Source: Chthoniobacteraceae bacterium (lineage in GTDB: Bacteria > Verrucomicrobiota > Verrucomicrobiia > Chthoniobacterales > Chthoniobacteraceae). From it: 64,000 nucleotides of DNA. The position numbers and the translations under genes were made by a program. Shown here in pieces: positions 1 to 64,000 of this stretch. Each line of letters starts with the position of its first letter. The first letter of the stretch is position 1. The stretch is from assembly GCA_028293625.1 (NCBI GenBank), contig JAQGOL010000030.1, positions 792,566-856,565 of the forward strand, in the 5' to 3' direction. The notes under the pieces were generated by a model, which worked only from the letters and a program-made list of their open reading frames with translations, was not told the origin of the DNA and did no database searches.

Positions 1-774
1 GCCCACCTTGATCGTGCCCGACTCAATCCGGCCCGCGATAATCCGGCGTTCGTCAAAGCGATAGACGTCCTGCACGGGGAAGCGCAGCGGCAGTTCAGTC
101 AGCGTCTTGGGCGACTCGAATTGGTCGAGCATATCCGTGATCGTCGGCCCCTGATACCACGGCATCTGGGCCGCGGCGTGCTCCGCCACGTTGAATCCGC
201 CGCGCGCTGAGATCGGCACAAAAGTGCGCGCTTCAAGCCCGATCTGGCTTAAAAACGCCTTGTACTCGGTGACCACGCTGTTGAAAACGTCCTCGCTGAA
301 ATCGACCAGATCCATCTTGTTAACCGCGACGACAACCTGCCGGATCCCGAGCAAACTCAGCAGGTAGCCATGCCGGCGCGATTGCTCGCGCACCCCTTCA
401 TTGGCGGCAATCAGGAGCACCGCGGCATCGGCGCTCGCCGCGCCGGTGATCATGTTCTTGAGAAATTCCTTATGCCCGGGCGCATCGATGATCACATACG
501 GGCGTTTTTCAGTTTTAAACTGAATCTGCGTCGTATCGATCGTGATGTTTTGCTCCTGCTCCTCAAGCAACGCATCGAGAAGAAAGGCGTATTCAAACTC
601 CATCGCCTCCTCTTTGCACGCCGCCTGGATCTGCTCGACCTTGCCATCCGGCAACGATTTCGTGTCGTAAAAAATGCGGCCGATGAGCGTGGATTTGCCG
701 TGGTCGACATGGCCCACAAACACAACTTTCAAACGTTGAGCGTCGTCGGCGAAAAGGGAATCTGACTTTTGCAT
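1..774 (-). CDS. cysN: Sulfate adenylyltransferase large subunit CysN, GTPase (partial, runs off left edge)
   Basis: This is the regulatory GTPase subunit of ATP sulfurylase, which couples GTP hydrolysis to making adenylylsulfate (APS) from sulfate and ATP in the cytoplasm. The frame is open from an ATG at 774 to the first base of the window (258 codons), so the C-terminal half is missing. Visible GTPase motifs in order are the P-loop GHVDHGKST near residue 22, the G3 motif DAPGHKEF near residue 95, and the G4 motif NKMD near residue 155. It lies 87 bp after cysD on the same strand, the usual cysDN order. Whether an APS kinase (CysC) domain is fused at the C terminus cannot be seen here. Confidence 0.95.
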
Positions 775-861
775 GGAATGGTTGGAAAAGGTCGCGTCCG
801 GGAAAACCCCGGAAAAAAACGTGGTGGAGACGGCTGCCCGGTCGCGGGCAAAAAGCACTTC

Positions 862-1797
862 TTACATGAAGCCCTTGGCGCGGAGCTTCTGCATGGCGTT
901 GCGCTCGTGGTGATCCTGGGCGCGGCCGGCCCGTTCACTCGTCTTGGTGATCGCAAGCTCGTCGATGATTTTGTCGATCGTATCGGCGTCGCTTTCCACC
1001 GGTCCGGAAATTGGCCAGCAGCCGAGCGAGCGGAACCGGTACCGATTACCGTCTTTCCCGTTGCGGGCAAAATACATCTTCGGGATCGGGATCCCCTCGC
1101 GCTGGATATACATCCAGATGTCGCGTTCGCTCCAATCGAGGAGTGCCTGCACCCGGACATGCTCGCCCGGCGCGCAACTCGTTGTGAACTGGTTCCAAAA
1201 CTCCGGCGGCTGATCTTTGTAATCCCACTCGAAATCCTTGGTGCGAGGAGAGAAATACCGCTCCTTGGCCCGGGTCGGATCTTCGTCCCGGCGAATTCCG
1301 GTAATGAGCGCGTCCCACTTGTGTTCCGCCATGACCTGCTGCAACGCGACGGTCTTTAGCTCATGGGTCACCGTGACCGGATCGGTTGTGTCGTAGCCAA
1401 TCGGTCCGCGCGTCGCATAATCACCGCGGCCGGCCCGGGCGTCTTCGTTGATTTTAACAATCAGATTGAGCCCGTATTGTTTTACCGCCCACTCGCGATA
1501 CTCCAGCATCTCCGGGAACTCATACGTCGTGTCGATATGCAAAAGCGGATACGGGATGTGCCCGCAAAATGCCTTTTTCGAAAGCCAGATAAGCACGTTG
1601 GAATCTTTGCCCATCGACCACGGCATGCAGATGTTTTTGAAATAATGGAACGCTTCGCGAATCAGGAAAACGCTCTGGGCTTCCAGCGCGTCCAAATGCT
1701 CGTTGTCGGCGCGTGAAATCTTTTCAGGAAAAAACGCAGGCGGTTCGTCCAAGGGCGGCGCCGGATAGAGACCGGCGTAGGCAGGGTGAAGATGCAT
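862..1797 (-). CDS. cysD: Sulfate adenylyltransferase small subunit CysD
   Basis: This is the catalytic PP-loop ATPase subunit of ATP sulfurylase and forms APS together with CysN. The protein has 311 residues, close to the usual ~300. The PP-loop appears as SMGKDS at residues 61-66 (family form SxGKDS), followed by the typical LHIDTT and FPEM segments and the R-R-D-E-D-P-T-R-A-K-E-R block. The C-terminal R-F-R-S-L-G-C-W-P motif is also characteristic. It lies 65 bp after cysH and 87 bp before cysN, so the three genes are probably one transcript. The family call is secure. Confidence 0.95.
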   Translation of the reverse strand: MHLHPAYAGLYPAPPLDEPPAFFPEKISRADNEHLDALEAQSVFLIREAFHYFKNICMPWSMGKDSNVLIWLSKKAFCGHIPYPLLHIDTTYEFPEMLEYREWAVKQYGLNLIVKINEDARAGRGDYATRGPIGYDTTDPVTVTHELKTVALQQVMAEHKWDALITGIRRDEDPTRAKERYFSPRTKDFEWDYKDQPPEFWNQFTTSCAPGEHVRVQALLDWSERDIWMYIQREGIPIPKMYFARNGKDGNRYRFRSLGCWPISGPVESDADTIDKIIDELAITKTSERAGRAQDHHERNAMQKLRAKGFM

Positions 1798-1862
1798 GAC
1801 GGGTGGCGGATTTTAAATTGCGATTGAAAGAGTCAGGGCACCGGCCCGGCGCCCACGGGCGA

Positions 1863-2600
1863 TTAGATGCTCTCGCCAAGAAAGGTGTGAATGCCGCATT
1901 CGGCTTTATCAAATCCGGTCCAGCGGCCGGCGCGTTCGTCCTCGCCGACAGCGGTCGCCTTCGTGCAGGGCCAGCAGCCGATCGATCGGAACCCTTGATC
2001 CTGCAACGGATTATACGGGATCTGATGCTTTTTCATGTAATCCCAGACCGCTTCGCGCGACCAGGTCGCCATGGGATTCAGCTTCAAAATGTAATGATCC
2101 CGCAGCACGTCAAAATGGTAAAGCTCAAGAATTTTCGTCTTCTCCCGCGTATCGGATTGCTGGCGGCGCACACCCGTCATCCAGACTGAAAGCTGTTCGA
2201 GCTTGCGCTGCAATGGCACCACTTTTCTTAGTGTGCAGCAAAGATCCGGTTTGCGCTCCCACAGGTTCGCTCCCAGCTCGGCAGCCTGTTCATCGGGAGT
2301 TTGATCCGGGAGAAGGCTCTCGATTTTCACTTCAAAAAAGTTCTCAAGCCGGTTTTTGAGCTCGTAGGTCTCCTTGAAAAGCAACTGCGTATCGAGCGTG
2401 AAAATCGGAAACGGCAGCCCAGCCTCCACCGCATGATGGATCATCACCAAACCGGCCCCCTGGAAACTGGTCCCAATCGCCGCACGCGCGCCGAAGCGCT
2501 CCCACGCCCAACGCAGGATGTCGGTCAGCGGGGCCGACTCAAATTGAGCGGCGAGATCGCGGACCTCTTCGGGAGAAATTTCACCAGCATGAAGCGTCAT
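1863..2600 (-). CDS. cysH: Assimilatory adenylylsulfate (APS) reductase, CysH family
   Basis: This enzyme reduces activated sulfate to sulfite with thioredoxin or a similar donor. The 245-residue protein has the PAPS-reductase fold, with the C-terminal catalytic motif ECGIH at 234-238. It also has paired cysteines CC at 121-122 and C-W-P-C at 209-212. In this family those four cysteines bind the [4Fe-4S] cluster that marks APS-preferring enzymes; E. coli-type PAPS reductases lack them. The reaction is therefore probably APS to sulfite, which would make APS kinase unnecessary. It is the first gene of a cysH-cysD-cysN unit and has a candidate promoter just upstream. Confidence 0.93.
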   Translation of the reverse strand: MTLHAGEISPEEVRDLAAQFESAPLTDILRWAWERFGARAAIGTSFQGAGLVMIHHAVEAGLPFPIFTLDTQLLFKETYELKNRLENFFEVKIESLLPDQTPDEQAAELGANLWERKPDLCCTLRKVVPLQRKLEQLSVWMTGVRRQQSDTREKTKILELYHFDVLRDHYILKLNPMATWSREAVWDYMKKHQIPYNPLQDQGFRSIGCWPCTKATAVGEDERAGRWTGFDKAECGIHTFLGESI

Positions 2601-2626
2601 TGTCTATAAATCTAATGGGGAATAAG

Positions 2627-2655
2627 AGTATTGGCGGCTCTTTCACTTTGTTCAA
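2627..2655 (-). promoter_or_regulatory. Candidate sigma-70-type promoter for cysH-cysD-cysN
   Basis: Reading the minus strand, a -35-like TTGAAC (2655-2650) is separated by exactly 17 bases from a -10-like AATACT (2632-2627), each matching the consensus at 4 of 6 positions. The -10 box lies 26 bases upstream of the cysH start codon. This is inferred from spacing and consensus only. Confidence 0.4.
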
Positions 2656-2777
2656 GCCTTTTTCTCTCAGCCTATTGCCGCGTCTCCAAATGCAGACCCT
2701 TTTCATCGCTTGCCAAAATTGGGCTTTCCATTCCTGTGCCTATTTAAACATTCTTCAGCACCCTCCCTCCCTCTGCC

Positions 2778-5612
2778 ATGCATCTCTTACGCCTCCTTTT
2801 TGTCTCGCTGCTCTTTTTTATCGGCTCGGTGCGCGGGGCCGAAGTGCTTCCTTTTGCCCATGAAGGAAGTGATCTGAAGCCCGATGCGGCCGCGCATTTT
2901 GGCACCCTTGCCAACGGACTCCGATACGTGGTGCTTCCCAATCACGAGCCGAAAAACCGGGTGTCGATGCGCTTGCTGGTGCTTGCGGGATCGCTACATG
3001 AAACCGAGGAGCAGCGCGGGCTGGCCCATTTCCTTGAGCACATGGCATTTAATGGGAGCACCCATTACGCACCGGGCACGCTGGTCGAGTTTTTCCAACG
3101 AATGGGGATGAGCTTTGGAGGAGACACCAACGCGAGCACCAGTTTTGATCGCACGCTCTATTTGCTCGAACTGGCGCATTCCGATGATGCCACCGTCGCC
3201 GAGGGGCTGCGGGTATTCAGCGATTACGCGGGCGGGCTCCTGCTCCTCGACGCGGAAATCGAAAAGGAACGCGGCGTCATTCTTTCGGAAAAGCGGGTAA
3301 GCGACTCCGTGGGATACCGCACGTTTATCGCGCAGTTTGACGCCATGCTTGGCAACACCCTTTTGCCAAAACGGATCCCGATCGGTTTGGCAGACGTCAT
3401 CAGCAAAGCGAGCCGCGCGCAGTTCACCGACTTCTGGGATACCTGGTACCGCCCCGAAAAAATGGCGGTCGTGGTGGTTGGCGATTTTGCCAATACCGAT
3501 GCGGTTGAAAAAATGGTGGCCACCGCGTTTTCAGGAATGACGGCCCGCGCCCCGGCCCGGCCCGAGCCTTCGCTGGGGACCCTGCCAAAATTTGACGAAG
3601 TACGCGCCGTTTTCCACGCGGAACCCGAAGCGCCTTCGACCAGTATTTCTGTGACGAGCCTCACTCCGTATTCCCGGGAACCGGATACCGCGGCGCGTCA
3701 GCTCAAACTCCTTCCCCGTTCGATGGCGCTTTCGATGCTCAACCGCCGCTTTTCCATTCTGGCCAAAAAAGAGAATGCGCCATTTGTTTCAGCGGGCGCA
3801 TCGGTCTCCGAGAGTTTTGATTTTCTGCGGCAGGCAAGCGTTGACGTCTCGTGCAAGCCAGATCAATGGCAGGCGGCGATGGCGGTGGGCGAACAGGAAT
3901 TGCGGCGCGCGCTCGAACACGGATTCACGGCGGTGGAGCTCAAGGAAAGCGTCGCCAATTTCACAAATTCGCTTGAGCAAAGTGTGAAAACCGCGAGCAC
4001 CCGGCATTCAAACCAGCTCGCGAGCGAACTCTCCGAGAGCCTGCTCTCGCGTGAAGTCTTCACCACACCGGCCGACGACCTTGCGCTCTTTAAACCGGCG
4101 CTTGAAACCATCACGCCGGCCGATTGTCTTGCTGCGCTGCGCGCCAATTTCGCCGCCAATGGCCGTTATCTGCTTGTCACCGGCAATGCGAAGATTGAGG
4201 GGAAAGCAGAGGAGACCATTGCCGCGGCTTATCAGAGCGCACGCTCGGTTGCAGTCAGCGCCCCCACTGCGGAGCAGGAAAGCGAATGGGCATATGTGAG
4301 TTTTGGCACACCGGGAACGGTCACAAAACGCGAGCACATCGCCGACCTCGATCTGGAACTGGTCACGTTCTCAAACGGCGTGCGGTTGAACTTGAAGAAA
4401 ACCGATTTCGAAGCAGGCCGCATTCGACTCAGTGCGCGCATCGGCAACGGCACGATCACCGAACCGGCCGACCAGCGCGGTCTCGCCGCCATCGCATCGA
4501 GCACATTCGGCGCGGGAGGCCTTGGAAAACATAGCACCGATGATCTTCGCAAAATTCTCGCCGGGAAAAATGTCGGCGTCCAATTCCGGGGCGAATCCGA
4601 CGCATTCGGTTTTTCAGGGGGAACGACACGGGAAGACCTGTTGCTGGAGCTTCAATGGCTTGGCGCGCAGATCACCGATGCGGGCTACCGTCCCGAGGCG
4701 TTGCGCCAGGCCCGCAAAGGGATTGAGCAGCTTTACCTCTCCCTTGAGCATACTCCCAACGGCCCACTTTCCACCGAAGTGGCCAATCTGCTTGCAGGCG
4801 GCGACCCGCGCTTTGGCCTTCCCGCAAAAGAAGTGATGATGGCGCGCAATCTGGATGAAGTGAAAGCGTGGCTTGCTCCCCAGCTTTCAAAGGGGGCGAT
4901 TGAAGTCGGCATTATCGGCGATCTTGACATCGACGCCACCATTGCCGCCGCGGCGCAAACCCTTGGAGCGCTGCCGTCCCGGGATCCCCGGCCCGCGCTT
5001 GACGAGTTGAAAAAGATCACCTTTCCCGCGCAACCGTTTGCCAAGGATTACCTGATTCCAACCGAGATCCCCAAGGGCGCGTTGAGCCTCTTCTGGCCGA
5101 CCACCGACAGCATGGATGTGAAGCGCGGCCGCCGGCTGAACATGCTGGCGGCGGTATTCAACGACCGGCTGCGGGTGAAAGTGCGCGAGGAAATCGGCGG
5201 CACTTACAGTCCAAACGCCTACAGCAGTTCAAGCGAAACCTTTCCTGGCTACGGCTACATCATGGCCAGCATCGACGTTGATCCGGCCATGGCAGGCAAA
5301 ATCTCGGACCTGGTGATCACCCTGGCTGATGAACTCGCAAGCAATGGGGTTACCGAGGATGAACTCAACCGGGCGCGCCAACCGCTTTTGACTTCAATGA
5401 AAGATTCCTTGCGCAGCAATGCCTACTGGCTCGGCCGCGTTCTGGCGCGTGCACAGGAAAAACCGGAAACGCTCGATTGGACCCGGACCCGGCTGAGCGA
5501 CGTGGAAAGCATCACGACTGCCGACCTCAACGCGCTCGCCAAAGAATATCTTGGCCGTGGCCGCGTCTCGCGTGCCACGGTGCTCCCAGCGGCTGCGCCT
5601 GAGAAAAAGTAA
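2778..5612 (+). CDS. Exported M16 family zinc peptidase (pitrilysin-like, two-domain)
   Basis: This is a probable periplasmic or secreted metallopeptidase of 944 residues. Residues 1-21 form a signal peptide with a hydrophobic core and an R-G-A cleavage region. The inverted zinc motif HFLEH is at 84-88, and the third ligand is probably Glu164 in E-I-E-K-E-R, 76 residues further on, which is the M16 spacing. A second, inactive-type M16 half follows from about residue 500, with the R/Y region R-V-K-V-R-E-E-I-G-G-T-Y-S-P near 815, so the whole clam-shell is in one chain. No Shine-Dalgarno is visible before the ATG. It is divergent from the cys genes. Substrate is unknown. Confidence 0.92.
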   Translation: MHLLRLLFVSLLFFIGSVRGAEVLPFAHEGSDLKPDAAAHFGTLANGLRYVVLPNHEPKNRVSMRLLVLAGSLHETEEQRGLAHFLEHMAFNGSTHYAPGTLVEFFQRMGMSFGGDTNASTSFDRTLYLLELAHSDDATVAEGLRVFSDYAGGLLLLDAEIEKERGVILSEKRVSDSVGYRTFIAQFDAMLGNTLLPKRIPIGLADVISKASRAQFTDFWDTWYRPEKMAVVVVGDFANTDAVEKMVATAFSGMTARAPARPEPSLGTLPKFDEVRAVFHAEPEAPSTSISVTSLTPYSREPDTAARQLKLLPRSMALSMLNRRFSILAKKENAPFVSAGASVSESFDFLRQASVDVSCKPDQWQAAMAVGEQELRRALEHGFTAVELKESVANFTNSLEQSVKTASTRHSNQLASELSESLLSREVFTTPADDLALFKPALETITPADCLAALRANFAANGRYLLVTGNAKIEGKAEETIAAAYQSARSVAVSAPTAEQESEWAYVSFGTPGTVTKREHIADLDLELVTFSNGVRLNLKKTDFEAGRIRLSARIGNGTITEPADQRGLAAIASSTFGAGGLGKHSTDDLRKILAGKNVGVQFRGESDAFGFSGGTTREDLLLELQWLGAQITDAGYRPEALRQARKGIEQLYLSLEHTPNGPLSTEVANLLAGGDPRFGLPAKEVMMARNLDEVKAWLAPQLSKGAIEVGIIGDLDIDATIAAAAQTLGALPSRDPRPALDELKKITFPAQPFAKDYLIPTEIPKGALSLFWPTTDSMDVKRGRRLNMLAAVFNDRLRVKVREEIGGTYSPNAYSSSSETFPGYGYIMASIDVDPAMAGKISDLVITLADELASNGVTEDELNRARQPLLTSMKDSLRSNAYWLGRVLARAQEKPETLDWTRTRLSDVESITTADLNALAKEYLGRGRVSRATVLPAAAPEKK

Positions 5613-5651
5613 GCCGGCCGCATACCACGGCCAGCTTCCATGAGCCGGCTT
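5611..5651. terminator. Inverted repeat between convergent genes, possible bidirectional terminator
   Basis: A perfect 8-bp inverted repeat AAGCCGGC (5611-5618) / GCCGGCTT (5644-5651) lies in the 67-bp gap between the M16 peptidase gene and the convergent EF-hand gene. The 25-base loop contains a smaller GGCC pairing. There is no clean T-run, so termination is only suggested by position. Confidence 0.3.
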
Positions 5652-5679
5652 GAACGGAACTCCGTCCTTCTGACTCCCT

Positions 5680-6021
5680 CTATTTCTTTTCGCCGGGAGG
5701 AGCTCCAGGGCCGCGACGCTCGCCACCAGGGCCGCGTTCCCCACCGGGAGGCCGATCACCGCCGGGACCGCGTGGGGGACGGAGCTCATCATTGGAGATT
5801 TTCCCGTCGCCATTGGTATCAAGGGCTTTGAGGGCGGCGGAAGCGTTGGCGATTTCCGCGGCGTCGAGTTCGCCATCCTTGTTGGTATCGAGCGCCGCCA
5901 TGATAGGCGGGGCTGGACGGCGGCCCGGGCCTTCGGGCGGAGGGCCATCCTTGCGGGGAGCATCCTGGGCGAATGCGGCGAGTGAGGTGGCGCACAAGGC
6001 AGCCATGATACTAATTTTCAT
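5680..6021 (-). CDS. Small exported EF-hand calcium-binding protein
   Basis: This 113-residue protein has a signal peptide (residues 1-18, ending A-F-A). It carries two EF-hand loops, DTNKDGELDAAE near 44-55 and DTNGDGKISNDE near 68-79, each with acidic residues at the canonical calcium-binding positions. The C-terminal third is rich in Gly, Pro and Arg and contains repeats of the form GGERGPG. Such small EF-hand proteins are common in Planctomycetota and Verrucomicrobiota. A calcium-dependent extracytoplasmic role is inferred; no partner is apparent from the neighbours. Confidence 0.85.
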   Translation of the reverse strand: MKISIMAALCATSLAAFAQDAPRKDGPPPEGPGRRPAPPIMAALDTNKDGELDAAEIANASAALKALDTNGDGKISNDELRPPRGPGGDRPPGGERGPGGERRGPGAPPGEKK

Positions 6022-6252
6022 TCTGGTTTTTTTCAGTTTGTGGGTGAATCAGCCGGGAACCTTTTTGTCCCCGTGGCCGGCCGAGAATTGCAGGCATTGC
6101 AATCGCTTCGTTCCCGCATCAAAGCCGGGGTTGGTTAAGCCTTTATTCACAACAGCCCCAAAAGTTGTAAAGGACGTGTAAATTTCAAATTTCAACGAAG
6201 ACAGCGCGCCAACCAATTCGGGCTTGTAAACCAGTTCACTGGACCGAAAGCA

Positions 6253-6624
6253 TTGACCAAGATGAAAACTGATGCCGGTCAGATAGCCACAGCACACGTT
6301 GCCGCCGAGGAAATCTTACGCACGATCTATGGTGATGATCTGCTTGGATGTTCCGTCCGCCCCGAGGCAATCGCCTCCATCATTCAAGATACCCTGGCTC
6401 AACAGTTGGAGATCGATCACGAGATGCTCGGCGTTTACGAAAAAGCAATCGAAGCGCTTCACCTCCTTTCCACGCCACCGACCGATAAACCGGCCGGCCC
6501 GGGCGAACTCTCCACCCTTTTGGGCGAACGCCTCGATGCCGTGCGCGAGCTTACCCGCCGACTGATCGACGCCGCTGCATCGATTAAACAACCGCGAATA
6601 AACGCGCATCAAACCGAAGAATAA
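6253..6624 (+). CDS. Hypothetical helical protein
   Basis: I do not recognise this 123-residue protein. It has no signal peptide or membrane segment and is rich in Ala, Glu and Leu, so it is probably all-helical and cytoplasmic. A second in-frame ATG at 6262 is an alternative start. It lies alone on the plus strand between the EF-hand gene and the histidine kinase, 99 bp before the kinase start chosen here. Coding is supported by its composition and lack of strong competing frames, but no function can be given. Confidence 0.6.
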   Translation: MTKMKTDAGQIATAHVAAEEILRTIYGDDLLGCSVRPEAIASIIQDTLAQQLEIDHEMLGVYEKAIEALHLLSTPPTDKPAGPGELSTLLGERLDAVRELTRRLIDAAASIKQPRINAHQTEE

Positions 6625-6723
6625 AAAACGGAAATCACGGCAAATCGAGGTGGACGCAATTTTCATTGGCTAAAGGATTTCAGCCATGCCGATTCATTTA
6701 GGATTTGATATTTAGTTATCGGT

Positions 6724-8202
6724 GTGTTTGGCACCCCGAACTTCCGAGATGCGGCAGATTGCTTATTACGCGCCGGAGGAATACACCGGCATCTGTCGCT
6801 CTCTACTTTGGACACACCCTCTCCGCCGCGCTCCTTCTTTCGCGCACTCCTCCCGGCTCTGCTCCGTGCAATCACACGGCTGGCTGAAACCTTTGTTCCG
6901 GCCGATTGCCGCCGGGATCCCGATGTAGCCCGGCGCGCGCTGCTCATTGCCCATTTCGGCATCCAGGGAACCTTCTTTGGCGCCGCTTATGCCCTCTTTT
7001 ATTACAAAATCGGGCATCTGCACGGGGCTGAAGTAATCCTCGTGTGCAGCGCGATTTTTGCCGGGATGCCGTGGCTGTTGCGTTTCAGCGAACGGCTTGA
7101 TCTGGCCGGGCATCTTCTGGCTGGCACGATGGCCACCGGCTTTACCACGCTTTCGCTCATGGAAGGCGGCATTCACAGCCATGCGATCGTCTGGCTCGCT
7201 TCGGTCCCGCTTTGCGCGCTGCTCATCCTTGGAATTTGGCCGGCCACCTTCTGGGCTGCGGTCTGTTTTCTGGCGGGCACAAGCATCAGCGTGGCAACCT
7301 TCCTCGGTTTCGAGTTCAAATCGATCTACGATCCGCGCTGGCATAATGGAGTCGATGCCGCCGGCAACCTCGGGATCATTCTCTTTCTCTTTGCTCTGGG
7401 ACTCGTGTTTGAAACCAGCCGCGCCGCCGCATTTAACCGGATGCAAGCCTCGCTCGACGCGCTCGTTGCATCCAACCAGCAGCTCGCCCATCTTAATAAC
7501 GAAAAAACCGAGTTCCTCGGGATTGCCGCCCACGATCTGCGCAATCCGCTGACCGCGGTGATTGGTTACTCAGATCTCCTCTCACTCGATACCACTCCAA
7601 AGGTGGCGAGAATGGGCCGCAGCATTGGAAAAGCGGGACGCCGCATGCTGGAACTAATCACCGATCTGCTCGATGCCAATGCCATTGAAGCAGGCCAGTA
7701 CGCCGCGCAGATTGAAGCGCACGATCTTCGCACTCTTGTGGTCATCAGCGCCCAAAACCATTATGCGGCGGCCGAACGCAAACAGATTATCCTGGATGTC
7801 GATGAGGGGCCCGACTGCTGGGCCAAGGCTGATCGCAAAGCGACCATTCAGATTCTTGATAACCTGGTTTCCAATGCGCTTAAATATTCGCCGCCCGGAA
7901 GCCGCGTTCTCCTTAGCTTGAATACGGATGCGCATTGGAGCGGGATCACCATTCAGGATGAAGGCCCGGGAATCACGAAGGAAGATCAGCAAAAGCTTTT
8001 CCTTAAACATACCCGGCTGAGCGCGCGGCCCACCGGCGGCGAGTCCTCTTACGGCCTGGGACTTTCCATCGTCAAACGCCTGGCCGAAACAATGGGCGGC
8101 AGCGTCCACTGCGAAAGTGAACCCGGCAATGGCGCGACTTTCATTCTGCGCCTCCCGAGTGTGCCGGCACCCTCCAGCGCTCCACCGGTGGCAACTTTCT
8201 AA
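6724..8202 (+). CDS. Membrane-bound sensor histidine kinase
   Basis: This is a two-component sensor of up to 492 residues. The N-terminal part (about residues 70-235) contains five or six hydrophobic helices and no obvious periplasmic domain, so the signal is probably sensed within the membrane. A short linker leads to the H-box AAHDLRNPLTAVIGY with phospho-acceptor His270. The ATPase domain follows, with N-box DNLVSNALKYS, G1 DEGPGI and G2 GLGLSIVKRL. The start is uncertain: 6724 is a GTG, there is no in-frame ATG before the membrane region, and the first ~60 residues look unlike a protein N terminus. No response regulator is adjacent, so this is an orphan kinase. Confidence 0.85.
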   Translation: MFGTPNFRDAADCLLRAGGIHRHLSLSTLDTPSPPRSFFRALLPALLRAITRLAETFVPADCRRDPDVARRALLIAHFGIQGTFFGAAYALFYYKIGHLHGAEVILVCSAIFAGMPWLLRFSERLDLAGHLLAGTMATGFTTLSLMEGGIHSHAIVWLASVPLCALLILGIWPATFWAAVCFLAGTSISVATFLGFEFKSIYDPRWHNGVDAAGNLGIILFLFALGLVFETSRAAAFNRMQASLDALVASNQQLAHLNNEKTEFLGIAAHDLRNPLTAVIGYSDLLSLDTTPKVARMGRSIGKAGRRMLELITDLLDANAIEAGQYAAQIEAHDLRTLVVISAQNHYAAAERKQIILDVDEGPDCWAKADRKATIQILDNLVSNALKYSPPGSRVLLSLNTDAHWSGITIQDEGPGITKEDQQKLFLKHTRLSARPTGGESSYGLGLSIVKRLAETMGGSVHCESEPGNGATFILRLPSVPAPSSAPPVATF

Positions 8203-8423
8203 AGCCGCAAAGGCAGCCGGCGGCGTAAAGCACTTTTTATCATCCGCCCCTATAACCGCCTGGGGTAAAACAAGAGGATAACTACGGGAGCGCCCCTATA
8301 TCCCTTGGGCGATCGGCATGCTGTTCTTAACGCGCTTCGAATTTGTCTCGCGCCGCGATCGCATGCAGCGGAAACGAATCGAAGCGTCCCCCTGTTCCCT
8401 TATTCACACCCCGGCGTCGCCCC

Positions 8424-9887
8424 ATGAAATCAGGTTTTTTTGTGTGCTTAGGTGTTTGTCTTGTCGCGACTGCCTGCACAACAAATCGGGCGTATCATCG
8501 CAATAAAAGCCTGGCTCAACGTCAAGGGATGGAATTGACCTGGAGAAATGCTGAATCCATTCAGCGGCGTGGGACCATTCTCGAAGGCAGTGAAGCGACC
8601 AGGTACGACCTGGCATTCATCGAATTTGGCGAGGAAGGTTCTTACTTTGATCCGCCGCAGTTGACCGTTGCCAATCAGTTGATTCGAAGCCGGAAAAAAC
8701 CGCTTTTATTTGTCTACCTGCACGGCTGGCATCATAACGCCAATCCGAAGGACCGGGACCTGGCGCACTTTAATCAGGCATTGCGGATGTTGGCTGGAAC
8801 GATGACTGAACGCGATGTGGTGGGAATCTACCTTGGGTGGCGCGGGGAAGCGATCCCCATTCCGGTTATCAACTCTTTACTGACTTACTATACACGGAAA
8901 GAAGCGGGTGAGCGTCTGGCAAACAACTACGACTGCCTGAACGCCATTGGAAGTGTGGTGGGGACGGCGCACGCCAACCATGGACGTTCCATAGTGGTCG
9001 GACATTCCTTTGGAGGCATGGTGCTTGAGCGTGCCATCAAAAGCGCGCTCACCGACCCATCCCCCTTCAATGGAAACGTCATCCTCAACGACAGCCTTGT
9101 GGTGATGCTCAATCCTGCAACCGAGTCGATTCTCTCCCGCCAGATTGTGGATACCTTCAATCAACGCATTGGGTTTGACAGCCGGCGCAATGAGTACGTG
9201 ATCCGGGCGGAGGCCGGGAAAGCCGCTCCGCGCCACTACGCGCGCTTTGACCAGCCTTCGGTCGTCTCCATTACTTCACAAAACGACAAAGCGACCGGCA
9301 TGCTTTTCCCGGCTGCTTCGTGGCTTTGGCAAATCACCCACCCGTTGCGAGGCCGTCAGCAGGTCAATATCCCCGCCACCGAAGCCCAGATTGCCGCCGG
9401 TACGCAACGGCAGACCGGCGAGAACGGATTTTTTCGTCACACGCCCGCCAATGAGAGCCATCTCCATAATCTCACGGCGGCAAAGACAGCTACCCTGCCG
9501 CAATCCTCCCTGAGCGCGTTTCAGGAAAACCTGCGAGGCAAACCCGTTGCCGGGCAACTCTCCTTTCTCACCAGCGCGAAGGGGCAAAAGCAAAGCGAAG
9601 GCGGCAGTGTGGAAACGTGGAACTCCGCCCCGTCTCGGACTCGATGGATCCTTCGTCCTGAGAACACGGCCCAGACTCCTTACTGGCTCATTCAGGTTCC
9701 AAAAGAGATCATCAACGATCACGGTGGAATCTGGAACGATAATTCAGTCGCGCTGCTTGCCGCGATTTACGGCATGAAGTTTCCGCTTGGACCCGGCTAC
9801 AGCGAGATGCGAACTCCTGCGCCGCAGCCGCAGATGAGCACCTTATCGGTGCCCGCCAGTGTCACTGAAGCCCAGTTAAAGAAGTAA
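8424..9887 (+). CDS. Lipoprotein with alpha/beta-hydrolase-like domain
   Basis: This is an unidentified 487-residue lipoprotein. The start is placed at the ATG at 8424 because it gives a clean lipoprotein signal ending L-V-A-T-A-C, with lipidated Cys18; the longer frame from 8343 adds 27 residues without signal character. Residues ~90-230 resemble an alpha/beta hydrolase, with an oxyanion-type LHGW (99-102) and the nucleophile elbow GHSFGG with Ser195. The C-terminal half has no recognisable domain. A membrane-anchored esterase or lipase-like function is inferred. The gene is convergent with the kinase-WD40 gene. Confidence 0.75.
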   Translation: MKSGFFVCLGVCLVATACTTNRAYHRNKSLAQRQGMELTWRNAESIQRRGTILEGSEATRYDLAFIEFGEEGSYFDPPQLTVANQLIRSRKKPLLFVYLHGWHHNANPKDRDLAHFNQALRMLAGTMTERDVVGIYLGWRGEAIPIPVINSLLTYYTRKEAGERLANNYDCLNAIGSVVGTAHANHGRSIVVGHSFGGMVLERAIKSALTDPSPFNGNVILNDSLVVMLNPATESILSRQIVDTFNQRIGFDSRRNEYVIRAEAGKAAPRHYARFDQPSVVSITSQNDKATGMLFPAASWLWQITHPLRGRQQVNIPATEAQIAAGTQRQTGENGFFRHTPANESHLHNLTAAKTATLPQSSLSAFQENLRGKPVAGQLSFLTSAKGQKQSEGGSVETWNSAPSRTRWILRPENTAQTPYWLIQVPKEIINDHGGIWNDNSVALLAAIYGMKFPLGPGYSEMRTPAPQPQMSTLSVPASVTEAQLKK

Positions 9888-9923
9888 GACGGGGCACCTC
9901 AACGGGAGGCGAAATCGAATCGC

Positions 9924-12900
9924 TTACTTCACGCCACTTGGTTCGCCGTCCGTTTCTTCTGTTTCCGCCAGCAACGGGGCACGGTGAAAACGAAGACTGC
10001 GTGAGTGGGAACGCCCGGCCACCAGGGTGCGATCATTGGGCGAAAAAAGGAGACTGCTGACATTGTCGCCGAGATGCAGAATGGAAAGGAGTTCCTGCTG
10101 GGTGGCGATATTCCAAAGGCGCACCGTGCTGTCATCACTTGCACTTGCCAGTGTCTGGCCGTCCCGGGCAAAAGCGATGGCACGGACGAGCTGCTTGTGA
10201 CCGGCGCAAGTGCCGATAAGCGTACCGCTCCTTGTATCCCAAAGCGCGATGGTGTTGTCGGTGGTGGCGGTCGCGAACATGCAGCCATCGGGCGAAAACA
10301 CCGCGTCCAGAGTCGAGCGCGAGGAGACAGAAAAAGGCGCCAGCGCTGTGCCTGCGAGGAGATCCCACATCAGAATATTTTCGTTTCCCGGCGGCATGCG
10401 TTCGGGCGGGCCAGCCGGACCGCCGAGCCCATTGGATGGGAATCCGGGGAAACGACTTCCGGGCGGGAACACGGCGAGAGTGCAGCTATCCGGAGAGATG
10501 ATAATCCGGTCGGCTGCGAACGGGAGCGACGCCTCCGCGCCGGTGCGCAAATCGCGCGTGCGCAAATGCTCGCCGCGACTGCCGGTAATAAGCGTCTGGC
10601 AATCGGGCATAAACGCAATCAGACGCACGGCCCGCTCGGAAATTTTCACCGTTTTGACCTCGCCCGTCTCCACGTTCCAGATCCGGACATGGCCATCATC
10701 GAGCGCCTGCGCCAGGGTGCGCATATCGGCGCTCATTGCCACCGACGCCGCCAGCCCGGGGCGCACCGCGTCGATTGCAAACTCTTTTTGCACCGCCTTG
10801 GTTTCCGCATCGTAAAAAACCACCGTGTTCAGCGTTGTAAGCGCGGCAAGCGTACGGCCATCGCTTGAAAAGCCGAGCGGACGTAATATTTCAGAGATGA
10901 TATCCTCGGTTTTTTCACGCCGCACCGCCCATTGCTTCACGTGGCCGAGGCGATCACAACTCACCACCGTCTCGCCGTCCGGGGCAAAAGCAACCGCGCC
11001 AACCTCGGCGCGGTGTCCCTGTAAAATGGCGACTCGTTGGCGCCGTGCAAGATCCCAGAGCCGCACCGAGTGATCCATGCTGGCCGTGGCCAGCGTTTTG
11101 CCATCGGGGGAAATCGTGAGCGCGCGAATAACGCCGGTATGTTCGGGACGTTCCACATCTTCAGGCATCACCGCGATTTCGGTCCCGGTTTTCACATCCC
11201 AGATGCGAAGGAGAAAAATCCCACGCTCAGAAAGGCCGTTTTGCAGCGTCACCAGCGACTCGCCATCGCGTGAAAAAGCAAATCCCTGGGTCGAACGCGG
11301 CATCCCGCCCTCCTCCCTTGAGAAGAGTTTGCCGGAGTCGGAAAATAGCTGCGGCACATCGTCGCGCCAGAGAGCGACGCCATCGCGGGTCTCGGTCACC
11401 AACGAGCGGTTATCGGGTGCAAACGCAATCGGCGGACGCGCTCCGGGAATCAGCCGCTCTTCTTTCCATGTCACCGTCTCGCAGATGCGGACCCCTTCCC
11501 GGCAGACGATGGCGAGGCGGCTGCCATCGGGCGAAAGCGCAAGCGGCCCGGAATCGCCGGGCCACGACTGGCTCCGAGTCCAATCCGCTCGCTGCCATGC
11601 CCGGGCTCCACCCGGACCGGAGGTAAGCAGCGTCTGGCCATCGGGGAGGAACGCCATCGAGTCCGCACCCGGCGAGAGCGTGCTTATAATCGACCGAGTG
11701 GCGACATCATATATCAGCACTTTTTCCCGGGCCGCCACCGCCAGCAGATCGCCTTTTGAAGAAAAAGTCATCGCATTGGCAGGCGCGCCAAGATCGGGAA
11801 AAGTGCCCAGCTCTCCCCCCTGGCAAAGTTTCCAAAGGTAACGCCACGCCCAGCCGCGCAAGTCGCTCTCTCCGGGGGCAGGCCGATGTTTTTCCAGAAG
11901 TTGCACGGCGCGGCCCAGGTTTCCGTTCGCTAGCGATTGCTGGGAAAGCCCGATGTCGGCGATGTATTCATTGAGCCGGGCACGTTCTTTTTCCAACTCG
12001 GCGCGCTGCCGTTGCTCCGCCTCTTTGGTCTGCGCCGCGATCGCCTGCTGCTCGGCTCCCTGGGCACGCAGCGTCTCGCGAATACTAATAAACGAACCGG
12101 TTAAAATCGTTACAACGATAAGCGATGCGCCAATCAAAACCCGGCGATTGCGCACGGTAAATTTACGCGCCCGATACCACTGGGACTGCGCCCTCGCGGT
12201 GATTGGTTCATTTAATAAATAATGCTGAAGATCCGCCGCTAATGCGCCCGCGGTGGCATAACGGCCGCGGCGATCCTTCTCGATCGCTTTCATGCAAATA
12301 GCGTCGAGTTCTCCGGCAACAGTGCGAATCAAAAACCGTGGCTCCGTTCCACGGCGGTGCGCAACCGTGGAAAGTGCCCCGTTGGCCAGGGTCCGGAGCA
12401 CATTGGAGGGAAGCGGCGGTTCCTGTTCACGAATCGCGCGCCGGATTTCCTCATGCGAACCGCGCGCGATCTCATCGGGATCGTGCGGGGTGCGTCCGGT
12501 GAGCAACTCGTAAAGCACAACGCCGAGCGCGTAGATATCGGTGCGTGTATCGAGGTCAAAACTCCCTTCGGCCTGCTCGGGCGACATGTAAAGCGGAGTG
12601 CCAATCATCTTCTCCCCCTGAGTAACGATCATTGTGTGTTCACTGGCCAGGCCTTGCGTGGCCTTGGCCAATCCCAAATCAATCACCTTCGGCGTCGGCC
12701 GCCCTTCGGTCAGTTGTGCCACCAGAATGTTCGATGGCTTAAGATCGCGATGGATGATTCCCTTTTGATGCGCGTGTTGCACCGCGTAACAAACCCGCAT
12801 CAGAAGCTCAAGCCGTTGCCGGATCGGGAACCGCGCTTCATCACAGTAATCCGTGATCGGCTTGCCCCGCACCAGTTCCATGACAAAAAAGAGACGCCCC

Positions 12901-13412
12901 GTATCTGTGGCCCCTGCGTCAAATACCTTCGCAATTCCAGGGTGATCGAGCATCGCCAGCGCCTGGCGTTCCTGTTCGAAACGGCCAACAATCTGCCGGC
13001 TATCCATTCCCACCTTGAGAATTTTGATCGCCACCTGGCGGCTCACCGGCTTCTGCTGCTCGGCCATCCAGACCATTCCGAACGCCCCTTCCCCAAGCTG
13101 CTCGATCAACTTGTAAACGCCGATCTGATCCCCGGCTTCCTCCGGCTTCAGCGCCGCAAGAAGCGCCTCGGTTTCCGGGCTTAGAGGCACATCAGCAGGA
13201 GCCGACTCCAACGCCGCTGTAACAATGCGGTCCGCCTCGTCCTCCGGCGATGTCTGGCTTTGCAACTCATTCTCCACCCATAGCTGCAAAGCCTCATCGC
13301 CGGCGCATGCCTCGGAGACAAAAGAGGCGCGCTCAATTGGATCGTTCATTTCCAGCGCCTGCAAAAACAGATCCAATCTTCGTGAATCGTCAGGGGGTGA
13401 TAAGTCGCTCAT
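9924..13412 (-). CDS. Serine/threonine protein kinase with C-terminal WD40 repeats
   Basis: This is a large transmembrane Ser/Thr kinase of 1162 residues from the ATG at 13412 (M-S-D-L-S-P-P); an in-frame start at 13484 would add 24 unlikely residues. The kinase domain spans about 95-370, with glycine loop GEGAFG, catalytic Lys130 in VAIKIL, HRDLKPSN with Asp223, and D-L-G-L (Asp245) in place of DFG. The activation segment GTPLYMSPEQ follows. A single membrane helix lies near 426-447, then a charged coiled coil (~460-500). From about 530 to 1150 there are some twelve WD40-type repeats with motifs such as RLWDLARRQ and ALWDTRSG. This architecture is typical of Planctomycetota and Verrucomicrobiota; substrates are unknown. 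Confidence 0.93.
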   Translation of the reverse strand: MSDLSPPDDSRRLDLFLQALEMNDPIERASFVSEACAGDEALQLWVENELQSQTSPEDEADRIVTAALESAPADVPLSPETEALLAALKPEEAGDQIGVYKLIEQLGEGAFGMVWMAEQQKPVSRQVAIKILKVGMDSRQIVGRFEQERQALAMLDHPGIAKVFDAGATDTGRLFFVMELVRGKPITDYCDEARFPIRQRLELLMRVCYAVQHAHQKGIIHRDLKPSNILVAQLTEGRPTPKVIDLGLAKATQGLASEHTMIVTQGEKMIGTPLYMSPEQAEGSFDLDTRTDIYALGVVLYELLTGRTPHDPDEIARGSHEEIRRAIREQEPPLPSNVLRTLANGALSTVAHRRGTEPRFLIRTVAGELDAICMKAIEKDRRGRYATAGALAADLQHYLLNEPITARAQSQWYRARKFTVRNRRVLIGASLIVVTILTGSFISIRETLRAQGAEQQAIAAQTKEAEQRQRAELEKERARLNEYIADIGLSQQSLANGNLGRAVQLLEKHRPAPGESDLRGWAWRYLWKLCQGGELGTFPDLGAPANAMTFSSKGDLLAVAAREKVLIYDVATRSIISTLSPGADSMAFLPDGQTLLTSGPGGARAWQRADWTRSQSWPGDSGPLALSPDGSRLAIVCREGVRICETVTWKEERLIPGARPPIAFAPDNRSLVTETRDGVALWRDDVPQLFSDSGKLFSREEGGMPRSTQGFAFSRDGESLVTLQNGLSERGIFLLRIWDVKTGTEIAVMPEDVERPEHTGVIRALTISPDGKTLATASMDHSVRLWDLARRQRVAILQGHRAEVGAVAFAPDGETVVSCDRLGHVKQWAVRREKTEDIISEILRPLGFSSDGRTLAALTTLNTVVFYDAETKAVQKEFAIDAVRPGLAASVAMSADMRTLAQALDDGHVRIWNVETGEVKTVKISERAVRLIAFMPDCQTLITGSRGEHLRTRDLRTGAEASLPFAADRIIISPDSCTLAVFPPGSRFPGFPSNGLGGPAGPPERMPPGNENILMWDLLAGTALAPFSVSSRSTLDAVFSPDGCMFATATTDNTIALWDTRSGTLIGTCAGHKQLVRAIAFARDGQTLASASDDSTVRLWNIATQQELLSILHLGDNVSSLLFSPNDRTLVAGRSHSRSLRFHRAPLLAETEETDGEPSGVK

Positions 13413-13833
13413 TTTGCTCGGCCGAAAAGGCACCGGGATAGATCCCGGTTTCCTTGCGAAAAACAGGTTCCCGCAGGTTGGCACATTCCTGGAAAAAAGA
13501 ACGTGAAGAGCCGGCTTTGATCAGTCGAGCAAAACCCGAGTCCGCTTTTGCTTCAAAGGGGGGGAACCCCCTTCCTCTTTTTAATCGTAATCGCAATCTC
13601 CAGCTCTTGTTAATCAAAAGCCAACGATCATTTTAATATACGAATAGATTAAGATTAAGAGTTTGGAAGCCTCATGCAACTCTCCACCAATGCGTAACGC
13701 ATCTGCGAGCTGAGCTTTCACGCCTCAAGGAACGCAATCCGTTCTAACAAAACAGCGGACACCGGAGTTGCACGATACAGGCCGGCCATTGTCTCGATGG
13801 CCTCGCTTTCCTGAACAATCCACACTCCTCCCG
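13413..13833. other. Intergenic region with hairpins upstream of the kinase and DUF1080 genes
   Basis: This 421-bp divergent gap has no convincing gene. It holds a strong G/C hairpin (AAGGGGG with CCCCCTT, about 13556-13573) followed on the plus strand by C-C-T-C-T-T-T-T-T, and then the AT-rich element described separately. Promoters for both flanking genes should lie here, but no clear -10/-35 pair was found. Confidence 0.5.
13575..13661. repeat. Hairpin-forming TTAATC/GATTAA element, copy 1
   Basis: The left arm contains TTAATCGTAATCGCAATCT (13581-13599). The right arm AGATTAAGATTAAGAG (13646-13661) is its imperfect inverse. The same two motifs occur as a better inverted repeat at 44387-44459, suggesting a dispersed element. 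Confidence 0.45.
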
Positions 13834-14541
13834 ATGAAACGCTTTTTTTCCCTCCCCCTTCTTTCCCTTGTTGCCATCTCTTACTCCGCCTCGGCTGAAA
13901 CCGCTCTCTTTGATGGAAAGGATCTTGCCGGGTGGCAGCAACCGGCTGGGACATGGGCGGCCGTTTCAAAAGTCAGTCTCGATCCCGCCTCCTCGAAAAG
14001 TTTTCTTTCCACACCCGGCGAAGGAATCCTGCTCAACAGCGCCGCCGGTCATACAGTCGATGCGCTTACTAAAATGGAGCATCGCGATTGCCAGCTCCAT
14101 GTTGAGTTCTGCGTGCCCAAAGACTCCAACTCCGGTGTCTATCTCATGGGCCGTTATGAAGTGCAGGTTTTCGATAGTTTCGGCAAAAAGGATGTTAACT
14201 TCACCGATTGCGGCGGGCTTTATGAGCGGGTTGTTGACGGCAAGGGAGTGGAAGGCCGGGCGCCCAACCTCAATGCAAGCAAACCCGCCGGTGAATGGCA
14301 AAGCTTTGACATTACCTTTCGCGCCCCGCGTTTTGATGCGGCGGGCAGCAAAACCGAAAATGCGCGGTTTATTAAGGTTCTCCACAACGACCAGCTTATT
14401 CACGAAAATGTGGAGGTGAAAGGACCTACGCGGTCCGCTCATTTCAACGATGAAAAACCGGCCGGCCCGCTTCTCCTTCAGGGCGACCACGGCCCCATTG
14501 CCTATCGCAACCTGCGCATCTCGGAAACCGAACTAAAATAA
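13834..14541 (+). CDS. Exported DUF1080 (3-keto-disaccharide hydrolase-like) protein
   Basis: This 235-residue secreted protein belongs to the concanavalin-like DUF1080 family. The start is set at the ATG at 13834, which gives a typical signal peptide ending Y-S-A-S-A. The mature N terminus carries the family signature ALFDGKDLAGWQ. Further family features are the G-V-Y-L-M-G-R-Y-E-V-Q block near residues 105-115 and the terminal L-Q-G-D-H-G-P-I-A-Y-R-N. Characterised members act on 3-keto glycosides or bind sugars; which applies here is not known. It is monocistronic. Confidence 0.88.
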   Translation: MKRFFSLPLLSLVAISYSASAETALFDGKDLAGWQQPAGTWAAVSKVSLDPASSKSFLSTPGEGILLNSAAGHTVDALTKMEHRDCQLHVEFCVPKDSNSGVYLMGRYEVQVFDSFGKKDVNFTDCGGLYERVVDGKGVEGRAPNLNASKPAGEWQSFDITFRAPRFDAAGSKTENARFIKVLHNDQLIHENVEVKGPTRSAHFNDEKPAGPLLLQGDHGPIAYRNLRISETELK

Positions 14542-14631
14542 ATCACTCTCGGCATCGGTTGCAGGCTAGGCGGCGCTTCTGGATTGGCGCAGGGACGGTT
14601 CCCGATACGATCGTCGCAAGCCTTCTTCTTC

Positions 14632-15105
14632 ATGCCTGACGAATATCAATCCACAAGTCGCTCAACACTCTCCGCGCTCGAACGCTATCACATCCTGCGG
14701 GATCAACTTCAGCACGAGGACAATCTAACTACCCAGCGACTCTCCTGGCTTATGGCCTCACAAGCCTTCCTTTTCAGCGGATACGGCATCGTGTTGAACG
14801 GGCCGGAACTGGCGCTCACGCCCTTTATTGTGACTCAGCGCAGCTGGCTGCTGACCGCAATTCCCGCTCTTGCTGTCTCGTCCACGGCTCTGATTTATAT
14901 CAGCATTATCGCGGGCGTCGTCGCGCTCTTTAACCTCCACGGGCTTACCCGCCACATTTGCACCCTGGAGATGAATACCGCCGCTTTCCCCCCAATCCAG
15001 GGCAGCAACAAAACCCGTATCGCAGGGCTCGCCTCGCCGCTTTTGGTGCCACCGATTTTCCTTGGTGTATGGCTCCTGCTGATGATCCGCGGCCTGGCTC
15101 GCTAA
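14632..15105 (+). CDS. Small integral membrane protein, unknown function
   Basis: This protein has 157 residues if started at the ATG at 14632; an upstream start at 14584 would add 16 residues with no obvious role. An N-terminal amphipathic, charged helix (residues 10-40) precedes two closely spaced membrane helices (about 42-60 and 75-105) and a third near the C terminus (about 132-152). I do not recognise the family. The layout of a cytosolic helix plus two or three membrane spans recalls SLATT-like proteins, but there is no neighbour that would support such a role. It is convergent with the glutaredoxin-domain gene, 14 bp away. Confidence 0.6.
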   Translation: MPDEYQSTSRSTLSALERYHILRDQLQHEDNLTTQRLSWLMASQAFLFSGYGIVLNGPELALTPFIVTQRSWLLTAIPALAVSSTALIYISIIAGVVALFNLHGLTRHICTLEMNTAAFPPIQGSNKTRIAGLASPLLVPPIFLGVWLLLMIRGLAR

Positions 15106-15119
15106 GTTCAACTCCCGCT

Positions 15120-15947
15120 TTAGAGAATCGCTTCAAGGGCTTGCGGACTGAACCCTTCAAGCCGCTTTTCGCCCACGATAATCAGCGGAACGCCGCGGCC
15201 GCCAAGCCGTTGAAACTCAGCCATCGCAGAACGGGATTGCTCAACGTCGAACTCCTCATAACGGATTCCTTTTTGTGCAAAGTATTGCTTGGCCGCCTTG
15301 CACGCGCCACAGCTCGCCGTCGTATACATCACAATCTGTTTGCCTCCACCCGGGCTGACGACCTGAATTTTGGAGCGCTTGGCCAGAAGCAGATTTAAAT
15401 CTTCATTTGCCGTCGCGATCTCGATCTGAAGATTTTTGGTGCGGAGATTCTGGGATTGGTAGGTGGCGGCCATTTCGTTAAAGCGTGTAATCGCCTCCGC
15501 GTCCCCGGATTTAAGGGTTTTGCGCCGCGCTTCAAGCTCTTTGAAATCGCGGGCAAGATTGGCGCCTGTGGCTGACAACTCGGGAACCAATTGTTCCAGC
15601 AAATCACGCTTTTGCTGGATCGCCGCAGTCAGATCTTCCGCTTTCTCGCCTTTGCCCGCCAACGATTTGAGCGAGGGATACTCCTTTGCGATCGTCTTGA
15701 TGAAGTCGGGCGAGCAGAAGGCTGCGCCGATGATCATAAAACTGCCCACCGTGCTGAGTAAAAAACCGCGCTTGGCCTCGGCCCAATGAGCGATCACAAA
15801 AATCAGACTGACAAAAGGGACGAAGAGCGATCCCAGGCCCCACAGAATACCTTGGCGAAATGCTGCCACCATGAACATCACGGTGCCAATCACAGCCAAC
15901 AGTCCACCCAAAATCATCCCTGGGATTACCAGCAAATTGAGATCCAT
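15120..15947 (-). CDS. Membrane-anchored protein with coiled coil and C-terminal glutaredoxin domain
   Basis: This 275-residue protein has three hydrophobic helices (about 5-29, 35-55, 62-79), a long helical or coiled-coil stretch (85-190), and a glutaredoxin-like domain (203-275). The redox motif is C-G-A-C at 213-216, followed by the family's cis-Pro region R-G-V-P-L. It would place a dithiol glutaredoxin at the inner face of the membrane. It lies 80 bp downstream of the KefB/C-type antiporter on the same strand, and Kef transporters are gated by glutathione adducts, so a functional link is plausible. I do not know a characterised protein with this exact arrangement. Confidence 0.8.
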   Translation of the reverse strand: MDLNLLVIPGMILGGLLAVIGTVMFMVAAFRQGILWGLGSLFVPFVSLIFVIAHWAEAKRGFLLSTVGSFMIIGAAFCSPDFIKTIAKEYPSLKSLAGKGEKAEDLTAAIQQKRDLLEQLVPELSATGANLARDFKELEARRKTLKSGDAEAITRFNEMAATYQSQNLRTKNLQIEIATANEDLNLLLAKRSKIQVVSPGGGKQIVMYTTASCGACKAAKQYFAQKGIRYEEFDVEQSRSAMAEFQRLGGRGVPLIIVGEKRLEGFSPQALEAIL

Positions 15948-16027
15948 TTTTAAAGTCCTAGCAGCTTCATGCAGGAACCCAAATGCATTTTCCGCCCAGC
16001 TCGAACGGCTCGATTCTGGCCCGGGGT

Positions 16028-17860
16028 TTACTTTTCCGTTTCCACGGCATGGCGGGATCCGGGCATCTCCAAATCCGACTGCATGACGCTGGCAAGATTC
16101 TCCATGTGCTGTCGTGCCCGCGATGCATAGGCCACCGTGTCGCCTTGAAAATGAGCCATGTCGCGCATCGACGCTTCATCGTGCTGATGAAAAATTTCAG
16201 CGGCTCGCCGGGCGCGCGGTTCTTCCATTCCAAGGGCAAGCAACGCATCAACGCTGAGGTAGAGAGCGCTGCCAAGGGTTTCCCGATAGACCTGGCTTAC
16301 ATTGAGTCGAAGCAGTTCGTATGCGTGCTGCCGGCTCGTTGCACGGGCCAGGATCTTTAATCGCGGAAAGTGAAGCTGCACCATTTTGATGATCGCAAGC
16401 GATTTTACTTCATCATCAATAGCCAGGATAAAGAGCTTGGCGCGCTCCGCTCCGGCGGCATGAAGCAAGTCGAGCCGCGACGCATCGCCATAGAACGATT
16501 TTAAACCAAACTGGCGCAACATCTCAACCTGGTCCGCATCGTGATCGAGCACAGTGGTGGGAAAACCATTGGCCCGTAATACACGGCCAATGATATGCCC
16601 AAAACGGCCGACTCCGGCCAGGATCACCGGATTGTCGTGCTCATCAATTTCATCCGCTTCGCGCCGCGGCTTTACTTTTTCCAACCGGGGTTGCACCAGT
16701 TTTTCATTAATAACCAGCAACAGGGGCGCCGCGGCCATGCTCAACGCCACCGCTGAGATCAGCAGGTTGGAGGTTTCCGCGGCTAATACTGCTTGCTGGG
16801 TAGCAAACGAGAAGAGGACGAAGGCGAACTCGCCGCCTTGGGCCAATGCAAAGGCGAAAAGGAAATTGTCATTGGCTTTGAACTTCCGGCCCAGGACAAA
16901 AAGCACGGCAAACTTGCAAAGCAACAAGCCGGCGACCAGCAGCGCGATGACTCCGGGTTGTCGCGCCATTAGCGAGAAGTCGATGGTCGCGCCGACTGAA
17001 ATAAAGAAGAGTCCCAGGAGCAATCCTTTAAATGGCTCAATGTCGGCCTCAAGCTGCACCCGGTATTCGCTTTCGGCCAGCACGACTCCGGCTATAAAAG
17101 TGCCGAGCGCCGGGGAAAGCCCAAGCTGTTGCATGACAAGCGCAATACCTATCACGATCAGCAGCGCGGTCGCCGTAAAGAGCTCGCGCAGCCTTGTATC
17201 GGCTATATAGCGAAAAAATGGCCGCAATAAAAAGCGGCCGGCAAAGACAATCGCGGCGACGGCGGCGATCACCAGCAATGCCTGCTGCCATCCCGGCAAA
17301 TTGGCAATCAAACCGTCGCCATGCGCGGCAGCTCCTCCTCCGTTTGGTTGGCCGGCCAAAAGCGGCATCAGCGCCAGGATCGGGATGACAGCGATATCCT
17401 GGAAGAGCAGGACAGCAAAACACGCTTCGCCGCCGGGCGTCTTAAGCAGCCCTTTTTCACCAAGCGATTGCAGCACGATCGCAGTCGACGACATCGCAAG
17501 GATGAGGCCCACCGCAAGCGCCGGTTTCCACGGCAAGCCAATGCAAAGCGCCCCGAGGCCAAGCACGGCTGCCGTTCCGGTCACTTGCAGGCCGCCCAGG
17601 CCGAGGATGGGACCGCGCATCCGCCATAGCATGGCCGGGCGTAATTCGAGTCCGATTAAAAAAAGCATCATCACAACGCCGAATTCGGCAAAGTGCATCA
17701 CGTCGCCGCCACCTCCCACCAACCCAAGCAGATAAGGCCCGATTATCACTCCCGCGAGCAGGTATCCGAGTACAGAGCCGAGCCCAAAGCGTTTGGCAAG
17801 GGGGACCGCCGAGATCGCGGCGGCCAGATAAATAAAGCTTTGAAAAAGCGCGCCGTTCAT
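16028..17860 (-). CDS. KefB/KefC-type cation:proton antiporter with RCK/TrkA-N domain
   Basis: This is a CPA2-family potassium (or sodium)/proton antiporter of 610 residues. About twelve membrane helices occupy residues 5-385. They include the Kef signatures FGVVMMLFLIGLEL and MSSTAIVLQ, and the F-Q-D-I-A-V-I-P segment with the likely ion-binding Gln-Asp pair. The cytosolic regulatory domain begins near 405 with the nucleotide-binding GVGRFGHIIGR and continues with F-Y-G-D-A-S-R, which closely matches the Kef regulatory core. The last ~90 residues are helical. No KefF/KefG-type quinone reductase is adjacent; instead a membrane glutaredoxin gene follows. Confidence 0.92.
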   Translation of the reverse strand: MNGALFQSFIYLAAAISAVPLAKRFGLGSVLGYLLAGVIIGPYLLGLVGGGGDVMHFAEFGVVMMLFLIGLELRPAMLWRMRGPILGLGGLQVTGTAAVLGLGALCIGLPWKPALAVGLILAMSSTAIVLQSLGEKGLLKTPGGEACFAVLLFQDIAVIPILALMPLLAGQPNGGGAAAHGDGLIANLPGWQQALLVIAAVAAIVFAGRFLLRPFFRYIADTRLRELFTATALLIVIGIALVMQQLGLSPALGTFIAGVVLAESEYRVQLEADIEPFKGLLLGLFFISVGATIDFSLMARQPGVIALLVAGLLLCKFAVLFVLGRKFKANDNFLFAFALAQGGEFAFVLFSFATQQAVLAAETSNLLISAVALSMAAAPLLLVINEKLVQPRLEKVKPRREADEIDEHDNPVILAGVGRFGHIIGRVLRANGFPTTVLDHDADQVEMLRQFGLKSFYGDASRLDLLHAAGAERAKLFILAIDDEVKSLAIIKMVQLHFPRLKILARATSRQHAYELLRLNVSQVYRETLGSALYLSVDALLALGMEEPRARRAAEIFHQHDEASMRDMAHFQGDTVAYASRARQHMENLASVMQSDLEMPGSRHAVETEK

Positions 17861-18019
17861 GGCGCCTGCATCTGCCCGGCCCGGCGCGGCCAGTCAAGAG
17901 GCAAAGCCGGAGCGCTCAATATCGAGCCGCCATGAATTTGTGCCAATGCTGTATGAAATGAAACATTGCTCTATTCAGTTTGGCTTTAGTGGAAAATAAG
18001 AAAAGGAGGCCCTTACAAG

Positions 18020-19756
18020 CTAATTGCGGCAGGTCCACGCCTTGCTGCCATCAAATGGCAGCAGATAAAAGCCGTCTCCGGTGACATCATTGTCTGCCAG
18101 CCATTCAGGAACGCTGCTGAGCTTTATAAGCGCGGAGTGGGTTTCCAAATCTCCTTTCATCTCCCAGGTAAGCCCTGGAACGACCACCGAAGCATGTTTG
18201 GCTTCCAATACGCCTTCCTTCATCCGGGCCCGCGCAAAACGGATCATCTCGGCTTGTTCAAGCAGGATGAGCATGGAGTTCAGGCGTTTGATACTCCTGA
18301 TTATATTCGGTGCGAAGGAGTTGTCCGGATACTGATCGAGAAGTTCGGAAATGGCTTTTGCACCCAGATCCCCTCGTGCGTAATTCTTCTCCGTCTCAAG
18401 GATGTGCACCATTTCTGCTTCCATCAAGGATGCCTCGCCGATTTGCCGGTATAGGGTGCCGTTGAGCCGCTGAAATGTCCTGATGAGAATGTGGCTGACC
18501 GCTGCTTTTCGGTCTTCATTGGGGCTCCCATTTCCGTAGAAGATCTCTGGGTTTCCTTTTAGGTTTCCGATTTGCCAGGCTTCGCATTGGATCGCTCTTT
18601 TTAGTCCGTTTCGGAAAGCCTCGGCCTTGCCTGCCAGAAGATCCCACGCCTTCGGATCTTCGGGCAGACGCGCAGTGATCTTTGCAAAGAGCGCTTCGAT
18701 GGCGCAATTGATCATCACGGAAACCAGCAGCGGTTGTTCCCTGGTATTCTTGTTGGCCAATAGAATGGAGCTGCTGGCCAGCATCGCGCTTTCCATGTCG
18801 TTTTCGTGCAGACGCTGAAGGCTGTCACCGACCACCAGTTGGGAAAGCTTGCGCAAGGCCAGAAAGTTGGGAACGCGCATCTCAGATCCTTCGGCTTCGT
18901 TGATACTCCAAACAGGGGCGGGATTTTCAAGAATGCTTCGATAAAGCTGATTCAACTCGTTCCTGCAGACGGTGGAATCAACCAATGCCACTTGCGGCGC
19001 GGGCACTTCGTCCGCGGGCGGCATGGCCATCGATAGATAGGCTATCTCTCCCGCAGCGTTGGCCTGCCCGCTATTGAGATTAAGTTCGCCCTCTTTGCGC
19101 TTATACAGGCTGCCGATTCCCAGCGGACTTACCTTGGCCATGAGAAGCTTGAATGCCTCGTTCTCCTCTGTCCGATAAAGGCGCGCTTTGTAATCGGTCA
19201 TGGAATGGCCAATCTCAACCCAGCGTGCCTCGGCCTTTTTAATGAGCTCTCTGGCCATGTAGCGAGTTATCCCGATCCAGCAGAGGCTGACGATCGTTAG
19301 AAAGAAGGCCGCGCCGGTGAGATTGAGTATTTCAGAAAACACCCGGCGCCGATTGGAGTATCGCAATTGAAAAGCGCCCCAAAGAAGCGTTGCGATGGGG
19401 ACTGCCGATCCAAGTATTAAAAGCAATACGGAGGGTGCCGCTGCAATCAGATACCAATGGACACAGAATTGCGCGAGGATGTAGGCGGCCAGTGGCAAAA
19501 TCGGAATCCAGAATAAGATCTCCAACCAACGGGGCCGCTCCTTTTGCAGTGCCAGTCGGCTTGTAAAAACGGCCAGCGAGACGGTAAATCCCACAATCAA
19601 CCACCCCGTCAGGCTGCTTTGAATCTGTGCGTGGGAATTGAAAGAGGACTTTTCAAAGAGCTCTTCCTGTAGTGAATAAACGATGCCAAAGAGCAGCGCC
19701 CACGTGGAAATCATCGCCGTGGTTGCGCTTTGAAATGGAGAGAAACGGCTGGGCAT
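18020..19756 (-). CDS. Large membrane protein of unknown function
   Basis: This is an unrecognised 578-residue protein. The first ~175 residues contain about five hydrophobic helices (near 15-30, 48-66, 78-98, 105-130 and 150-172). A large soluble region (180-578) rich in Ala, Leu and Glu follows, probably helical and without recognisable catalytic motifs. Similar proteins with a membrane bundle plus an extracytoplasmic helical domain are common and uncharacterised in Verrucomicrobiota. It is divergent from the PanB-like gene, with a 201-bp gap. Function cannot be assigned. Confidence 0.75.
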   Translation of the reverse strand: MPSRFSPFQSATTAMISTWALLFGIVYSLQEELFEKSSFNSHAQIQSSLTGWLIVGFTVSLAVFTSRLALQKERPRWLEILFWIPILPLAAYILAQFCVHWYLIAAAPSVLLLILGSAVPIATLLWGAFQLRYSNRRRVFSEILNLTGAAFFLTIVSLCWIGITRYMARELIKKAEARWVEIGHSMTDYKARLYRTEENEAFKLLMAKVSPLGIGSLYKRKEGELNLNSGQANAAGEIAYLSMAMPPADEVPAPQVALVDSTVCRNELNQLYRSILENPAPVWSINEAEGSEMRVPNFLALRKLSQLVVGDSLQRLHENDMESAMLASSSILLANKNTREQPLLVSVMINCAIEALFAKITARLPEDPKAWDLLAGKAEAFRNGLKRAIQCEAWQIGNLKGNPEIFYGNGSPNEDRKAAVSHILIRTFQRLNGTLYRQIGEASLMEAEMVHILETEKNYARGDLGAKAISELLDQYPDNSFAPNIIRSIKRLNSMLILLEQAEMIRFARARMKEGVLEAKHASVVVPGLTWEMKGDLETHSALIKLSSVPEWLADNDVTGDGFYLLPFDGSKAWTCRN

Positions 19757-19957
19757 ATTTCTGGAGGTCTTCAGTCGTTTGTACGACTGTCTGTTAGTAG
19801 GGTGCTGCTTAAAGCATCTCCCATGCCGGGACGTTCCTCCGAACGCCTTCCCTTAAACAAGGTCAGGCGGTCTCAATCAGGTTACACGGAGAAGTCATTA
19901 AGCGCTCAAAAAACGAAGTTCACAGATTACCACCGCTTATATAAATCTTTCTGTCCA

Positions 19958-20773
19958 ATGCTTCGACCGCGCAAAAAATACACCGTCTTCGATCTCCAAC
20001 AGCTCAAGGGCAAACGCTGCCTCACGCACATCCACGTTAAATCCCCGGAGGAAGCGGCCGCCGCGGAAGAGGCCGGAGTTGACCTGATGAGTTGCAGCTT
20101 CGACACTCCCGAGGCGCAGTCGCGTCTGCCGGCCCTCGTCGCCGCCGCTCCGCGCAGCTTTCTTTCCGTGGCGACTCCGCATGGGCTGGCATCGCCGGAA
20201 GAGGCGATCCGGGTCGCGTTTCGCGCCCTCGAAATCGGTGCCAGTTCTGTTTATTGCTCGGCCAGCCCGTTCATTGTCGAGTCAATGGCACGCGAAGGGA
20301 TTCCCGTGGTCGGCCATCTTGGCCTGGTTCCCCGCCATGTTACATGGACCGGATACCGGGCGATCGGCCGCACAGTGGCGGAGGCCATGGAACTTCATCG
20401 CCGCATGAAAGCATTGGAAAATGCGGGTGCTTACGCAGCCGAACTCGAAGTGGTGCCGCACAATCTCGCACGCTTTCTTTCCTCGCAGACCAGGCTGATC
20501 CTCATGTCGCTTGGCTCAGGCAGCGGATGCGATACCCAGTTTCTTTTTTCCGACGACATCCTCGGCGATTACGATGAACGCCCGCCACGGCACGCCAAGG
20601 CTTACCGCAATTTTGCCGAAGAACACCGCCGCCTTCAGCAGGAACGGATCGCCGCCTTCCGCGAATACATCGCCGACGTGAGTGAAGGCCGCTTCCCGGA
20701 GCGCTCTCATCTGGTGGAAATGGAAGCCCCGTTTCTGGATGAGTTGATGCAGGCGATTAATGGCGCGCTTTGA
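19958..20773 (+). CDS. PanB-like protein (ketopantoate hydroxymethyltransferase fold) lacking metal ligands
   Basis: The 271-residue product aligns along its length with PanB, starting at the ATG at 19958. Conserved landmarks are TVFDLQQLKGKR (9-20), IPVVGHLGL (115-123), the T-G-Y-R-A-I-G-R segment and LEVVP (163-167), whose Glu164 matches the catalytic base. The metal-binding positions of genuine PanB are changed. The V-G-D-S-L-G-M loop is replaced by S-C-S-F-D-T (45-50), the A-D-L-P-F motif by V-A-T-P-H (71-75), and the K-x-E-G-G motif by Y-C-S-A-S (99-103). It is therefore probably not an Mg-dependent pantoate enzyme. An isomerase/lyase-like or regulatory role is possible. There are no pan genes beside it. 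Confidence 0.75.
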   Translation: MLRPRKKYTVFDLQQLKGKRCLTHIHVKSPEEAAAAEEAGVDLMSCSFDTPEAQSRLPALVAAAPRSFLSVATPHGLASPEEAIRVAFRALEIGASSVYCSASPFIVESMAREGIPVVGHLGLVPRHVTWTGYRAIGRTVAEAMELHRRMKALENAGAYAAELEVVPHNLARFLSSQTRLILMSLGSGSGCDTQFLFSDDILGDYDERPPRHAKAYRNFAEEHRRLQQERIAAFREYIADVSEGRFPERSHLVEMEAPFLDELMQAINGAL

Positions 20774-20842
20774 GAGAGGAAGGCCGAACTGGCGGTCGCC
20801 CAAAAAAAGGCTGACTGACTTTTAAAATTTATTCACATACGG

Positions 20843-20873
20843 TCAGGTATTCACCTTCCTGACGAATACCTGA
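20843..20873. promoter_or_regulatory. Perfect 10-bp inverted repeat ending just before a start codon
   Basis: TCAGGTATTC (20843-20852) and GAATACCTGA (20864-20873) form a perfect inverted repeat with an 11-base spacer. The ATG of the next gene begins at 20875. A further GGTCA/TGACC pairing flanks it. It could be a regulator-binding operator, or an RNA hairpin that hides the ribosome-binding region. Confidence 0.5.
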
Positions 20874-20874
20874 T

Positions 20875-21306
20875 ATGACCCGCGAATTTTTTATTACCAA
20901 CGACATGATTCGCTTAAGCTCCCGGCAATCGCCCACAACCTGCCCGGTCGGATTGGCATTAAAAGCGGAAGGCGTGGAGGTCCACGAAGTCGGGTATAAT
21001 TTCATTTCCTGCGCATACCTGGGGCGGGAATTTCTCATCCCACTTCCATCGGCATGCTTTGAGTTTTTGCGGCGTCATGACAGTGGGGAAAGTGTTGAGC
21101 CCATCAGTTTTTCAATCACTTTTTTGGAAGAAGCGCCCCGCCCGCTGCCTGCCCGGTTTGCCCCGAAGCCGATGCCGAAGGCGCCGCCGCTTCCGGTTCA
21201 TCATGGGGTTCATCCCTTTGTGGCCACTGCACTATCCACCCTTAAACGCATTGTTAAAAAGAGCCCGGTTACGGTCAGCGCGGCCGAGACGGTCCATTGC
21301 AACTGA
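20875..21306 (+). CDS. Hypothetical protein
   Basis: This 143-residue protein is not recognised. The first ~85 residues look like a small globular alpha/beta unit (V-E-V-H-E-V-G-Y-N-F-I-S). They are followed by a proline-rich linker (M-P-K-A-P-P-L-P) and a short basic tail. There is no signal peptide or membrane segment. The gene begins one base after a strong inverted repeat, so its expression may be controlled at that site. An internal ATG at 20905 is an alternative start. Confidence 0.6.
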   Translation: MTREFFITNDMIRLSSRQSPTTCPVGLALKAEGVEVHEVGYNFISCAYLGREFLIPLPSACFEFLRRHDSGESVEPISFSITFLEEAPRPLPARFAPKPMPKAPPLPVHHGVHPFVATALSTLKRIVKKSPVTVSAAETVHCN

Positions 21307-21363
21307 ATAATCCGCGCCCGGCTGAGGAAAGATTCCTGCCCGCGGGGAAACCTTATCTTCGAC

Positions 21364-21807
21364 TCATTTTGACTCTTCCCCCTGCTCGCGAAGCAGCCTG
21401 ATCGTGAGAGGATCCCCCGCTCCTTCAAAAAACTTCACGAGAGCGGCGGCAAAAATCGGTTCTTCGGGAGCTGCGGCGGCAAAAAGCGTCATCGACGAGC
21501 GGAACTTCAGATCGTCCGGAGAACCGAGGATGGAGCGGATATTCTGATCAGGAAGCGCCATCATCAATGCTGTGCAGTGGAGTAGACGCGGCCCAAGCAC
21601 GGCATGCTTCAGATAGCTTTGAGCTTCGGCTTTTGAAGCAATTCCAAACTTCATCGACATCGAGCTGAACCCGAGTCCAGCCATCTGAGGAAAGATAAAC
21701 CAGATCCAGTGGGTCTTTTTTCTGCCTGCTGTCAACTCGCCGCAGACTTGATGGTATACTGCAGCCTGAGCGACGACGAATTCAGCCAGTTTTGTTTCGG
21801 TATTCAT
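21364..21807 (-). CDS. DUF1810 family protein
   Basis: This 147-residue cytosolic protein belongs to the DUF1810 family. The signature is visible as R-K-K-T-H-W-I-W-F-I-F-P-Q (29-41) with G-L-G-F-S-S-M-S next to it, followed by L-G-P-R-L and a C-terminal segment F-F-E-G-A-G-D-P-L-T. Members are single-domain proteins with no established function. It ends in the gap before the convergent hypothetical gene at 20875 and lies 30 bp downstream of the GMC oxidoreductase gene's stop, so it may share its transcript only by chance. Confidence 0.88.
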   Translation of the reverse strand: MNTETKLAEFVVAQAAVYHQVCGELTAGRKKTHWIWFIFPQMAGLGFSSMSMKFGIASKAEAQSYLKHAVLGPRLLHCTALMMALPDQNIRSILGSPDDLKFRSSMTLFAAAAPEEPIFAAALVKFFEGAGDPLTIRLLREQGEESK

Positions 21808-21837
21808 GTGTCGTCAATTTTCGCGCCACCGCTCAAC

Positions 21838-23553
21838 TTACAAATTGAGCTTCTTCATTTCCTGAACTGCGAAGTCGGCGGCCCGGGTGGTCAACGCCAT
21901 GTATGTCAGCGAAGGATTCACGCAGGCGGCGGACGTCATGCAGGCGCCGTCGGTCATAAATACGTTCTTCACTGAGTGGATCTGGTTGTGGCCATTGAGA
22001 ACTGAACTCCTGGGATCGCGTCCCATGCGGGCCGTTCCCATCTCATGAATCGCCATTCCGAGGTAAGAACCTGAATCATGGGTTTTCACATTCTTTAATC
22101 CGGCGGCTTCCAGCATTTCTTTGGCGTCATTGGCCATGTCGATGCGCATCTTTTTTTCGTTCTCACGCAGTTCGGCATCGAATACGACCACCGGCATTCC
22201 CCATTTATCCCTGGTGGTTTTATCGAGATACATTCGGTTCTCGTAATAAGGAAGTGTTTCGCCAAACCCGCCGAGTCCCATCGTCCAATCGCCCGGTTGG
22301 GTGAGTTGATTCTTCAGATCGGCTCCGAAGGCCAGCTCCGCCACGTTGCGTTGCCACCCCTGACGGCTCGCGCCTCCCTGATAGCCAAAGCCGCGCAAGT
22401 ATTCCCGTTTGTCCGCGCCAATATTGCGGTAACGCGGAATATAGATCCCGTTGGCCCTGCGGCCATAATAATACTTATCCAAATCCCCTTCCCAGACACC
22501 GCTCGCTCCGGTCCGGAAATGATGATCCATCAGGTTGCGCCCCAGTTGCCCGGAATCGTTGCCCATTCCATCCGGGAACCGCTTTGAAACAGAGTTCATA
22601 AGCAGCGAGGCCGAACTGATCGCGCTCGCGCAAACAAAGATGATTTTCGCAAAATACTCCCGATCCTGCATCGTCACCGCGTCCCGCACCCGGACTCCGC
22701 TGGCCCGCTGCATGGCCTCATCGTAAACAATTTCCGTCGCGATCGAATCGGGGCGCAGGGTCAAAAGTCCGGTCCTGGCCGCGGGTGGCAACGTGCATGA
22801 CTGCGTGCTGAAATAAGCGCCGAACGGACATCCAAGCGCACACTTATTCCGGAACTGACAGGAGCCACGCCCCACTCCCAGCTGTTCCTTGGCTGCTTCT
22901 GAAAGGTTGGCGACCCGGCCAATTGTCAGATTCCGGCCCGGATACATCTTCTCAAGGCGCTGCTTTACTTCCTTCTCAACATAAAACATCTCCATCGGAG
23001 GCAGATACTCGCCATCGGGTAATTGAGGTAATCCTAACTTCTCTCCGGAAATCCCTGCGAACCGCTCCACGTACGAATACCACGGGGCGATATCCTTGTA
23101 ACGAATAGGCCAGTCGACCGCGACCCCGTCTTTTAGATTTGCTTCAAAATCGATATCGCTTAACCGATAGGATTGACGGCCCCACATGATCGATTTTCCA
23201 CCCACGATATTCGGGCGAAACCAATCAAAGCGCTTTTCCTCCTTGTAAAGGGAGTCGGCGTCATTAAACCAATACTTCTCCGTCATCTCGTTGTACGGAT
23301 AGTCACGGGAAAGCTTTGGGTGCGACTCAACCTGCGCGAGCGTAAGCCGGCCGTTGTACTTCGATTCCCAAGGGGCTTTCATCGCATTCTCGTACCCAAC
23401 GATATGTTCAAGTTGCTTGCCGCGCTCAAGCATCAGAACCTTCAAACCTTTTTCGGTTAGTTCTTTTGCGGCCCATCCGCCGGAAACCCCCGAACCAATC
23501 ACGATGGCGTCGTAAGTTATTTCCGCGGCTGCATTGAGATTTAGATTGGTCAT
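21838..23553 (-). CDS. GMC family FAD-dependent oxidoreductase (gluconate/sugar dehydrogenase-like large subunit)
   Basis: This is a 571-residue flavoprotein dehydrogenase. The N-terminal FAD motif GSGVSGG is at 20-26. It is followed by the E-R-G-K region, by W-G-R-Q-S-Y-R, which is typical of the gluconate 2-dehydrogenase large-subunit branch, and by a cysteine-containing patch F-R-N-K-C-A-L-G-C-P-F-G. The C-terminal HEMGTARMG and N-P-S-L-T blocks carry the catalytic His and Asn of GMC enzymes. Directly upstream (36 bp) is the small subunit-3 gene. The pair probably oxidises a sugar or polyol in the periplasm, with electrons passing to a cytochrome. No cytochrome subunit is adjacent. Confidence 0.92.
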   Translation of the reverse strand: MTNLNLNAAAEITYDAIVIGSGVSGGWAAKELTEKGLKVLMLERGKQLEHIVGYENAMKAPWESKYNGRLTLAQVESHPKLSRDYPYNEMTEKYWFNDADSLYKEEKRFDWFRPNIVGGKSIMWGRQSYRLSDIDFEANLKDGVAVDWPIRYKDIAPWYSYVERFAGISGEKLGLPQLPDGEYLPPMEMFYVEKEVKQRLEKMYPGRNLTIGRVANLSEAAKEQLGVGRGSCQFRNKCALGCPFGAYFSTQSCTLPPAARTGLLTLRPDSIATEIVYDEAMQRASGVRVRDAVTMQDREYFAKIIFVCASAISSASLLMNSVSKRFPDGMGNDSGQLGRNLMDHHFRTGASGVWEGDLDKYYYGRRANGIYIPRYRNIGADKREYLRGFGYQGGASRQGWQRNVAELAFGADLKNQLTQPGDWTMGLGGFGETLPYYENRMYLDKTTRDKWGMPVVVFDAELRENEKKMRIDMANDAKEMLEAAGLKNVKTHDSGSYLGMAIHEMGTARMGRDPRSSVLNGHNQIHSVKNVFMTDGACMTSAACVNPSLTYMALTTRAADFAVQEMKKLNL

Positions 23554-23589
23554 TGAAGGGGGAGCTTGATGAAATTAATTAAGAGGTGA

Positions 23590-24099
23590 CTACAAGGCCC
23601 ACGCTTTTTGGTTTGGTTTCAACGGCACATTTCCCTCGAACTTTCCGGGAATCGGAAGATACGCCAATGCCTGGGTCGCACCGATCTCCGAGGTAAAGTA
23701 GCCGGCCACGGTAAGCTGCTTCATAAGCTTAAAAAAAGCGGTGTCCTCCGTCGCTGCGGCTCTTACAAGCTCCACCTGCCGGACAGGATCTGATCCGGCG
23801 AACCCTTTGCTGCCGAGTCTCTCCAGGCCCGCGTAGAATTGCTCCTGTTCGTCTATCTTATAGCAATCCCGCATGATACGGACGATGAATTGCGCAACGC
23901 CCGCCGCTTTCGCGCCGGGAGTATCCGTCGTTGGAATGATAATCTCAGCCAGATCGGCCAGCAGCGCTTCCTGATCGGCACTTACCGCGACGCTGGCTCC
24001 GGTATGGATGACCTCGCCCAATAGCCCGGCTGTTAATTGGGCGGAGAGGATTCCTCCCAAAAGAAGGGTAACCCGTTGAATGGCTTCGCGGCGATGCAT
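23590..24099 (-). CDS. Gluconate 2-dehydrogenase subunit 3 family protein
   Basis: This 169-residue protein begins with a twin-arginine-like signal (H-R-R-E-A-I-Q-R-V with a hydrophobic stretch). The mature part contains the family segment LADLAEIIIPTTDTPGAKAAG (about 47-67) and V-A-Q-F-I. In this family the small subunit carries the flavoprotein across the Tat pathway and holds it at the membrane. It is the first gene of a two-gene unit with the GMC oxidoreductase, 36 bp apart. The assignment rests on the motif plus the neighbour. Confidence 0.9.
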   Translation of the reverse strand: MHRREAIQRVTLLLGGILSAQLTAGLLGEVIHTGASVAVSADQEALLADLAEIIIPTTDTPGAKAAGVAQFIVRIMRDCYKIDEQEQFYAGLERLGSKGFAGSDPVRQVELVRAAATEDTAFFKLMKQLTVAGYFTSEIGATQALAYLPIPGKFEGNVPLKPNQKAWAL

Positions 24100-24410
24100 T
24101 GTGTAAAGGGAGGATGGCGGTTGAGGATCCGTTACTGGAATGAAAAGCCTGCTGGAAACGCGATTGCAACGGGCCTTTAGGAAGCGCCCATTCTTCCGGG
24201 AGGGCGTGCTGAATTCAACTATTTCCGCACCGGAAACTTAGGCGTCGCATCGCCATGCTCGCCGCTGCCGATTGAATTCTCTCAGAGAGAACCGTGCCTT
24301 CTTTAGATGCTCGCCCGGCCTAAAGCGAGTTAGCACCGCACTTTCACACCGTTTATTGCCACAACCGTAGCAGTTGCGATTCCGATAAGGAGTGTGAATC
24401 CCGCATTTTT
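24100..24410. other. Intergenic region, no gene seen
   Basis: This 311-bp divergent gap between the dehydrogenase pair and the alpha/beta hydrolase contains no convincing ORF. An 11-base match (24214-24224) to the core of the RAYT-associated repeat is probably chance. Confidence 0.5.
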
Positions 24411-25613
24411 ATGATCCCTATCTTTATCCTGTACACGTGGCTACTTGGCCTCATCTCGTTTGGTATCATCGGCGGAACCGTCTATTTGGGACACGAGTGG
24501 CAGCAACGATCGTGGGTGTGGGATCCCGTGGCACAGCGATCGTTTTTCAATCCAACCCTCGGTTGGAACGCAGAAACAGCAATGCTTGCGGGCGCAATTA
24601 CGCTTCTGATCATCGCGCTTGCGGGCGGGAGAATCGTCAGGGGAATACTTCGCGCAACGAGCCAGAAAAAAACAGCTCCCGGTGAAAGTCCTTTTCACTC
24701 TCCCAAACCTGTTTCACAAGAGCGGTTGCGCCGGCCGGATGGATCGGAGTTGCATGTCGAATTTTATGGACCCGAGGATGCTACTCCCATCGTCCTGACT
24801 CATGGCTGGGGATTTGACAGCCGCGAATGGAACTATCTTAAACAAGAGCTCTCCGAACAGTTTCGGCTCATCGTTTGGGATGAACCGGGCCTCGGCAAGT
24901 CTGCCGCTCCGGCCAACCGTGATTATAGCCTTGAAACCTTCGCGCATAATCTGGATGCCGTACTCTCCCTTGCCGGAAACAAACCGGCCATCCTGCTCGG
25001 ACATAGCATCGGTGGAATGACCATCCTGACCTTCTGCCGGCTTTTCCCGCAATCTCTTGGAAGCCGTGTCGCGGGTTTGATACTGACTCACACCACCCCG
25101 ACCGACCCCGTGCATACCGCTTCAGGAGCGGCCTTTTATACTGCCATCGAAAAGCCGGTACTTGTCCCGCTGATGTATCTGACAATCGCGCTTTCGCCGC
25201 TTGTCTGGCTGATGAACTGGCTGAGCTATTGGAACGGGTCTGCACATCTCTCTACAAAGCGCGGTTCATTTGGCGGAACCGAGACCTGGGAGCAGATTGA
25301 TTTCGCCACGAAATTTCAACCGCAGGCGCCCCCCGCGGTGCTTGCCAGGGGAATGCTCGGCATGATGCGCTACGACGCGACCAGTGCTCTTCACTCGATT
25401 CCAATCCCGACGCTGGTTGTTGCCGCAAACAAGGATTCCACGACAAAGCCGGAAGCAAGCCAGGAAATTCATTCCGCCATCCCGAACTCACAATTGATTA
25501 CTTTAGCGCCGGCAAAACATCTTGGGCTTATTGAACATCACCACCAATACGCCAAGGCGGTTCGGGAATTCGTCTTCTCAACTGTCGTAAAAGACAACCC
25601 TCCCATGGTGTGA
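24411..25613 (+). CDS. Membrane-anchored alpha/beta hydrolase
   Basis: This 400-residue protein has two N-terminal membrane helices (2-26 and 57-73), then a basic linker and a full alpha/beta-hydrolase domain from about 100. Landmarks are the oxyanion H-G-W-G (131-134), the nucleophile GHSIGG with Ser199, a probable acid in A-A-N-K-D-S and the catalytic His in A-P-A-K-H-L-G. A hydrophobic cap (about 245-280) suggests a lipophilic substrate. The start ATG has no close Shine-Dalgarno. It is not obviously in an operon with the next gene. Confidence 0.85.
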   Translation: MIPIFILYTWLLGLISFGIIGGTVYLGHEWQQRSWVWDPVAQRSFFNPTLGWNAETAMLAGAITLLIIALAGGRIVRGILRATSQKKTAPGESPFHSPKPVSQERLRRPDGSELHVEFYGPEDATPIVLTHGWGFDSREWNYLKQELSEQFRLIVWDEPGLGKSAAPANRDYSLETFAHNLDAVLSLAGNKPAILLGHSIGGMTILTFCRLFPQSLGSRVAGLILTHTTPTDPVHTASGAAFYTAIEKPVLVPLMYLTIALSPLVWLMNWLSYWNGSAHLSTKRGSFGGTETWEQIDFATKFQPQAPPAVLARGMLGMMRYDATSALHSIPIPTLVVAANKDSTTKPEASQEIHSAIPNSQLITLAPAKHLGLIEHHHQYAKAVREFVFSTVVKDNPPMV

Positions 25614-25692
25614 CACACGGCGCTTTGGGCAAAGGCCCGTAAAAAAGCAATTTCCGACCGATGATTTTCACCGCGCTGCCGATTGCATTTTC

Positions 25693-25701
25693 AAGAGGAG
25701 G
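25693..25701 (+). promoter_or_regulatory. Strong Shine-Dalgarno that fixes the DUF1592 gene start
   Basis: AAGAGGAGG is followed by an 8-base spacer and the ATG at 25710. It is one of the few strong ribosome-binding sites in the window and decides against the upstream TTG at 25683 as start. Confidence 0.7.
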
Positions 25702-25709
25702 CAGGGAAC

Positions 25710-28070
25710 ATGTGCGTTTCCATGCGCCGCCCTTTCCTGCTCATCAGTATCGCGTTTGGCGTGCTTTTTCCCCTTGCACGGATCAAGGCTGCGCCGGAGT
25801 CCGACCCAGCTGGTTTCAAAACGCTCGCAACAAGCTTCTTTGAGACCCATTGCCTTGACTGCCACGAAAGCGGCACAACCAAGGGCGGGTTAAATCTGGA
25901 AAAGGCCGACGCCGCCATGCTGGGCACGGAACAGACCGATCTGTGGGCGCACATTTTTGACCGCCTCGCCAGCGGCGAGATGCCGCCTCCCAAGGAGCCA
26001 CGGCCTGCGCGAGTGGATGTGGAAAAACTGCTTGCGGCGATCCGGCCGCGATTGATTGAAACGGATCGGGCGCGGCGCGAGGTAGTTCAACGCCGTCTCA
26101 ACCGCACCGAATACGAGAATACTATACGCGATCTTCTTGGGATTGAGATCGAGCTTAAAGCGTTTCTTCCCGAGGACCAGCAGGCGGGCGGTTTTGACAA
26201 TAACGGCGATGCGCTTGCGCTCTCCACCGAAGCAATGCAGGGCTATCTCGACGCGGCGCGCGCGGCGGTCGACATGGCGCTAGTAACCGGCGATCGGCCG
26301 ACGACCGAGACTTGGACAACGGACTCCCTCTCGGAGGTGCAGCCGTATATCGACGCGGGCGACTTTGGCTACGTAGATGGTCGCATTGTCACTTATGTGG
26401 CTGACCAATCCGACTACTCTAAAATCTCCACGCGAGCCAAACGCACACCAGTTCGAGGCAGGTATCGTTTCCAATTCCAGGCAGCCACCCAGAATACTAC
26501 CGAGCCTGGCTTCTTTACCCTTTCGGCATCGAACTTTGCCGGCGTGGCATCAAAGGCTCAAAACCTCGGCTACTTTGAAGTCGGACCGGAGCCCAGGACC
26601 TTTACAATCGAGGCCGTACTTGATGCAAAAGTCGCCGTGCAATTCTTCGCACTCGGCCTGCCCGGTTATATTAAAAAGGCTGCGGGCGCGCGGCATCCCG
26701 GCGTCGGCTTTGGTCCCGTGGAAATCACCGGCCCACTCCTGGATCAATGGCCCCCGGAGAGCACTGCGCGTCTGATTGGACCCGTGCAACTTGCCGGCGG
26801 CACGCTCGCCGACGCGGAGACGATCCTCCGCGGATTCCTTCCGCGAGCCTTCCGACGTCCCGTAAGCGAGGCCGAGGTTCAGCGATACACCTCACTCGTT
26901 CGCAAAAAGCTGGAGGCAAATCGCACCTTTGACGAAAGTCTACGCACCGGTCTCATCGCCGTGCTTTGCTCGCCCGACTTTCTCTATCTCCGCGAGGATG
27001 CGCCTCCCGGCACACGCCGCATCTCCAACACCGAGCTCGCCTCACGTCTTTCATATTTTCTCTGGAGCAGCATGCCCGACGCGGAGCTGCTCGCGCTGGC
27101 GGAAAATGAGCAGCTCAGCGATCCGAAAGTGCTCGCCGCACAAGTCGAACGCCTGCTGCACAGCGGGAAAGCTGAGGCGTTTGTCACAAACTTCACCGGC
27201 CAATGGCTGCGGCTGCGCCAAATCAACGACACCACGCCCGATTCGAAACTCTACACGAAATTCGACGAGCTTCTGCAAGTAAGCATGGTGCGCGAGGGCG
27301 AAGGATTCTTCCGCGAAGTTCTTGCTGAAAACCTTCCCATCACCAACTTCCTTGACTCTGACTGGGCGATGCTTAATCAGCGCCTGGCAGAGCATTACGG
27401 TGTGCCGGGCGTGCGCGGACTTGCCTTGCAAAAAGTGAAGCTCCCGTCCGATTCGGTGCGCGGTGGCGTGCTCACACAGGCCGGCGTATTAAAAGTCACC
27501 GCCAATGGCACCACCACATCGCCTGTGCTCCGGGGAGTTTGGGTCATGGAAAACATCCTCGGCCAGCCTGTCCCGCCGCCGCCGCCAAATACCGGCGGCA
27601 TCGAACCCGATATTCGCGGCGCCACGACCATTCGCGAACAACTCGACAAACATCGCCACGAGGAAAGCTGCATGGTTTGCCACGTCAAAATTGATCCGCC
27701 TGGCTTTGCCTTGGAGAGCTTCGATCCGATCGGCGACTTCCGCACGACTTACCTGCGCTGGGTTGTTCACAACGAAAAGGAAGGTTATGGCAGCGTGAAG
27801 ACTGGCGCCCCTGTCGATGCCAGCGGCAGGCTTGCCACGGGCGAACCGTTCACCGGCATTCGCGAGTTTAAAAAACTCATCCTCGCACGCTCCGATGCCT
27901 TCGCCCACTGCCTCACGGCCAAGCTTCTGACGTTTGGTCTGGGACGTGAAATGGGGTTCAGCGACCGCGAGGCGATCGATCTGATCGTCAAGCAAACCAC
28001 CGCGAACGGCGGCGGCTTGCGCTCACTCATCCATGCCATCATTGAGAGTGAAACCTTCACCACGCGCTGA
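25710..28070 (+). CDS. DUF1592/DUF1588 family cytochrome (planctomycete-type)
   Basis: This 786-residue exported protein has a signal peptide (5-27). The N-terminal c-type heme motif is C-L-D-C-H (48-52). It is followed in order by DUF1587 (R-R-L-N-R-T-E-Y-E-N-T-I-R-D-L-L-G), a carbohydrate-binding-like middle, DUF1595 (R-A-F-R-R-P-V-S-E), DUF1592 (L-S-Y-F-L-W-S-S-M-P-D), DUF1588 with a second C-M-V-C-H at 654-658, and DUF1585 at the C terminus. This is the standard Planctomycetota/Verrucomicrobiota architecture. It is paired with the DUF1552 gene 119 bp downstream. A periplasmic electron-transfer role in polymer breakdown is often proposed, but the biochemistry is not established. Confidence 0.93.
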   Translation: MCVSMRRPFLLISIAFGVLFPLARIKAAPESDPAGFKTLATSFFETHCLDCHESGTTKGGLNLEKADAAMLGTEQTDLWAHIFDRLASGEMPPPKEPRPARVDVEKLLAAIRPRLIETDRARREVVQRRLNRTEYENTIRDLLGIEIELKAFLPEDQQAGGFDNNGDALALSTEAMQGYLDAARAAVDMALVTGDRPTTETWTTDSLSEVQPYIDAGDFGYVDGRIVTYVADQSDYSKISTRAKRTPVRGRYRFQFQAATQNTTEPGFFTLSASNFAGVASKAQNLGYFEVGPEPRTFTIEAVLDAKVAVQFFALGLPGYIKKAAGARHPGVGFGPVEITGPLLDQWPPESTARLIGPVQLAGGTLADAETILRGFLPRAFRRPVSEAEVQRYTSLVRKKLEANRTFDESLRTGLIAVLCSPDFLYLREDAPPGTRRISNTELASRLSYFLWSSMPDAELLALAENEQLSDPKVLAAQVERLLHSGKAEAFVTNFTGQWLRLRQINDTTPDSKLYTKFDELLQVSMVREGEGFFREVLAENLPITNFLDSDWAMLNQRLAEHYGVPGVRGLALQKVKLPSDSVRGGVLTQAGVLKVTANGTTTSPVLRGVWVMENILGQPVPPPPPNTGGIEPDIRGATTIREQLDKHRHEESCMVCHVKIDPPGFALESFDPIGDFRTTYLRWVVHNEKEGYGSVKTGAPVDASGRLATGEPFTGIREFKKLILARSDAFAHCLTAKLLTFGLGREMGFSDREAIDLIVKQTTANGGGLRSLIHAIIESETFTTR

Positions 28071-28189
28071 TTCTTTGCCCGCTCCAAACTCCCCCTTTGT
28101 TTACAACTCCGAAATAAAAAAGCGGACCCTGTCATCTGCCATTACAGCTCGCCCGGCAGGCATCTCATCGTTACCTTTTGCCGCCCTTC

Positions 28190-29452
28190 ATGAACCAAAT
28201 TTCCCGTCGAACCTTTTTCCGCGGCGCCGGTGTTTGCCTCGCCTTGCCGCTGCTTGAAGCGATGCTGCCGTGCCGGGTCAACGGGACGCCGGTTGCAACC
28301 GCGCCTCGCCGACTTGTTGCAATCAACATCCCGCTTGGGTTCCTTCCCGAGAAATTTTTCCCCACACAGTCGGGCGCGGGCTATGCGCTTAGTGAATACC
28401 TCGCGCCGGCTGAGACGTTGAAAAACAACTTCACCATCTTTTCCGGGATCTCGCATCCGGGCGTTGATGGCGGGCACTCGGCGGAAAAGAGCTTTTTAAC
28501 CGCCTGCCCTTCACCCGGTTCACGCACTTTTAAAAACAGCATCTCGCTCGACCAATTCATCGCGCGCCAGATTGGAGGCGAAACCCGTTTTGCCTCGCTG
28601 ACCCTCGGCGACCATTCCCTCTCGTGGTCACCCAACGGTGTCGCCATCCCCGCCGAACAATCGCCCGCCAAAGCCTTTGCCCGGCTTTTCCTTTCGGGCA
28701 GCGCAAAGGAGGTCGCCGCTCAGCAACGTCAACTCGAGGACGGCCGCTCCATTATGGATACTGTGCTCGAAGATGCGAAGTCGATGGAGCGCTCCGTCTC
28801 CGGTGCGGACCGCGCGAAGCTCGACCAGTTCTTTACCGCCGTCCGCGAAACCGAGCAGCGCCTTGTCAAATCCCAGGCATGGAGCCAAACGCCGAGACCC
28901 AAAATAGCCGCGCCGCCGCCCGGCTCCTACAATGGTGCCGATCTAGCAGGCACTTTCCGCGCGCACTTCGACGTGATCCGTCTTGCGCTCGAAACCGACT
29001 CCACGCGTGTGATCACACTGGGCGGACCAGGATACGGCACGGTTCCCCTCATCAAAGGAGTCGAACTCGGTTACCATGGCCTTTCCCATCATGGCAAAAA
29101 TCCTGACATGATGCGCCAGCTTGAACTTATCGAGCGGGCCACACTCACGGCGTTTTTTGATTTTCTTGGCTCCCTGAACTCAAGTGCCGATGGCTCTTCC
29201 ACCCTGCTCAATCGAACCCAGATTCTCCTTGGCTCCAACCTCGGCAACGCAAGCGGTCATCTTACCACAAACCTTCCCGTGCTCCTTGCCGGCGGTGGCT
29301 TTCGCCATGGACAGCATCTCGCTTTTGATCAAAAGCAGAACTATCCCCTCCCCAATCTCTTTGTATCGATGCTTCAACGGCTCGGAATGGAAGCTGACAA
29401 GTTTGCCACCTCCACCGGCACTATGTCCGGTCTGGAAATGACACGCGATTGA
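28190..29452 (+). CDS. DUF1552 domain protein, Tat-exported
   Basis: This 420-residue protein begins at the ATG at 28190, giving a twin-arginine signal (S-R-R-T-F-F-R-G-A-G) and a hydrophobic core. The body shows the DUF1552 layout: H-P-G-V-D-G-G-H near 85-95, S-L-D-Q-F-I-A near 115, and L-G-Y-H-G-L-S-H-H-G-K near 285-300, with conserved His residues that could bind a metal. Members nearly always sit beside DUF1592-type cytochromes, as here. Its enzymatic role is not known; a sulfatase-like fold related to DUF1501 has been suggested for the family. Confidence 0.92.
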   Translation: MNQISRRTFFRGAGVCLALPLLEAMLPCRVNGTPVATAPRRLVAINIPLGFLPEKFFPTQSGAGYALSEYLAPAETLKNNFTIFSGISHPGVDGGHSAEKSFLTACPSPGSRTFKNSISLDQFIARQIGGETRFASLTLGDHSLSWSPNGVAIPAEQSPAKAFARLFLSGSAKEVAAQQRQLEDGRSIMDTVLEDAKSMERSVSGADRAKLDQFFTAVRETEQRLVKSQAWSQTPRPKIAAPPPGSYNGADLAGTFRAHFDVIRLALETDSTRVITLGGPGYGTVPLIKGVELGYHGLSHHGKNPDMMRQLELIERATLTAFFDFLGSLNSSADGSSTLLNRTQILLGSNLGNASGHLTTNLPVLLAGGGFRHGQHLAFDQKQNYPLPNLFVSMLQRLGMEADKFATSTGTMSGLEMTRD

Positions 29453-29602
29453 GCATAACGCTAACCTATAATGCCATTGGTTCGTAAGTAACTGAGTCAT
29501 GCTGGTTTTCCGGGTTTGTTAAAATGCATTAATAATCGCGGTGTCTTTTTGACCATTGTAATTGCCATGCTAGCGTCGCAGCGGTTTTGATTTGAACTGC
29601 GT

Positions 29603-32600
29603 ATGCTGCGACATTTACTCACCCCTCGGTCAGGTTTTGCCCTTTTAAGCGTGCTTTTGTTGGGAGCTACTTCAGTTCCCGGCCGTGCAGCCTCTCCGCC
29701 GGCTCCTCAGTTTCGCGATCCTCAGGTGGTGGCAGGGTTTGGGGCTGGAGCGGTGAAGGTTGTTGGAAGCCGGGTTAATGCGGCGCAGAACCCGGCGAAT
29801 CTTACGGTCGATAAACGGAGTTCTATCTCGTTCACAAACAGCACGACACAGGACGTGGTGATTGCGGATGACGCAAACCAGCAAGTGGTGATCAAGCGCG
29901 GCCCGGTTGGCACCTCCGCGCTGCCCGATATCGATTTGCCAATGCCAGCGGAACTTTCCGCGGGGCATATTAGCGATCTGGCGGTGGCGGACCTCAATTC
30001 TGACAGTCTGCCGGATCTGGTGGTAGTCTGCGGCGGGCGGCTGGTGGTTTACATCAATTCGTTTGATCAGAACACGACGACAAATCCAACGCAGGTTCCG
30101 TCGTTTGCCGCTCCGGTGATTCGCGAAGGGCGTGATCCGGACGACGGCTCGCTGCTGAGCTTCAGTTGCGTGGCCGCGATCCAGATCGATCTCCAGGAAG
30201 CAGCCACGACGCCACCGGATATCGTTGCCGGCGTGGCGCTGGGGGATCCGCTCGATTCATCCTCGCGCCACGGCTTCCTTGCGCATTTTCACAACGATGG
30301 GCACGGCACGCTGGGCAATGCGCCGGAATACCTGCGGATGAAGCGCGGCGTGAGTTTCCTCGCCACGGGCGATTTGAACAACGACGGCTTTACCGACATC
30401 GTGACGGGAGACGCGATCACCGGGCGGGTTTTGGTTTTGAAGAATATGGATAATGGCGGCGGCACGCGCACGATCTCACCGACGATCTCCGTGCCGGCCG
30501 AGCTGTTTGCTTTGGGTGGCGTGGCGGGTCTGGCTATCGGCGATACGGACAACGATGGTGCGCGCGATATCCTGGCGCTGACCGGCCAAACCGGCACCTC
30601 CAACGGGCAGCCGGCGACCTTGAGCTATGTGACGCTCTTCCATAACAACGGCACAGGCACCATGAGCAGCTATGGCTCGCTGCGCTTGAAGACCGTGAGC
30701 TCCGATACGCCTTTGACGGTAAGGGGCAATGTGGCCATCGGAGATTTGAATGGAGATGGAACGACGGGGGAGATCGTGGTGGCTGACGCGTTGGATGATC
30801 AAATCTCAATCCTGACCGTCGATCCTACTCTGCAGGCACTGAACCACTCATTCTATGCATTAACTACGACACTGGCCGCGGCAAAAGGCGCGCGATCGGT
30901 CGAGATTGGCGATCTCGACGGAGACGGAGTCGTCGATCTTTTCGTGGCCAATAGCGATGTCGATTTGCCTGGGGAATTCTATTCCAACAGCGCCGGCTCA
31001 GGCGGTGGTGGTACAGCTTCGGTAAACATTGAATTTGCAGAGGCCGCTGAGACGGTGACTGAGGGCGGCACGGCCGACGTCGTGTTGAATCGCGGGACAT
31101 CGACCGCTGGCGCGTTCAGCGTCTCGTTCACCGTCGGCGGCACGGCCACGGTGAATAACGGCCGGAACGGAAAGGCGGCGGATTTCTCCATCGATACGAG
31201 TGACCCGGAGGTAAAGTTTAACCCGGCGACCAAGGCGGGCTCCATCTCCTTCACTGCCGCGGAGCAAACCAAGACGATCAAGGTCACCATTCCGGCGAGC
31301 ACGGGAGAGGAGGTCAATGAGACCGTCACGTTTTTGCTGGGGACCGTGACGCCTTTTACGCAGGTGCTGGGCGAGGTGACACTCAATACGCTGACCATTA
31401 CGGACACGCAGAAACCTTCCGTGAAAGCGCCAGGGAAACTCATCGTGGTGCCAAGCAATGTCATCAAGCGTTCCGCCGCGGATTTGCGCGGATTCGGGGT
31501 CGCCGCCGTGGGCCGCAATGGCAGCGACTGGACCTTTACCGTGACGCAGCCGTCAGATCCGCTGAGCTCCGGCGTTAAAGTGAAGGTGCAGTATTCGCTC
31601 TCGGCCACAACAGATTCGTGGACGGATCTGCTCGATCTTCAGCCGCTGCACGGCGTGGTTTGGTCAGGCAAGACGAGCGATATGCCTGAAGGGCAAAAGG
31701 TCTTTTTCCGCACGGTCTCCTCGGCCAATGGACTGCTCGATACAAATGGACGGACCACCGCGGCTTACGCGGTGGTGCCAGGGCCGAAGCTGCAACTCAC
31801 CGCCAAACAGGCGCCAAAGGGGGATTCCTCGGATCCTGCCAGGTTCACGACTACGACGGTCACGACCTACAACTCGGACGAGATCCACTACAGTCTGGTG
31901 GTGAAGAACGCCGGCGACAGCGATGCCACAAACGTCATTCTCGCGATCCCGCTTTCGTATTTCGTTGATGCCAAAAATCGCCCGACCAGTTTGAAAAACC
32001 ATTTCCTCGCAGGCACACAGCCGAATATCGCCGGGGCGAGCCTGCAGTTGCTGAACAAACGCGGTGCGGTTACGAGCGATCCGTCAGAAGTGTTTTCGGC
32101 GCAGTACGTCTATCCGACCCTGAAGGCGGGAGAGACCGATTTTGTGACAGTGGTGCTGGGGACGCTTTCGGCGGCGGAATACAATGCGCGCGACCAGACC
32201 GCCTCCTTTAACGAGCGGATCGTCTGGAGTGGGGCAAGTCTTTCCGCAAAGGATCAAGGCGTGATCAGCCGCGCAGCGTCTCCGGCCAGCCTGACGGCGG
32301 TCGTGGCGAATCCGCTGGATGTGCTGGTTTCCACGACGACCTCAACCGATAGCAACAATATCGCGAGCACGGGCGGAACAATTCAGTATGAATTCACAAT
32401 CACGAACCACGCGAACTTCACGTTCAACGAGGTGAAATTCAAAGACACCGTGCCCGCGGGGACCGCGCTTTATGGCGTGAACGACCAGGAGGGAACGAGC
32501 GGGAACTTCACGCGCCTGCCGATCAATACCGCGTCAGCGCCGGGAGGAAATCCATCCGTGCCGCTTTTCCAATACGGGAAGCAACAGGAGATCACCTGGA

Positions 32601-35125
32601 CGCTGGGGTCGATCCCGGCGCACGGCACGCGCACCATTCGGTACACCGTGAAGGTGCAGAACGATCTGGCCACCTCCTTCTATGATGCCGCTGGAGTTTC
32701 GCATACGACGGAGATCAACAACGGCGGATACTCGCTGACTGCGACGCCGCCGACGGGCGGCACAATTACAAATGCAACGGGAGGACCAACACGGACGCTC
32801 GTGACCGGCTTCGACCCGGCGGCGATTCCATTTTTTCGCTTTGAGAAACACGCGATAAGCGAAGGCGCGAACGCCGGTGGCGAGATCCGCGTGCAAACAA
32901 CGCGCGAGCCGGTGGATCTCCCCACGGTGCTGCCGAATGATTTGGTGAAGTACACGCTGCACATCAAAAATAATGGGGATGTGGATGCTTTGAATGGCGT
33001 GGTGCAGGATGAAATCGCCACGGGCGTGCAGTTCGCGGGATTTATCTCGATCGCTGGCCATGACCCTTTCCCAAACCAGCTTGTGGCGCGCAAGGCGGAT
33101 GGATCGGTGCTCCCTTCGCCGATTGCGGCCGCGGATCTGAAGCTGGTCAAAGTGCTGGAATTCCATGTCGGGGCGATCGCCGCGAACCAGGCGTTGGATC
33201 TCACCTACAAGACCCAGGCCATCGCGCCGGTTGGCTCGATCATCGTGGCGAACGACGCCCGCATGTGGACGGCCAGCCTGACGATGCCAGTGAAGTGCTC
33301 GCCGGCCGTCGCGCCGGTGATGGTGGTAAAGCCGATCTCGTTTGAGCTTGAAACGCAGGCGGACAAGTCGCGGGTCAGGGCCGGCGAGACGCTCACCTAC
33401 ACGGTGACGTGCCGAAACAACGGCGGCGTGCCGGCGCTCAATTCAGCCGTCGTGGTTCCGATTCCGGCGGGGACAACCTATGTGACGAACTCGGGCATTT
33501 TTGTAGCCGATGATCACACGCCTGTGACGGGCGGTTCTGTGGAAGCTCCAAGCCGGGCGAACTCGGCTCTCCTCTTCAGCGCCGGAGATTTGCCCGCGGG
33601 CGAGCATCGGAACGTGCAGTTCAAAGTGACGGTCAACAACCCGCTGCTGACCTCGCTCAAGGTACCGGGGTCGCACATCGATTTGAAGCCGGTGGCGAAA
33701 GGGTTTTACCAATCCGGAGCGGTGGCGCGGCAGTTCTCCACGGGCCGTTTGGCCGCGCCGGCCATGCAACTGGTCACTTCGCTGGCCGATGCGCAGCAGA
33801 CGCCGGTGCTGCAGGGACCCACGGCCGCCCACCTCTGGGCGATGAAGTCGTATCCGAACTTCGTCTATTCCGGGCAGAAGCTGCAATACCAGCTCACCTG
33901 GGGAAATAGCGGCGATGACGCGCTGCCCGGGATCCAGGCGGCGATCCAGATTCCCTTCGGCACCGAACTTGTGCCGGCGGATACGACGCCCGGTTACGCG
34001 TTGCACGGAGGCATTGTTTCATGGCGCACAGGGCCGCTGGCCGGGCATGGTGCAGGCAGTGCCATTCTGGTGGTGAAGGTGCTGAAAACCTCGGTTTACA
34101 AAGATGACACGCTCAATGAGAACTCCGCGTTCGTCGCCTCCACCAACGCCCCGGCAAACGGCGTGGTGCCGGGCGTGGCGAGTACGCTGATCCTCTCGGA
34201 ATCGCCGTTAGTCGGTGCCTGGCAGAGCTTGGGCGCCGTGCTGCGTGGGATCGGTGCAAACCTGTTTGGGAACAGCAACCCGCAACTCGATCAATCGGTG
34301 AAGGGGCTGAAGGGGAATGCCGTGAGCGTCACGATTCGCGGCGCCGATGTGATCACGCTCAACAACGGCATTTTGCTCATCCCCAACCAGGGCGGCAAAC
34401 TTGTCGCCTCCGGTGCGGGCAATCTGATCGCAAGCGGTGGTGGAAACCTGATCGCCTCGGGTGGCGGAAATTTGGTCGCGAGTGGGGCAGGAAATATCGT
34501 TGTGCAAGGCACGGGCGCCTCGATGAGTTTCGCGGGAATTGGCGTTTGCTCCCCGAGCAATCTGACCGATTTTGCCGTAAATCAGCTTGTCGCATCCGGT
34601 GCAGGCAATCTGATCGCAAGCGGCGGGGGAAATGTGATCTCAGACAACGGGCTGGGTGTTATCAGCAATGACGGCGGCTCGATCATCGCGATCTCCTCGC
34701 ACGATGCCGGGCTTATCGCTTCGGGCGGCGGGAATCTGGTTGCAAGCGGCGCTGGCAATCTCATTGCGAGCGGCGGCGGCAATCTCGTTGCGAGTGGTGC
34801 AGGCAACTTCAGCGAAAGCCTCCTTTCCAGCCGCGCGGGCGTGGTAACGGTGGTAAGCGGGAGTGGCTTTGTCACCGTAGGCCGGCTGATCAGCCAGGAC
34901 GGTGGAGGGCTCATTAGCCAGGATGGTGGCGGCCTTATCAGCCAGGACGGAGGGGGTCTCATCAGTCAGGATGGTGGCGGCATTTTGAGCCGCAACGCCG
35001 GACAACTGATCAGCCAGGATGGCGGCGGTCTTAAACTGACAAACGGAGCCAGCCTGACGCAAAGGGAAGGCAATCAGTTCAACGGCAGCGCCGACCGGGG
35101 CCTTGCGCCGACCTCAAGCCAATAG
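29603..35125 (+). CDS. Giant exported repeat protein (VCBS/FG-GAP, Calx-beta, DUF11, octapeptide tail)
   Basis: This protein has 1840 residues. A signal peptide (1-30) is followed by five FG-GAP/VCBS calcium-loop repeats (about 110-460) such as ATGDLNNDGFTDIV and IGDLDGDGVVDLF. Next come one Calx-beta domain (about 475-595, T-V-T-E-G-G-T-A-D-V-V) and five DUF11-type beta-sandwiches (about 755-1500), each with a K-N-x-G-D motif. The tail (about 1595-1815) is built of octapeptides: G-G-G-N-L-I-A-S / G-A-G-N-L-V-A-S repeats, then L-I-S-Q-D-G-G-G repeats. There is no sorting signal or autotransporter barrel at the C terminus. It is probably a cell-surface or matrix protein; how it is retained is unclear. 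Confidence 0.85.
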   Translation: MLRHLLTPRSGFALLSVLLLGATSVPGRAASPPAPQFRDPQVVAGFGAGAVKVVGSRVNAAQNPANLTVDKRSSISFTNSTTQDVVIADDANQQVVIKRGPVGTSALPDIDLPMPAELSAGHISDLAVADLNSDSLPDLVVVCGGRLVVYINSFDQNTTTNPTQVPSFAAPVIREGRDPDDGSLLSFSCVAAIQIDLQEAATTPPDIVAGVALGDPLDSSSRHGFLAHFHNDGHGTLGNAPEYLRMKRGVSFLATGDLNNDGFTDIVTGDAITGRVLVLKNMDNGGGTRTISPTISVPAELFALGGVAGLAIGDTDNDGARDILALTGQTGTSNGQPATLSYVTLFHNNGTGTMSSYGSLRLKTVSSDTPLTVRGNVAIGDLNGDGTTGEIVVADALDDQISILTVDPTLQALNHSFYALTTTLAAAKGARSVEIGDLDGDGVVDLFVANSDVDLPGEFYSNSAGSGGGGTASVNIEFAEAAETVTEGGTADVVLNRGTSTAGAFSVSFTVGGTATVNNGRNGKAADFSIDTSDPEVKFNPATKAGSISFTAAEQTKTIKVTIPASTGEEVNETVTFLLGTVTPFTQVLGEVTLNTLTITDTQKPSVKAPGKLIVVPSNVIKRSAADLRGFGVAAVGRNGSDWTFTVTQPSDPLSSGVKVKVQYSLSATTDSWTDLLDLQPLHGVVWSGKTSDMPEGQKVFFRTVSSANGLLDTNGRTTAAYAVVPGPKLQLTAKQAPKGDSSDPARFTTTTVTTYNSDEIHYSLVVKNAGDSDATNVILAIPLSYFVDAKNRPTSLKNHFLAGTQPNIAGASLQLLNKRGAVTSDPSEVFSAQYVYPTLKAGETDFVTVVLGTLSAAEYNARDQTASFNERIVWSGASLSAKDQGVISRAASPASLTAVVANPLDVLVSTTTSTDSNNIASTGGTIQYEFTITNHANFTFNEVKFKDTVPAGTALYGVNDQEGTSGNFTRLPINTASAPGGNPSVPLFQYGKQQEITWTLGSIPAHGTRTIRYTVKVQNDLATSFYDAAGVSHTTEINNGGYSLTATPPTGGTITNATGGPTRTLVTGFDPAAIPFFRFEKHAISEGANAGGEIRVQTTREPVDLPTVLPNDLVKYTLHIKNNGDVDALNGVVQDEIATGVQFAGFISIAGHDPFPNQLVARKADGSVLPSPIAAADLKLVKVLEFHVGAIAANQALDLTYKTQAIAPVGSIIVANDARMWTASLTMPVKCSPAVAPVMVVKPISFELETQADKSRVRAGETLTYTVTCRNNGGVPALNSAVVVPIPAGTTYVTNSGIFVADDHTPVTGGSVEAPSRANSALLFSAGDLPAGEHRNVQFKVTVNNPLLTSLKVPGSHIDLKPVAKGFYQSGAVARQFSTGRLAAPAMQLVTSLADAQQTPVLQGPTAAHLWAMKSYPNFVYSGQKLQYQLTWGNSGDDALPGIQAAIQIPFGTELVPADTTPGYALHGGIVSWRTGPLAGHGAGSAILVVKVLKTSVYKDDTLNENSAFVASTNAPANGVVPGVASTLILSESPLVGAWQSLGAVLRGIGANLFGNSNPQLDQSVKGLKGNAVSVTIRGADVITLNNGILLIPNQGGKLVASGAGNLIASGGGNLIASGGGNLVASGAGNIVVQGTGASMSFAGIGVCSPSNLTDFAVNQLVASGAGNLIASGGGNVISDNGLGVISNDGGSIIAISSHDAGLIASGGGNLVASGAGNLIASGGGNLVASGAGNFSESLLSSRAGVVTVVSGSGFVTVGRLISQDGGGLISQDGGGLISQDGGGLISQDGGGILSRNAGQLISQDGGGLKLTNGASLTQREGNQFNGSADRGLAPTSSQ
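34391..35040 (+). repeat. Tandem 24-bp coding repeats (two octapeptide families)
   Basis: Within the giant protein, 24-base units encode GGGNLIAS/GAGNLVAS in three blocks (about 34391-34500, 34588-34632 and 34705-34808). A second family encoding LISQDGGG occupies about 34885-35040. Codons vary between units, so the repeat is kept at the protein level rather than being a recent DNA expansion. Confidence 0.8.
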
Positions 35126-35220
35126 TGCCTATCCGTTTTAAATTCAACGGAGTGGCGGGACTTCCCACGGGGGACGGCTATTCTGAACCCGGAGGGTTCT
35201 CAGCTTGTAACGGGTGTGTT

Positions 35221-35408
35221 GAGTCCGCGAAACCACCGGTCTAAAAAAGGCATATGATCGACCCCGGAGCGGGTCGCAGCAGGCGCATAGTTATACAATC
35301 GACTCATCTCCGGAACCGTGTGCGCGCGTTTTTTATCGCCACCCCCCTGCGACCGCCTTTGGGGTCGATCCGCGCGGACGCCCGCTGTTCCGGTGGTATC
35401 GTGGACTC
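35221..35408. repeat. Nested inverted-repeat (MITE-like) element
   Basis: Three pairs of arms are nested around one centre. The outer pair is 35221-35239 with 35390-35408 (17 of 19 bases complementary). The middle pair is GATCGACCCC (35256-35265) with GGGGTCGATC (35361-35370). The inner pair is GGTCGCAG (35272-35279) with CTGCGACC (35347-35354). Such symmetry over ~190 bp with no coding content suggests a small non-autonomous mobile element or a large structured RNA/DNA hairpin. Confidence 0.55.
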
Positions 35409-35429
35409 AGCCACCGGCTATTGAGATGC

Positions 35430-35534
35430 GCGCAAATTCCTTGTCACCGGGCGCGAATTCCTTGTCATCCCAAGGAAACTCCCTGTCACCACGCGCGAAT
35501 TCCCTGTCGACAAAGGCAGATTCCCCGGCGGCGC
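35430..35534. repeat. 21-bp minisatellite, five clear units
   Basis: Five tandem units of exactly 21 bases start at 35430, 35451, 35472, 35493 and 35514 around a core like GCGCGAATTCCCTGTC. Degenerate units appear to continue to about 35650: read on the minus strand as heptads, almost every unit begins with Glu (E-F-A-R-G-D-R, E-F-P-W-D-D-K, E-F-A-P-G-D-K). Because 21 is a multiple of 3, frames stay open on both strands. There is no good start codon or ribosome site, so coding is doubtful. Confidence 0.65.
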
Positions 35535-35760
35535 GCACGGGTTGGCTGTAGCCAGGTAAAGATTCTCCGGCGAGAACCGCTAGCTCCCTCTCAAAGAGAC
35601 GGATTTCGCTGGCACCGGCCGTGAACTCCCCGCCGGCGCTCTCAAACTGGCGAACAGTCACCGCGGACCGGCAAACAATGCACTAAAATTTGCAGATATT
35701 GCCGCGCACGTTTCTTACATCGCTCGAAAGAGGGGTGTTTAACCCACTGTAAACTTCGCT

Positions 35761-36498
35761 ATGTCTGAACAACCCGTCGTTCCTCCTGAGCCCGCTCCCG
35801 GACCCGCTCCGAAAATCCAGCCGCGCGGCTACTTCAACCAAAGTCAGCTTGAAGACATCAAACTTGCCGAGTCGATCCTGCAAGCCGCCCGCAATGCCAG
35901 ACACAGCAATGCGCTCGCCGGCAGGGAAATCACCGAGGACTATCTGGCCGGGCTCGAATCAGCCATTGCCATGGCGCGCTTGAAAATCGCCGGGACCGGC
36001 CAGGCACAGAGCGGCCAGCAACCCGCCACCCTCAACGCCTCCGATGCGGAACGCGACCTGATTACAATCCTTCAAGGCATCCAATCAGCCGCCAAGCAAA
36101 AGCATCGGATGCTGGAGGAGGAGGACGCCACCTTCGCGACCGATGGTTATTTGATTGGCCTGCCGCTCAATGCGAATCGCGCCACGCTGCTTCAAAACGC
36201 CGCCACCCTCGCAGCCAAAGCGGGTGCCGACGCGCTTCCCGGCTATAAAACCGCGGAGTCCCTTGCCGACATTGAAGCGACCATTGCGGGGTTCAAACGC
36301 GCCACCATTACTCAGCACGAGCGCGAGCAGGAAACCGCCGAGGACCGGATCACGCGTGATAAGCTGATTAAAAAGATCAATGCGCGCCGTATTGCCATCC
36401 AGCACGCCGCCGATGCGCTTTGGCCTTACACGGAATCGGACAACGCCCCGATCCGCCGCGCCTTTGAAATCCCGCCTGACCGGCCCTTTAACGGATAG
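35761..36498 (+). CDS. Hypothetical protein, probably helical
   Basis: I do not recognise this 245-residue protein. After a proline-rich start (P-P-E-P-A-P-G-P-A-P) it is Ala/Glu/Leu-rich and probably a long helical bundle. Two similar segments each start near a Tyr-Leu pair (D-Y-L-A-G-L at ~61 and G-Y-L-I-G-L at ~128), which suggests an internal duplication of ~67-75 residues. No signal peptide is present. Proteins like this in Verrucomicrobiota are often annotated only as hypothetical. It lies alone between the repeat-filled gap and the RAYT region. Confidence 0.7.
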   Translation: MSEQPVVPPEPAPGPAPKIQPRGYFNQSQLEDIKLAESILQAARNARHSNALAGREITEDYLAGLESAIAMARLKIAGTGQAQSGQQPATLNASDAERDLITILQGIQSAAKQKHRMLEEEDATFATDGYLIGLPLNANRATLLQNAATLAAKAGADALPGYKTAESLADIEATIAGFKRATITQHEREQETAEDRITRDKLIKKINARRIAIQHAADALWPYTESDNAPIRRAFEIPPDRPFNG

Positions 36499-36578
36499 AT
36501 TCTCATAAAAAGGCGGGCTTTCCTTTAGGCTGCCATTTCTGCCTGTGTTCTTAGCGACCGGAACAGTCTCCGCTCCTC

Positions 36579-36606
36579 TCCAACTATTTGCCTGTTCCTT
36601 CTTATT
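36579..36606 (-). repeat. RAYT-associated repeat, copy a
   Basis: On the minus strand this contains GGAACAGGCAAATAGTTGG, a variant of the repeat core GGGAC(G/A)GG(T/C)AAATAGTTG. It lies 21 bp before the small lipoprotein gene. Confidence 0.6.
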
Positions 36607-36627
36607 CAATCCGGTCAACGTTTCTGA

Positions 36628-37047
36628 ATGAAACAAACAACGGTTATTTTCCGGCTAAACGCCGTGATGTTCATTCTTACCGTTTTTTGTCTCACGGGTT
36701 GCAAGCCCAGGTCATTTCACTACTCCAGCAGCTGGAGCAACAACACTTCATCAAGCGACTCGACCACCAATGGCTACAGGACGAGCACACGCACTCAGAA
36801 CGGAGTGACGCGCAAGCTCGAAACCGCAGCTGGTATTGAAATCGAGAATGGGCGTGTGACCAAATTCCCGAAGGCAGCGCTCGCAAAACTCCAGGAGAGC
36901 GGAGGGACTCAACCGCGCGTTGCTGAACTGCGGGAAAACGCGGATACAATCGAGTTATGGATTCAAGACAACGGGACCTTTCGCAGAGGTTCCGCCGAAG
37001 ACGATTCCTGGCTGGAACGCTTCCTCGCCGAATTCAACTCGAAATGA
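36628..37047 (+). CDS. Small lipoprotein, unknown function
   Basis: This 139-residue protein has a lipoprotein signal with lipobox C-L-T-G-C, placing the lipidated Cys at residue 25. It is followed by a Ser/Thr/Asn-rich low-complexity stretch (28-60), typical of a flexible linker from the membrane. A small globular C-terminal region follows (D-T-I-E-L-W-I-Q-D-N-G-T-F). No known domain is visible. The gene is bounded on the left by repeat copy a and on the right by copies b and c. Confidence 0.65.
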   Translation: MKQTTVIFRLNAVMFILTVFCLTGCKPRSFHYSSSWSNNTSSSDSTTNGYRTSTRTQNGVTRKLETAAGIEIENGRVTKFPKAALAKLQESGGTQPRVAELRENADTIELWIQDNGTFRRGSAEDDSWLERFLAEFNSK

Positions 37048-37088
37048 CTACTCTGAAGCCACCAAACTGCCATTCGCGACTAGGCTTC

Positions 37089-37164
37089 CACTTCAACTAT
37101 TTGCCTGTCCCTTATTTCCTTTCTAGCACTTCAACTATTTGCCTGTCCCTTATTTCCTTTCTAG
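37089..37164 (-). repeat. RAYT-associated repeat, copies b and c: perfect 38-bp tandem duplication
   Basis: Positions 37089-37126 and 37127-37164 are identical 38-base units. Each carries, on the minus strand, AAGGGACAGGCAAATAGTTG. Perfect identity implies a recent duplication. Orientation is opposite to copies d, e and f. Confidence 0.8.
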
Positions 37165-37277
37165 AGAGTTCGTAAGGATACTCGTCATCCGCTTTCAATT
37201 GGTCCCTATCTCATCCGACACTCGACTACCGCATGCTCCGTCGCAATGAGCTTCACCCGCCCTATGTATCCCACTGC

Positions 37278-37385
37278 TATCAACGCAGAACCGAGCGCTC
37301 CACTCAACCGCGCAGGGCGAGGAAGCGCCCGTTCCAATCCCAGCGTTTCTCGCCCTGCGCGGCGAGTGAGCTTCTTTCGTTAGGC
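37278..37385 (+). repeat. Candidate integron attC recombination site
   Basis: The site ends in CGTTAGGC, which fits the R' core GTTRRRY at 37379-37385. It is preceded by a long hairpin: CCGCGCAGGGCGAG (37308-37321) pairs perfectly with CTCGCCCTGCGCGG (37349-37362). The stem extends outwards through CACTC/GAGTG and GCTC/GAGC with unpaired bases on each side, as attC structures have. The left R'' core is poor (TATCAAC at 37278-37284). Length ~108 bp is within the attC range. A short ORF begins 39 bp after the core, as in gene cassettes. No integrase is in the window. Confidence 0.42.
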
Positions 37386-37423
37386 GCTTCTACCGTCACT
37401 CACACCCAAAGAACTCACTGAAT

Positions 37424-37795
37424 ATGCAAGTAACCCTAATCAGCACCATAATTGCATTCCCCATCCTAGCCGCATCTGAGGTTCCTGCCGGGATGCTGAT
37501 GCTCAACACAGGGGTAGCGATCCTTATCGGCGTCATTACCATAGCCGAGAAGCTAAGTGGACATTGGTCGAAGCTGTCACCGAATGTCTCAGGCGAGCCA
37601 CGGTCGATCAGTTATTTCGGCGCAGGTTTTCGCTACCTCCTCGCGCTGCTTTGCCCGCTACTTGGTTTCATTCTCTGGCTATTTTGCCGCCGCAAGCCCC
37701 TCGACGGCGACCGAAGAGTGGCGCGGCGTCTCAAGCGAGTGACGATCGCAAGTTGGATCATCAACGGCATTTTGGTATTTGCGATGGAGTTATGA
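37424..37795 (+). CDS. Small membrane protein, cassette-like ORF
   Basis: This 123-residue protein has three or four hydrophobic segments (about 1-18, 23-42, 65-86 and 105-122) separated by basic loops (C-R-R-K-P-L-D-G-D-R-R-V-A-R-R). The family is not recognised. It starts 39 bp after the candidate attC core GTTAGGC and ends 75 bp before repeat copy d, so it may be an integron-type cassette whose right-hand attC was replaced or lost. No ribosome-binding site is clear. Confidence 0.6.
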   Translation: MQVTLISTIIAFPILAASEVPAGMLMLNTGVAILIGVITIAEKLSGHWSKLSPNVSGEPRSISYFGAGFRYLLALLCPLLGFILWLFCRRKPLDGDRRVARRLKRVTIASWIINGILVFAMEL

Positions 37796-37854
37796 TCGCA
37801 GCGCACGACACTACTATGGAGACACTCGTTCGCAATCGGCCTCGAAAAACGAAA

Positions 37855-38028
37855 TTAAGAAATTAAGAAGAAATTAAGGGACGGGTAAATAGTTGATGAG
37901 CACTTGGTGAAATAGGATTCCTCCCGGATCTGGGTCATCACGTCCCATTTGTTGCCGCTGAGACCGGCGAGCGCCGGTGTAATGAACTTGGTGCGGATGT
38001 CCGCCTCGGTGAGAGATTTTTTGTTCAT
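37855..38028 (-). pseudogene. Truncated 5' fragment of a type I restriction enzyme R subunit (hsdR)
   Basis: From an ATG at 38028 the minus strand reads M-N-K-K-S-L-T-E-A-D-I-R-T-K-F-I-T-P-A-L, continuing K-W-D-V-M-T-Q-I-R-E-E to residue 42. This closely resembles the N terminus of HsdR-type DEAD-box restriction subunits. Similarity stops at about 37903, and the next bases are repeat copy d (37870-37901). The frame then runs through the repeat and stops at 37855, giving only 57 residues out of a protein that is normally 800-1000. This is a gene remnant cut at the repeat border. Confidence 0.6.
37870..37901 (+). repeat. RAYT-associated repeat, copy d
   Basis: This copy contains AAGGGACGGGTAAATAGTTG in plus orientation, preceded by two extra AAATTAAG-like units. 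Its right edge coincides with the end of the hsdR similarity. Confidence 0.75.
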
Positions 38029-38203
38029 GGAAAGGAGGGGCGGAACAGCCAGCGGCGCTTACGGCCACAAGGCACTGTGTAGCACACCTGAAGGCAAAGG
38101 TACGTCTACGTAAAGCTAATGCGTGAAAGAAGCGGCCTCCGCTACATATGCTGGCTGCATCCCGCAAGGCAGCGTTTCCATTCAGAATGCGAAATTAAGC
38201 GGC

Positions 38204-38236
38204 GGAAATTAAGGGACGGGTAAATAGTTGAAGAGC
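38204..38236 (+). repeat. RAYT-associated repeat, copy e
   Basis: This copy contains AAGGGACGGGTAAATAGTTG in plus orientation and matches copy d at all but one or two positions over ~31 bases. A partial GAAATTAAG unit lies just before it (38191-38199). It ends 28 bp from the stop codon of the minus-strand esterase gene. Confidence 0.75.
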
Positions 38237-38264
38237 ATGCCCGATCCAGGAAGCAATTTGAACT

Positions 38265-39476
38265 TCAACGCCCGACTGGAACTTCCACCATCGGGCTCGT
38301 CGTCCGACGGTTTTTATGGTCGAGCCCGCTAAAGAAAAACGCAGTCGTACTCATCGGAAGCTTCGCTGAAATTGTTGAGCCAACCACATCCTTCTCCTCA
38401 ACAGAAACAGTGCGCCAAACCCGTTTCTGCCAGGGACCGGAATCGACCGTATAGTTTACCATAACGGACCTGACGATCGGGAGATCAGGTCGCCTCGGAG
38501 CGTCCGGGTCGACTCCAACGCAAATCGCATAACCATTTGCAACCTCGGAAATCCGCAGGCGAGCGATCTGCGGCACCCCCGTTTTCAACGCGGCATCGAC
38601 GAAATCATCAACCTCGGAGAACGTCCACAAGTGACCGTGCGGCATTTCGATGATGATCGATATATTTCGCAAATCGGAACGTACCGACATGTAGGTCTTC
38701 ATCACGCTGTCGAGCGGGTAGGCGACGTCGTTCGTGCCGTCTAAAAAGAGGATCGGGCAGCGGATGGTTGCCAGATAGCTGCTCGGATCGAAAAGGCGCA
38801 GCCAGCGTTCGCGCTGCTCGGCGGGCATTTTGTCGAGGATCGGCTCCTTCCAATAGCTGTTGTCGCCGAGGGAGCCGCAGCCGTAAACCGACACTGCGAC
38901 CTTTAGGCGGTCATCGAGCCCGGCGACGATGCAGGCGAGATAACCGCCCCAGGAGATGCCCGTGACGCCGATGCGTTCGCGGTCCACTTCCGGCAACGAA
39001 GCGAGCAGAGAATGCCCGCGGATTACCGCCGCGACAGCGTGATACGTCCACATTTCCCGCGCCTCGTCTTCCTCGAACGCCCGAAACTTGATCGGGTCAT
39101 GCTGATCCGGTCCGCCATCCGGCAACCGACTCTTATCTTTGGCCTGTCCTGCGGTGTCCATGGCCAGCGCCACGTAGCCGCGCTTTGCCCAATGCTCGGC
39201 CCAGTCCTTGAATGCCTGTCCGCCACCGCCGTGCACGAGCACGATCGCCGGAAACGGTCCTTCGCCTTCCGGTCGCGCGAGATAGGCGAAAATGCGCGTG
39301 GGTTTTCCGGCGAGCGGCTCACCTTCGTAAAAGACTTCCTGCGTCAATCCCGCGCGTTCTCCCCATTCCGCGCGCGGCGTCTTCTTGAGCTCCGCGAGAT
39401 CCCACGGACCCGTATTGGCGCAAAAGGCTACGCGGGAGATGAAAGCAAGGGCGTAAAGTAGAATGGGGAGACGCAT
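38265..39476 (-). CDS. Exported alpha/beta hydrolase (acetyl-xylan-esterase/dienelactone-hydrolase-like)
   Basis: This 403-residue protein starts at the ATG at 39476, which gives a signal peptide (1-20, ending F-C-A). The upstream extension of the frame to 39554 reads through repeat copy f and is rejected. The hydrolase domain shows H-G-G-G-G (82-86) and the nucleophile elbow G-I-S-W-G-G with Ser175. The acid is probably in L-D-G-T-N-D and the base in P-H-G-H. A C-terminal beta-sandwich-like extension of ~110 residues follows. The gene is bracketed by repeat copies e and f. Confidence 0.87.
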   Translation of the reverse strand: MRLPILLYALAFISRVAFCANTGPWDLAELKKTPRAEWGERAGLTQEVFYEGEPLAGKPTRIFAYLARPEGEGPFPAIVLVHGGGGQAFKDWAEHWAKRGYVALAMDTAGQAKDKSRLPDGGPDQHDPIKFRAFEEDEAREMWTYHAVAAVIRGHSLLASLPEVDRERIGVTGISWGGYLACIVAGLDDRLKVAVSVYGCGSLGDNSYWKEPILDKMPAEQRERWLRLFDPSSYLATIRCPILFLDGTNDVAYPLDSVMKTYMSVRSDLRNISIIIEMPHGHLWTFSEVDDFVDAALKTGVPQIARLRISEVANGYAICVGVDPDAPRRPDLPIVRSVMVNYTVDSGPWQKRVWRTVSVEEKDVVGSTISAKLPMSTTAFFFSGLDHKNRRTTSPMVEVPVGR

Positions 39477-39496
39477 GAGTGCGATGTAGCAGAAGC

Positions 39497-39534
39497 GGGA
39501 AATTAAGGAAGGGACGGGTAAATAGCTGGAGGGG
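39497..39534 (+). repeat. RAYT-associated repeat, copy f
   Basis: This copy contains AAGGGACGGGTAAATAGCTG (one change from copies d and e, with a 4-base insertion before it). It lies 40 bp upstream of the transposase start, the usual place for the REP cognate of a RAYT gene. Confidence 0.75.
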
Positions 39535-39574
39535 AATGGCGCCCTTTTAGACAATCAGTCCCGATTTTAAGTGT

Positions 39575-40618
39575 ATGAGGCAAGCGCGGTGCAAGGCCGG
39601 AGAGGATTGGGAGGCCGGGTATTATCACTGTCTTTCACGCGTGATTGAAAGGCGGTTCATCTTTGGGGTGGAGGAGAAGGAATACTTCCTCAAACTGATG
39701 CGCGGTTACGAGGCGTTCTGTGGCGTTCAGATCATCACGTACTGTTTGATGAGCAATCATTTCCATATCCTGGTCCAGGTGCCTCACCGGCCGGCGCTGG
39801 CCGGGCAGCTGCCCACAGACTGCCAGCTTGTGGAGCTCGCGCGTCTTGCCGATTATTCTTACAGTGCGCCCGCCCTCAAACAGGATCTTGAGCGCTTCCG
39901 CTTGCAGGGAGAGGACGACGCAGCCGAAGAGTTGCGGGAAAGGCTTTTTTGCCGGATGTGGGATGTGAGCTGGTTTATGAAGATGCTAAAGCAGCGCTTC
40001 ACCCAGTGGTATAATCGCCGCGTCGGCCGCAAAGGCCCGCTTTGGGAGGATCGCTTTCGCAGCGTGCTCGTGGAGGGGGCAGGTCCGGCGCTGGCCGCTG
40101 TTGCCACCTATATCGATCTGAACCCCGTGCGGGCAGGGATTGTAAAAGATCCGGCTGACTACCGCTGGTGCGGCTACGCGGAAGCGATGGCCGGGGACGG
40201 GCGTGCCCGGCTCGGGTTGCGGACGGCCGTGGAGGCGCTCGTGCGAGAAAGCGGGGTATCACTTGAGCGTACGATGGAAGAATACCGGTGTTACCTCTAT
40301 TTTGCCGGGGAAGAAGTAGAGGGGGAGGAGGTTTCGGTCGACGGACTTGAAGCGGCACGCAAAGGGTTCAGCGCGGAGGAGGTTCAGGCGATACTTCAAA
40401 GTGGCGGAAGGATCCCTCTCTCGGAGGCCATCCGACACAGGGTGCGTTATTTTTGCGATGGTCAGGTGTTTGGGAGCCGGGCTTTTGTGAATGAATTCTT
40501 TGCGGCGCACCGCGAGCGCTTCGGCAGGAAGCGAACAAGCGGAGCGCGGCCGCTGCGCGGGATTAACGCAGGCAATCTCTGGACAATCCGCGATCTGCGG
40601 TTGCAGGTGATCAGTTGA
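39575..40618 (+). CDS. REP-associated tyrosine transposase (RAYT / TnpA-REP, Y1 family)
   Basis: This 347-residue single-strand transposase belongs to the IS200/IS605-like Y1 superfamily. The N terminus is typical (Y-Y-H-C-L-S-R-V). The HUH metal motif is H-F-H at 62-64 in M-S-N-H-F-H-I-L-V, and the probable catalytic tyrosine is Tyr146 in F-T-Q-W-Y-N-R-R. It is followed by G-P-L-W-E-D-R-F and Y-I-D-L-N-P-V-R-A-G, hallmarks of this group. A C-terminal extension (~220-347) is probably helical. Such proteins nick REP repeats near their gene; six copies of a shared repeat lie within 3 kb upstream, copy f at 40 bp. The gene looks intact. Confidence 0.92.
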   Translation: MRQARCKAGEDWEAGYYHCLSRVIERRFIFGVEEKEYFLKLMRGYEAFCGVQIITYCLMSNHFHILVQVPHRPALAGQLPTDCQLVELARLADYSYSAPALKQDLERFRLQGEDDAAEELRERLFCRMWDVSWFMKMLKQRFTQWYNRRVGRKGPLWEDRFRSVLVEGAGPALAAVATYIDLNPVRAGIVKDPADYRWCGYAEAMAGDGRARLGLRTAVEALVRESGVSLERTMEEYRCYLYFAGEEVEGEEVSVDGLEAARKGFSAEEVQAILQSGGRIPLSEAIRHRVRYFCDGQVFGSRAFVNEFFAAHRERFGRKRTSGARPLRGINAGNLWTIRDLRLQVIS

Positions 40619-40693
40619 AAATTCGGGAGGCCATGGAAGAGCGACGTTCCTGCGCCGCTTTCAATTACCCGTGAGTTTTGAGGCTAAGTTCCA

Positions 40694-40760
40694 GCCTAAC
40701 CGAATGTCAATGAGGCCGAGAACGGCTTCATTCACAGCCACGCTCGGTAGATCAAGCTCA
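40694..40760 (+). repeat. Possible attC relic or small hairpin
   Basis: GCCTAAC (40694-40700) fits the attC R'' core RYYYAAC. It is followed by a hairpin with AATGAGGCCG (40709-40718), an AGAA loop and CGGCTTCATT (one wobble pair). The right side reads GGTAGAT instead of GTTRRRY, so at best this is a decayed site. Confidence 0.2.
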
Positions 40761-40895
40761 GTCAACTACAATCTGGCTGACTGCGCGCGTGATTACAATA
40801 AAGTGTCGTTCCCTTTCCATGTCGTCCCGTCTCTGTCATCCCGTTTTCAAAAACTGGCGTAATGGTTGGAAACTGTAATGGGATACCTTGGCTTC

Positions 40896-41378
40896 ATGAA
40901 ACAGGCGCTTCTATTCCTTCTGCTTCTGGCTCTTCTTTCAGCGAGCCACGCTGAACCACTGCCCAAGAACTGGCGGGCAAAGCACTGGCGCGACATTGCC
41001 CCCTGCACTTATAATCTCCCCGACCCGGATGTTGTTGAACTGCATCTATTCGAGCCGCCTCCACCCGGCCCGAATGCAGGACGCGACCCACTCAAGACGA
41101 AAATCATAGATACCAGGCGATTCACTGGCGCGGAAGCGCGACGCATAGCGCAACTTTGGCGTGATCAGGATTGGGTTGGCTTCGGCGCCTCTTGCCACGA
41201 CCCCGCATACGGCATCACGTTCTATCGCGACGGCAGGAAGCTCTTCTTTTGCAGCATTTGCTTCAGCTGCTCCAATATTTATATCTACGGAGCACAATCC
41301 GACACGGCTGGCTTCAACCACGAGGATCGAGCCTACAAGCCCCTCCGCAAAATCTTTAAAGATATCTGGGGCAAATGA
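40896..41378 (+). CDS. Small exported protein with clustered cysteines
   Basis: This 160-residue protein starts at the ATG at 40896, which opens directly into a signal peptide (M-K-Q-A-L-L-F-L-L-L-L-A, ending S-H-A). Starts at 40866 or 40878 are possible but add residues before the signal. The mature part contains five cysteines, three of them in F-C-S-I-C-F-S-C near residues 118-125, suggesting disulfides or metal binding. The family is not recognised. It lies after the RAYT gene in the accessory region. Confidence 0.6.
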   Translation: MKQALLFLLLLALLSASHAEPLPKNWRAKHWRDIAPCTYNLPDPDVVELHLFEPPPPGPNAGRDPLKTKIIDTRRFTGAEARRIAQLWRDQDWVGFGASCHDPAYGITFYRDGRKLFFCSICFSCSNIYIYGAQSDTAGFNHEDRAYKPLRKIFKDIWGK

Positions 41379-41477
41379 CGATCACGCTTGCTATCAAAGC
41401 AGTTAGCCGCTCATTCCATTCCTGCTACCGCGCACCATGAAAACACTCTTAAGCGCAGACTCTATAATCCCAACCCC

Positions 41478-42173
41478 ATGAAATCCCCTCGCCGCTTCTT
41501 CGTTCTTGCCTTCTTACTATTCTGCTCCGGCCTTAGCTGCGCACAGGAGAACAAAGCCGGGCGGGTGCTTTTTCTTGGCAATAGCATTACACTGCATGGA
41601 CCGGCGGAGAACATCGGGTGGAGCGGCAACTGGGGCATGGCAGCGAGCACCGAAGCAAAGGATTATGTCCATCTGATGGTGGAATCCCTCACCAAGATGC
41701 GAGGCTTGAAGCCGGAGTTCAAGGTGGCGAATGTGGCGGAGTTTGAGCGCGGCTATGAAGGTTTTGATTTGCAGGCAAAGCTCAAGGAAGAACTGGCGTT
41801 CAAACCGGACACCGTGATTGTGGCGATCGGAGAAAATGTGCCGGAATTAAAAACCGACGAGGCAAAAGCCGCGTTCAAAGCCAGCGTGATTCAACTGCTG
41901 ACCTTGGCGAAAGGAACGAAACAAAACGCGTTGTACGTGCGGAGCTGCTTTTGGCCCGATGCGGTAAAGGACGGCCTGCTTAAGGAGGCATGCGCCGCGG
42001 CGGGCGGTCTCTTCGTGGAGATCGGTGCGCTCGGAAAAGACGAGTCGAACTATGCGTCCTCGGAAAGAAAATTCTCACACGAAGGGGTGGCGCGTCACCC
42101 GGGCGACAAAGGGATGCGTGCAATTGCCGATGCAATCCTGGCGGCGATTCAGAAACACGAGTCGAATAGATAA
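41478..42173 (+). CDS. Exported SGNH/GDSL-family hydrolase
   Basis: This 231-residue protein starts at the ATG at 41478, giving a signal peptide that ends L-S-C-A. Block I of the SGNH fold is visible as F-L-G-N-S-I-T near residues 31-37, with the Ser nucleophile. The Asn block is probably I-G-E-N-V near 115, and the catalytic Asp-His pair may be in V-A-R-H-P-G-D near 208-214, which is less canonical than the usual D-x-x-H. A carbohydrate or lipid esterase role is likely. Sequence upstream in the same frame (from 41388) is not signal-like and was excluded. Confidence 0.75.
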   Translation: MKSPRRFFVLAFLLFCSGLSCAQENKAGRVLFLGNSITLHGPAENIGWSGNWGMAASTEAKDYVHLMVESLTKMRGLKPEFKVANVAEFERGYEGFDLQAKLKEELAFKPDTVIVAIGENVPELKTDEAKAAFKASVIQLLTLAKGTKQNALYVRSCFWPDAVKDGLLKEACAAAGGLFVEIGALGKDESNYASSERKFSHEGVARHPGDKGMRAIADAILAAIQKHESNR

Positions 42174-42339
42174 GCGGCGACAGGACAATCCGCGATTTTT
42201 CGTCTCCAAATCACCACCGGCGCATGGAGGCGTTCAAGCTATCCCGTAAATACTCCGATAGAACAGCCGTGGCACCAGTGGTTGCGTGATAACCAGTCTT
42301 AAGGTCGCGTGCTTTTAAGCGAGATGCCGCCCGAGGTCA

Positions 42340-42624
42340 TTATTCAATGGTGGATGGATGACGCCTGGCTCGCCGAAAGAAAAAGCAAACTCCGCGAAGC
42401 AGAAAAAGGACCAGGATCCAGGCAACGAACAGCACGGCAAGATTGGCGAGCACCATGACAGCGTAGCCACCCGCGCTGACATCGAAAAGTGGCTCCCGGT
42501 CCCAGATAAGAAAAAAGCCCGGCATATGGGTTAGCGGTAATGCCTGCGGCCAAATGAATAAACAAGGCGATAGTAAAATCTCGCAGACAATTGCGAGAAA
42601 TGCGGCCCTGGCGGGAAGAGTCAT
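42340..42624 (-). CDS. Small membrane protein, unknown
   Basis: This 94-residue frame begins with an ATG at 42624 and has two convincing membrane helices (about 7-30 and 54-78). A short basic tail (F-F-R-R-A-R-R-H) follows. No family is recognised and there is no Shine-Dalgarno. Its regular hydrophobic pattern favours a real gene. Confidence 0.5.
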   Translation of the reverse strand: MTLPARAAFLAIVCEILLSPCLFIWPQALPLTHMPGFFLIWDREPLFDVSAGGYAVMVLANLAVLFVAWILVLFLLRGVCFFFRRARRHPSTIE

Positions 42625-42972
42625 ACGGCTTTGTTTCTTGGTAATCGCGTGGCGGTGTTATTAGTATGACTTCAACGGTTCATCTTCTACAACCCTGACG
42701 GCGTCGGAGACCCTGCCATCTGACTTGTATAAGCGCATCATACGATTTGCATGATCTCTTATGAACGCCGAAGGCGTCCCGGAGATTAGCCGGCGGTGCA
42801 GCGAAGCGGAACCACCCGAAAGCATTGGCAAACGGATTCGCCCCGGCCGGGGCGACAGAGATCGATGCAAAAAACTCGCGGCATTTGTGATGAAACTCCT
42901 CAGCCGCCACTCCGGAGAGGGGCCTATTCAGGTGACTCACGTCACCGCCTAATCTCAGGGGAGCCCTCCGGC
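42625..42972. repeat. Intergenic palindromic repeat region
   Basis: No credible gene lies in these 348 bp. The region contains a perfect 16-base palindrome CGCCCCGGCCGGGGCG (42839-42854) and an imperfect hairpin built on GCCGGCGGT and AACCACCCG (about 42789-42818). The motifs AACCACC and CCGGCGGT resemble the arms of the element at 35221-35408. I believe similar segments occur between genes elsewhere in this phylum, but that is from memory and not shown here. Confidence 0.35.
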
Positions 42973-43134
42973 CTACACGAAGTAGAAAGCGAGAGCATTC
43001 AAGGAATCGTATAGATTATTGGTCGCGGCAAACCTTATGAGGCCCGGCAGTTCCAGGGGATCACGCACTTTGTCGGAACTGTAAGCGTCATGATCCAAAT
43101 ACCGGCCGCAAAAGTTAGGTGCATTTGTGATCAT
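42973..43134 (-). pseudogene. Possible RHS-core C-terminal remnant
   Basis: On the minus strand a 53-residue frame reads F-C-G-R-Y-L-D-H-D-A-Y near its start, then R-D-P-L-E-L-P-G-L and N-N-L-Y-D-S-L-N. This recalls the end of RHS-repeat cores (G-R-Y-Y-D ... S-R-D-P ... N-L-Y-x-Y). It has lost the usual D-P-x-G end and stops just where the palindromic region begins. Its ATG overlaps the stop of the beta-lactamase-like gene. It is a weak match and could be an unrelated small ORF. Confidence 0.25.
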
Positions 43135-44297
43135 TTTTGAAAAACTTCGCGGGCGGTCTTGAGGAATAGATCGCGCGCTTCCCATTGATCGCCGCCGCTG
43201 CATTGCACCATGAAGATCGCAATCATGCCGCTCTTTGGATCAACCGAGAGATCCGTTCCATAGGCCCCATCGTGGCCGAACATGCCATTGCGCAAATGGT
43301 AGCCCAGACTGTAGTTCACCTTTGTCGAACCGGTTTGTTCTTTCCTCAATTGATCCATCGCGGCCGGGGAAAGATAGCGCCGGCCCTCCAGCACGCCGTT
43401 GTTGGCCAGCATCATGCCGTAGCGGAAAATGTCGTGCGTGGTGGAAAACAATCCGCCGCCCGCCTCCGGGAAGCGATGAACACGATCGCTGTAAGGTTTA
43501 GTGAGGAAATTAATACCGCCTTTGGCATAGCCGGACTTGTCTTTTTTCGGACCGTAGGCGTTGGCCAGCCGGGCGATTTGCGCGTCGCTTGGCCAGAAGG
43601 TGGTCTCAGTCATGCCAAGCGGATCGAAAAGGCGGTTTTGCACAAACTGCTCATAGGAGACGCCGCCAACGATCTCGACCACGCGAGCGGCGATGTTCAT
43701 GCCCTGATTGCCGTATTGGTATTTGTCTCCTGGCTGCCACTGGAGCGGACCGGTTACCGAACTCAGGGCGCGCATCCTGATCGGCGTGCTATCGGCGCCG
43801 GTTGCCTGCTGCAGCTCGGATTGTCCGGAAAGACCACTGGTGTGGCTTAACAGATGCCGGATCGTGACCGGCCGCGTCACGGGCTTCAGCAAAACGTGAT
43901 CCGCATCGTGCTCGTCAACCACCATCCAGTTGCTGAGCTGCGGAATAAATTTTGTCACTGGATCGTCGAGGCTCACCTTGCCCTCGTCCACCAGCATCAT
44001 GATGGATGCGCCGGCGAACATCTTCGTCATTGAAGCCACCCAGAAGAGATTCTCCTCGCTGATTGGTTTCCTGGCCTCGACATCGGCATAACCCATCAGG
44101 TTTTTAAAACGCACTGTGCCTTCCTTGTCTGCGATGATGCCGATGATGCCTGCCAGCTTATAACTATCCAGATAAGGCTGCATGGCCGCCGTCTCTTCCG
44201 GGCTGGCCGGCGGTTCCTGGCCAGCGGCAAAGGAGCCGGTTGCAACGGCAAATACGGCCGACATCAGTAACCCGAGGAAAAAAGGGGGATATTCCAT
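43131..44297 (-). CDS. Exported serine beta-lactamase-family (class C / CubicO-like) hydrolase
   Basis: This 388-residue protein has a signal peptide (1-25). The class C-type S-x-x-K motif is S-M-T-K at 89-92. The Y-x-N-like motif appears as Y-Q-Y-G-N in the middle of the chain, and the third motif is H-D-G-A near the C terminus in place of K-T-G. The F-W-V-A-S-M-T-K-M and R-H-L-L-S-H-T-S-G-L blocks are typical of the family. Members are esterases or D-Ala peptidases more often than true antibiotic hydrolases, and nothing here points to resistance. Confidence 0.9.
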   Translation of the reverse strand: MEYPPFFLGLLMSAVFAVATGSFAAGQEPPASPEETAAMQPYLDSYKLAGIIGIIADKEGTVRFKNLMGYADVEARKPISEENLFWVASMTKMFAGASIMMLVDEGKVSLDDPVTKFIPQLSNWMVVDEHDADHVLLKPVTRPVTIRHLLSHTSGLSGQSELQQATGADSTPIRMRALSSVTGPLQWQPGDKYQYGNQGMNIAARVVEIVGGVSYEQFVQNRLFDPLGMTETTFWPSDAQIARLANAYGPKKDKSGYAKGGINFLTKPYSDRVHRFPEAGGGLFSTTHDIFRYGMMLANNGVLEGRRYLSPAAMDQLRKEQTGSTKVNYSLGYHLRNGMFGHDGAYGTDLSVDPKSGMIAIFMVQCSGGDQWEARDLFLKTAREVFQK

Positions 44298-44386
44298 AGA
44301 GAATATTGCAACAGATCAACAAGCGGGTGTGCAAGAAGCTTGAAAGCTGCGGCGCCTTAATGTTGAAAGCGCAGGCAGAGCACCGC

Positions 44387-44459
44387 CCACCCTCTTAATC
44401 TTACTCTTACTCTTAATCGTAATCCTCCGGGCACAGGGAGATTAAGATTAAGAGGGTGG
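44387..44459. repeat. Hairpin-forming TTAATC/GATTAA element, copy 2
   Basis: CCACCCTCTTAATCTTA (44387-44403) and TAAGATTAAGAGGGTGG (44443-44459) form a perfect 17-bp inverted repeat with a 39-base loop that contains TTACTCTTAATCGTAATC. It shares both motifs with the element at 13575-13661. It lies between divergent genes. Confidence 0.6.
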
Positions 44460-44540
44460 ACGGATACGGCCTTCAAACGGTTACAAAGGGACGGCTTGGG
44501 CCCGCCTCATCTTGATGACTAGCATTGCTGCTGGCAGCTG

Positions 44541-45470
44541 GTGATAAGAACTCATAAAACGCTCCTGATTTATCCAACCAAGCCTGTGAAAATATCCCTC
44601 TTCATCACCCTCGTGTTGCTCACCCAACTTACCATCTTTGCGCAAGACGCTCCTGAACGGATTTCACTTTGGGCAAATCACGCACCCGTCGGTGACGGTG
44701 AGTTTCAAGAGGCCGATGCGACCATCACCGTGCATCGGGCCGCGAAGCCAAACGGTGCGGCCGTCATCATTTGCCCGGGCGGTGGTTATGGCGGTCTGGT
44801 GACAGGGGCCGAAGGGCATGGCATCGCACAATGGCTCAACGGGCATGGCATCATGGGTGTTGTGCTCGAATACCGGCTTCCGAATGGGAAAGCGTTTGTG
44901 CCGTTGCTTGACGCGCAGCGCGCCATCCGCACCGTCCGCTCGCGAGCCAGCCAATGGGGCATTGATCCGAAGCGAATCGGCATTATCGGATTCTCCGCGG
45001 GGGGGCATTTGGCGTCGACCGCGGGAACGCATTTCGACGCGGGCAATCCGAAGGCAAAAGATTCCGTCGAGCAAGTCGGCTGCCGTCCGGACTTTATGAT
45101 TCTGATCTATCCGGTCATCAGCATGGGAGAGAAAGGTCACGCCGGATCGAGGGTCAATTTGCTCGGCAATGACGCCACGGCTGAACTGATGGAGTTGTTC
45201 TCAAATGAGAAACAGATCACTCGCGATACCCCGCCCGCCTTTCTCGCGCACGCTTTGGACGACCAAGCGGTGCACCCGGACCACAGCCGGATGTTCTATG
45301 AGGCGGCAAAGGCAAACGGCGTGGAGGCCAAATATCTGGAACTCCCCTCCGGCGGTCACGGTCTCGATGGATACAAGGGACCGATGTGGGACGCATGGCA
45401 GCTACAGTCGATGGAGTGGCTTTCGTCGCTAAAGCTCATTCCTGCAGCAGACGCCGCGCAGCCGAAGTAA
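44541..45470 (+). CDS. Exported alpha/beta hydrolase (xylan-esterase-like)
   Basis: This is a secreted esterase of 309 residues from the GTG at 44541. A GTG at 44586 gives a neater signal peptide (K-I-S-L-F-I-T-L-V-L-L, ending I-F-A-Q) and may be the true start. Landmarks are the oxyanion-hole C-P-G-G-G-Y near 75-80, the nucleophile elbow G-F-S-A-G-G near 153-158, the acid in D-D-Q-A-V-H and the base in G-G-H-G-L-D. This pattern fits the acetyl-xylan-esterase-like group found in plant-polymer degraders. It is followed by the DUF4034 gene. Confidence 0.87.
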   Translation: MIRTHKTLLIYPTKPVKISLFITLVLLTQLTIFAQDAPERISLWANHAPVGDGEFQEADATITVHRAAKPNGAAVIICPGGGYGGLVTGAEGHGIAQWLNGHGIMGVVLEYRLPNGKAFVPLLDAQRAIRTVRSRASQWGIDPKRIGIIGFSAGGHLASTAGTHFDAGNPKAKDSVEQVGCRPDFMILIYPVISMGEKGHAGSRVNLLGNDATAELMELFSNEKQITRDTPPAFLAHALDDQAVHPDHSRMFYEAAKANGVEAKYLELPSGGHGLDGYKGPMWDAWQLQSMEWLSSLKLIPAADAAQPK

Positions 45471-45556
45471 CGGCGCTTCCGGACTGGTTTCCCGTGGCTT
45501 TTCGCGGTTCATTTTGAGGGTTGCACAAGACCGGACTATTCAGCAGCATTTTATAT

Positions 45557-47491
45557 ATGCGTTTCCTCCCCGGCCTGCATCTCACTATGATGATGGTGAT
45601 ATTCTGCGTGACTGCGCGAAGTCAAACGTTGGAGCCGCTACCCGATGATGGACGCAGTGCGCGGGCAGCCTTGTTTAAGGAAGTCGCCGCGCTCTTCGCC
45701 AGCAAGGATTACGAGGCACTCGACCGCCTGGAGGAATCGTTGCGGACTTCCAAGGAGCAATTTCCGGAAGGCACCAGAAAGCTTCCGGTCTTCTTTGATG
45801 CATTGAGCGCGCCGCCGGCCAATTCGGAAGGCAAGATCAGCCGGGAAGAACGAGTGCAGTTTCTCGCTCAACTCGATGCGTGGATTGCGGCGCGGCCGCA
45901 GTCGGCACCGGCCAAAATCGCCCGTACGAATGCCTTGTTCTCGGCGTCGAACTACTACCTCAACACGGCGCAACTGAGCGGCGAAGCCAACCTCTGGAGC
46001 AGCTACCTTAACCTGGCCAGGCAACAGCTTTCTGATAAAGATCCGGCGCTGAGGCAAGATCCTGAGTTCTTCCGCGCCCGGCTGAACCTTGCGCTGCTTT
46101 GGGGACCCAAGCCTCCGGAGTTTGACAAGTATCATGAGCGCGCACTGGCGCTTGATCCCGAGTATTTGGAGTATTACCTGGTTAAAGCGCAATGGCTCCA
46201 ACGGCAGCCGCAAAGCCAGTCATGGGAGCAGTATGCGGAGGAGGCAGCACACGCAACGGCCGACCGCTTCGGCATGGAGGTTTATGCGCGGATTGTCTGG
46301 GCTCTTAAGGCACAAGCCGGCTTCAACGTTTTTGATCAGACCCGCGCCTCCTGGCCCATGGTCAAACAAGGATTTCTCGATCTGGAAAAGCGTGCGCCTG
46401 GATCGCTATGGAACCTCAATGCCTTCTGCTGGTATGCCTGTGCGGCACGCGATCGCGAAACGGCCGCGGAACTTTTCGAGCGCCTCAATGATCGTTGGAG
46501 CAAAAAAATGTGGGTCACGCAGGCGTTTTTTGAGTCGCAAAAAAAATGGGCGCAATCGACCACCGATACCGACGATGGGAGTGAGCCGATCGGGCGGCGG
46601 GTGCGGGATCTTTTTGCGCGTGGCGATTTCGATGGCTTGGAAAAAATGGTGGCTCGATTGCGGACCGACAAGAGACGCAGCGTCACCGGCAACTGGCTCC
46701 TTCCATCTTTTTATGCGGAATTGGCGGTGCCCCGGATGCGCGGACCGACCGCGCAGGAGTGGGCAGCGCATTTGGCTCAGCTTGAAGAATGGCAGAAAAA
46801 GCAGCCCGATTCCGCGACACCGCGCGTCGCCCTCGGCCACGCATGGATCAAATACGCCTGGGCCGCCCGCGGGACCGGGTATGTGAATACCGTTACCGAT
46901 GAAGGGTGGAAACTGATGGCTGAGCGGCTGCTGAAAGCGCGCGCCGCAGTGGAATCCGCCCGTGAACTGCCGAACAAGGACGCCGATTGGTTTAGCGCCA
47001 TGCAGGGAGTGGCGCTCGGCGCGGATTGGACAAGAGAGGAGTATGAGCAGCTTTTCGAGGAGGCGATTCGCTTCGAGCCGGGCTACACGCCGTTTTATAC
47101 TTCAAAAGCTTATTACCTGCTGCCGCGCTGGCACGGCCAGCCTGGCGAATGGGAACAGTTTGCCTCCGAGGCATCTGAGCGCGCAAAGCAGCCGGAACTC
47201 TACGCGCGTATCCTCCTGGCAAACGTCCCTTATTTCGCGGAGGACCCCTTTGGAAGTGGCGGCCTATCCTGGCCGAAATTAAGTGCCGGGTTTGAAGCCA
47301 TCCTTGCTACTTACCCTGACCGTTGGAACCTTCTTAACTACTGCTGGATGGCTTGCAAAGCGAAGCAGCGCGAGGCCGCGCGAGAGCTTTTTGCCAAGGT
47401 CGGCGAGCCCGCGCCTTCACGCCCGTGGAAATCGCGCGCAAATTTCGAGGCATGGAAAGCGTGGGCCAATGGCGGTGTTGAACCGAAGTAG
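45557..47491 (+). CDS. Exported DUF4034-type protein with internal duplication
   Basis: The start is placed at the ATG at 45557, giving 644 residues and a signal peptide (M-R-F-L-P-G-L, ending A-R-S-Q); a TTG at 45521 is an alternative. The protein contains two similar halves. K-D-Y-E-A-L-D-R-L-E-E-S-L-R in the first matches D-F-D-G-L-E-K-M-V-A-R-L-R in the second. W-N-L-N-A-F-C-W-Y-A-C-A-A-R matches W-N-L-L-N-Y-C-W-M-A-C-K-A-K. Each half is a helical, TPR-like array resembling DUF4034. Function is unknown; a periplasmic scaffold is likely. Confidence 0.75.
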   Translation: MRFLPGLHLTMMMVIFCVTARSQTLEPLPDDGRSARAALFKEVAALFASKDYEALDRLEESLRTSKEQFPEGTRKLPVFFDALSAPPANSEGKISREERVQFLAQLDAWIAARPQSAPAKIARTNALFSASNYYLNTAQLSGEANLWSSYLNLARQQLSDKDPALRQDPEFFRARLNLALLWGPKPPEFDKYHERALALDPEYLEYYLVKAQWLQRQPQSQSWEQYAEEAAHATADRFGMEVYARIVWALKAQAGFNVFDQTRASWPMVKQGFLDLEKRAPGSLWNLNAFCWYACAARDRETAAELFERLNDRWSKKMWVTQAFFESQKKWAQSTTDTDDGSEPIGRRVRDLFARGDFDGLEKMVARLRTDKRRSVTGNWLLPSFYAELAVPRMRGPTAQEWAAHLAQLEEWQKKQPDSATPRVALGHAWIKYAWAARGTGYVNTVTDEGWKLMAERLLKARAAVESARELPNKDADWFSAMQGVALGADWTREEYEQLFEEAIRFEPGYTPFYTSKAYYLLPRWHGQPGEWEQFASEASERAKQPELYARILLANVPYFAEDPFGSGGLSWPKLSAGFEAILATYPDRWNLLNYCWMACKAKQREAARELFAKVGEPAPSRPWKSRANFEAWKAWANGGVEPK

Positions 47492-47885
47492 CTATCCGCG
47501 TAAAAACTTCGCGTCATTCGTAGATCAGTCGCTTTATCAACTCCAGAAAAGCCCAATTGATACTTAGGATAGACCTTACTTAAGGAATGCCTTCACACGC
47601 CACTCTTCAATCACAAGATGAATGAGGGCTGTTTCAATAATTAAAAGAGATCCTACCCAGCTATTGAGATAGGCACGCAGAAGGGCCGAATCGCAACCAT
47701 GTCTGCTCCAGACACTCCGCGTGCAGGCAAATGTATCGTGCCGGCTCTCTGTAACGCGGGCGGATTTTAATTTGTGGCTTTGATCCCTCTACCCGGCCCT
47801 TCGGATCTCTCTGCTCCCACGATCAGCCTGGCATCGCTGCGATTGTGAATCGTTACGATCCTCCGGCTCGATCCAAATACTCCGG
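47492..47885. other. Intergenic region, no gene seen
   Basis: These 394 bp lie between the DUF4034 gene and the convergent HD-domain gene. No ORF with protein-like composition, RNA gene or clear repeat was found. Confidence 0.5.
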
Positions 47886-48536
47886 TCATTTTTCGGCGCT
47901 CCATCGGGAATTTCGCATGAGGCTGCAAAAGTCCCGGCGCTGGAAATGGGGGTCCTTGTCAGCAAGTACATCGGCGAGGCCGGTGCCCTGCGTAGTCTCA
48001 GGCCGATGCTCGAGGCCGTCGTAAAGGGCTTGCAGAAGGTCTTCCGCAAATTGTGCCGGATGCGGATAGGTCGCCTCGACAGCATCCCGCTGCGCGTCGG
48101 TGAATTCGTCATAGCCGAAGCCCACGAGGTCCATCATGACTCCTTCGGCAGTCAGCGCGGCGATAGGGTGCAGATGCGCGGAAATTCCTGGTGTCGTGTG
48201 CACTGCGATCGCAAGCCAGACTCTTTCGATATCAGCTTCAGAAATGCCACGGCTTTTCAGGAAATCGCGTGCGGCGTTCGCGCTATCCACCTCGAAGCGC
48301 AGGCGGCTTTCCCGAAAACCTGCTGTCAGGCCGATATCATGGAACATGGCTGCCGTATAGAATAGTTCTGGATCGAAGTTCAGACCTTTACGCTTTCCAG
48401 ACAAGGCGCCCCAAAAATAGACGCGCGTGGAGTGCTGAAACAGAAGGTCGCTTTCAGTATCCCGAATGAACTGCGTCGCTTCGCGCGCCAACTTGCTATC
48501 GGGAATTTTTACGCCGGATATTTCGTTGATGATCAT
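47886..48536 (-). CDS. HD-domain phosphohydrolase-like protein
   Basis: This 216-residue cytosolic protein has metal-binding residues of the HD superfamily: His35 in F-Q-H-S-T-R, the H-D pair at 66-67 in A-M-F-H-D-I-G-L, and His in A-I-A-V-H-T-T-P near 112. The local sequence resembles the cyanamide-hydratase-like HD group more than nucleotide phosphohydrolases. A GAGGAGA Shine-Dalgarno precedes the ATG, which supports the start. No partner is evident in the neighbourhood. Confidence 0.85.
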   Translation of the reverse strand: MIINEISGVKIPDSKLAREATQFIRDTESDLLFQHSTRVYFWGALSGKRKGLNFDPELFYTAAMFHDIGLTAGFRESRLRFEVDSANAARDFLKSRGISEADIERVWLAIAVHTTPGISAHLHPIAALTAEGVMMDLVGFGYDEFTDAQRDAVEATYPHPAQFAEDLLQALYDGLEHRPETTQGTGLADVLADKDPHFQRRDFCSLMRNSRWSAEK

Positions 48537-48738
48537 AGTCTCTCCTCAATTATATCTTTAGAATCTCCAAACTCACTTCGAGTCGAGGAGGTTCCCTTAT
48601 AAACTAATCGCATCCAGATCCGGATTCTTTCGGTTTATTGACACCCGGGACTGGGCGCCTATCATCCCCCGTTCAGTGGGCTTGCGTAATAGCGCATAAC
48701 ATTCGTGTCGGTTAAAAAATCAGCCAAGGACGGCAAGC

Positions 48739-50229
48739 TCAGACCGCAGAAAACCCTTTGAGTGCCTTGACCAGACGCTTTGCTCCTTCCCGGATCTGTT
48801 CCGGTGGGGAACTGGCAAAGCCAAGGATCAGTCCATTGATATCGCGACGGCTGATTTGGAAGTTGGAGATAGAATCGACGTGGATCCCAAGCGCCGCCGC
48901 CGCTATTGTCGCCTCGCGATCAGGGATGTTGGCCGGAAGTCTGGCGGCGGTCTGCAGGCCGGCCTGGATGCGGACGATCTCCAGCAGTCCCGCCAACGGT
49001 CCATCGGCCGCGCCATGCAAGGCGGCCAGACGTTCCGCGTACGCTTCGCGCATCCGGCGGATGTGCTGACCGAAATGCCCTTCGGTGATAAAATCACAGA
49101 GGATGGCTTGGTCGAGCACTGGAGCAAAGCGATCAGTCTGCGAGCGGGCTCGCGAAAATGCCTCTACCAACTGCGGTGGCACAACGACGTACCCAAGCCG
49201 AAGAGCCGGGAAGAGCATCTTATTGAAGCTTCCGCCGAAAATGACGCAACCGGTGGTATCCAGGCCTTGCACGGCAGGCAATGGCCGGCCGGAGAAGCGG
49301 TATTCGCCATCATAATCATCTTCAAAGATCCAGGCTCCCGCCCCTTGCGCCCAGCCAAGAAGTGCCAGACGGCGCTCCAGTGAGAGACTCACTCCCAAGG
49401 GAAACTGGTGGGCTGGGGTAATGTAAGCCAGCCGGGCTTCTGGGGCGAGTCGCTGGCCTTGGCTGACATCGAGTCCGTGCGAATCCACCGGGACGCCAAC
49501 GACCTTTGCTCCGGCAGAGGAAAAGGCGGCGACCGCTCCAGGGTAGCCAGGATCTTCGACCCAGACCTGGTCTCCGGGATCGAGCACCAGCCGCGCGGTG
49601 AGATCAAGAGCCTGTTGAGTGCCCGAAACAATAAAGATCTGTTCCGGCGCACACTTGACCCCTCGAGCGGAGCCCAGATACGCCGCGACGGCTGCCCGCA
49701 GCGGGCCGTAGCCCATCGGATCGCCGCCAGTGAGCATCCGCGGCGAGGCACCCCGTAGACGACGCCCCGCGAGCTGGCTCCACAATGCGATCGGAAAGAG
49801 ATCGAGGGCCGGTTGATTCGGCTGGAAGGGTTGACTGATCTGCGACGGCGGGAGGACGGAAAAAGGCGCGGCCAATGCCAGTGCCCACTTCGAGAGCCGT
49901 GCCGAAGAAGGCACTCTCCTTGCATCGGCCTGAGCGGACCGGGGAGTTTGAAAAAAGCGGTCCGGCAGATTCCTGGAAATGGAGGTGCCTGAACCGACTC
50001 GGGTTTCGACGTATCCTTCTTCCATCAATTGCTCGAAGGCGCTCACAATGGTGCCACGGGAGACGCCGTGCTGCCTTGAGAGACTGCGGGTCGAAGGCAG
50101 CCGGCTGCCGGGTTTGAGGCGTCCTTCGATGATGGCGGCGCGCAGTTCCTCGTAAACCCAGCGAAAAAGCGGGAGGCCTTCCGGCGGTGGGCGCAAGGCA
50201 AGGCCCTGCGAGGATTCTCTCTTTGGCAT
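48739..50229 (-). CDS. MocR/PdxR-type GntR regulator with aminotransferase domain
   Basis: This is a 496-residue transcription factor. The start is set at the ATG at 50229; the longer frame from 50349 overlaps the divergent operon. The winged helix-turn-helix occupies about 15-80 (E-G-R-L-K-P-G-S-R-L-P-S-T-R-S-L). The rest is a fold-type I aminotransferase domain, with the PLP lysine in G-S-F-N-K-M-L-F-P-A-L-R-L-G-Y. MocR proteins bind PLP or amino-acid adducts and usually control the divergent neighbour. That neighbour is the decarboxylase-cupin-acetyltransferase operon 76 bp away. Confidence 0.93.
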   Translation of the reverse strand: MPKRESSQGLALRPPPEGLPLFRWVYEELRAAIIEGRLKPGSRLPSTRSLSRQHGVSRGTIVSAFEQLMEEGYVETRVGSGTSISRNLPDRFFQTPRSAQADARRVPSSARLSKWALALAAPFSVLPPSQISQPFQPNQPALDLFPIALWSQLAGRRLRGASPRMLTGGDPMGYGPLRAAVAAYLGSARGVKCAPEQIFIVSGTQQALDLTARLVLDPGDQVWVEDPGYPGAVAAFSSAGAKVVGVPVDSHGLDVSQGQRLAPEARLAYITPAHQFPLGVSLSLERRLALLGWAQGAGAWIFEDDYDGEYRFSGRPLPAVQGLDTTGCVIFGGSFNKMLFPALRLGYVVVPPQLVEAFSRARSQTDRFAPVLDQAILCDFITEGHFGQHIRRMREAYAERLAALHGAADGPLAGLLEIVRIQAGLQTAARLPANIPDREATIAAAALGIHVDSISNFQISRRDINGLILGFASSPPEQIREGAKRLVKALKGFSAV

Positions 50230-50305
50230 GGCAGGAAAGTGGTCCGGTAAGAATCGCGTATATGGCTCTTCCGGGCGAGCCAAAACCAACGCAACTTTGC
50301 AGCTC

Positions 50306-50782
50306 ATGAAAACAGCCATCGAAGCTCTTCCCTCCCCGCCACGCCTCAATTACCAGGGGGCTTCCACCAAGGCCTTCCAAGCCATGCTGGCACTCGAAGC
50401 CACCGTCCGCAGCCTCGGGCTGGAACCGCCTCTGCTCGAATTGGTCAAGTTGCGCGCGTCGCAGATCAACGGCTGTGCTTACTGTATCGATCTACACACG
50501 CGCGAGGCGCACGCTGCGGGAGAAAGCCAGCGGCGCCTGCATCTTGTGGCCGCATGGCGTGAGACGCACTTTTTCAGCGCTCGCGAGCGCGCCGCGCTGG
50601 CTTGGACCGAAGCAGTGACTCTCGTGGCCGAAACGCACGTTCCCGACGAGCTCTTTGAGCAGGCCAGCGAGCAGTTCTCCGAAACCGAACTGGTAAACCT
50701 GACGCTCGCCATCATTTCCATCAATGGATGGAACCGATTGGCGATCAGTTTCCGCCGGGGTCCGGAAGGGAGCGCCCAATGA
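50306..50782 (+). CDS. Carboxymuconolactone decarboxylase / AhpD-like protein
   Basis: This 158-residue cytosolic protein starts at the ATG at 50306. The redox-active pair is C-A-Y-C at 57-60, followed by I-D-L-H-T-R-E-A, the alkylhydroperoxidase AhpD-type core. Such proteins reduce peroxides through the cysteine pair or act on small carbonyl compounds. It is the first gene of an operon: its stop overlaps the cupin start (ATGA), and the arylamine N-acetyltransferase follows 5 bp after that. The divergent MocR gene probably regulates it. Confidence 0.92.
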   Translation: MKTAIEALPSPPRLNYQGASTKAFQAMLALEATVRSLGLEPPLLELVKLRASQINGCAYCIDLHTREAHAAGESQRRLHLVAAWRETHFFSARERAALAWTEAVTLVAETHVPDELFEQASEQFSETELVNLTLAIISINGWNRLAISFRRGPEGSAQ

Positions 50783-51234
50783 AGGCACCCTCCTCCGCGG
50801 ATCTGTCAAGCCGGCGTCGAATGCTACGGCAACTAGCCGCTGGTTTGGCGGCGGTGGCAACCGGCTTCCCGGGAAACGAAAGCCGCGCCCATGAGCCCGC
50901 ATCCCAGGAAGGGGTTAAGGTAACAAAGCTGCTCAATGAGGAACTCAGCGGGCATCCCGAGGAAACCGTGACGCTCGTCCTGCTGGAGTTTTCCCCAAAA
51001 GCAAGTTCGCCGCCACATCGGCATTCCGGGCCGGTCTTCATCTACGTGACGGCCGGGACGGTGGAGACTCAGATCGGAGGAGGGCCGCTCACAACTCTCC
51101 ATGCCGGCGAAGTCTTCTACGAACCCGCCGGTGCGGTCCACCTGGTGGCGCGAAATCCCAGCGCCACCGAATCGGCAAAGGCCGTCGCGTTTATGATCGG
51201 CGGAAAGGGTGCGCCCCTCACCAATCCGGCCTGA
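50779..51234 (+). CDS. Tat-exported cupin-domain protein
   Basis: This 151-residue protein starts at the ATG at 50779, which overlaps the stop of the preceding gene (ATGA) and so is probably translationally coupled. A twin-arginine-like signal (S-S-R-R-R-M-L with A-A-G-L-A-A-V-A) covers residues 9-32. The single cupin barrel has motif 1 in P-P-H-R-H-S-G-P-V near 84-92 and motif 2 in E-P-A-G-A-V-H-L near 116-123. The His pair and the later His could bind a metal. The substrate is unknown. Confidence 0.88.
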   Translation: MKAPSSADLSSRRRMLRQLAAGLAAVATGFPGNESRAHEPASQEGVKVTKLLNEELSGHPEETVTLVLLEFSPKASSPPHRHSGPVFIYVTAGTVETQIGGGPLTTLHAGEVFYEPAGAVHLVARNPSATESAKAVAFMIGGKGAPLTNPA

Positions 51235-51239
51235 ATCCC

Positions 51240-52058
51240 ATGGAATCCGACTCTGTTCTTGATCTGGAGGCTTACTTCGCCCGCATTGGCTATTCCGGTG
51301 GCCGGGAGCCAACACCCGAGACCCTCCGCGCTCTCCATCTGGCTCACGTGACCCATGTCCCGTTTGAGAATCTGGACGTGCTCCTCGGCCGGCCCATCCG
51401 GCTCGATTTGGCCAGCCTTCAGGCGAAGATTGTCCGAGACCGGCGCGGCGGCTATTGTTTTGAGCAAAATGGATTGTTTGCCGCAGTGCTCGAAAAGCTC
51501 GGCTTCAACCTTACGCGACTGGCCGCGCGAGTTCGTCTTGGAAGCACCCGCATCATGCCCCGCACGCACATGACGCTGCTTGTTGAAGCCGGAGGCGAGT
51601 CGTGGTTGGCGGACGTAGGATTCGGAGGCTGGGGATTACTGGAACCCATTCCGCTGATCGCAGGCAGGAATTATCAGCAAGGGATGTGGACCTCTCGGCT
51701 TGAGCGCGAAGGTGCGCATTGGGTGTTGCAATGTCCCGAGACAGGAATGGGAAGCGCGCAGAGTGGCGCGCAGTACGTCTTTAACCTCGAACCGCAGCTG
51801 CCCGTCGATTATGAGCTGCCGAACCACTACTGCTCGACTCATCCCGATTCGCGATTTGTGCAAACATTGACGGCGCAGATGGCTTCCCAATCCGCGCGAC
51901 ACATGCTGCGGGGTCGCGAGTATTCCATTGTCGAGCCGGACAGGACGCGAACAGAAACCGTTCAGAGCGCAGCTGAATTCAGCCGGATACTCGAAGAATC
52001 GTTCGGTCTCCATTTGCCTCCGGGATCAATATTGTCATGGCCACCTGGCGCCCGATAA
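51240..52058 (+). CDS. Arylamine N-acetyltransferase (NAT)
   Basis: This 272-residue cytosolic enzyme transfers acetyl groups from acetyl-CoA to arylamines or similar substrates. The Cys-His-Asp triad is clear: Cys73 in R-G-G-Y-C-F-E-Q-N, His110 in R-T-H-M-T-L-L and Asp125 in A-D-V-G-F-G-G. The start lies 5 bp after the cupin stop, so it closes a three-gene operon. Together with the AhpD-like and cupin proteins this suggests handling of an aromatic or amine compound sensed by the MocR protein. Confidence 0.93.
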   Translation: MESDSVLDLEAYFARIGYSGGREPTPETLRALHLAHVTHVPFENLDVLLGRPIRLDLASLQAKIVRDRRGGYCFEQNGLFAAVLEKLGFNLTRLAARVRLGSTRIMPRTHMTLLVEAGGESWLADVGFGGWGLLEPIPLIAGRNYQQGMWTSRLEREGAHWVLQCPETGMGSAQSGAQYVFNLEPQLPVDYELPNHYCSTHPDSRFVQTLTAQMASQSARHMLRGREYSIVEPDRTRTETVQSAAEFSRILEESFGLHLPPGSILSWPPGAR

Positions 52059-52216
52059 ACGGTCTGAGCGCCAATTGTTTTGATTGGCATCCTTTCGTGC
52101 TTCCAAACTTCTAAAAAGCCGCGGTCACGCGAGAAGCGCTCTTATCATCAACCGGGCGGCCGAAGCCGGCGTCGCATGACTCCTGAAAAATTGCGAAAGA
52201 GATCATCGTGACCTGA

Positions 52217-55200
52217 TTATAATGGCAGGAATTCGATTCCATCAGGTTTCAGATTGAAGCGGCGGGCGCGGATAGCGCTGCCGCCGCCTTCGGTGTAATA
52301 GACGATGAGGATGCTGTGGTCCTTTAGCTCAACCGTGGCGGGGTAGGCTCCGATGCACGAATCGATCATAAACGGTCCCTGCCAGGTTTGGGCCTCGTCG
52401 CTGCTGACGTGGATCGACGTCTTCGGGAGGCGATGGCTCAGGATGATCCTGCCGTCGCTCAGGCGGTTCAGGTGCGGGGCGTGGGCCGGGAAGCCGACTT
52501 TTTTCGCCTCGGTCCATGACTTCGCCTCATCGTCACTGACCGCGTAATACATGTCGTCGGTAAAGGAACGCATCGCCGCATACAACCGGCCGTCGGCGAG
52601 GCGGATGACGTCGGTCTCCGCGTTGAGTCCGACACTTTCCGGGGCTTTGATTGCAACGGGAGCTTCCCAAGTCCGGCCGCGATCCGTGGAGCGGGCGGTG
52701 CCGGCGATGCTGAGCCCCGTCTTTTCGTCGCCGCGATAAAGCCCCAGCACGCAAATGCCATCGGGAAGCTGGCGGACGGGGGCGGAGCAAATCCAGCCGG
52801 GAATGGCTTCGCGGGCCTGCGGCTCCCACGTCTTGCCGTTATCGCGGCTGAGGATGATCTGCACGCCGGTCTCTGTTCTCGGTAACTCGTAGTTTTTCGG
52901 GTCCTTGAGCGTCTTCAGGCGCCGGCGGTTCTTTTCGGCGATGGAGAAGAAGGTGCAGACCACCGTGCCATCGTCGAGTTGGGAGAGGTGGGCGTCGCGG
53001 TTGTCGTCCGCGTCATCGTAGAGCACGGTCGGCGCCGTCCAGGTGCTGCCTTCGTCGGATGAACGGACCAAGCAGAGACGGCCGCCGAGCGGAAAATCGT
53101 CGGTCGCGAGGGAGACATGATTATAGCCCGCGTAGAAGGCTACAAGGATGTCGCCGTTCTTGAGGCGGCAGGCGTCGGGGAAGGCTTGATACGAATGTGC
53201 CTGTTCACCTTTGGAAATCACGATGGGGTCGACCGACGCTGTCGGCTGCGGTGCCGCGGGTGCGGAAGCTTTCGTCGCTTCCCAGTAATCGGCTTTCATG
53301 CCCGCCAGATCGACCCGGGACCAAAGGTGAAGCTTGGCACCTTCGTGATCGATCTCCTGCAGCGTCGCCAGCTGCGGACGCAGCACAGCCTCAAAGAGCG
53401 CGATATCCCAAAGGACGCGCTGGGTATTCTTGGGGCTGTGGGTTTCCCAACGCCTGACCAGATAGTCGGGCACCCCGCCTTTGCCTTTGAAGTGAGCGTC
53501 CACTTCGGCCTTGCTCCAAAAGAAGTCGCTGAGCGTGCTGTTGTGCATAACCTTCAGTTCGACGCCGCTCTTGAGGAGGTGGGCGGCAGCGTGCAGGTCG
53601 CCCAAGGTATTAAATTCAGTGGGAGTGAGCCGCTGGTCATCGTACCGAAAGCCCATGACGTGCACGGCCATCTTGTTTTTGATGCCCGGATCAAGCAGCA
53701 GCGCGGAGGCGACGTTGGTGTAAGCCCCAAGCACAAACACCTGTAATTTCCGCCCGTCCGGCATCGCCTTCGCCTTGGCGATAATGTCGCGGGCGGCGGG
53801 GGAATCGACCGGCGTGGCGGCGGCCGGCATCGGCTTCAGGGCTCCGATTGGATGCGGGAGAAGATCGCCGAGCTTCAGCAGGGTAAGCAGTTCCTCGTTC
53901 ATCTTCTGGCTGGCCTGGGTATTGGTCCCGAAGTCGTGCGGCTCACCCCACCCAGCCGAGGACAAGCCTACGACATTGAACTCGGGGGCGAGCAGTACCC
54001 GGTAGATGGCGAAGGGGTCGTCCACCTCGTTTGCCGTGTCGGTGTCGATGTAAACGTCGGGGTTCGACGGTTCACGCTTGGCCACGCCGCCGGGTTCGGG
54101 GGCCGATGATTTCGCTGCTTCGGGTGCGTATGCTGCCACCGCAGCCCAGTAGTCGGCTTTCATTCCGGGGATGTCGACCTCGGTCCAGATCTGAAACCTG
54201 TCGTCGTCGTGGACGCCCTTTGACAGGGTCGCCAACTGTGGACGCAGGAAGGCCTCGAACACGGCGATATCCCATTGGGTGTGCTCAGTGGAGTTGGGAG
54301 CATACGCTTCCCAACGCTTAACCAGATAGTCAGGCACTCCGCCTTTGCCTTTGAAGTGAGAGTCCACGTCGGCCTTGCTCCACTGAAACTGCCGCAGGGT
54401 GCTGCTGGGCATGATCTTCAACTCGACCCGGCTTTCGAGCAGCCAGGCGGCGGCGTGCAGATCGCCCTGGCAGTTGGATTCGTTAGTCGTCAGTCGGGCG
54501 TCGTTGTAGCGGAACCCCATCACGTGAACGGTCAGATTATCTCGGATGCCCGGGTCGAGCAGCAGCGCGGAAGCCACATTTGTGTAAGCCCCAAGCACAA
54601 ACACCTGGAGCTTTTCGCCGATAGGCACCTCTTTTGCCTTCGCAATAATGTCGCGGGCGGCGGGCGAATCGACCGGCTTGTATTTCTCCGGCATCGGGTT
54701 CATCGCCCCGATCGGATGCGAAATGCGCTCCTTCAGCCCGAGGAGCCCGAGCACGTCCTCAATCATCTTCTGGCTGGCTTGGGTGTTAACCGGGAAATCG
54801 AGCGGCCCCTGCCAGCCGATGGAGGAGACGCCGACCACGTTCAGTTCCGGAGCGATCAGTGCGCGGTAAACGGCGAACGAGTCGTCAATTTCAGCCGCCA
54901 TGTCGGTGTCGATGTAAACATGCGGCTTCGACGGTCCATGCACGGCCTTTTTCACGACCGGAAACAACGCCTGCGCCTGCCGGAGCATGCCCACATCGGA
55001 AAGATGCACGCCATCCACCGTGCCATCGCCGTCGTTGCCAATGAGATCCGTCCCCGGGACCGTGATGAGTCCTTTGATGCCCTCCGACTGCAAGACCTGC
55101 ACCGCCGCTTCCTGCCCCTGGGTGAATTTTGTGGGATGCGACTCGGGCCGCATCTCCGACTGGCCGACAAAAATGATGGGCGCGCCGGGGCGCTGTTGGC

Positions 55201-56017
55201 GGATCGCGTGGACGAGTTTCGGCACGCGCTCCCGATAGAGCGCGGGATCATCGCTCATGTTCCAAGTGCAGTCGATCACGTAGGCCGAGGCATCAATCTC
55301 GGCCAGCACCTCCCCGATGCGGGGATCCATTCCTCCCGAGGCCGAGAACCCCAGATTGATCACGGGCCGGTCAAGCATCCGGCCCAGGATCGCCGACCAG
55401 ACCATTCCAGGCCGCGACGCACAGGCGCCCTGGGCAATCGACGTGCCGTAGACCACGACCGGCTTGCGCTGCGCTTCCGGGCGGGGCACCGGCTTCTCCA
55501 GACGCGCCCCCTGCGGCGCACCGATCTCCAGTGATTTCACACCGTTGTAGGCAGGGAGATACAACAGGCACTCGTGCTCCGTCTTTTCCTCTCCGCGAAA
55601 CTGGAATTCGCCGACGTTGCCCTCCTGCTGACCCGGCCGGCCGTTCCCGACAAACACCCATGAGCCATCGCCGAAGCGCGTATAAAGGTCCACACCGCTA
55701 ACCCCGGTCGCCGCCATGTGGGGCATGGCAAGGCTCCCCTTGAGGAGCGACCAGCGGACCTTGATGACCGGCGCGTCGGTTAAGAACCGGATGCAGATAC
55801 CAGGATTATTGTTGCTCAGTTCCCACGCCAGCCAGTTCACCTTGCTTTCGGCGGAATCAGGGAGCCGGCCATAGGGGGTTGCAGTCTTCTCCCAGCCCCG
55901 GCCCTCAATCTCAAACGAACTGGCGTCGCGCCACTCCACATCGTCCGCCAAGGCCCGGTCCGGAAGCAGGGCGAACATCACGGATAGAATCAGCACAAGA
56001 CGGCAAGAGAGTGTCAT
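52217..56017 (-). CDS. Four-domain exported protein: SGNH hydrolase + two nucleoside-hydrolase domains + sialidase
   Basis: This protein has 1266 residues from the ATG at 56017, giving a signal peptide (1-24, ending A-L-A). A beta-sandwich plus SGNH hydrolase fill 28-360, with Ser193 in Y-G-T-S-I and D-G-V-H near 335-338. Two nucleoside-hydrolase-like domains follow, about 366-630 and 653-930, each opening with Y-I-D-T-D and a D-D pair (A-E-I-D-D and N-E-V-D-D) and sharing long near-identical stretches. The C-terminal ~320 residues are a BNR sialidase/neuraminidase-like propeller with five Asp-boxes (S-x-D-x-G-x-T-W type, such as S-R-D-N-G-K-T-W). It probably breaks down a glycan or nucleoside conjugate outside the cell. 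Confidence 0.88.
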   Translation of the reverse strand: MTLSCRLVLILSVMFALLPDRALADDVEWRDASSFEIEGRGWEKTATPYGRLPDSAESKVNWLAWELSNNNPGICIRFLTDAPVIKVRWSLLKGSLAMPHMAATGVSGVDLYTRFGDGSWVFVGNGRPGQQEGNVGEFQFRGEEKTEHECLLYLPAYNGVKSLEIGAPQGARLEKPVPRPEAQRKPVVVYGTSIAQGACASRPGMVWSAILGRMLDRPVINLGFSASGGMDPRIGEVLAEIDASAYVIDCTWNMSDDPALYRERVPKLVHAIRQQRPGAPIIFVGQSEMRPESHPTKFTQGQEAAVQVLQSEGIKGLITVPGTDLIGNDGDGTVDGVHLSDVGMLRQAQALFPVVKKAVHGPSKPHVYIDTDMAAEIDDSFAVYRALIAPELNVVGVSSIGWQGPLDFPVNTQASQKMIEDVLGLLGLKERISHPIGAMNPMPEKYKPVDSPAARDIIAKAKEVPIGEKLQVFVLGAYTNVASALLLDPGIRDNLTVHVMGFRYNDARLTTNESNCQGDLHAAAWLLESRVELKIMPSSTLRQFQWSKADVDSHFKGKGGVPDYLVKRWEAYAPNSTEHTQWDIAVFEAFLRPQLATLSKGVHDDDRFQIWTEVDIPGMKADYWAAVAAYAPEAAKSSAPEPGGVAKREPSNPDVYIDTDTANEVDDPFAIYRVLLAPEFNVVGLSSAGWGEPHDFGTNTQASQKMNEELLTLLKLGDLLPHPIGALKPMPAAATPVDSPAARDIIAKAKAMPDGRKLQVFVLGAYTNVASALLLDPGIKNKMAVHVMGFRYDDQRLTPTEFNTLGDLHAAAHLLKSGVELKVMHNSTLSDFFWSKAEVDAHFKGKGGVPDYLVRRWETHSPKNTQRVLWDIALFEAVLRPQLATLQEIDHEGAKLHLWSRVDLAGMKADYWEATKASAPAAPQPTASVDPIVISKGEQAHSYQAFPDACRLKNGDILVAFYAGYNHVSLATDDFPLGGRLCLVRSSDEGSTWTAPTVLYDDADDNRDAHLSQLDDGTVVCTFFSIAEKNRRRLKTLKDPKNYELPRTETGVQIILSRDNGKTWEPQAREAIPGWICSAPVRQLPDGICVLGLYRGDEKTGLSIAGTARSTDRGRTWEAPVAIKAPESVGLNAETDVIRLADGRLYAAMRSFTDDMYYAVSDDEAKSWTEAKKVGFPAHAPHLNRLSDGRIILSHRLPKTSIHVSSDEAQTWQGPFMIDSCIGAYPATVELKDHSILIVYYTEGGGSAIRARRFNLKPDGIEFLPL

Positions 56018-57024
56018 CGGTCTGTACCTGAGCGATCGGGAATTATTTTGGGAAATCGGGGGGAGCATGAGTGGCAGTGTTTTTCTGAGCGTTAAAATTA
56101 ATGGTGGATGGTCGACGGCCCTGCCACAAGCGACGGCCAGGAGATTCAATCCAACCACCGTGACGACAGAGCAGCGGGTCCCGCTTGTAAAGCGATTTCA
56201 ATCGTAGTGATAAATAAACGCACGTTTACGCCGTTGTTCCCCCCTTATACACGCGCGGACGAAATAGTGCAGCACGCGCGAAATGAGGTCGGCTTCACCT
56301 CGGATGCAATCGATTCTGTTGCTGCGGATCGATCGTGTTACGCCCGCTGACGCGTTGCTGCTTGATTTAAAGGGTGTTGGGGCGCAATGAGAACCGAAAA
56401 CTCGCTCAAGGAACACCGCCACGGTTCAGAATCCGCGAAACAGTGGCCGGATGCACGCTGAATTGCCCGGCGGCATCGGCTGCGGTCTCCTGGCCGGAAT
56501 GGACCAAGCTCACGATTTCCTGCTCCTACTTCGCGCAAGAAAAAGCGTCGGAAGCCGAGCGCTTCCTTGATGATGCCAAAGACGGACACAACGATTGCTG
56601 CGTGAAAGGGTAAGCGCTTTTGAGCCACCAACCCAACTTGAACTCTGGCTGCAGCTCGGAAACCTCTTCAATAAAGAGCAATTGAATAGTAAGCCACCGG
56701 CCATCTTTTCAATTAGCCACAGGTTTAAGGCCAGGTTATATCCTAATTGGATCTCTATAAGTCGGGACATGCCCGCCAGATGATTAGTTTAGCCGGCGGG
56801 TGCCACGATCCACTGATGATCTTCATTAAGAGGATGACCGTTTTTCGCGGTCCTCCAAGCGTTTCAGCACGTCCGGTTAGAGGTATTTATATCATCACCC
56901 GATTTGTCCAACTGACTTGCCGGCAATTGAAAAGCTTGCCCAAGGGGCTTGCGGTTTCGCAGGTGGGCGCGATATAGCACCACCGCTCTCTACAGCTACC
57001 CACAGCTGGTATTAAAATATCGTT
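56018..57024. other. Intergenic region with mobile-element debris
   Basis: About 1 kb lies between the multidomain gene and the next two small genes. Apart from the transposase/resolvase remnant at 56406-56585 I see only short frames in either strand. On the minus strand a short C-terminal-like peptide (V-L-K-R-L-E-D-R-E-K-R) ends near 56833, which may be another gene relic. Confidence 0.45.
56406..56585 (-). pseudogene. Fused remnants of an IS1182/DDE transposase and a serine-resolvase C terminus
   Basis: On the minus strand, 56585-56527 encodes V-F-G-I-I-K-E-A-L-G-F-R-R-F-F-L-R, matching the conserved end of IS1182-type DDE transposases. Immediately after, in another frame, 56525-56406 encodes E-I-V-S-L-V-H-S-G-Q-E-T-A-A-D-A-A and then H-P-A-T-V-S-R-I-L-N-R followed by a stop. 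That is the helix-turn-helix end of serine resolvases or invertases. Neither has a start or a catalytic part, and the join is at about 56527. They are decayed fragments of two different mobile elements. Confidence 0.55.
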
Positions 57025-57330
57025 TCATGAAACGATTCTCACGGTCCGCTCGACGATCAATACATTTTCTTGCCGGAGCGCCTCCTCGGTCGATTTCTTA
57101 AACGCCGCCATATCGAAGCTCGCGCCACCGGTGTCCAAGACGCGAACGATCGTGATTTCGTCCCGAAATGTCACACCGCCAACGCTCCATGATCCTTCAG
57201 TGCGCTGACGGAGGTGCGTGTAACCGCCAAACGCTTTTGCTAACTCTAACTTTAGCTGTTCGATCTGCGCCGGATCTATTGGCGACCCGTCGTTTTGCGT
57301 AGTCGGAAGATAGATTTCGTACTCTGTCAT
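57025..57330 (-). CDS. Small hypothetical protein
   Basis: This is a 101-residue cytosolic protein (start ATG at 57330). It has a regular alpha/beta pattern: Y-E-I-Y-L-P-T-T, then a helix with L-K-L-E-L-A-K-A-F-G-G-Y, and E-I-T-I-V-R-V-L-D near the middle. It looks like a single compact domain but I cannot name the family. The start overlaps by one base the stop of the gene upstream, indicating translational coupling. Confidence 0.65.
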   Translation of the reverse strand: MTEYEIYLPTTQNDGSPIDPAQIEQLKLELAKAFGGYTHLRQRTEGSWSVGGVTFRDEITIVRVLDTGGASFDMAAFKKSTEEALRQENVLIVERTVRIVS

Positions 57331-57632
57331 CACGAATCCTTGAGCGGCTGACAATTCTCGTGGCCACAGTCGCAAGCCTCGCCATCAGTCAGGCATCGCG
57401 TCACGCATCCGCTAAAGCCGTGACGCTTGCGACATGCCACTACGCATTTGATTCGACGCGACCAATAATCTACCGCTTTCGCGTTATCCTTCTCAAGCTC
57501 CTCGGCAAGCGTATCAACGTCATATGATTCTGAGTAAACGGGCAACCCATTTACCTCAACAGAGTATTTAATTACGACCTTCATGTCCTTGGACAGAGGT
57601 TCTGTGGCGGTGAAGAGGCCAACGTCAGGCAT
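57330..57632 (-). CDS. Small cysteine-rich hypothetical protein
   Basis: This 100-residue protein has an internal ATG at 57584 (M-K-V-V-I-K-Y) that could also be the start. The first part predicts beta strands (V-I-K-Y-S-V-E-V-N-G). The C-terminal third has six cysteines (C-V-V-A-C, C-V-T-R-C and C-D-C-G-H-E-N-C regions), suggesting a metal-binding or disulfide knot. It overlaps the next gene by one base (TGATG), so the two are probably translated together. The family is not recognised. Confidence 0.55.
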   Translation of the reverse strand: MPDVGLFTATEPLSKDMKVVIKYSVEVNGLPVYSESYDVDTLAEELEKDNAKAVDYWSRRIKCVVACRKRHGFSGCVTRCLTDGEACDCGHENCQPLKDS

Positions 57633-57689
57633 AATATAAGGGTGAGTTAAATAAGAATCGCGTCAAATGAACTAAACGGGTGTCCAATG

Positions 57690-58052
57690 TCATGCAAAAG
57701 GCCGGAGTTCCCAACTCGATGAGAAGTCGTCATAACTGACATCGCGGCCGCCTACTGCGGTGCTCCGCACCGCCTGGTTGAGCGCAGGCTTTGGCCGGTG
57801 CGGCCAATCGGAAGCCAGATCCGGCAGGCTTTGTCCGTCGTCGAGTCGAAATTTGAAAAGGTTTCCGGCCCGTCCGTGTATATCGAGCCCGTAGAAAAAA
57901 CCGAACGTATCGTTTAACAGTGATACCGACCGGCGTTTCTGGCCCGATTCAAATACTTCCAATTCAATTGTGCGGCTTAATGGAGCCCAGATGCGGTAGT
58001 TGACGCCATGTGGGGCCGGCACTGCTCCTTGGGGTGGGAGTTTAAGGCTCAT
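57690..58052 (-). CDS. Isolated isoamylase/TreZ-type N-terminal (CBM48-like) domain, probably a truncated gene
   Basis: This 120-residue protein resembles the N-terminal beta-sandwich of malto-oligosyltrehalose trehalohydrolase and branching enzymes: Y-R-I-W-A-P near 19-24, E-L-E-V-F, G-F-F-Y-G-L-D and F-R-L-D-D-G-Q-S-L-P-D near 68-78. The catalytic barrel that should follow (several hundred residues) is absent; the sequence ends in a short unrelated tail. It is either a relic of treZ or a free-standing carbohydrate-binding module. Its 5' end overlaps the spurious extension of the divergent DUF2243 frame. Confidence 0.5.
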   Translation of the reverse strand: MSLKLPPQGAVPAPHGVNYRIWAPLSRTIELEVFESGQKRRSVSLLNDTFGFFYGLDIHGRAGNLFKFRLDDGQSLPDLASDWPHRPKPALNQAVRSTAVGGRDVSYDDFSSSWELRPFA

Positions 58053-58232
58053 TCTATTGGTGCATCGGCGATGCTCCTGGCACCCCTATTAAAAAAGCGC
58101 GGTGCAATCTCCGATATTTTCCAATTCGCATTAGCCTCAGCTGCTGGATTCCATATCACTGAGGTCTTCTCCGTTTTTTTCAGAGGAGCGGGACCATGCG
58201 CCCGCGCTCTCTCCCGGTCGCGAAATATAGGG

Positions 58233-58727
58233 GTGAAAATAGATCCACTCAACCGTGCCGGCTTCGTCCTGGGTGTTGGACTCGGAGGCTTCGCCGATGG
58301 AATCATTCTTCATCAAATCCTCCAATGGCATCACATGATTTGTACGACCGCCACATGCGAGGTCCACACGCTCGCCGCCTTCAAAAGGCAGACATTTCAA
58401 GACGGCCTATTCCATCTCGCAATGTGGATCACGGTCATTATTGGTATTGGGTTACTGTTCCGAGGGATGGCGCACTCTGCCGTTAAACCGAGTACAAAAG
58501 CCTTTCTCGGCTCGATATGCGTCGGGTGGGGGTGCTTCAATCTGATTGAAGGGATCATCGATCATCACCTGCTTGGAATTCATCATGTGATTGCAGGCAG
58601 CCCGCATCAACTCACCGCTGACCTTGTATTTCTTGGTGCCTCGATTGTGCTTACCTTGTTTGGCATGGCTTTGCAGAGGAACGGACGCAACAGGAGCGAT
58701 GCCAGTGGTAGCCTGCTGCGACCATGA
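58233..58727 (+). CDS. DUF2243 membrane protein
   Basis: This is a 164-residue membrane protein. I place the start at the GTG at 58233 (K-I-D-P-L-N-R-A-G), because family members begin just before the first helix; the frame from 58008 adds 75 unlikely residues. The signature G-F-A-D-G-I-I-L-H-Q-I-L-Q-W-H-H-M lies in the first helix region and carries conserved His residues. Three more membrane helices follow, including G-I-I-D-H-H-L-L-G-I-H-H-V near the end. The His pattern suggests metal or heme contact. Function is unknown. Confidence 0.85.
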   Translation: MKIDPLNRAGFVLGVGLGGFADGIILHQILQWHHMICTTATCEVHTLAAFKRQTFQDGLFHLAMWITVIIGIGLLFRGMAHSAVKPSTKAFLGSICVGWGCFNLIEGIIDHHLLGIHHVIAGSPHQLTADLVFLGASIVLTLFGMALQRNGRNRSDASGSLLRP

Positions 58728-59184
58728 ATTACGGTCGCCCATAGTTCAGAAGTGAAGTTACCCCGTGGCGAATCCAAATTTTCCGAGGCTATATGGAGCT
58801 TATTTCAATTGAAGTTCCTTAAACTCCTGAACGTTCTGCGAAAGCAGAGGATGGACTACGTGTTCCGACTTCGCAGTGTAGTCTTCCAGCACCCGCACCG
58901 AGCGGCCCGAACTTAGGTGAGAACGCTACCGGACGATTTTATATCATCTGTTTTAAAATCAGGCGTTGCCCACTTAAAGTGCGGTTTTGGTGCTCGACCC
59001 GCCGCACGAACGATTAAGTCCGTGCGGAGCTGTTTTTCTTTGCGCGCGCCGCGTGCTGATCTGTTCGCACTTGAGTTTTATCGGCAATGAATTCCGCAGC
59101 CAGGCAGTTCGGCCACTTCTCAGTATTGGTTCCCTATCAACCCTCGGAGTGATCGCCAAATACGAAGTCATGTGACCCAGACAA
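58728..59184. other. Intergenic region, one possible gene relic
   Basis: These 457 bp have no convincing gene. On the minus strand a 41-codon frame ending at 58800 reads G-R-S-V-R-V-L-E-D-Y-T-A-K-S-E-H and E-F-K-E-L-Q-L-K before its stop, which looks like the end of a real protein. It begins right after a stop and has no start, so it may be a relic. Confidence 0.4.
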
Positions 59185-59853
59185 ATGAAATTCACATTGC
59201 GCAATTACGGCTTATCGATCGTTCTCCTCTTTTTCTTCCTGAGCTTCTGGATTGGCCAGGCCATTGTCGGAAGATTGGAATACAACGAAGAACGCGAGGA
59301 CCGCGGACTACCCGCGTTGGCGATGAACGAATACCTGCACTCGAGTCATTTTTGGGAGGCAACCGGGGAAAATTGGGAGAGTGAATTTCTGCAAATGGGC
59401 GCCTACGTCTTCCTGACGGCTTTTCTTTTCCAGAAGGGTTCATCCGAATCAAAAGACCCTGATGAGGAAAGTCCACAGGACAAGGATCCACGCGAGGAAC
59501 AAAACAAACCCGACGCCCCATGGCCTGTCCACCGGGGCGGGTGGGTGCTCAAAATTTATGAAAACTCCTTGGTGCTCGCCTTCGCTTCCCTCTTTATCGG
59601 AGCGTTAATAATGCATGCGGCCGGCGGTGTCCGCCTTTATAACGAGGAGCAGATCGCCCTGGGTAAGCAGGCGATCTGCTTCAGCGAATATTTACAGACA
59701 ACCCGCTTCTGGTTTGAATCATTACAAAACTGGCAGAGTGAGTTTCTCGCGATGGGCGCGATGGTGGTCCTTTCAATTTTTCTGCGCCAGCGCGGTTCAC
59801 CGGAATCCAAACCGGTTGCCGCGTCGATAGCACAGACGGGCGACGAGGACTAA
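59185..59853 (+). CDS. DUF6766 membrane protein
   Basis: This 222-residue protein contains an internal duplication. Each half has two membrane helices and a conserved block: L-E-Y-N-E-E then S-H-F-W-E-A-T-G-E-N-W-E-S-E-F in the first, and R-L-Y-N-E-E-Q then T-R-F-W-F-E-S-L-Q-N-W-Q-S-E-F in the second. A charged linker (K-D-P-D-E-E-S-P) separates the halves. The pattern fits DUF6766, a family of unknown function in bacteria exposed to stress. It lies just before the Mn catalase. Confidence 0.85.
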   Translation: MKFTLRNYGLSIVLLFFFLSFWIGQAIVGRLEYNEEREDRGLPALAMNEYLHSSHFWEATGENWESEFLQMGAYVFLTAFLFQKGSSESKDPDEESPQDKDPREEQNKPDAPWPVHRGGWVLKIYENSLVLAFASLFIGALIMHAAGGVRLYNEEQIALGKQAICFSEYLQTTRFWFESLQNWQSEFLAMGAMVVLSIFLRQRGSPESKPVAASIAQTGDED

Positions 59854-60053
59854 GCGGCGATAGCTTGTTTTCGGACTCCTTTGGCGCGTGTTTTGACTAT
59901 TTCAGCGGTGTCGGAGTCAGTATCGTTAAGTGCACTCCAACTGAGTAGTTCTTTCTGCATCTATAAGAGCTAAGGCGTTCAGGGCAACTATCGGCCGGCA
60001 AAGCGGGCAACGGGCCAACCACCCCCTTTACGAACCCCGATTTTTATCCTGCC

Positions 60054-60974
60054 ATGTTTTTCCACATCCAAAACCTAATTAATCCTATTATCGCGGACGA
60101 GCCAGATCCCGCGGCCGCAAACATTCTTCAAGAAGGGCTTGGCGGACAGTTCGGGGAGATGCGAACGATGATGCAATATCTCTTCCAAAGCTTCAATGCC
60201 CGAGGCGATGCGAAGCCATTCAAAGACCTGATTCAGGGCGTTGGCATTGAAGAGATCAGCCATGTCGAACTCATTACCACGACGATCAACATGCTGCTCG
60301 ATGGTTCGCCCCGTTACCAAGGCAAAGACTCGAAAGGAAAGAATAAGGGCGCAACGGAACCGGGCGCAGGGGGCACCACACCGCTTGATATCGCGCCCTT
60401 GGCACCTAACCCACATCACTTTATAGTTTCTCCACAATGTGCATTGCCGGTCGACGCCGCAGGGAACCCATGGCTCGGTTCCTATGTTTATGCCAGTGGG
60501 AACCTGGTTCTCGATCTGATGTATAACCTGATGCTTGAATCGACCGGGCGGTTGCAGAAATGCCGGATTTACGAGATGTCCGACAACAAGACTCTTCGCA
60601 GCACGGTGGCATTTCTGATCGCGCGCGATCATGCCCACGAACTGGTCTTCGCGAAGGCACTCGAGTCCCTTGGAGTAAACTGGGGCAAGGTATTGCCAAT
60701 ACCGAATTTCGATGCGACGCAGTATCCCGAAGTAAAAAAGCTGATGGATCTCGGCGTCCACCTTAAGCAGCACCATTTCCGGCTTGATGGCTCAGAAATG
60801 GGTAAAATCTTTAATGGCAAATCGCCGGCCAATGATGGCTCGGAAGTGGAGACGACTGAGACGGCGCCTGAAGGCGCACCTGCGATGGATTTGCCGGAAC
60901 GGCCCGAGGAATTTGCGCCAGGACTGACACCTGAGTTGCTTGAAATGGTAGCCGCCGTAAAGCGCTTCAAATAG
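60054..60974 (+). CDS. Manganese (non-heme) catalase
   Basis: This 306-residue cytosolic enzyme removes hydrogen peroxide with a di-manganese centre. Expected ligands are visible: Glu35 in G-G-Q-F-G-E-M, Glu67 and His70 in I-E-E-I-S-H-V-E, a Glu in N-L-M-L-E-S-T-G-R-L-Q and the His of A-R-D-H-A-H-E-L. The R-I-Y-E-M-S-D-N-K-T block and the tail ending A-A-V-K-R-F are also typical. It is followed by a strong stem-loop. Nearby DUF6766 and isochorismatase-like genes suggest a stress-response neighbourhood. Confidence 0.95.
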   Translation: MFFHIQNLINPIIADEPDPAAANILQEGLGGQFGEMRTMMQYLFQSFNARGDAKPFKDLIQGVGIEEISHVELITTTINMLLDGSPRYQGKDSKGKNKGATEPGAGGTTPLDIAPLAPNPHHFIVSPQCALPVDAAGNPWLGSYVYASGNLVLDLMYNLMLESTGRLQKCRIYEMSDNKTLRSTVAFLIARDHAHELVFAKALESLGVNWGKVLPIPNFDATQYPEVKKLMDLGVHLKQHHFRLDGSEMGKIFNGKSPANDGSEVETTETAPEGAPAMDLPERPEEFAPGLTPELLEMVAAVKRFK

Positions 60975-61028
60975 GTAATCAGCGCGATTTTTCACCACTC
61001 CGGTCCGCCCCAATTCATGAAATTTTGA

Positions 61029-61085
61029 ACCTGGCGGGCTACCTGAGGTGAAGCCCCGGGCACTACGCCCGGGGTTTCCAGGTTG
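61029..61085 (+). terminator. Stem-loop after the Mn catalase gene, likely terminator
   Basis: CCCCGGGC (61055-61062), loop ACTAC and GCCCGGGG (61068-61075) form a perfect 8-bp stem followed by TTT. An outer pair AACCTGG (61029-61035) / CCAGGTT (61079-61085) encloses it. The T-run is short, so efficiency is uncertain. Confidence 0.5.
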
Positions 61086-61226
61086 CGCCTCGGCACGAGC
61101 AGCGATGCTTCCGGCACCGTTCCGGGCGCAGCCCATTCTTTGTGCGATGACCGGCTAATTTCCAAAGTCTTCCCGTGGCAACCCAGTTATTAACTGCAAC
61201 CAGCCGATCCCATTCCTGAAGCTTCC

Positions 61227-61820
61227 ATGAAGCCGCGCCATTCAGACGAGATTACTCCCGAACGCTCGGAACTTGTGTTGTTGCTTGTCGATGTCATTAA
61301 CGATTTGGATTTCCCGGAAGGACAAAAATTGCTGCGTTTCGCGCTCCCTGCCGCACGACGGATCGCTGCGCTTAAGAAACGTCTGCGCAAGCGTGGCATC
61401 CCTGCAATCTACGTGAACGATAATTTCGGACGGTGGCGATCCGATTTTAAACAACAGGTTGAACGCTGCCTTAGCAACGACGTGCCAGGCGCCGCTGTGG
61501 CCCGTCTTCTCATCCCATCTGAGGACGATTATTTCGTCCTGAAACCGAAGTATTCCGGCTTCTTCTCCACCTCTCTCGACATTCTCCTCAAGTCCATTGG
61601 CGCCCGCAAGCTGATCATTACAGGCTTTGCCGCGGACATCTGCGTGCTTTTTACTGCTAACGACGCCTACATGCGCGACTATGAAGTCATCGTTCCAAGT
61701 GATTGCATTGCTTCGGAAACGGCCACCGCGCGCCGTGGGGCAATTCATCAGATGAAGCGGTTTCTAAAGGCCGACATTCGTTCATCGCCATCGATCCAAT
61801 TACGTCAGAAGTCCGCTTAA
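61227..61820 (+). CDS. Isochorismatase-family cysteine hydrolase
   Basis: This 197-residue protein has the catalytic triad of the family: Asp22 in L-L-V-D-V-I-N-D, a Lys at 106 or 108 in V-L-K-P-K-Y-S, and the nucleophile Cys139 in G-F-A-A-D-I-C-V. The C-terminal R-D-Y-E-V-I-V-P-S-D-C-I-A-S also matches. Members include nicotinamidases and N-carbamoyl hydrolases; the metal-binding D-x-H of nicotinamidases is not obvious here, so a different amide substrate is likely. It lies in the same plus-strand group as the catalase. Confidence 0.88.
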   Translation: MKPRHSDEITPERSELVLLLVDVINDLDFPEGQKLLRFALPAARRIAALKKRLRKRGIPAIYVNDNFGRWRSDFKQQVERCLSNDVPGAAVARLLIPSEDDYFVLKPKYSGFFSTSLDILLKSIGARKLIITGFAADICVLFTANDAYMRDYEVIVPSDCIASETATARRGAIHQMKRFLKADIRSSPSIQLRQKSA

Positions 61821-61978
61821 GTTGCGAACTACTTCGCCGAAACGGTCCAAAAAGCCTCCTGGTGTAGTCTGCCGCAAGTAATGTCATTTTTGCCAAGTAA
61901 GAGCTGCCGGCCCACCTTCTGGCGCATCCTCAAGATTTCCGATGGGACGGTAATGAAAGATTACTGCCGGTTAGTTAA

Positions 61979-62527
61979 TCAACCCGGGATTTGGGTGGGT
62001 GATTGAGGAGCCACAATTTGTTGGTTCCGGACGCCGGAATGAAGCGATTTGGTGATCCAGACCCCGCCAATGAAACAGACGGCGCACCCTGCGAGCAATG
62101 TTGCCATGAGCGGGAGTCCGAAACGGCCAGGTTCCAGAAAGGCGAGATAATGGCGGCGTGGATGATGAAAGACGGTCACCTCGGAGTTCGTCGGATATTT
62201 GCCACAGACCGTCTCAGCCGCTTCGCGTGAGCCGATCACCACACCGGTGGCGATTTGCTTGCTTTCGTGCGGCTTGTCATCGACCGCGTAGGAATAACGC
62301 ACGGTTGGTTCATACGAAATGTCCCGGCGGGACGACCCTGATGCAGATGGCTGGGATCTTTCTTTCACCACCGATTCCAGCACCGTCCCTTTCACCTGCG
62401 GCCAGGAACGCGATTGGATGGCGCGGATTGTGCCCGAGAGAAAGCCCAAGAAGATAAAGAAAAGAAAGCCCGTGGCCACCAGCCACCCATTGAGGAAATC
62501 CGAGTATGTCGCGAGCACAGGAATCAT
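61979..62527 (-). CDS. DUF3592 membrane protein
   Basis: This 182-residue protein has an N-terminal membrane helix (about 15-38), an extracytoplasmic DUF3592 domain (about 40-135) and a second helix (about 137-158). Family features are W-P-Q-V-K-G-T-V-L-E-S, the Y-E-P-T-V-R-Y-S-Y-A-V-D strand pair and Y-P-T-N-S-E-V-T-V-F-H-H-P. The domain is a small beta sandwich of unknown function, common in soil bacteria. It is convergent with the isochorismatase-like gene. Confidence 0.88.
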   Translation of the reverse strand: MIPVLATYSDFLNGWLVATGFLFFIFLGFLSGTIRAIQSRSWPQVKGTVLESVVKERSQPSASGSSRRDISYEPTVRYSYAVDDKPHESKQIATGVVIGSREAAETVCGKYPTNSEVTVFHHPRRHYLAFLEPGRFGLPLMATLLAGCAVCFIGGVWITKSLHSGVRNQQIVAPQSPTQIPG

Positions 62528-62696
62528 ACGGCTGTGCTAACCGGTTTTATGCGGCAATAACAGTTGGATTAAATTTATTGATAGCTTCTGTCGCCCGCTC
62601 CGGCAACCTATCGTTTGGCGTCTTCCCGGCATCCTAACAGTTAAACCGGACACGATTCACCCAAGAATTTACTAAAAGGATCCGTTATTTCCCATT

Positions 62697-63419
62697 ATGA
62701 TTTTGCCTGCCTGTTCCTCAAACGCTCCGCGTCTCAGAGCTGGATTGACCCTCCTTGAGGTTATCACCGTTCTTGCAATTATCGCGGTGCTGGCAGGGCT
62801 GCTTTATCCTTCGCTTATTACCAGACGGCAATCTGACCAAAAAGCCCGGGCGCAAAACGACATTGCAAGAATCATGACGGCGGTTAAGCAGTTTTATACT
62901 GAATACGGATACTACCCGCCGTTGGCGGATCCTTTGATCGCATTGAGTCCAGCGGCACCAGATCAGTTTGTCGGCGATCTGACCCAGGGGAAAACCAAGG
63001 TTGAAAACAGCATGCTCATGAACACCCTTCGATCAATCGATGCGTTCCCGAATGAGAAGTATGTCAGCAATCCCAAACACATTGTTTTTTTCGACACTGA
63101 TGCGGTTAGGAATCCAAAAGCGCCCAATGGCGGAGTTCTTGAGAGGGTAACCAGCAGCGTGGCAAAGCCTGGAATGCCCGTGTCCAATGGCTGCTTTCTT
63201 GATCCGTGGGGCCGCCAGTATTTTGTCATGATCGACACAAATCATGATGACCTCCTTGATATCGGCCAACTCTACGGTGATTTTACTGGCTTCGAACGGC
63301 CGCATACCAGCGTGGGAGTTTTTTCCATGGGCGCCGACAATGTGATCGGGACCGAGAAAAGCCCCGGTGTTTACCGCAGCAAAGACAAGGTGTCTGACGA
63401 CGTGATTTCCTGGCAATAG
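62697..63419 (+). CDS. Type II secretion/type IV pilin-like pseudopilin (GspG-like)
   Basis: This 240-residue protein has a class III prepilin signal: a short leader, then cleavage before L-T-L-L-E-V-I-T-V-L in place of the common F-T-L-L-E, with the conserved Glu at mature position 5. The hydrophobic helix continues to about residue 40. The globular part shows the GspG-like K-Q-F-Y-T-E-Y-G-Y-Y-P-P and a D-P-W-G-R-Q-Y-F motif. Such single pseudopilins are numerous in Verrucomicrobiota and the substrate system is not next to it. Confidence 0.88.
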   Translation: MILPACSSNAPRLRAGLTLLEVITVLAIIAVLAGLLYPSLITRRQSDQKARAQNDIARIMTAVKQFYTEYGYYPPLADPLIALSPAAPDQFVGDLTQGKTKVENSMLMNTLRSIDAFPNEKYVSNPKHIVFFDTDAVRNPKAPNGGVLERVTSSVAKPGMPVSNGCFLDPWGRQYFVMIDTNHDDLLDIGQLYGDFTGFERPHTSVGVFSMGADNVIGTEKSPGVYRSKDKVSDDVISWQ

Positions 63420-63508
63420 CCCGGAGTGCCAGCATCGGAGGCGGGTTCGAAACTCTAGCCTGCGAACGGCCGCCGACGGCTGCTTGCGCACCCAACCCGC
63501 AAAGGTGC

Positions 63509-64000
63509 TCACGGCTTGGGCAGCCGGATTGGAGGGCCGCCGGAGTCGTTATTGCCATCCTTTTTGGAATCGAGAGCTCCATCGCGCCTGCTTAATTCAT
63601 GGGATTCAATCGGCGCTACAGGCTCGGCAGCCAAGGGTATCGTATTAGGCGGTAATAGAAAGACAGGGGCGCTGCCCATGGACGAAAGCGGTGCAATCGG
63701 CGCCGGAGCGGGCGGGATGACGGCGCGTGCTGAACGTAAACGCGGGGGATATTCGTCAAGAAGGAAGCGGGCGCGGGCCGTTTCGTTGCCAGGCTCGCTA
63801 GAGGGGTATTGGAGGCTGGCGGCGTTCTGGATTTTTAAGGTATCGGTGTAGACCTCGTTGGCAAAGCGGGTTTTGGCTCCGGAAATACCGGAACGCTCAC
63901 TGCGGGCCGCGCCTTGGGCCAGGCCGATGTCGTCGAAGGTGGCGATGGTCGTTTCCAGCAATTCGGTATCGCGCGCTATCCAGCCGTTTGATTTGAGTTC
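63509..64000 (-). CDS. Unidentified protein, C-terminal part (runs off right edge)
   Basis: The frame is open from the right end of the window to a stop at 63509 (163 codons visible), with a TTG at 63961 the only start-like codon; the true start is likely outside. Visible sequence has a helical first half (L-L-E-T-T-I-A-T-F-D-D-I) and a Pro/Ala-rich low-complexity second half (P-P-A-P-A-P-I-A-P-L), ending in a charged tail. No family is recognised. It is convergent with the pseudopilin gene. Confidence 0.55.
   Translation of the reverse strand, partial: ELKSNGWIARDTELLETTIATFDDIGLAQGAARSERSGISGAKTRFANEVYTDTLKIQNAASLQYPSSEPGNETARARFLLDEYPPRLRSARAVIPPAPAPIAPLSSMGSAPVFLLPPNTIPLAAEPVAPIESHELSRRDGALDSKKDGNNDSGGPPIRLPKP

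What the first reader, a model, noticed from the sequence alone, without database searches (positions are those of the whole stretch)
36579..40618. RAYT transposase with six repeat copies that alternate one-for-one with single genes
Six copies of a repeat (core GACGGGTAAATAGTTG or GACAGGCAAATAGTTG) lie at 36579, 37089, 37127, 37870, 38204 and 39497. Between successive repeat sites there is exactly one gene unit: a lipoprotein, a small membrane protein, an hsdR fragment and an esterase, then the RAYT itself. Copies a-c are inverted relative to d-f. RAYTs are known to act on REP repeats beside their own gene. Here the repeats look like boundaries of a modular gene array, which suggests that the RAYT or its repeats help capture or shuffle accessory genes. 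The last step is inference.
Basis: partly seen in the sequence, partly recalled or inferred. Interest (0 to 1): 0.85.

Follow-up and report, generated by a model that had tools for sequence, protein, structure and literature searches.

The report
Transposase end-repeats scattered between genes
Six short repeats around a small bacterial transposase gene are most likely stray copies of the transposase's own end sequence, lying between ordinary genes, rather than borders of swappable gene modules, although one of them sits exactly on the broken end of a restriction gene.

Summary
The six repeats are real (0.04 expected), at five sites: b and c are one 38-bp tandem duplication. The repeat is the left end of the transposase's own mobile unit and is private to this genome: 15 copies within one mismatch, and no exact copy in 146 relatives. 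Seven of the 15 are left ends of the gene itself. The eight isolated copies keep 22-31 nt of that end, have mostly AT-rich flanks and, where folded, no hairpin. The enzyme is an intact HUH/Y1 protein whose model best matches the E. coli REP transposase 4ER8. It is nearest to the described TIRYT kind; the window copy lacks a matching inverted right end. A sister family in the same genome builds arrays of end fragments, and 16 of 33 array units re-copy at least 7 nt of an earlier flank. b/c show the same signature. This fits nicking at flank^GGGAC with local re-synthesis (inferred). Gene capture is not supported but not excluded: repeat d lies at the breakpoint of a truncated hsdR, and contig C8 has a second one-gene interval. 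RAYT repeats scattered between neighbouring genes are already described (PMC2817692). New member of a known kind.

The parts
36576..36606 (-). repeat a (isolated end copy, AACAGGCAAATAGTTG core 36581-36596)
   Evidence: end homology runs 31 nt
37089..37126 (-). repeat b with its duplicated flank (38-bp unit)
   Evidence: 15-nt flank re-copied
37127..37164 (-). repeat c, perfect tandem copy of b
37870..37902 (+). repeat d with AT-rich flank; its right edge is the breakpoint of the hsdR fragment
38205..38237 (+). repeat e with AT-rich flank
39503..39574 (+). repeat f = left end of the transposase unit; homology with the C32 copy begins at 39509
39575..40618 (+). Y1/HUH transposase, 347 aa, HFH at 62-64 and Y179 intact
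   Evidence: Pfam Y1_Tnp 1.7e-11; alignment; fold
40719..40827 (+). right end of the OTHER (family B) transposase; inverted B terminus AATAAAGTGTCGTTCCC at 40797-40813
   Evidence: 78% to family B right end on C1
37900..38029 (-). hsdR fragment: start codon to about codon 43, cut at repeat d
   Evidence: 85% over 130 nt to intact hsdR of G008; NCBIfam EcoAI R subunit 5.7e-5
36628..37047 (+). 139-aa lipoprotein-like ORF (bystander)
   Evidence: marginal hits in 2 of 146 relatives
37424..37795 (+). 123-aa membrane-protein ORF (bystander, perhaps a former integron cassette)
   Evidence: marginal hits in 2 of 146 relatives
38265..39476 (-). secreted esterase/acetyl-xylan-esterase-like gene (bystander)
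   Evidence: Pfam AXE1 5.3e-17
37285..37386 (+). attC-like hairpin with degenerate left core
   Evidence: 83% to C5:1064-1159; DNA fold z -5.3; pattern; missed by my two-core scan

Best explanation
The repeats are the terminal recognition sequence of a mobile, TIRYT-like Y1 transposase. The enzyme is thought to nick single-stranded DNA between an AT-rich flank (about RAAATWAA) and GGGACRGGYAAATAGTTG, leaving a free 3'-OH on the flank. Short pieces of about 25 nt of the end have been put into similar flank sites nearby, where they survive between genes. At an existing site the 3'-OH can be extended into the end for a variable length, fall back a dozen nt upstream and be re-joined, which duplicates flank plus end (b/c here; arrays in the sister family). 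Shown: positions, copy numbers, end-to-gene link, flank preference, duplications, intact catalytic residues. Inferred: nicking, re-synthesis, insertion of short pieces, and that the genes between are bystanders.
For: 15 genome copies within one mismatch, 7 of them left ends of the gene (C31 f, C32, C42, four in tandem on C43), 5 being a-e, 2 on C8, 1 on C19. Homology of the window copy to the C32 copy starts at the repeat (39509) and ends 25 nt past the stop. 0 exact copies in 146 relatives; 15 one-mismatch hits against 21 of the backwards control. Eight isolated copies keep 22-31 nt by my rule. Flanks of 12 distinct copies are A-rich and 10 of 12 end in A. Family B: 44 copies, 0 control hits, 40 of 44 in groups; 16 of 33 array units end with at least 7 nt of an earlier flank, 9 of 33 with at least 11; window b/c 15 nt. 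HFH and Y179 invariant in 29 sequences; best fold match 4er8.
Against: No cleavage was shown. 17 of 33 array units show less than 7 nt of re-copied flank. C8_2 by eye, and a decayed end on C4, keep more than 31 nt, so not every stray end is a discrete short unit. a, d and e have no duplicated flank on their far side, so how they were inserted is not visible. Dispersed copies more than 1 kb away are rare in relatives: 2 of 17 loci with a usable motif, of 44 given. hsdR is cut at d.
Confidence: 0.7

Rival explanations
1. One reading: one-ended activity copies or moves whatever lies beyond an end, so genes or gene pieces become trapped between successive ends and the row is a growing module array.
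For: hsdR homology stops within a few nt of repeat d and no other hsdR of this type is in the genome (other hits only 30% and 25% identical). C8 also has a single gene between two end copies. Family B array units can hold up to 173 nt that are neither end prefix nor flank by my rule. One site per gap, p 0.018. The two small ORFs are nearly private.
Against: No donor copy of the between-repeat DNA in the genome. REP-type repeats sit between genes anyway, and repeats scattered between neighbours of a RAYT were described in PMC2817692 (passages). GC of 36.5-38.5 kb (0.50-0.57) resembles the right-hand neighbours. No close strain to compare.
Confidence: 0.12
2. The gene row is an integron cassette array and the repeats are incidental.
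For: A true integron integrase on C29 (434 bits, cut-off 265; 0 of 14 control genomes over the cut-off). An attC-like hairpin lies 38 bp before the membrane ORF.
Against: One attC-like site in the row, left core degenerate, not found by my two-core scan, which did find the C5 site and none in the first 5 kb of C29. Three such sites in the genome by pattern. Esterase and hsdR fragment are on the opposite strand.
Confidence: 0.05
3. Plain replication slippage and decay of old elements, with no present role of the enzyme.
For: Tandem duplications arise by slippage. The window element has a hybrid right end. Decayed ends exist (C4).
Against: Many unrelated loci duplicate across the same junction (flank^GGGAC) with different flanks. 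The gene is intact and its copies 93-100% identical.
Confidence: 0.13

Closest known systems
TIRYT / TIRtron (PMC3733652, passages; mostly subclass 2.1 in PMC6006769, passages)
   Same: RAYT-like Y1 enzyme with Y---NP, ends unrelated to GTAG hairpins, ends near the GGGGWSAS motif, end copies in dimers or clusters
   Different: The window copy has no matching inverted right end; only 2 of 30 family loci gave one at p<0.01. The end reads AGGGACGG, two bases off the consensus. Several near-identical gene copies, whereas class 2 is reported to have few and dissimilar copies (subclass 2.3 excepted in number)
RAYT / TnpAREP with REP repeats (PMC2817692, PMC8266576, passages)
   Same: Fold (4er8), catalytic motifs, repeats beside the gene and scattered between neighbouring genes
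   Different: No hairpin, no GTAG, 15 copies and not hundreds, several gene copies
IS200/IS605 transposases (ISDra2, IS608)
   Same: Y1 core fold, flank-specific left end, mobile copies
   Different: No stable end hairpin found, Y motif YIDLNP and not YxENQ (class motif), protein more than twice as long

Membership tests
TIRYT / TIRtron | HUH plus Y---NP Y1 enzyme longer than IS200 TnpA | tested here: met
   H62-F63-H64 and Y179, N183 invariant in 29 sequences, P184 in at least 90%; 347 aa; Y1_Tnp
TIRYT / TIRtron | inverted repeats on both sides of the gene | tested here: inconclusive
   Window copy: none (8 mismatches, p 0.85). C32 sister: yes at +320 (4 mismatches, 0 of 300 permutations). 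Family B on C9: yes (p 0.003). 2 of 30 loci at p<0.01; 6 further loci not tested. Six family B right ends carry it with 2-5 mismatches, no control
TIRYT / TIRtron | GGGGWSAS-like motif in the end | tested here: inconclusive
   Window ends read AGGGACGG or AGGGACAG: 6 or 7 of 8 positions (my comparison); the motif belongs to a majority only in the source
TIRYT / TIRtron | end copies as singles, dimers or clusters elsewhere | tested here: met
RAYT-REP (REPtron) | palindromic repeat with GTAG foot | tested here: not met
   repeat d 0 kcal/mol, b/c z 0.55, left end z 0.30; no GTAG
RAYT-REP (REPtron) | abundant repeats (usually over 100 per genome) | tested here: not met
   15 with at most one mismatch
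IS200/IS605 | subterminal hairpins and YxENQ-type motif | tested here: not met
   left end z 0.30 and C32 left end z 1.20; YIDLNP. Hairpins at the right end not folded
integron cassette array | an attC site after each gene, same strand | tested here: not met
   one attC-like site in the row; two genes on the other strand
gene-capture module array | whole repeat-gene units gained or lost between strains | not testable with these tools
   one genome per species; no conserved neighbourhood in ten stretches from seven same-family genomes

The most novel reading that the evidence does not exclude
One transposase end is enough: a nick at flank^GGGAC primes copying, which normally duplicates the flank plus about 25 nt of end, but now and then runs on or joins distant DNA, so that gene fragments or whole genes (the hsdR start and esterase here, one gene on C8) become trapped between successive ends. 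That would be one-ended, HUH-driven gene trapping in a class of enzymes reported to have few and dissimilar copies per genome.
Probability: 0.1. Interest if true: 0.75.

Novelty: new member of a known kind. Interest (0 to 1): 0.4.

Why it matters
How REP-type repeats spread is poorly understood. Here a hairpin-free relative shows, within one genome, near-identical gene copies, short satellites of its end, and a duplicated-flank signature that points to the likely nick. That makes the spreading step testable with one protein and a short oligonucleotide. It also warns that a repeat in every gap need not mean a gene cassette system.

Tried and rejected
Rejected: a REP hairpin; known RNA families (0 matches at gathering level over the window); an integron array as the cause; a synteny test of unit gain and loss (no conserved order); another hsdR as donor; donor copies of the between-repeat DNA (only element ends and the attC-like stretch). 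Distant extra end copies in relatives: 44 loci given, 17 had a motif by my rule, 2 of 17 had copies more than 1 kb away (L047, L062). Upstream 16-mer repeats: 14 of 48 loci, against 6 of 48 in a stretch 1 kb upstream and 5 of 48 in a stretch 2 kb downstream; with seven or more repeated 16-mers, 12 against 0 and 1. Several of those 12 are inverted repeats (L081, L088, L090) or look like gene duplication (L048); 36 loci given, 30 tested; L155, L158, L160, L162, L175 had no motif by my pattern and L176 was too short. L062 and L168 appear to be the same sequence.

What I say about print rests on the five searches that ran in an open-access library and on passages of four papers. The duplicated-flank arrays may be described elsewhere; PMC3733652 already mentions REP clusters reiterated with segments of flanking DNA.
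Full report
Observation. The degenerate 16-mer occurs six times in the window with up to two mismatches, against 0.04 expected. b and c are a perfect 38-bp tandem copy, so there are five sites, one in each of five successive gaps. The gene list holds, except that the hsdR unit is a fragment of 43 codons.

What the repeat is. In the whole genome (6.8 Mb, 43 contigs) there are 15 copies with at most one mismatch; the backwards control pattern gives 2. Seven are left ends of the same transposase: f here, one on C32, one on C42 and four in tandem on C43. Five are a-e, two are on C8 and one is on C19. The gene has a full copy here, a full copy on C32 (94% identical) and four partial copies of 93-100% identity at contig ends (C1, C9, C42, C43), probably two more genes cut by the assembly. 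Homology between the window and C32 copies runs from 39509, at the repeat, to 40643, 25 nt past the stop. Same-genome pairs in other Verrucomicrobia show a similar outline in part: SXSK, some JAGNEJ pairs, G042, G001 and G012 share DNA from 58-68 nt before the start to 5-80 nt past the stop; others differ, with shared DNA starting inside the gene or running further. In 146 relatives there is no exact copy of the repeat; 14 genomes hold 15 one-mismatch hits, against 21 hits of the backwards control.

The isolated copies. Compared with three left ends, the eight isolated copies (a-e, C19, two on C8) keep 22-31 nt by my rule. By eye the second C8 copy resembles the left end somewhat further, and a decayed end on C4 keeps more. 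The flanks are A-rich: 12 distinct ones, A in last place in 10. Neither the repeat nor the left end folds better than shuffles.

A sister family. Family B (58% identical protein) has 44 copies of GGGACAGRCACTTTMTC with at most one mismatch and 0 of the backwards control. By my count 40 of 44 lie in groups, 26 of them in arrays that run straight into the start of a B gene. Array units begin at GGGACAG and keep 14-44 nt of the end by my prefix rule; in C9, C30 and C38 one unit each runs, by eye, into the gene start. Of 33 units, 16 end with at least 7 nt of an earlier flank and 9 with at least 11 nt, such as C38 (11 and 12), C30 (14 and 14) and C24 (11); 17 show less, among them all three on the left of C7. 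Window b/c show 15 nt, and relatives L178 12 and L161 11, 7 and 6. The right end of the C32 copy is also repeated with its flank, seen by eye in the sequence. In relatives, 14 of 48 loci carry a repeated 16-mer in the 150 nt upstream of the gene, against 6 and 5 of 48 in two control stretches.

The enzyme. Pfam Y1_Tnp 1.7e-11. NCBIfam's REP-associated model gives 54.5 bits, below its cut-off of 80. The HFH motif and Y179 are invariant in 29 sequences. The model (pLDDT 85.3, pTM 0.87) best matches 4er8, the REP transposase (TM by target 0.71, rmsd 2.6), then ISDra2 and others.

Right end. The C32 copy has an inverted end 320 nt past the stop (4 mismatches, 0 of 300 permutations). The window copy has none of its own type. 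Instead 40719-40827 is a family B right end, 78% identical to that on C1. The window copy is thus a hybrid. Over the family, only 2 of 30 loci tested gave an inverted right end at p<0.01, so the inverted-repeat criterion of the TIRYT kind is not settled.

Capture or bystanders. The hsdR start is 85% identical over 130 nt to an intact hsdR of G008 and stops within a few nt of repeat d. Other own-genome hits to that HsdR are only 30% and 25% identical, and no donor DNA was found. Either an old hsdR was cut at d and the rest lost, or a piece was trapped; the data do not decide. C8 repeats the one-gene arrangement. The lipoprotein and membrane ORFs have marginal hits in 2 of 146 relatives each. 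In ten stretches from seven same-family genomes no gene order is conserved; three stretches hold a second, weakly similar (24-33%) window gene. One site per gap has p 0.018 if intergenic placement is given. PMC2817692 already shows repeats of a RAYT scattered between neighbouring genes (passages). I read the genes as bystanders, with the capture reading kept open.

Integron note. A true integron integrase is on C29 and an attC-like hairpin precedes the membrane ORF. My two-core scan found the C5 site but not this one, gave seven unverified matches elsewhere in the window, and none in the first 5 kb of C29. That ORF may be a former cassette; the row as a whole is not an array.

Mechanism. The junction between flank and end is constant while flank and end piece are duplicated together. 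The simplest account is a nick at flank^GGGAC, extension of the 3'-OH, re-annealing a dozen nt upstream and re-joining. That HUH enzymes leave a 3'-OH that can prime synthesis, and that this might spread REPs, is stated for known TnpAREP in PMC8266576 (passages). For this family it is inference.

Known kinds. PMC3733652 (passages) defines TIRYT and TIRtron: RAYT-like genes with terminal inverted repeats unrelated to GTAG repeats, some near GGGGWSAS, with copies in dimers or clusters. PMC6006769 (passages) puts 20 of the 26 into subclass 2.1, finds no REP-like sequence near those genes, and reports low copy number (subclass 2.3 excepted) and low identity between copies for class 2. PMC3116915 was seen as a search listing only. 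I file this locus next to TIRYT, with the inverted-repeat criterion met by the C32 copy and not by the window copy.

Noticed in passing
G000 contig ends on C1 (both), C5, C6, C9, C16, C24, C30, C38, C39, C42, C43: At least 12 contig ends lie inside or within 10 nt of a transposase match of family A or B, so these elements are a main cause of the breaks in this assembly.
   Followed up: partly
window 37285-37386; C5:1060-1158; C32:287038-287103: Three attC-like sequences by pattern; the C5 one has perfect GCCTAAC/GTTAGGC cores. Two of the three lie within about 2.5 kb of a family A transposase.
   Followed up: partly
G000:C29:571-1509: Integron integrase, 434 bits to TIGR02249 (cut-off 265).
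   Followed up: no
G000:C19:441-907: Worn integron-integrase-like stretch about 0.9 kb from the isolated repeat on C19.
   Followed up: no
window 40653-40715: Just past the transposase, 54-64 nt match two places in relative G032 at 84-87%: a further unexplained repeat.
   Followed up: no
window 34300-34900: The 1840-aa FG-GAP/DUF11 protein ends in many ASGGGNLIASGAGN and ISQDGGGL repeats.
   Followed up: no
L081, L088, L090 (JAUIAH contigs): Relatives of the transposase with a palindromic upstream sequence, so some members of the wider family do have hairpin-like ends.
   Followed up: no
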